From: Nannobrachium achirus
Taxonomy: Eukaryota > Chordata > Actinopteri > Myctophiformes > Myctophidae
DNA length: 64,000 nt
Direction of reading: 5' to 3'
Assembly (NCBI GenBank): GCA_963921795.1
Contig: OY997659.1
Location: 19,001,508 to 19,065,507 of the forward strand
Made by a program: the position numbers and the translations under genes. The notes beneath the pieces are model-generated. The model was not told the origin of the DNA. It did not search any database and saw only the letters and a program-made list of their open reading frames with translations. Shown piece by piece: positions 1 through 64,000 of the stretch. Each line of letters opens with the position of its first letter. Position 1 is the stretch's first letter.

Positions 1-152
1 ACTCACTTTTCTGAGCCTAATTATTCAAAAAACTACAGATTACAGAAAAACCACTGAATATTGAAAGTTCTGTTTTTTTGGTGTAATTGAGGTCAGGAAA
101 CCTGATAAAAAAGAAAAACTTTAACCATTGCCTTCCGTTTGTTGTTGTGCAG

Positions 153-2570
<2,418 letters not shown>

Positions 2571-3563
2571 TGGTCGTCCCAGCTGCTTTCAACAAACTTT
2601 AAGACCATTCAGCATTTTTATGCAGTCCGTTCTTGCTTTCATGAATCCGTTGTCATGTCAGTATCGGGCCTAATTTAGGCTCCATCGCCCTCAAGACTTT
2701 TTCTGCGTGCGACCAAGTATGAATCGGGTTTCATGAGGTCAAACAAAGAACGGGGCTCTCTGCCTTCTGATCTACACATCACAGTTTCTGACTTCTGAAA
2801 CACCTCAGCTGTGTGTGTATGTGTGTGTGTGGTGGGTGGGGGTGGGGAGGGGAGGGGTTAGTATTGTCTGTTTACCGCATTCGCCCGACTATAAGATTAT
2901 AAGATGACCCCCCCCCCCCCCACCCCTTCTTCAACAATATTTTGAAGACCAAATCTTGTTTTTGTTTTATTTTATTTGTATGATTTATTTTGGGAGGATG
3001 TTATGCTTTATTCCAGACAGATACAGTGAACAGAGTTTCAGGTGTAAAAATAGTTTGCATACAAGCTTCCACAAATTAGCATTTTCAGAAAATGTCAAAT
3101 AACAAAACAACAATATCAAATACAATAAATATAAATATATATATATATATATATAGGAACAAGGCAGACTAAATCCCCATTGCAGCAGATATCAAGTACG
3201 CATGACATGCAGTAAAGTGCCTCTGGTTGCATTCGTACCAGTGTCTGCTGTGGGAAGGACTATTATTTTTACAAGAAAGCGTGCTACCATTGAACTGGCT
3301 CCTCATGAGCTTGATGTTTGGATGTTCCCTGCACAAGCACGGCAAGGCAGGATTTTTTTTTTGTATAGCACATTTCAACAACAAGGTGTGTATTACATAC
3401 TGAAAAAGCACCCAATAGCACTACTGGCCATTGAACCGGTGCTGCGCAAAGCAGAGACTTTCATTTGCATCTTGGTATGTCAATCCACTCTGTGTGGACA
3501 TGCCACCATTGTACGTGCTGCTTCCTCTATCCTTACTGTCTGGTGCTGTAGTTGTAACTGTGG

Positions 3564-3934
3564 TAGGGCTGCAACAGTTGATTGAACTAATTTCATTGAT
3601 AATTTTCATTGTAATCGAAAATATATATATATACTTTTTTTAATAAAAAAATGGATTTGCAAAAATATATTTAAAAACAAAATTACCTGCAAATATATAT
3701 ATCCAGAAGCTCACAGTGAGCTTGGAGATCTGCTGTTTTGTACGTGACACAGTTGTACGACAAAGTATAAAATAGTACTTACATGGTTAAATTGAGATTT
3801 ACTGTAGTTTTATGAAACGAAAACGATAGAATTTCTTCACATTGATTTGTTGATATATTAAACAAAACCAGCTTTGTTTATCGAAAACATTGGTAGAATA
3901 ATCGCTAAGAATATAAGCAATGGTTGCAGCCCTA
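3564..3934. mobile_element. hAT-like MITE (TAGGGCTGCAAC ends)
   Basis: The termini are TAGGGCTGCAAC (3564) and GTTGCAGCCCTA (ending 3934). The flanking 8-mers AACTGTGG and GACTGTGG differ at one base. It contains a degenerate copy of the dispersed AGCTCACA/TGAGCTTG palindrome at about 3700-3736. A related copy lies at about 27248-27573 in parp4. Confidence 0.75.
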
Positions 3935-4315
3935 GACTGTGGCTCGCTCCAGGCAGAAAGAGATTTTTTCATTTTGCCAATAGCTGGCACCATGTGCTGT
4001 TGTGAATGTGTAACGACATTTACAAGTCTGGATCTCCGGTGTAAGATGACTCCACTTTTTCCAGATGTAATTTCCAGAAGAAGAAAAACAGGACTCCTAT
4101 ATTCAGGCCAATAGAGTATGGTCCTTTCACAAACAGTTGAGCATTGAGTCCATTTTCTGGCCTGTATATGGTATGACCTCTCGTTTCTTGCACTATTAAG
4201 GGCAAGTTTAAGCAGTCGTGCAATGCTGTTTTTAGTGTCAGTTTCCGGTGGTTCCAGTGGGTCTGCATAGTATGGAGGAGGAGGAGGGGGGGGAAGAGAT
4301 GCGACGACCGTACGT

Positions 4316-4507
4316 CAGTGGTTCTCAAACATTTTAATTTCAAGGACCCCAATAACTCTTGAGAGCATGCAAATGAAACCAAGAGGAACCTTACAGGTCG
4401 ATTTGGTTCCATTTGTAGGCTCTCAAAAGTTACAGAACTGTAAGGGACAATTTGGAACGCCCTCAAGAAATGTGGACGGTCCTTGAACCCCACTTTGAAG
4501 ACCACTG
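4316..4507. mobile_element. Palindromic MITE, CAGTGGTTCTCAAA type
   Basis: It begins CAGTGGTTCTCAAAC and ends GAAGACCACTG. The inner part is a long imperfect palindrome around AATGAAACCAAG / CTTGG-type arms (here AACCAAGAGG and TTTGGTTCCA). Relatives with the same core (TACAAATG.AACCAAATGG) are at about 45499-45691, 50833-50890, 56750-56890 and 59260-59450. Confidence 0.7.
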
Positions 4508-5715
4508 CAATGAGCGACAATCAGATTGCAGAGGATCATGTTACATATATTATATAAAGACACCAGTACTTCAAATAAGCTGAACTGAAACAAAGTGGGC
4601 CTGCAACACAACCGTGTGGCATGCCACATCCGCAACAGTGTGACAGAACTATTCTCTTCATGTATAGTTAATCAAGACAACCGACACATACCTAAAAAAA
4701 TACAACGCAAAAACATTTGTTTAAGTGAGAACTTACATACACAGTACTGAATGTATTGGTTTGGCTGTATTTTGTGGGTGTCATTTTAGTTTTTGGGGGT
4801 ATTTTACTACTGTCTGTAGACCCCATTTTCTTCTGTGTTGTACATAAAGGTAGATTCCTGTATATGTCACGGCAAACGGCTGCTTCTCACCTTACAGGAC
4901 TGAGCCAAAATTCAGATGCAACCCCTCCTCCCCAGCTTTCTCTCTATCATCTGACTTAGCCTTGTGTACAGTATGTGCCTCAGTAAGTCCCATAGAAACT
5001 TTGGCAGATGTATGATAAGTGGTCAAGATAGTAAAAATGTAATTCAAATTAAACAAAGGGTTTAGTGGCTAAATTAAAAGATTGGAAAAAAAAATACATT
5101 TAAAAATTGAAATGACAATGTAATCTGCTGGGAGATAATTTGGGCATGTCCTTATGGGCAAATCCTTTAAAAAAAAATACAAAAATAAGCGAAAAAAAGC
5201 GGAAAAGGCATTGTGCCACCCTGTGAACTTGAAGATGAGCTACATAAATTAAGTTTAAAATGTTATTGTTTTCCTTAAGACAATTTCTTGATAAATGTTG
5301 GCACGTGTGTTTAGAAAATGGAGCCACCTAGGTCGATATGAATTTGAATGCCCTCTTATTACTCTATCGCTGAGGAAGATTACTGTAGATTTCGGCTCAG
5401 GGGTGATTGTTTGAATTCTTCTTTCTCTCTCTCTGCTATGCCCAGTGTATTTGTATAGTGAAATCTTAAGTTGGGTGATTACTTGTATATCAATGTAACT
5501 CTTGAGGCCTTTTACAGTGTTTTCTTTAATTCCATTATTTCACACACACCTGTCTTTTTCTGTTCTATCTCTGTCCTCCGCCATGTGTAAATCTCCACTG
5601 TAGTTCTCTGTACAGGGTGGGGCTTTCAACATGCTGCATTTCCTTCCATGTATATTTGTAAAGGGAAAATCTTGTACCTATTTTTTATCGCAAATAAAGG
5701 AAAAATTAGAATAAA

Positions 5716-7551
5716 TGTTCCTGTTCCTGTCTTGATTATATGTCACTTTTTTTCTCTCCAAAGATGTTAGATGCTGAATAAAAATCCCATTTCCACACTC
5801 TTGTCAATTCACATAACCACTTTAACTAGGGGTCAGCATCATGCCAGTTGTGATTGTGAAGGACATTTTGATCAATATTTAATTTTCAGTCTCATGATTG
5901 TGGGCATGGGATCTATTTAGCCACTGCCCTTTCATCTTATTTTGGACCCCTAAAAAGACAATAAGACAATAGTTAAATTTAATTATTTACACAACGATCA
6001 ATTTGCAGTTTGCATATCCAGTCTAGAACGGATATGGAGCGTATGCATAGCATAGAGTTATAATGTATTGTAGAGCGTATGATCATGATGTATGCGTGAA
6101 AATAACCGGAGTAGGCGAGCTCTAAAGCGGATATGAACAAGATATGAAGGCTGAAACCGGAGCGTTGCTCCCCCTTGTGGGGTAATGTAAAGTAGTCTAA
6201 AACAAAAACCAGGAAGAGAAGAGAGCAGGAGCAGCGTTACAAGAAGTCTGCATTTGTCTCGCTGTGGAACCATTAAAAACATCGCCCAGGACTCCTGACA
6301 GTCCGGGAAACGTCAGCCTGAAGTCATACAGACAAGTAGGCTACGTTTATTATTAATTTTAAGCATATTACGTTTTTAGTTATGGGTGGTTATGGTTGAT
6401 ACTTTGTGCGACACAGATGTGAGCTTTTTTTTCCAGTAAATAGTTTTATATTGATATGTTATAATAATATAGTAGGCTATACATAATAGTGTTGGGAAAA
6501 GTACTCAAATGTTTTACTTTAAGTAAAAGTATCAATACTGCAATAAATAAATAGACTGTTACAAGTAAATGTTCAGAATTCAAAATGTACTTGACTTGAG
6601 TAAAAGTACAAAGGTATTTGTGTCAAAATGTACTTAAAGTACCAAAAGTAGAAAGTAGGCTACTCATTATGCAGATCTGTCACATTTCAGAAGATTACAA
6701 ATGAATGACATAAGAATCATTTGAAAATAAATAGCAGATCTACAAGCTCATGATACAGAGCGGCTATTTTCAAATGTAGAAGTAGAGCAGAAGTAAAAGT
6801 ATATGAGATACTTAAAGTGTGGTTCCTGTGGAAATAAGCCTCGGCTTTCTAGGATCTCCTTTTAGTTGACCGTGTACCAGTGATTTGTACTGTCATGAAA
6901 CTGTACTTTTTTCTATTGCAAACTTATAATAAATTCTTCAATCAATCAATCAATAAATTGGAAATTCTGAAGTACAAATAACTACTTAACTGTACTTAAG
7001 TAAATGTAAATTTACACCACTTTTATAATCATAGTATAATAAATAGTATTTGAGAGAGACTGACAGACAAACAGAAATGGAACATTATTATGGATTATTG
7101 ATTGACAACGCTGTTGAGTCAGATGACAACACATAAATGAAGGACTTTGTCTTTGCAGATATGTCATCTGATATCAGAGGCCCAAAAAGATGTATTCTGC
7201 ATTTTAAGAGGACATGGATTAATTAACTAGTCAAAAAGAAAATTGCACTAAGTGGAAAGACAATATTGAATTGGAAACAAGTACAAATATTTTACTGTTC
7301 ATGAGATGGCCTTTTTCTTTTCTTTTTCTTGCTATGTATATTATATATGAGAAATTACCCCTGTATTTCTTTCCCAGCACTACTGCCCACTTTGCATTCC
7401 ATAATGGGGAGGGCCAGGCTGCTCCGCGTGCATGTGTGGACGGCGGACGCACATTCATATACCTGTGTGAATGATATCTGCGCTTGTATTGTACACAACA
7501 CAGGGCAAGCCCAGAGTCATAATGCCTTCACTGGCCGTGTTTACTTTGCAG
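5716..7551. other. Intergenic to parp4 5' region; repeats and possible untranslated exon
   Basis: No coding exon is recognised here. About 6487-7015 is a degenerate repeat of the AAAGTACTCAAATGTTTACT type (a better copy is at 40900-41050). It holds a half copy of the dispersed palindrome at 6726-6772 and an (AATC)n stretch near 6945. About 6150-6330 is a GC-richer segment ending in a possible GTAGGC donor that could be a 5' untranslated exon of parp4; this is only a guess. The first coding exon starts after a TTTGCAG acceptor at 7551, so an upstream untranslated exon must exist somewhere. Confidence 0.4.
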
Positions 7552-7558
7552 GTACAGT

Positions 7559-39180
<31,622 letters not shown>

Positions 39181-42100
39181 GGGCTGCACACTGAGTCCAC
39201 GTTTAATCGTGATCACGATTTTGGCTTCCCACGATCAATAACATGATCTTCCGATAATCTTTTTGCGTGCTTCACGGTGCCATTAGAACGCTTGACACGC
39301 GCACGCTCCCCAATTCTGGCGACTGCCGGCTTCAATCTCAATATTGATTAAAATAATCAGGATTATTATTTTGGCCATAATCGTGCAGCCCAAGCAGATC
39401 TACAAGATTACAAGTTGTCACATCGCAATATACTAAATATTGCAGAAATAGGGACGTTTTTGGAACACAAATGTTGTACGGGGGTCCCTGGCAAAAATAT
39501 TTTCAGATGGATGTGCGTGGAAAAAAACATATCGGTTTGGGGGTCCTTTCAGTAAACCAGAAATAGATATATAGAAATAATAGTAAAAATATGTGTAAAA
39601 AGAAATAATAAATAACAGAAAATACCTTTCAAATAAGTTAAGCAAAAGAGAACTTCTGGCCAATAGCCTATACAGATTCTAGTCTACAGATTCAAGTACA
39701 CAATTGTTCCTTTTACTGAACCTTTTGCTCTTTTCAAATGTTGGTTTTCCAGAGGTCACTGTTGGTGAGGGTTCACGCACACAAGTGTACATGTACAGTT
39801 TTGCCTTTGCAGACAGGGTCCGATTTTCCGCAAGGAAAAACCAGACAACATAACCGGGTCTGAAATGGCCTCCCCTATCTTGTGAAATAAAATGTCGTCA
39901 ACCAATCATCAAGGACGATGATACACGAAGAAGAATACATTCTAATACAATCTGTCCGTTTTTTCCATGAAGAAGACCGGACCCTGTCTGCAGTGGCCTT
40001 CATTGTGAGAACAGACCTAGAAAGCACATCTCTTAGGCAATGTTTGGGATATACATACCATTTTATTTGTAGCCTCCACTTGTGGTGTTGCTCTTATATT
40101 TAACCCATTAAAACCATGAAAGCATCTGTCACTTTAGATTTTAGCGTTGGCTTTTCAAAAATAGCAGATGTACAAGCTCACAGCATGTCACTGTGCGGCA
40201 CTGAATTATTTTTGAACATTTGTTGAAAAACTCTTGAAATAACTTCTCATTTATAGTCTTAATGAGTTAAATCTGTGTTATGGAATGGTTGTCACATAGC
40301 CAGACGACCCGAGAAAATTATTTGTTATAATATAAATACTGGATGAAATAACTGTATGGAAGCAATTCGGAGGTGTAAAAAATAACAGCATTGCAGGCAA
40401 CCACTGCAAAAAAAAACGTTTGGGCGGTCGGTTGTTCATATTGATCGGTTGTCAAAGCAGCTGTTCTTGCCGCTGTTCCAATTTTCATTTTTTTTAACCA
40501 TAAATATCCATCCCGATTCGTATATAGTTTTTTATTGTATTATTATTTCAAAAGATAAAAAAACATGATCATACATTTTCATACACACTTTTATATAAAT
40601 GGTGGTACCAGATTGCTGTGGGCTCGCTGCAGCATAGTTGTACACTATATTCTCCTAAAAACTTTGGCACCTATACTCCTACAAATACTTATACCTAGAA
40701 ACACCATTCAAACTTAAACATGTTCAGGTTACTGTTTAATTGTGGGTGTGTACATGTACTGTATGCTTTGACATTTTTAGTTTTTTACATATTTAACTTT
40801 TAAAACACGACATGCAACACATTGTGACGCATTGTGAGTTTGTAGATCAGCTATTTTCAAAAGATTTGTATACGTTTGAATACTTGAAATGGGACAATCT
40901 GCATAATGAGCACCCTCTGCTTTTGGTACTTTAAGTACATGTTCACACTAATACTTTTGTACTTTTAGTCAAGTAAATTTTAATTTGAAACTGCAATATT
41001 GATACCTTTAGGCTACTTAAGTAAATATTTGAGTACTTTTTCCACCACTGACTAAAGCAGGCTATTGAATACTCGAACAGGTTAAAAACATGCCCACGTG
41101 TTTTGTCTCGAGTGGCCTTCACAGAAGCAGGTCAAACAAGAAAAAAAAAAAAAGTCAGCAGACATTTGATTTCAGAACATTCCATTCATGGTTACAATGT
41201 TAAATGGGAGTTTCATAGATGAAAGTATCGGAAATACTGAACCCTTTCTGTTTGGGTCACTGATGATCAGAGTCGGTGACAGTGTAGTCACAAGAGCAGA
41301 GGTCACTTTCAGTATTTAGGTTGTATATTGGATAACAAACTTACAGCTGTATTGGATTCTTGGTTCAGGGTATGTCAAGTACAACGCGTGTGCACACACA
41401 CACACACGCACACGCACACACAGACAGCAATGCTTACTTAAACAGAATTAAAAAAAAAGACCAAAGACAATCGCTTCCAGTACCTTTAAGACAGATCATT
41501 AAAGTACACATTCTTTGGTCTCAGAATTTCAAACAATGGACTGCATCTGTGTACACATAAAGGTGCCACAGGCTATTTTGCTAATGAAAAAGGGCAGCCA
41601 TAGAGTTTATCTTTGTTTATTGATCTTCTTTGCACATCAAGAATACATCATAGAGAAATACCAATTTCAATAGTGGCTTTGCCCTTTCAGTGCTTGGCCA
41701 CTAAATATCACATATTTTTTTCACCAAATACATCTATAGATATTGAGACAATAATATCAACCAGGAAAAGACATGAATAGACCATGTCATATCACGACAT
41801 TACCACATCCCTGTAGTCTGTTAATACTCAAATGTTATGTTGTTACTGCACTGCAATTTGGCAATAAAGTGTTCAAGACTCTCATTACCTTGTTTGTCAT
41901 TTCAAAAACACAATTTGTATGTTAAATTAGCAGATTGAGGTCCGAGAGATTGTAGAAGACAACTGCACAAACAAACCTATCACTTACAAAACTGCAGGCA
42001 TTTCTGGTGCTGTCCTACATGGATGGTATTTTTGCATTTGACTAATGAAGCCTCTTGTAGGATGACGGCAAGCTTTTTTATTCTTTTGATGGACTGGCTT

Positions 42101-44600
42101 TCAACTAGGGGTTGGCAAGGGATGCCGCTTGCTTGTTTTTGTTTTTTGTTTTTTTTTGCTCATGTGTTGTTTTCTGTTCATTGTTTATTGTTTAACTTTT
42201 GCCCTGCCTGTGGGTGTGCGTGCGTGTGTGCGTGTATGTGTGTGTGGTTAGTATGTGTCAGTTTGCAAATGTGGGTCTGTTTGTGGTTGTATGTGTGTGT
42301 GAGGAGGGCGCATTTTGCGCAAGTGCGAGGAATGGATAAATGCATGGGCTGTGTAGAGTGTCTGTGGATTTATGGTTGCACTAATTTTTGAGGACGATTT
42401 TATGTTCCCCTTTGGAGGAACAGAAGAATGGGAGTTTGCAGGCACAGATGCATCATGTGTGGAGGAAAATGTGTATAGTCTATATAGTAAATATGAAAAT
42501 ATGAATTTTGAAACCTTTGATCCAAATAAGTATAAAATGCATGGGATTGACAAAGATATGGACCCGGATATCCATTTCTATAATAATATAAGTAAAAACT
42601 GTGAGTATTACACAGATGAACAATTTATGAGCAGGTCAAATTCCATAATGGAGGGTGCATTATCACTTGTTCATTTCAACAGTAGATGCCTATATAAAAA
42701 CTTCTCAAAAATTAAAAATTATCTAACTAAATTCAAGAAATGTAATATTATAGCAATATCAGAGACATGGCTTGAATTTAAAAAAGGTTTTGATGTCGAA
42801 CTGGAAGGCTATGAACTGTTTACAACAAATAGGGACAGTACTAAAGGTGGAGGAGGAGTTGCTATATATGTGGACACTGATCTGAGATGTAGAATGGTAA
42901 AAAGCATGTCAAATGTAATAGACAATTTTATAGAATATCTAACTATTGAAATAAGTGTTGAAAAATCTAAAAACATAATGATCAGCTGTGTTTATAGAAC
43001 TCCAGGTACTTCTCTAGACACATTCAATAATAAACTGGCTGATATGTTTGGGAATTTAAATAATAGTAAGGTGCATGTAGTCTGTGGGGATTTTAACATA
43101 GACCTTTTCAATCCAAAAGGCAATATAAAAACAACAGATTTCATAAATCAAATGTACAGTAGCAGCCTATTTCCCTTGATTCTAAAGCCAAGCAGAATTA
43201 CAAGAGACACTGCTACATTAATAGACAATATATTCACAAATGAAATTGACAGTGAAATAACACTGTCTCGATAACAAAATTTATCGAGACTAACAACAGT
43301 AGAAAACATTGCAGCCCTCAACGTGGACCTTGGAAATCAGGACTGGCAGGAGGTGTATATTAATAAAGATCCTAACAAAGCTTATGATGCCTTCCTGGCA
43401 ACAGTACTTCAGCTTTACGATAAAAACTGCCCCTTAAAAAAACAGGTTGCAAAGCACAAGAAGCAAAATAAGTCATGGATCACAAAGGGGATCGAAAATG
43501 CATGCAAAAAGAAAAATCTATTATACAAGAATTTTTTAAAACATAGAACTAAAGAAACCGAAAATAGATACAAGTGTTGTAAAAAATAAATTGGTAAATA
43601 TTATAAGATCGCAAAAGAAGGAGCATTTTTATAAACTATTTGATAAACATAAGAGTGATACTGTTTGTTTTGAAAGTATCAGATATTTCGTTTCTGATGT
43701 AAGATGAAGAGACATAAAGGGTACTAGGCACCATAAGCTGCGGCTTCAGCCTAACTCCTTTTCGGCAACATTGTTGCGTATTTATTTTAAATTGTTATTG
43801 TTTTAAATGTTTCTTTTTAAACATTGTATTTTGAAAACCGAAATAAAACCATACCATACCATACAAGGACAAATACCAATCTTGATACAGATACAGAATG
43901 TTGTTCTGTGAATCCATTTTGGACTGTAGCCTACACACAATGTGGAAGAAGTACTGAGATTTAATTAAAAGTTGCAGTACAAGCCTGGGTGCCGAGGATA
44001 TGAATATGTTGTATTAAAAATGTTCCTGACTTAGTTGTTGTTAAAGATGGAGCTGATTTTTAATGACTTGTGCTGCTGGAAAGATTTGTCAGTTGATATA
44101 TGTTTTATATTAATCTAAATCTGCAAAGAGAAAATTTTGAATATTTGCCTCTGATGGATTATTATGTGTAGTATAAATGAAAATACTCAAGTAAAATAAA
44201 CATAGGCCTACATCAAATTACTACAGTACTTCAGTAAATGCACTTTCCACCAGTGCAGCTTATGAGTCATATTCACGTATGGAATTTGCTTTAGAATCCA
44301 GTTCATAGTCAAACACTTTTTCAGTGGCAATATTTCGAATATAAGCTACTTAAACAGAAATGTTCGTACTCAACTCGGCTCAACATAAGTGTCAATTAGT
44401 GTGTGTGTGTATAAATGAATATCAAATGCACATGGCTTTCCCTTAGAACATAATGTATATGCCTATATGTTGATTAAATATGTCAGAGAGTGGCTGAAAC
44501 AAGTAGTACACACCTTAAATGCAATATTGACACAAGGGGTAGCGTTCACTGCTGGATGGTGAGTGACGCTCCTCAACAGTACCAACAGTAACACCTAGGT
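39181..44600. other. Intergenic region between parp4 and vtcn1: repeats only
   Basis: After the parp4 stop there are MITE remnants (39380-39560 with GGGTCC blocks; palindrome copies at 39390, 40150 and 40803-40862), a repeat of the AAGTACTTTTTCCACCACTGA type at 40900-41050, (CA)n near 41395 and the LINE at 42372-43863. An AATAAA at about 41862 follows a plausible 3' end (GCAATTTGGCAATAAAGTG) and could belong to an extended parp4 3'UTR. No host protein exon was recognised. Confidence 0.5.
42372..43863 (+). mobile_element. LINE with endonuclease domain and 3' end, reverse transcriptase deleted
   Basis: The frame from 42372 encodes an APE-type endonuclease: SLVHFNSRCLYKNFSKIKNY, IIAISETWLE, GGGVAIYVD, MISCVYRTPG and VVCGDFNIDLFNP. 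A TAA at 43272-43274 interrupts the frame, which then resumes (43323-43589) with the segment normally preceding the RT, QNKSWITKGIENACKKKNLL. The RT is missing: sequence passes straight to a 3' UTR with AAGCTGCGGCTTCAGCCT and ends AAATAAAACC plus (ATACC)n at 43847-43863. An internally deleted, immobile copy. Confidence 0.85.
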
Positions 44601-44688
44601 TAGATAAGACAATGTAGAGAGAGACGAGACACAGGATAGTTGCTCAGTCCACAGGAGTAGTTGCAGGGCTACATGGCTACATGGAACT

Positions 44689-47600
44689 ATGGCTTCAATG
44701 GGAGACACTATCTTCGCAATGTACGTCTCTGTACTTTCAGGGGTTTCAAGTGAGGTTTAAGTGAGGTATCAAGTGAGTCAGTGAGTAGAGGAGTTCATAG
44801 GCTATGCTGTAGCTTTTTAGATATGGGAGGTGAACTTTACACTCTTTATTTATTTGTTTTTCATCAATTAATTCTATCTAATTGATCATAGGCAATAAAT
44901 TGACCAAGTGTTGCTATATGTCTGAGCAACCAATTTAACGTGATATTTTATAGAGGTATGATGGTTTTTATGCAAATGCCTATTGTAGTACTTTATTTAC
45001 CTAAATGTAACATGCATTATACAGTAAATAAACCCATTGTGTTTTTTTTCCCTGTTTTTTTTTTCTTCGTTTTTTACTATTCTTATGTTTGAGTTGCTGA
45101 GTCTGACTAATGGTGGAGATTAGAGTTTGATGAATGAATGTTATTCAAGGAGTAGTTCACCCCCAAAATGACTTTATTGATTATACTTATGCCATGGAGA
45201 CTTGAGTTAAATTATATTTGTATGTAATCAATAGAAAGAAAGTCATTTTGGGGGTGAACAAGGGACTATATTTGTCAGTAGAACAGATTTGATGTGAATA
45301 TGTTATTGTTAACTCCTATAGGCCTATCAATACACCTTGACAGTACTTGGGAATGTGTTTGACATTTCATACAGTGACTTCACTGATGTGTTTCTGTATT
45401 TTTACAGTATGATCATCCTCATTGTCATTTTTGCAGCCGTCATCATTCTCATCCTAGCACTGGCATTATCAGGTAAGAGCTGTCTTTAAGAGATAGGCTA
45501 GTGTTTCTCAAACTTTCAAATTTCAAGGTCTCCCCTTTACTCTGACAGTGTACAAATGGAACCAAATGTACCCGTTAGGGTCCATTTGGTTCCACTTGTA
45601 CACTGTCAGAGTTACAAACTTGTATGAGTCAATTTAGACCCCCCTAAAGGAACCCACAGAGTCCCTGGAATCCACTTTGAGAACCACTGGGCCAGGCTAT
45701 AGTGCACCTAAACCAAGGAAAATTTTAAACACAGAGTTGCCCCTACAGATTACTGTACTTGAACTGGTCTCTCAAGTTGTGCTCAGTAATTCATTTAAAT
45801 GTCATTTGTCAGGATTTTACACTTCATCTGGCACACAAAGCTTTGTCCATGTCCATTTCATTTTTACCACTTAAACCCCAGCCATATTTGGGTAAACCTT
45901 TGCAAAGAATATCAGATCTGCAAGCTCTCAATGCTTCACAGCAGCGAAAATATTCAATGTAGAGCGAAAACATGAAAGAGGACTAGCATAACCATGTGGG
46001 GTTTAAGTGATTATTATGTGTGTGTACACAGGGATGATGACCGTGTTTGGATAAGATAATCAGTTCAAGTCATGACAATAGTCACTGCTGATTGACATTA
46101 AACAAGCACATGCAGAAAGGTGTGTGTGTGTGTGCACGAGCGTGTGTGTTGTATTTGTGCATTTACCAGTTAAAGAAGCATATCTGCAACTTGTCACAGA
46201 TTTGACTGTAATTGATTCCAGGGACGTGCTGGCCATTAGGAAAAGCGGGACAACTCCCGAAAGGCCGGTCCATTCCCGGACGGTCCAGGCCTGCCATTAA
46301 AAAAAAGGCCAGCCCACAAAGTAAATATAACGCATGTAATTGGCCCACTGGCTTGTCTCTCATGATCTGAAATGGCCAATCTTTGAGAAGCAGCAGCGCT
46401 ATAGAGAGATCTCTCTAGCAGCCCACAGAGCCATCACATTGGCCCCATTGGCTTGTATATCATCTGAATACTGGCCCACTACTCCCTAGCTTCCTTGACT
46501 ACATCTGGATGGTCTACATGCAACATCATTAGAATCCTTATACCAGAAAAACGATGAGACCTAAAATCACAGTAACCGTTAATCGGTTAGAATTTGGGGC
46601 CTTGTGGCGCGTCCGGAAGGTGAAAAAATCTGGTGCGTGGCCGATGATTGACTGAATACATATGTTTGTAATATTTGTATTGATTTAGCTGCTATTATTA
46701 TTATTTCTTTTTGAAGATTCTAGAAAGTGTGAGAAGAACTGATTTAGAGGGCATTGTAGAATGGGCCTCAGGTCTTAATCCTTATTGCTTCACAGGCCAC
46801 CAGTCTGAGTCTGACGTGCGAAGCAACAACCTCTCACCCGTGGCCAACCTGGGCCAAGATGTCGTTCTGAGCTGCTTCTTGCACTCCAGACCCACCAGCG
46901 ACGTGTCAGTTACCTGGACCAAGGAGGGGCTGAGCGGCCTGGTTTACAGCTACCAGCACGGGAAAGCGGTCCTCAAGGACCAGAACCCTGCATTCCATGA
47001 CAGGCATGTGCACATATATCAAAGGGGGATTGAGCCCCTGCCCTTTTATCCATCTGTAAAAAGTGCCCTCTCCAGAGCATGAATGCAGTTTTCACTATGG
47101 TGAAAGAAATGCAAATGCATGCCATACCAGAAGACAGCATTCAAGAGAATTGCCTTGTCCAAACTCTCCTGAACTTGAATGTAGCATCTTATGCTGAAAG
47201 AATTGCCCTCTGTGTAGAAATCCATGTCGTACGCCATATCTCCAGTATTGCCTTTTTTATGCTTAATTTTAGTGTGGTATCAAGTACCGAAAATGGCCGA
47301 CCTCCAAGCTCACAACGCTTCGCAACGCGACACGTTGAGATTGGAGGTCTGCTATTTTCAATATTTTCACCAAAAGGTCCTTTTAGAAATTTCAGCCCCT
47401 GCCTCTCTAAAATTCTCTGCACGTCCTTGTTCCACGACAGAACTCAGCTCTTCCCCGACGCCATCGCCAGTGGGAATGTTTCTCTGTCGCTCAGGAGGGT
47501 GAGACAGAGCGACCAGGGAGTCTACCGCTGCCAAGTCAACACCAATGGCACTGTTGATGTTCACCTCAGGGTGGCAGGTAGGTAGCAAGGTTTATTTTTT

Positions 47601-50600
47601 GGGGCTTTTATGCCTTTATTGATAGGGCAGTAGACTGACAGGAAATGGGGAAAGAGATGGGGAGTGACACGCAGCAAAGGTCGTCGGCATCGGGACTCGA
47701 ACCCGCGACACGCTGTCAGGCATCAGAGACTATGTGGTATGCGCCTGGACCGGTAGGCCAGCGGGTGCCCCCAACTCCAAGTAGCAAGGTTCATTGGAGT
47801 TATCTTTAGTTTTAGCTTGTATTTTGTTTTGACTTCATGTTTTCAATTTCAGCTTTAGTTTTAATTCGTTTTCAGGCTTTTTTATTTTTGCTTTTCACTT
47901 TCGTTTTAGTGTTAGTTTGAGTATTTTATAGTAATATTGGAGTATTTGTCTGGGCCCTGGGATGAGGTTCAAATAGGTCAGAAAAAAGTTTTGTGTATTA
48001 TGAAAAACATACATTTTAAGAGGGTATTCAAAGGTAAGCACTTTCAACCCAATCTGGGTACCCATCGTCAAAGAAAAGGGGAAAAACAGCGCACCCTCTG
48101 TTATGTTCCTTTTCATTTCAGAAGAGTTGAGAAGCACTTCATCCGTTCTCGAGAGATTACTTTCAACCTAGTGTCCCTAATTTGGGCATGTCATTAAAAT
48201 TGGTCAAAAATCTTCAAATAGCAGATCTAAAAGCTCACAATGCATCTCATCCTAAAGATTTGTGAGCTTATAGATCTGCTATATATTTATTTTACTTACT
48301 TCTAAATAAAATCATCTTCATACAGTATGTATCTAAAATACTAGGTTTATGCATGACATATTGACAAAGACCAAGGATGTTTTCTCTGTGACGATTGAGT
48401 TTTGTTTGAGTTATAGTTTGGTAAACACACACTGCAGTTTCAGTTAGTGTTGATGTTGACCTTACAGTGGCAAGAAAGGAGACTCATCTTTCTGGTTTCC
48501 TTCTGTTTATTTACACTGATCCCAACCATGGTTTAACATGCTCTTAGTTACATCTACAGTAGACAACACCATCAAGCTGATGCTTTTAATGATGCTGCTG
48601 CAGGCACTGGGGCGGGTTTATAGGGCATAGCAGTGGTTTCTGGTGCCACAAAGAAATTGGCCATACATTTTTTCCATAGACTTTTACAAAAATATTTATA
48701 TCAATTATGGTAAGCCTAGAAACAAGCCATCCAGGATCCCGGTGAATCATGACCATAAAACCTTAGATTCTGTGAAAAAATATATTTGATATTTAATTAT
48801 ATGATATGATATACTACATTTAATAAATAACCTTTGATTATTTTATTTTTTGGATCCTGGATGGCTTGATTCCAGGCTTAAAATAATTGATATAAAATGT
48901 AAAAGTCTATGGGAAAAATGAATGGCCAATCTTTTAGTGGCACCAGTAAGCCACTCCCACTGTTATGCCCTATTGAGTGCTGTACTTAAGTAACTTTCTT
49001 TTGAATATCTGTACTTTAGTTGAGTATTTATTTATGTATTTATTTAAGCTTATTAAGGTATTATCACTCTGCTACATTTCCAATATTGTACTTCCACTAC
49101 ATTTCTAGGAAAGTGACCGTGGGACCCAAACTTTCTTTTAAAGAAAAGACATACAGAGAGAATAACGAATCTATAAGCAATAACAAAGCATTATGACATT
49201 TTAGAAAATGTCATAATGTCTCCTATAAGCCCATTCAACTTCAATCTCCATGTTAACCATGTTAGACTCAGACAATATCAGTCACCAGAACCAGGGGTGT
49301 GTGTTTTAAATATAAGTCTAACATGGTTCAAAATGAGTTGAAGGTCAATGGGCTTATTTACATGTAGGAGGGTCAAATATCAAAATAATTAATCAAGCTA
49401 TTGTTTAATTGGTTCTCTCTCCAACACTACTTTAAATTAGTCTGGGGTGCACAGAAAAGCATGAGTAAAATACCCCTTTAATTATTGCCAGACCCATGAA
49501 ATGGGTAGGCCTACATAAGCAAATGTCGGTCTGTCCGGGTTTTCTATATAAAGGGTATATATGATGATGACATGATGATGACATGCCTACAAAAGGCATG
49601 ATGTCATAAATGATGATGACAGACAGGGGGTCTGGCACAACCAGGTTGACCTGGTCTAGTTTTTTAAACACATGATGTAACTGAGCAACTTTCACTCGTA
49701 GTTGAGTATTAATATTTGACCATGGAATATCTATACTAGACTCAAGTAGGCCTACCTGGGTTGAGTAGCCTACTTTGTCCACTACTGGAGCACAGTGCAA
49801 ACATTTGAATTGACATCATTGTTCCTCTGCAGCCTATTCTGCGCCCTCGTTCACTTACGCCTCTGACGTACTGACAGCTACGTCACAGAGATGGCTCCCC
49901 AAACCCACCGTCACATGGCTGGACCTGGATGGCAAGGTCCTGAATGGCACGACAACGTTCTCCCAGACCTCTGACGGGATATTCAGTTTAATCAGCACCC
50001 TGCAGCCTGTCAGCCAGAACACAACCTACGTCTGTCGCATCCAAAACAGTTTGGTGAGAGCTGTTGCTGAGGCAACTATAACAGGTAATTAGTGTGGTTG
50101 CCCTAACATAGTACTTGTCCGGCTTTATTATTCAAGAGTGACCAAATGTTTTTGTGCAAATTGCGCCACACATTGCGCCATATGTCAGATTGACCAGCTT
50201 CATCAGGAAGTGTGCGTTTGTGATGGAGTTTGGAGTCTGTGATGTCATATGTAGAGGTATTTACCAGCTCCATATATGGAGATCCAAATCATCAGTTTGA
50301 TGAGGTCAGTGTCGTGATCTTCATATATGGAGATCCGGGTGATGATAGTCAGCTCCATATATGGAGAGAGAGAGACACACAATTAAAATGTTAACTTTTC
50401 CCAAATATGGAGATCAGATGACTGACATCATAGATGTCTGACATCATAGACCACATGAGACTGGCACAGTATGTCCATATATGGGCATTCCAAGATATGG
50501 GCTTAATATTGATGACATCTAGGTTGGGATCTCCATATATGGGCATAAAAGGGACAAGGACGGAATGGTTTAGCACACACACTCAAAGAGGGACAAGGAC

Positions 50601-51302
50601 TGACAGATACGGAAATATTTATTTGCAAGTGTGACTTGTGTCACGGCAACCACACTTGTAATTTCCGATTGCACCTTTCTAGTTTTTCTAGCAGCACTGG
50701 CCCGACGGATATGGAGCAACTGTGTGTGTAATGTGGTCCATGGCGCTTGAATGGGCTTTAGCCCCCGGGAGCGTGCACATAATTCAGCGCCTATGGCGTG
50801 GTCCCTGTAGAAACACATGGGTGTTCATTTAACTCACAGTGTGTACAAATGAAACCAAATGGACCAATTTGGTTCCTTTTGTACACTCTCTGACTTACCG
50901 TAAATACATTTTGCTGCGGGTGTATTCAAAACTCATAATGGGTGAATGACTGTCATGTTGACTTTCAGAGCAAGCAATCAAAATCGAGGGAAATACAGAG
51001 ATTTCTCGCCTGGTTTTTTGTTTACACTGTGAGGAACATGTTGAAACAGATCACAAGGTGGCCCTGATGGGTTTTCCTTAAAATGCAACAAAATACCTCG
51101 CTGGTTCTTATTATTAAAGACATTTGAAACAAAGAGGTATTATTTATGACAACAGCAATGAAATGTGTTTCTCTGTTTTACAGACAAAGGAGTTTCCACA
51201 AAGAATTTCTTCACCTACAGTGCTGCTGCATCGCCTACAGTGGCGTCTAAACACCTGTCTCTCATCACATGTTTTCTTCTCTCTGTCAGATATTTGACCT
51301 GA
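44689..51302 (+). CDS. vtcn1: V-set domain-containing T-cell activation inhibitor 1 (B7-H4), complete
   Basis: B7-family co-inhibitory ligand at the surface of cells that contact T cells. Exons: 44689-44720 (MASMGDTIFA), 45408-45472 (hydrophobic leader ending ALALSG), 46796-47003 plus 47441-47577 (IgV), 49833-50084 (IgC), 51184-51302 (C-terminal hydrophobic tail, TGA at 51300). The sum is 813 nt, 270 aa; human is 282. The first 33 residues align without gaps to the human leader, which fixes the 32-nt first exon. IgV cysteines are C59 and C132 with the DQGVYRC signature. IgC has C215 (NTTYVCRI), but its partner Cys is absent (A163 in LTATSQRW). The IgV exon is split by a 429-bp hAT-like MITE with an 8-bp TSD. 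Correct mRNA requires a GC-AG splice at 47004-47440. VTCN1 next to trim45 matches my memory of human 1p13. Confidence 0.88.
45146..45260. mobile_element. Short MITE (GTTCACCCCCAAAATGAC ends)
   Basis: AGTTCACCCCCAAAATGACT near 45152 is mirrored by AGTCATTTTGGGGGTGAAC ending near 45260. In vtcn1 intron 1. Confidence 0.8.
45499..45691. mobile_element. Palindromic MITE, CAGTGGTTCTCAAA type
   Basis: The ends TAGTGTTTCTCAAAC and GAGAACCACTG enclose a long palindrome (CTGACAGTGTACAAATGGAA with TTCCACTTGTACACTGTCAG). Same family as 4316-4507 and 59260-59450. Confidence 0.8.
47001..47429. mobile_element. hAT-like MITE inside the vtcn1 IgV exon
   Basis: The element starts CAGGCATGTGCA and ends TGCACGTCCTTG (imperfect terminal repeat). 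The flanking 8-mers TTCCATGA (46993-47000) and TTCCACGA (47430-47437) differ by one base. It carries a copy of the dispersed palindrome (47288-47360). Removing the element and one TSD copy leaves the codons for FHDRTQLF, the expected IgV sequence. Confidence 0.85.
47595..47776 (-). mobile_element. tRNA-derived SINE
   Basis: On the - strand: GGGGGCACCCGCTGGCCTAC, box B GCGGGTTCGAGTCCCGATG, then CCTTTGCTGCGTGTCACTCC, CCATTTCCTGTCAGTCTACT and ATCAATAAAGGCATAAAAGC. This is a well-known teleost SINE layout; 13985-14083 is a tail of the same type. Confidence 0.88.
48621..48972. mobile_element. Foldback element (TAGGGCATAGCAGTGG ends)
   Basis: The left TAGGGCATAGCAGTGG and right CCCACTGTTATGCCCTA are inverted; arms of about 110 bp include GCCATCCAGGATCC and GGATCCTGGATGGC. 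In vtcn1 intron 3. Confidence 0.85.
50270..50542. repeat. Cluster of four perfect CCATATATGG palindromes
   Basis: CCATATATGG occurs at 50270-50279, 50355-50364, 50475-50484 and 50533-50542, with a one-mismatch copy at 50321-50330 (TCATATATGG). Each fits the CArG box CC(A/T)6GG bound by SRF/MADS proteins. Flanks also repeat (GAGATCC, ATGACATC), so the cluster may come from an unrecognised repeat. It lies in vtcn1 intron 4. Confidence 0.7.
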
Positions 51303-53640
51303 TCATTATTATTACAAAGTTACACACAAGAGTTAAATCACTTCAGATGAGATTTGAGCACTAATTGTCAAGCACGCTCTCAGCCTTATCTTCCAAAACT
51401 GTTACTTTTCCGGATTGAAATTCAAAAATAGCAAAAGTAGCAGATCGGCAAGGTCAAAACGTGGCACTGTGTTTCAAGCTTGCGGATCTGCTGCTTTGGA
51501 TTCTTTTGTGTGACACTGTAGTGTGATCAAGTAGGGCATTAATTAACAAATAAATAGATCGAAGGTTCCTCGGTTTCTGCCCGACAACAACAATATAATA
51601 GGTCATCGCTGATGCTCAATAAGATGATGCTCATCATCAAAATAAGATGGCACTCTTTCCGTCTAGAGGTGATTGGCTATGGACAGTTCAAACCTTCTGA
51701 CATCATCAATGGGCATTCCAAGCTGATAGACACTGACTGCAGCCTTACACTGTAAGTTTTGCTGAGAATAGTCGATACACAAGCTCACAGCGCGACGAGT
51801 TGTGAGCTTGTCGATAGGCTATGTTCAGCAAAAGCAAAACCCTAACCCTTTCCCCACAATAACAGAAAACAGAAAATACCCTAGTATGAGGGACTGTTCA
51901 ACCATATGGGGCAAGTGGTGGTTAAAAAACAGTTTTAAATCTTGTTTAAAATTACCATGAATCATATCATCGGTGGACACATTTTTGAACTATCCACAGT
52001 CCAACTCTGAGACACGGTGTAGCGTGTAGATAGGAATGCACAAGTGAGAAGGACCCATATAATGTATAGCTCCATATTATGGAGATGATAATGAAAAACT
52101 GCAAAAAGCTGTATTAATGAAGTACTCAGTACTCACACAAATGTATGTAAATACTAATGAGATTAGGAATGCATAATATCAGTGGTGTGTTCTCGAATTT
52201 TGTTGAGGGCATACTATAATCTACGATCCGCGTCCATTCATGTGGCCAGCGCATACGCCAGTGTATAATGCCTATCAGATATGCTACTTTGAAAGTTTCA
52301 CGAGGACATACGCTTTTTCTATTTCTTATATCCCTGTATCATGTAGAACACAGCACAGCATAATATGTAGGTAGGCCTATATTGTCCAGGATAAAGGCAG
52401 CCTAGCAGCTTAACTCCAGATCTCCCATACAGTATGGTGTACATTTGCAGTATTTCACTTTGATGTTGTTACTGTGTAACAACAGGTTCATATCAATTCC
52501 AAATGAGGTCAAACAACAGACAGAGAGCTTTACATTATTTAAGTTATGTAGCAATTGTTGATGATGTATCCTATATTTTTAGCACAGTCTATAAACTATT
52601 TCCACATAACTTGGGACCCCTTTCTGTATTATATCAACTCCCTAATTTGATCAATACCTGGTTTGTTTGGTATATTCTGGTGTTTCATTGCTTTGTTTTG
52701 TTTTTGTTCTAATGCCATTGTTTTTAATGTAGGCCTAATTGTCGTAATTAATAATGCCATAGTGCTTTCTTGGGTTTCAATCCTCTTCTCAAAAGCATTC
52801 TTTTGTATTGAACTTTACTTTCTGTGTTTTGTTTTTTTGCAAACCGAATAAAGTAAATACTAAATAAAGAAAGTAAGTAGGCTGAATAAAGTATTCATTC
52901 AATCAATCGAATATATTCTATATATATTCTAGTAAAGTAGGCCTACCTCAAAATTGTACACAAACTAAGTAGACCTACTGGTAACAGTGTGGGCACCTTT
53001 TTTCTTTCTTTCTTTTTTCTGGAAGACTAAAAAATAGCAGATCTACACGCTCACAACCATAGCTCTCAACGCCTCGCATTGCTAGGAGTTGTGAGCATGT
53101 AGATCTGCTATTTTCACAATGTTTGCCCCTGTTATTTGACAAAATGACCAATGTTTAATTTGTCAATTTAGAAGCATCAAAAAGTCCTTCAATTGTCACT
53201 ATAAATGTGCAGATACCCTCTATACAATTAAACTTTATGTTGGTTTGTTTACTGTTGAGTGAGAAAACAGTGTTTCACAATCACATTAAGTTAATCATCT
53301 GGTGACCCCCCAAAAATAATTTGAGGACCCCCCTGAGGGTCCCGACCCACAGGTTGAGAACCACTGTATGGGAGTCGTGATGCCACGCCTGAAGGGCCTG
53401 CAGACGTCTCTCATTGGTCTGTTCGGGAAGGTGTCAGATGTCTGAGAGGCAGAGCAGTAGTAAAAATTTAGGCTACTTGAGTTTTTCCAGCAAGAGAAAA
53501 GTAGGCTAGACTATTATTATAGTGGTCTCTCTCGTGTCTCAGTCTGCGTTTGTAATCAATGGAATTTGAACTTTTAAAATGCATGCCCCGTGAGTGAGAG
53601 AATCGTTTAGGAGGAGATTTGATAGTTTACACTGGAGCAA
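51303..53640. other. Intergenic region between vtcn1 and trim45: repeats only
   Basis: Contains palindrome-module copies (51428-51500, 51765-51822, 53031-53116), a repeat at 52181-52347 shared with 26633-26830 (GAGGGCATACTATAATCTAC), a possible LINE-type 3' end near 52500-52870 (ACCGAATAAAGTAAATACTA) and a GGGTCC / GAACCACTG MITE end at 53300-53366. No host coding exon is seen. Confidence 0.5.
53031..53116. repeat. Dispersed AGATCT palindrome module, best full-length copy
   Basis: The left arm AAATAGCAGATCTACACGCT and right arm AGCATGTAGATCTGCTATTT surround a GC-rich centre. Other full or near-full copies: 12945-12996, 13510-13580, 24065-24138, 24729-24780, 33111-33162, 40803-40862, 47288-47360, 48216-48285, 51428-51500, 51765-51822, 55670-55735, 58118-58162, 60183-60257, 61203-61255, 61575-61649, 62293-62360. 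Half copies lie near 3700, 6726, 16731, 21781, 22966, 27466, 32552, 39390, 40150, 45906 and 62612. Confidence 0.88.
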
Positions 53641-53762
53641 ACAGCGGAGGCGTATTTATGTGGTGGCGTTTTTTAAGGGTGGGATTCATTGTTGTTATTT
53701 AGCTGCAGGAATTATTCAGGTGTAAACTTAACTTAACAAACCGTTACCTGGTTGGCACTATA
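53640..53762 (+). other. Probable trim45 5'UTR / promoter-proximal region
   Basis: Repeat-free sequence directly upstream of the ATG (context CACTATAATGTCG). No TATA box or CpG cluster can be asserted. Confidence 0.35.
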
Positions 53763-56700
53763 ATGTCGGACTCCAAGCAGCAGAATAATAAAGACGCGGA
53801 CCACCACCAGCAGACGCCAAACTCGCTACTTTGTAACGAGGACTCCGACCACATCAAAGCGGACCACAGCAGGGCGGTGTGCGCGGTGTGTAAACGGCTG
53901 TACCGAGACCCCAAGATCCTGTCGTGTCTGCACACGTTCTGTTCCGACTGCATCCTGCAGCTGGAGCCCTTCTCTGTGTCCTCCCGAACCAGCGGTACTG
54001 GTACCAACACCAACCGGTAGGGCTGTTGACGCTGTCACCATCACTTATCACATTTTACTAACCATTGGATCTATCAATAGACTAAGCCCATACTCACCTC
54101 CCCCTTTCCACTGTAAATATCTGCTTCTTCTGATTATTTTATTTACCTTGTATTTTTTCCCCCTGCTTTTATAATTGATCTTATCCTCCTATGCAAAGTA
54201 CTGTGTTATATCCGTCTGTTTTAAGTTTCAATAATGAGATAGGCCTACATAAAGTGGTTCCTGGGTAAATAAGCCGTAAAGCTTACTAAGATCTCCTTTT
54301 AGTTGACCTTGTACCAGTGATTTCATTTGTACTGTCATGAAACTGTACTTTTTCCTATTGCAAACTTCTACTAAATTATTCAATAAATTATTCAATCAAT
54401 CAATGTATGGGAATCCACAGATTCCCTGGAATCCACTTTGAGAAACACTGATCTATCTCATGTATTTTGATTGATTTTTACATTTTGACATGTTTTATAT
54501 TTACATTCTATAAAATACATCTATATCTATATATGTGATGGCCTTGATCCAAGGCTAAACTTTTTACATGACGATAAATTGTCACACAACTGAATTGCAA
54601 TTAACGAATTAATTGGAACATTGTTATGAATAAAAATCTAATTTCTGTTTTGCTTTGAAGTTGCACAGGGCAGATATGACAAAGGAAATAACCTAAATAT
54701 ACAAAGAAATTAATGACACGATACCATTATCGTGAGTGTTCACGATAAACGATAATATTGCTTATCGTCCCATCCCTAGGCCTGCTACCAACCGGACCTC
54801 GTCATCTTCGAGGAGCAGCAGCAACAGCAGCGAGGACCCGTCACCCCCCTCGTCCCATCGGGAGGACAAGAAGAAGACTTCCTTCTCCTCCTCGGTCACC
54901 ACCGTCCTCTGTCCGCAGTGTGACACTGAGGTGGACATTCCTCCGTCGGGGGTGGGGGGCCTGAGCACGGACCACCTGGCCCTGGACGCGGTGTTCGCCG
55001 AGACCCTGCTGGCGGACGGCCCGCTGGTGTGCGACCTGTGCAGCGACGGAGATGCCGAGAAGCGCTGCGAGGTCTGCTCCGTCAACCTGTGCGAGTTCTG
55101 CAGTCAAGCGCACAGGTGGGTCCCGAGAAGCGACCAGAGATGTGGATATAGGCAGGGAGCCACAGGCCCAAAATTTGAGAGGATGACATACTTTTTATTT
55201 TTGTTTTTTCTATTTATTCGGTCAATACACACACAGAATGAGAGGCCTGCTCTGCTGGAAACATCGTGAAAAAAGTTATGGCCATTTGTATATTATTCAC
55301 TGTCCCTTTGACTTCACTATACAGGAAAATAATACATAAAAGAAATCTGGGCCATAATGTCAAATCAACTGGCTTCATCGGGAATCGCTTGCTTGCGTTT
55401 TGCCAAGAGATAGTACAGTGGTTAAGTGGCTAAGAGATAGTACAGTTGTTCTCAACCTGTGGGTCGGGATCTCCATGGGGGGCCCCAAATTATTTTGAGG
55501 GGTCCCCTGATGATTAACTTAATGTGCAATATTGTTTTCTCACTGAACAGTAAACAGACCAACACACAGTATAAGTGTATACAGGGTATCTCCTCATTTC
55601 TAAAGTGCCAATGTAAGGACTTTTTAGTAGCTCTAGTCAAACATCAGTCAAATTGTCAAATATTATAGGCAGAAATTGTGAATACAACGCCTCGCAAAAC
55701 GTGAGGCGTTGTGAGCATGTAGTTTGGCTATTTTCACAATGGTATATAGATCGAGTCAAACTAAATGTAATGCCAACTCCTAGCCTGCTTCCAGACAATA
55801 GACCCCGCCCACTCTCAGAGTGGACTCTTTCTCTGGTCTGGAGCTGAGTACATGAATCGGGATTTATTTTCGGCCCGTCCAATGAGCGCGGGGGGTGGGG
55901 GTGGGTCTAACGAATATCCAGTTGAAACGATTCAAACGAAGTTCACACACACAGGCAGGCTGAGGAAGGTACACACACACACACACGCGCGTGCTGATTT
56001 CACCAAGCTGTCAATGTTGATGACATGTTTCTGGTCGCAGTTCTGTGGAAGCAGTCACTGGCACAGACAGAGACACACACACAATCACACACACACACCG
56101 CGACCGTGCGTCGCGTCCACGGTGCGTCTCGATCACCGTGCGTCGTGATCACTCGCTCAGAAAGGGCACAGTTTCAGACTACTGCGTGAGCTGAGTCTGA
56201 GATCAGGCTAGCCACCTCCTACAATTCTAAATGCTTGTGTAGGGTGGTGGGTCCCCAGTTAAAATATGATTATTTTGGGGGTTCGCGGCCTGAAAAGGTT
56301 GAGAACCACTGGTCTAGTAGTTAACCGTTGCATCCCTACAACTGTTGCATGTTGTGTCATCAGGAGGCAGAAGCGGACAGCCTCCCACACGGTCCAGTGT
56401 CTCCAGGAGCTGAAGCGCCAGGGCGGGCGCGTGTCGCGGCCCGTCCTCTGCTCCCTCCACCCGGGCCAGGAGCTGCGTCTGTTCTGTGAGCCGTGCGACC
56501 TGCCCGTCTGCATCGAGTGTTCCGCCACCTTCCACCGCGACCCCAGCCAGCACCGCTGCTGCCCCGCCAGCGATGTCATTGATCGGCACGGCAACCGCAT
56601 CCGCCAGCTGGTCTCTGGGTGTCTGCGTCCCCGCCTGGAGCGCCTGGAGGAGGCGCTGAGGAAGGTGAGGGTTCTGAGTTATAAGCCTATAACCCAGAGG

Positions 56701-59700
56701 TTATGACAGTAGAAACTGTGTCCGTCCTTCTGCAGTCTGGCGTCTAGACCAGTGGTTCTCAAACGTTCTTAAAATGTCAGGGTCCATATGGTATGTATAC
56801 TGTCAGAGTTGCATACTTGTGAGGGTCAAATTTAGACCTCCCAAAAGGAACCCAGTGAGTCCCTGGACCCCACTGTGAGGACCACTGGTCTAGACCAGAA
56901 AATGGTACCCAGTGCCTCCCTATTTAGCACTCTGCATCGTGGGTTGGATTGTGGGTAAATCCCTGTGGCATACCAGCGTCCTGTCCAGGAGGTGTACTTG
57001 TACATCAAGCTGCCTTACACTATGGAAACAGGAGATAGGCTCCTCTCCTGACCTATGGGCCACATGGTGACCTCTCCTGACCTATGGGCCACATGGTGAC
57101 CTCTCCTGTACCTATGGGCCACATGGCTCAGAACTGTCGCTTCCCCTGTGACCGTTGACCTAACAGGTGTAGTGGCAGTGGCTCAGTGACATTGAGATCA
57201 GACCAGCGCTTTTTTTTTTTTTTTTTTAACAATATGTTTATTTTTGTTTTTCATTTTTTAAAGAGACATACAAAACAACATATACAGCACAATAATATGC
57301 TACATACAGACGAAACAAGCAAAAAAGAAAATACTACAACATACAGAAAAAAAAAAACCCAAAAACCTGACACTAACACGACACATAAGAGTATTAAATA
57401 ATTATTACATACCCTTGACATACTGGATAAAGTTCCCCCATATTTTCTCAAATAGCTCTTGTTTGTTTTTGAGAGTGTATGTGATTCTTTCTAATGGAAG
57501 GCACAAAGACAGTTCCTTAAACCACTGAGCGATGCGAGGTTTCCCTGTCTTTTTCCATGAAAGGGCTTTGACTGAAATGTGTAAGATGTGTATTGACAAG
57601 ATATGTCTGTTGTGCTTTCAAAACACTAATATATACTTTTTACACTTCCAGTACCATTTACCTTAGGGCTCCACATATTATTCATTATTTCCCCCAGATC
57701 ATCCAATTAAAAATGAAAAAAACAAAAAAAAAAAAAACAGTGAAAATAAATAAAGCGTGCTCTCCTCTCTGTCCTGTGTCCCCATAAGTCAAAACAAACA
57801 CCTCTTATAATGTCCCTCTCACGCTCACACACGAGGGCTGTTACTCTAATGGCAATATTCTATATGTGAACCGGAACTAGCACATTACACTGGAAACTGA
57901 AAGGGACAGCTGTCCCCTTACGACCACAATAGCCGCAGCCTGAGAAAGGCCCTACACAAGTGGAGGGACACCAGTTTTTTATGAAATGTTTATAAACCCA
58001 TTACCCTGACGCAGATTCTACGATCTTCTAAATCAGTCGTTCTCAAATCTTTTCGTGCCAAGGACCCTCAATTTGAAAACATTTTGTGCCAGGGACCCCC
58101 AGAGAGTTTTTAAGTTAAAATAGCAGACACGCTGCAAGCTTGCACAGTATATCTGCTATTTTTGAGAACCACTGTTCTAAATCCTAAGAGTTTTCTGCGT
58201 TTTCTTCTCTCTCCTCCCTACTGAAGGTGGAGACTTCCCAGGAGAGCTTGCACACGCGGGTGGAGGCGGTGGCGGTGGAGGTGCGAGCGTTTGCCCGAGG
58301 CTACGCCAACGCTGTGGAGACACACTGTCTGTCTCTGCTCCGAAGGCTGGACGAGGTCCGAGTCCAGCGCAGGTGCGGGACCACAGAAAATACCCTGTAT
58401 TTAAACTAGGGCTGGGCGATTAATCGATTTTTAATCGAAATCTGATTTTTTGGTTTGGAAGATTTCTTTTTTTAAACGAGAAAATTGTCAAATCCATTTA
58501 GACTTTAAGGGTAATTCTGGTACGGATCTCGCTCATTAGAGCCCTGCACGGGGCAAAAAGTCTACAGCCCGGTCCTCTTACTAAAACACGTCAAGTTTCT
58601 GCAATATAATATTTCCAATAGAAAAAATGTAATAAAAACACATTTGTTTGCATTTCTTTTGCAGACAAATCCTCCTAAAACACGACAAGGTTCTGCAATA
58701 TAATATTTCCAATAGAAAAAAATGTAATAAAAACACATTTGTTTGCATTTCTTTAATGAAAACAACATTTTTGAAATAATTTATTCTTTTTACAAAAAAA
58801 ATCTACTTTTCTGAGCAATAAATCTGGATTTTAATTTTGGGCCAAATCGAACAGTACTAATTTAAACCATTAACTCATTCTATGAGTTTGAGTGTCGTGG
58901 TTGGATCTGGCTAATTGTGTCCCATTCGCCCGCCGTCAGGAACCAGCTGCACCTGCAGAAGGCCCAGCTGCAGCAGGCGCTGGCGGACGTCCGCGGTGGC
59001 GTGGAGTTCGCCGAGAGGCTGCTCACCTCGGGCTCCGAGGCGGAGATCCTCAGCGCCAAGGGTGTGACCCTCAGGTAAGGGTGGGCGATATGGAGAAATA
59101 AAAGATCTATATATTTTTCCAAGATGTATCACGATACACAATCTTATCACGATTCTTTATCATGTTGGTTTTTATGGTTATTTTTCAAGTTACATAACAG
59201 TACAACCACCTACAATGTAACAAAAACTAAAAGAAAAAGGAGTAACAGACCATTTAGACCAGTGGTCTTCAATGTTGGGTACAGGGACTCTCTGGGTTCC
59301 TTTTGGGAGGTCTAAATTGACCCTTACAAGTATGTAACTCTGACAGTATACAAATGAAACCAAATGGACCCTTACAGGTCCATTTGGTTTCATTTGTATA
59401 CTGTCATAGTTAAGGGGAGACCTTGACATTTTAAAGTTTGAGGACTACTGATTTAGACCAAAATGTAGGAACAGGATCTTTTTTTGAATAAGGCTCCCTC
59501 ATTGTATCACGCTAAATACGATATCTCTGAAAAGGAATATCGTGGATACAGGGTTAAGGTATGGTGGAGACATGGTATCGTCTCAAAGACATTTATCACC
59601 ATATCACCCACCCCTACCCTCAGGCGACTGGGCGGCCTGGCGGAGATGGGCTACGACCCCCACCCTGCCGCCGTGGCCCCCGACGATGGCGGCAGCATCT

Positions 59701-62700
59701 GCTTCTTGCCCCTGGAGGGCGCCGGCGAGGTGGGGGGCTTCCCAGTGGTGGGGGCCATCCACTCCAAGACGCTGGACCTCAGCAGGTGCACCATCGAAGG
59801 GGAAGGTGAGAGAGAGACTAACCTCGCATCACCAGTCTTTCCACCTCGGAGGAAAGCCTGGTATTCGTTTACAACGGGCCGTTTGATCCGGTCTAGGCGT
59901 GGCCTAAACTGGAAACAGGGAGAACAAGAGGCGTCGCTTTGTTTTGATCTTTCCGGTCAAAGTGTAGTTCTTTGAGGACTACAACTTGACGTAGGCTGTT
60001 TCCGCTCAAGACCGGATCAAACCCTGAAATTGGAAGCGATCCCAGGCAAGAGAGAGACAGAGAGGTGTTGTTGGTTGGTGGTGGGCACACGCATACAGTG
60101 ATTTATCAGTTACAACGGTGCTTCTCAAAGTGGGGTTCATAGTAGCACAATCATTTTAACCACCTCATACATTACTACTGTACGTTGGCTATTCAAAAGA
60201 TCTAAGTGTACAAGCTCACAGCGCAGCACGAAGTGAGCTTGCACACGTGCTATTTTGGGGATTTTTGGTACATCTGCTATAACTGGAGATCCCTGGCGCT
60301 AAACCTTTTCAGATGGGGGGTCTGCGGCCAACTTCATATTAATTTGGTGGACCTTAGTTGACACAAACAAGTTTGGGAACCTTCCACAGAGTTACGGGAC
60401 CCTGTGGGTTTACTGGGTCATTCTTTCACATACGCTGTTGTTTAGTCAGACAAGCTGTTCATTGTTGTTTCAGCAACTGTCTGGATGAGTAGGTGCGCTC
60501 ACTGACACGCACAGACACTGAGCAGTTAGGGAATATTGACATTCCTGTGGTAGGAATGTTGAGGTGACTTACAGCAGTGGTTCACAAAGTTATTTTGGGT
60601 GGTCCCCAGATGATTAACTTATTGTTTTCTTCACTCAACAGTAAACAAACCAACATAGAGAGTATATGCACATTTCTAAAGTGACAATTTAAGACTTTTT
60701 AATACCTCTAAAATGACAAATTAAACATTGCCAAATTGTCAGATATTAGAGGCAGAATTTGTGAAAATAGCCAACCCCTTGCTCCAACCCCTATGATGGA
60801 CAACACACGTGCGTCCCAGGTCCCACGTCCCAGGTCCCAGATAAATGACTATGTGCTTCCTTATATGTGGTTTTGTCTGAATGATGAACTACCGCTTTTT
60901 AATGTCATGTCTCTACACGATCCTGTGTGTGTGTGTCCTTTCTGCCTGTCTGCACATCTGTCCTTCTATTCTGCTTCTTTTTTCTGTGTGTGAGTGTGCA
61001 CGTTTGTATGCATATATGTGCTGTCGTGCACAGGCAAAAATTAATCATTGTTTAAATTGAATTTTGGTTCATGCTGAAACTAAATTACAGGAATTTCCTA
61101 CTACTGACTGTGGGGGGCAGCAATACGCCTTGCAGCGTTGGAGGAAGACTCTTTCCAAAGCTAGATCACAGTATAGTGAAAACGGATAAAAAAATAGACG
61201 AAAATAATCGGCTTGTGTTGTGAGGCATTGTGTGCTTGTAGATCGTCTATTCTGTTATTTGACAATTTGGTAGTTTGTTGGTTACTTTTGATTCAGTAAT
61301 GAATCTCTCTCTCTGTGTGTGTGCGTGCGTGCGTGCGTGCGTGTGTCCAGGTCTCCTGCAGGGCAGGGAGGGGCAGCAGGGAGCCTTCAGCCTGGTGTGC
61401 AGGGACGTGCAGGGGGAGCAGATGGGACGTGGAGGGGACCATGTCCTGGTCAGCATCATCCACAAGGACAAGAAGGACTGGTGACTGCCTGCCTGGCGGC
61501 AACACGCACGCCGTTTACATATCAGTTGTTTTAAACCCATTTAGGCCTAGAATTATTTAATGCTTTAACTATTGAAAAATAGCAGATATACACGCTCACA
61601 GCACGGCACCGAGTGCAGCCCTGTGAGCTTGTAGATCTGCTATTTTTTTAAATCGTGTTTTTTTTTCTTCTTTTGCAAGTCTTTGAATATATCTTTTTAA
61701 AAGTGATAAAATATTTATGGTCCCTGGAACAACACATTTTGAGATGGGGGTCCGCGGCCAAATACATGTCATTTTAGTGGTCCTTGACATGAAAAAGTTT
61801 GAGAACCACTGATTTTAGAAGAAAGATTTAGAAGACATTTATAGAATCGTGTCAAAAATATTCAAAGACGGATAACGGACAGATTTTTCAAGGCGCAAGT
61901 TGGCAGGCAACTCGACAGCGTGCAGTCTAGTTGAAAGTTGCAGCCCTGATCCACAGCTACAGAAAACCACACGTTATCTGACTCCATGTTGCTTGTGTTT
62001 GTGTTCAGTACGGTGGAAGCAGCCGTGGTGGATAACGGCGATGGATCCTATGCTGTCTCCTACACTCCTGTGGAGCCAGGTCTCTACTCTGTCTGGGTGT
62101 GTGTCAAGGCCCAGCATGTCAAGGTAGACTTGGTTTAATAACTGTCTTTCTACTTTTTCAGTCTAGATTTAATTTAATTTGTTTTTATCTCAGTTTGTTT
62201 GTGGGACAGTAAAACAATACTTTAGCTTCATAGTTATAGCCCTATTGGGTATGGTTTTAACCACTTATACTTATTTATTTAGGGTTCTATGCCAAAAATA
62301 GACAATCTCCAAGCTCACACGCTACATACTGTAGTGTGCTTTTAGATCGGCTATTTTTGCTAAATGTTCACACCGAAATAAAATAAAACGCTAGGGTTCA
62401 AATCGTCTCATTTCTCCCCTAGGTATAAACAAACTAAAAATCACACCCGTGTGAACTGAGCGGTGGTTTACCCACCGCTCAAAAATTGGACACTGTACCA
62501 ACAGCTCTGATAATTTTCAAAACAATCATTTACAAATATATTCAAAGTTAGAATGAATTGTTATGGGTGGAAACCTCATATGTCCAAAATGGTTGCTTTT
62601 CAAAACTTTTTACAGATCTGCTACTTACGAGCTTACAGATCTGCTACTTTTGATGCTTTTGTGTGACACTGCTGGTTGCGATCGTAGATGTCATCAATAT

Positions 62701-63364
62701 TAAGCCCATATCTGTGAATGCCAATATATAATCACTGTGATTCCAGGGGAACCTAATCCCTTTGTCCAAATCTTCGACCTTATGCATATGCGCCTCCTTC
62801 TTTCATGTTTGGTGAATGTAGCCGTGGCCAGAAACAGTTGATGTCTTCAGGTGGTAACCATCGTTCATCAGGTGTTTCCACCCTGAACCGCTACACCCTC
62901 CGATGGCGAGTCGGCAGTGGTGGCCAAGACTATCTTCTGCTCTATTTATTTTTTTAACCAACAAGAGGCTCCTCTAGGGAGGTATTGGGTGGGTCCCTCT
63001 TGAGGTCCTGAGGTGACACAGGCGCGTAGTGTAGTATGATCAAGTAGAGGCGTTAATTTATGAATAAAACACAAAAAGTATTAATAATATGGAGATAAGC
63101 GGTTTCTGCCCGACAGCAACAATATTAACTAAATTCATCAGGGCTGAGATACATAAAGGGCATGAAAACTATTGTGTAATCAAAATGTTCCCCCTCTCCC
63201 CTCTCTCTCTCTCTCTACTGTATCTCTCCATCTCCAGGGCTCGCCGTTCGTCCTGAAGGTGCAGAGGAAGCTGAGGCGTCATCGCGGGACGTTCCACTGC
63301 TGCTCCTTCTGCTCCAGTGGGGGATCCAAACAGTCCCAGTGCGGCTGCCCTGGAACCATGCCAG
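53763..63364 (+). CDS. trim45: Tripartite motif-containing protein 45, 3' end missing
   Basis: TRIM45 is a RING E3 ubiquitin ligase described as a negative regulator of signalling. Exons: 53763-54016, 54780-55115, 56364-56664, 58227-58372, 58940-59074, 59624-59805, 61351-61480, 62009-62123 and 63238-63364 (575 codons), then a donor GTACAG at 63365. RING: C40AVC43, CLHTFCSDCILQLEPF, second half C129PQC132, with a long Ser-rich insert between. B-box 1 starts C169DLC172 (EKRCEVCSVNLCEFCSQAH); B-box 2 lies in exon 3 (LCSLHPGQELRLFCEPCDLP). A coiled coil spans exons 3-5. A filamin-type domain spans exons 7-9 (GRGGDHVLVSI, DNGDGSYAVSYTPVEPGLYS), followed by HCCSFCSSGG. The remaining Gly/Cys-rich tail (after GTMPG) is expected in later exon(s). 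Introns 1 and 5 look transposon-made. Confidence 0.93.
54018..54787. mobile_element. Transposon composite forming trim45 intron 1
   Basis: The perfect direct repeat CCAACCGG flanks the insert (54010-54017 and 54788-54795). The insert starts TAGGGCTG and ends CCTGCTA. Internal sequence is shared with other MITEs of the window (GTTGCACAGGGCAGATATGA; ACGATAATATTGCTTATCGT). The donor GT is the last TSD G plus the first T of the insert. The acceptor AG (54778-54779) lies inside the insert, in the MITE end TATCGTCCCATCCCTAG. Confidence 0.8.
57042..57127 (+). repeat. Three-copy tandem repeat, about 29 bp
   Basis: CTCTCCTGACCTATGGGCCA followed by CATGGTGAC occurs at about 57043, 57072 and 57101 (the third has GTACC for GACC). 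In trim45 intron 3. Confidence 0.9.
57210..57700 (-). mobile_element. L1-like LINE, 5'-truncated, with poly(A) tail
   Basis: On the - strand the frame 57599-57405 ends KELSLCLPLERITYTLKN then FEKIWGNFIQYV, the C-terminal pattern of L1-type ORF2. It is followed by a 3' UTR and an A-tract, seen as 18 T at 57210-57227. Confidence 0.75.
58406..58870. mobile_element. TAGGGCTGGGCGATTAAT-type MITE
   Basis: Starts TAGGGCTGGGCGATTAATCG and contains an internal duplication of AAAACACGWCAAGKTTCTGC with AATATTTCCAATAGAAAAAA (58583 and 58678). In trim45 intron 4; the right end is unclear. Confidence 0.55.
59076..59616. mobile_element. hAT-like MITE forming trim45 intron 5
   Basis: The termini TAAGGGTGGGCGATATGG (59076) and CCATATCACCCACCCCTA (ending 59616) are inverted with two mismatches. 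Flanks are the perfect 8-bp repeat CCCTCAGG (59068-59075 and 59617-59624). The intron is 59075-59623, that is, the element plus one TSD copy. A younger MITE with its own perfect TSD is nested at 59260-59450. Confidence 0.92.
59260..59450. mobile_element. Nested palindromic hAT-like MITE with perfect TSD
   Basis: CAGTGGTCTTCAA to GAGGACTACTG, flanked by the exact direct repeat ATTTAGAC (59252-59259 and 59451-59458). The core palindrome is ACAGTATACAAATGAAACCA with TGGTTTCATTTGTATACTGT. Confidence 0.9.
59817..60051. mobile_element. MITE family with AACCTCGCATCACCAG ends, copy 2
   Basis: AACCTCGCATCACCAGTCTT to GGAAGCGATCCCAGGC, the same ends as 8860-9302 but with a shorter interior. It begins only 11 bp after the trim45 exon 6 donor. 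Confidence 0.8.
61314..61350. repeat. TG/CGTG-rich tract at trim45 exon 7 acceptor
   Basis: TGTGTGTGTGCGTGCGTGCG repeats run into GTGTGTCCAG; the acceptor has UG repeats in place of a pyrimidine tract. Confidence 0.8.
61655..61811. mobile_element. End of a CAGTGGTTCTCAAA-type MITE
   Basis: GGTCCCTGGAACAACACATT, GGGGGTCCGCGGCCAAATAC, TTGACATGAAAAAGTTTGAG and the terminal AACCACTG at 61811. The dispersed palindrome at 61575-61649 is its inner part. Similar blocks: 13080-13180, 23340-23400, 30866-30960, 32620-32685, 39470-39545, 58044-58100. Confidence 0.75.
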
Positions 63365-64000
63365 GTACAGTAGGCCCAGGGAAGGCTGATTAAAGACATG
63401 AAATATTCACTGTAAACCTGCCGTTAGAGGACAGAAAGGAACACTGCACTGCGGGGAAAAGAGATCCTATGTTTCTACTGGGAAAACCCGTTAACCACAT
63501 GAACCAAAGTGTCCCTATTTTGGGTTGTTTCTCAAAAAATTGCTTAGGCCTCAAGTCACTGATTGATTGAATACTTTATTAGTCAGAAATGTAAACGGCA
63601 AGAGGTGCAGACATTTAGGCTCAAAGGATAACACAAAAAAGTCCTGGGGACTTGTTTCTGTTGTGGTCCTATGTATTCACTTCTGGAACGCATCCGTGTC
63701 ACTCTAGATTTTAAGAGAGAAATCAGAGAGATTTCTGGAGAAATCAGAAAAGGATCGGGCAAATCAGTGACTGCATTTCAACTGAACAGTGTAACCCAGT
63801 CACTGATTGGCCTGATCATTTTCTGATTTCTCATACTCGCTCCCTATGGGCCGAAGTCCAGACTGATACCGTGGTTGAATGTTTGAGTGAATCCATGTTA
63901 TCAGTCTGGCTAATGCCAAGCTAGATTTTAAACACTTTAACCATTATTTTATAAAAAAAAATGCAACGCCTGGACGGATTTTCAAAATTTCAACGGATTT
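63365..64000. other. trim45 intron 9, repeats only
   Basis: After the donor at 63365 no further TRIM45 exon is recognised. A short inverted pair (AAATCAGTGACTG near 63765 and CAGTCACTGATTGG near 63797; TTTCTGGAGAAATCAGAAAA and TTCTGATTTCTC) suggests another MITE remnant. Confidence 0.5.

Follow-up and report, generated by a model that had tools for sequence, protein, structure and literature searches.

The window analysed here, a stretch of 64 kb of DNA, contains a stop-free model of trim45 that comprises 9 exons separated by 8 introns and encodes 575 residues. Exon 5 (58940..59074, + strand), delimited by the frame and splice model together with an alignment of fish TRIM45 proteins, ends within codon 391 in phase 2, and exon 6 follows at 59624..59805 on the same strand. 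The 549-bp phase 2 intron between them (intron 5, 59075..59623, +) consists of the last G of a first copy of an 8-bp target-site duplication (TSD), a hAT-like MITE of 541 bp, and seven bases from the start of a second TSD copy. The two TSD copies, both reading CCCTCAGG, lie at 59068..59075 and 59617..59624 (+); the final G of the first is base 1 of the intron, and in the second CCCTCAG ends the intron while the remaining G opens exon 6. The MITE itself (59076..59616, +) starts with the 5' terminal inverted repeat (TIR) TAAGGGTGGGCGATATGG (59076..59093, +), from which the TAAGG that follows the TSD G in the donor is taken, and finishes with the 3' TIR CCATATCACCCACCCCTA (59599..59616, +), which gives the pyrimidine tract of the acceptor. 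The inverted ends extend over 23 nt and are 87% complementary. A nested MITE of 191 bp (59260..59450, +), flanked by its own TSD ATTTAGAC at 59252-59259 and 59451-59458, lies inside the element and is also found in other copies of the outer family.

The original prediction, that this intron equals one element with inverted repeats together with a single copy of a perfect 8-bp duplication, is confirmed and correct to the base. The same anatomy bears out the origin proposed for the splice sites, with the donor CAG|GTAAGG built from the last TSD base and the TAAGG terminus, and the acceptor CAG|G being the second TSD copy. The spliced exon 5-exon 6 sequence is identical to the sequence left after removal of the element and one TSD copy, and the reading frame across the seam is open (...GVTLRRLGG...), in agreement with the claim that splicing restores the codons present before the insertion; retention of the intron yields AGG TAA, an immediate stop, as had also been foreseen. 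When the window was scanned for 8-bp direct repeats adjoining inverted ends matched at at least 13/16, six places were retrieved, intron 5 among them, and none in each of 20 dinucleotide shuffles. Exons 5 and 6 have no second match anywhere in this genome. Taken alone, the TSD is weaker evidence than its length implies, because its CAGG part also fits the splice consensus; the reading as a MITE insertion is settled by the abutting TIRs, by the family copies that have 8-bp TSDs of their own, and by the uninterrupted exon found elsewhere.

The peptide across the trim45 seam is contiguous in 117/120 fish TRIM45 proteins among the matches listed (120 of 253) and gapped in 3; the closest of those listed is 72% identical, and in the tree the protein of this genome sits on a long branch with Polymixia nearest. 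When the exon 5+6 peptide was used as query, the matches were 58 short ORFs of other origin, fish by similarity and some possibly close to one another, in which exons 5 and 6 are fused and contiguous at the seam without exception (58/58). All of them extend beyond the end of exon 6 into non-conserved residues, at the site of intron 6 here. Residues ahead of exon 5 are present in 37, non-conserved in 35 of these and exon-4 sequence in two (P0244 and P0260), and the other 21 begin within exon 5. The non-conserved residues beyond the exon borders lead us to read these ORFs as genomic exons. As judged from these comparisons, trim45 intron 5 is a gained intron, exons 5 and 6 forming one uninterrupted exon elsewhere. 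An intron at the identical codon in other vertebrates lacking the MITE, the observation that would speak against such a gain, was not found in any of the 58 ORFs.

That the codon already had an ancient intron, which the MITE then filled or replaced, has practically no likelihood, since this reading is already contradicted by these 58 ORFs and by a TSD that covers both splice junctions, which insertion into an existing intron would not produce. It would draw on the intron richness of trim45, with its 8 introns in the window model, and on the UniRef model P0106 (Stegastes), in which a gap begins directly after residue 391, one codon from intron 5. This model is one of 7/120 listed proteins, all UniRef models, that are without 25-30 residues within TRIM45 392-425, with differing borders. 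The seven, a point against a MITE-made intron, are read as odd models (artefacts) or alternative splicing in this part of the protein.

Other parts of trim45 also carry features of note. Intron 1 (54017-54779) runs from G+TAGGGCTG to CCATCCCTA+G, and its 3' end is the TIR of a related element, TAGGGATGGGACGAT, which supplies the acceptor. It is flanked by ACCAACCGG at 54009-54017 and 54787-54795, the latter 8 bp past the right end, and its arms pair weakly (P 0.004-0.009); intron 1 is possibly a second, older intron made by a MITE. Within intron 4, a whole TAGGGCTGGGCGATTAATCG-type element (58407-58859) with the 8-bp TSD ATTTAAAC lies away from the intron borders. In the protein, residues 73-123, encoded by the end of exon 1 and the start of exon 2, form a Ser/Thr/Asn-rich linker between RING and B-box that is about 20-30 residues longer than in 35 other fish proteins compared.

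The exact end TAAGGGTGGGCGATATGG of the MITE occurs 52 times in the 1.66-Gb genome and 0 times in a reversed control. All 52 places were read and a recognisable TSD was found at 32; counted by locus, a full copy with an 8-bp TSD is present at 30/49 (22 perfect, 8 with one mismatch), the other 19 being without such. The 8-bp TSD characteristic of hAT MITEs is accompanied by the other expected features, TIRs on a short element, the 32 copies measuring 344-660 bp apart from one of 1,824 bp. We take the family to be of hAT type from the TSD length and from end sequences known in fish elements, and a hAT transposase would presumably have moved the element. In the TSD logo of the 32 copies, five coding ones included, position 6 is preferentially A, position 7 A or G and position 8 C or G, and the mirror image is likewise preferred.

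The relaxed end TARGGGTGGGYGATATGG of the family has 3,761 exact occurrences in the genome, and AGG precedes 204 of them (5.4%). Multiplying the observed logo frequencies for A, G and G gives about 5.5%, and since the two values are close, target preference is enough to account for the AGG ends; AGG enrichment as a sign of selection was rejected. For the 204 ends, 70 loci were read, which are the first part of the list and thus non-random, two of them being already in the 52-place set; a copy with a TSD was found at 47 of the 70 (35 + 12). L067 and L068 look like a single copy viewed from both ends. ORFs of at least 100 aa lie in sense at 13 and in antisense at 10 of 35 AGG copies, against 7 and 4 of 29 background copies, so that this blunt count reveals no clear strand bias. 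Most sampled copies of the family are outside recognised coding sequence.

The original prediction had also described the nested MITE with its own TSD, which stands, and had taken it as proof that the trim45 copy is not new, which does not: 15 of 16 other full family copies match the nested element wholly or partly, 5 of them across its entire 191 bp. The dating of the trim45 copy by the nested MITE was rejected, as the nested element belongs to the outer family. The copies compared indicate that the outer family is one that spread as a composite with the nested element, which is part of the family's source element. Since the nested element is common to the family, the age of a copy has to be judged by how far it has diverged from the family consensus. 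This divergence amounts to a K2P of 0.063 for the trim45 copy, part of which may predate the insertion into trim45, and to 0.03-0.09 for 15 other aligned copies (L017 was left out of the alignment).

Both splice sites of intron 5 are strong. The donor CAG|GTAAGG scores 11.48 bits, the highest of the 8 trim45 introns, when computed with textbook splice-site frequencies, and the acceptor tract contains 14/17 pyrimidines. Coding constraint is retained on both sides of the insertion, with 62/63 highly conserved residues (at least 95% conserved) kept downstream and 132/135 upstream, and the reading frame stays open through the window's four downstream exons. Were the MITE an unspliced exonic insertion, it would break trim45, and the assembly would hold a null or low-frequency allele; the retained element does give a stop at once. 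In a simulation with an assumed indel rate, the chance of acquiring neither a stop nor a frameshift downstream was 34% at 1.4% divergence, 10% at 3%, 2.1% at 5% and 0.5% at 7%. For a young insertion (1.4%), open downstream exons therefore carry little weight, while over 6.3% divergence, some of it possibly older than the insertion, a broken trim45 would be unlikely to keep them open. With almost all conserved downstream residues kept and two strong splice sites against it, such a broken allele is very improbable. We infer that trim45 RNA is spliced at 59074/59624, and efficiently.

Eight further copies of the family break conserved coding exons on the sense strand and have in-frame splice sites, in snx19, bicd, ncoa, ttc39, otopetrin, an lrrc4-family gene, a GPR39-like gene and a butyrophilin-like gene. 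The check suggested with the original prediction, for other introns made of the same MITE family, was run in this genome and gave a positive answer, with these eight loci beyond trim45 as predicted introns. Gene names except TRIM45 and SNX19 are based on domain matches, PDB chains or recall, and the splice sites were scored by script, those of the lrrc4-family and GPR39-like genes being judged by junction reading only. The AGG set provided the sense-strand coding seams with conserved-protein support in ttc39, otopetrin, ncoa, the lrrc4-family gene and the butyrophilin-like gene. The seam is spanned by the PXA domain in snx19 and by the BicD domain in bicd; further conserved domains that run over seams of family copies are NCOA_u2, C2-set_3, Iml2/TPR_39 and 7tm_1, and solved otopetrin and LRRC4B chains also run across seams. 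At the lrrc4-family seam, 90/90 residues align to LRRC4B without a gap, and the TSD CTTCAAGG on both sides leads to AAG|G by junction reading. The TSD of the butyrophilin-like gene has two mismatches.

In snx19 the splice sites are arranged differently. The TSD on the coding strand is GGTGAGTT, with the donor G|GTGAGT in TSD copy 1; the element end and the G behind it form the acceptor (CCCTTAG|G), no bases being left over. This acceptor junction was found at 2 places in an exact genome search, snx19 and a receptor gene that we take to be GPR39-like, in each case on the sense strand of a conserved exon. In the latter, Pfam 7tm_1 extends across the seam, the TSD has one mismatch, and the 738-bp element has a decayed left end. 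Among the matches listed for SNX19, the closest of which reaches 71%, the seam is ungapped in 105/120 proteins; 13 vary in length in the adjoining variable stretch, and P0188 and P0221 are missing part or all of the variable stretch by the seam. Several matches are ORFs that read beyond the exon end, for instance P0147 and P0176, whose contigs measure 23.5 and 33.9 kb; these sequences therefore lack the intron. The intron position is new relative to other fish both in snx19, by these read-through ORFs, and in trim45, by the exon ORFs.

Five of the 32 copies with a TSD in the unselected sample, which was not chosen by target site, are coding: trim45, snx19 exon 1, bicd, a BARD1-like ORF and a 540-aa acidic ORF with the 1,824-bp element, the last two called coding by ORF alone. 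All five are in-frame spliceable, compared with 8/54 strand placements of the 27 other copies (Fisher p = 2.6e-4), under a post hoc rule set after the cases had been seen; the comparison concerns spliceability and makes no claim of enrichment in coding sequence.

Apart from the eight loci, L053, L059, L085, L100 and L115 are candidates by ORF only, the last three from the AGG set; in L053, the BARD1-like case, the PDB match (E 0.003) covers only a part downstream of the seam. The coding copies L059, L085, L094 and L108 measure 1.0-1.8 kb, above most copies in the unselected sample. Several loci were set aside. L096 (keratin) is an exception among the coding copies, as its reading frame is not continued past the seam. 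L072 holds a hAT transposase-like ORF, homology begins at the seam in L127 (Wnt), the FAM65/RIPOR match of L119 stops about three residues beyond the seam, the weak fucosyltransferase match of L029 stops before it, and L104 and L113 are long ORFs without a family match. L064, L086, L097, L124 and L127 touch apparent natural exon ends; in L064, L086 and L124 the TSD overlaps apparent natural splice sites, where the insertion may have supplanted a donor or acceptor or created a second copy of it.

If chance were the explanation, an ordinary MITE family would have produced a one-off in trim45, and the other coding copies would be pseudogenes or misread flanks. The preponderance of sampled copies away from recognised coding sequence, the little sense bias in plain ORF counts at AGG copies, the off-frame L096, the transposase ORF of L072 and the five copies at exon ends are all compatible with this. 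It does not sit well, however, with conserved domains and the otopetrin and LRRC4B chains crossing seams, with an snx19 seam ungapped in most listed proteins and read through by some ORFs, or with in-frame spliceability in every coding copy of the unselected sample, and we consider it improbable. We are highly confident that MITE insertion made trim45 intron 5 and that the family did so repeatedly, in two modes and a mixed form; the transposon-made intron of the original prediction is supported.

A non-autonomous hAT-like MITE would have entered what was then one undivided trim45 exon at CCCTCAGG, in codons 389-391, and duplicated 8 bases. The AGG at the end of the duplication and the TAAGG at the start of the element together create a strong donor at the left junction, CAG|GTAAGG; on the right, the C-rich terminus and the second CCCTCAG|G behind it would act as the acceptor. 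Splicing would then remove the element with one TSD copy and restore the original codons exactly. In other genes the same family would have repeated this process. In a first mode, presumed for trim45 and others, the TSD ends in AGG; in a second, presumed for snx19 and the GPR39-like gene, the TSD begins with GGTGAG, the donor would lie in TSD copy 1 and the acceptor would be the right terminus plus G (CCCYTAG|G). A mixed form, in bicd and the butyrophilin-like gene, would leave 6 extra bases. AG|G is the end of a proto-splice site. Moreover, both element ends read TARGG, which lets the element serve in either orientation; turned round, the trim45 copy would have the donor CAG|GTAGGG. Given the target preference, introns may be likely to arise even if the element is under no selection. 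The family is probably an introner family of vertebrate hAT MITEs with perhaps dozens of new introns, whose transposase prefers SYTNNARS, including the AG|G end, which would make the element intron-ready in either orientation.

Maize Ds, a hAT element with an 8-bp TSD, is removed as an intron in a mutant allele. The predicted introns described here are likewise hAT-type elements with 8-bp TSDs, whereas the Ds case is a mutant allele in a plant. The large survey of introners found 27,563 introner-derived introns in 175/3,325 genomes and set its threshold at four or more similar introns in unrelated genes; among animals and land plants it found introners in only two groups, both animals, and it saw no such pattern in vertebrates (Gozashti et al. 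2022, PMC9860276). Here, trim45 and eight further loci have similar predicted introns in unrelated genes, and in trim45 and further loci the intron is coextensive with the mobile element, its splice sites at or next to the ends. As in that survey's account, copies of a DNA transposon, many with TSDs and TIRs, appear as new introns in unrelated genes, predicted ones in our case, with splice sites carried by the element or drawn from the insertion site, and some copies add bases (12 bp in Aureococcus, 6 bp here in bicd) (PMC9860276). Unlike those introners, the family has a vertebrate host, its introns arise where the TSD fits, and most sampled copies are outside recognised coding sequence. On these sequence comparisons, the family appears to behave as introners do, in a vertebrate host, a group for which that survey reported no such pattern (PMC9860276).

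Another study counted 342 intron gains in human genes, three of them assigned to intronization, and its authors state that their methods were not designed for gains by other mechanisms, transposable elements included (PMC12124190). The trim45 case resembles these as a recent intron gain in vertebrate genes and differs from intronization in that the intron is inserted DNA and not former exon. Among the open-licence papers listed, judged by title or the opening of the abstract, no report of a vertebrate introner family was found; the literature search found no paper on TRIM45 gene structure.

Intron gain in vertebrates has been little observed, and a transposon-made route is hardly documented in them. 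In trim45, the TSD and the two transposon ends account for the donor and the acceptor base for base, and the uninterrupted exon is seen elsewhere. Furthermore, one family gives replicates with two splice schemes. Together, these features point to target-site preference as one factor that may determine whether a transposon can turn into an introner.
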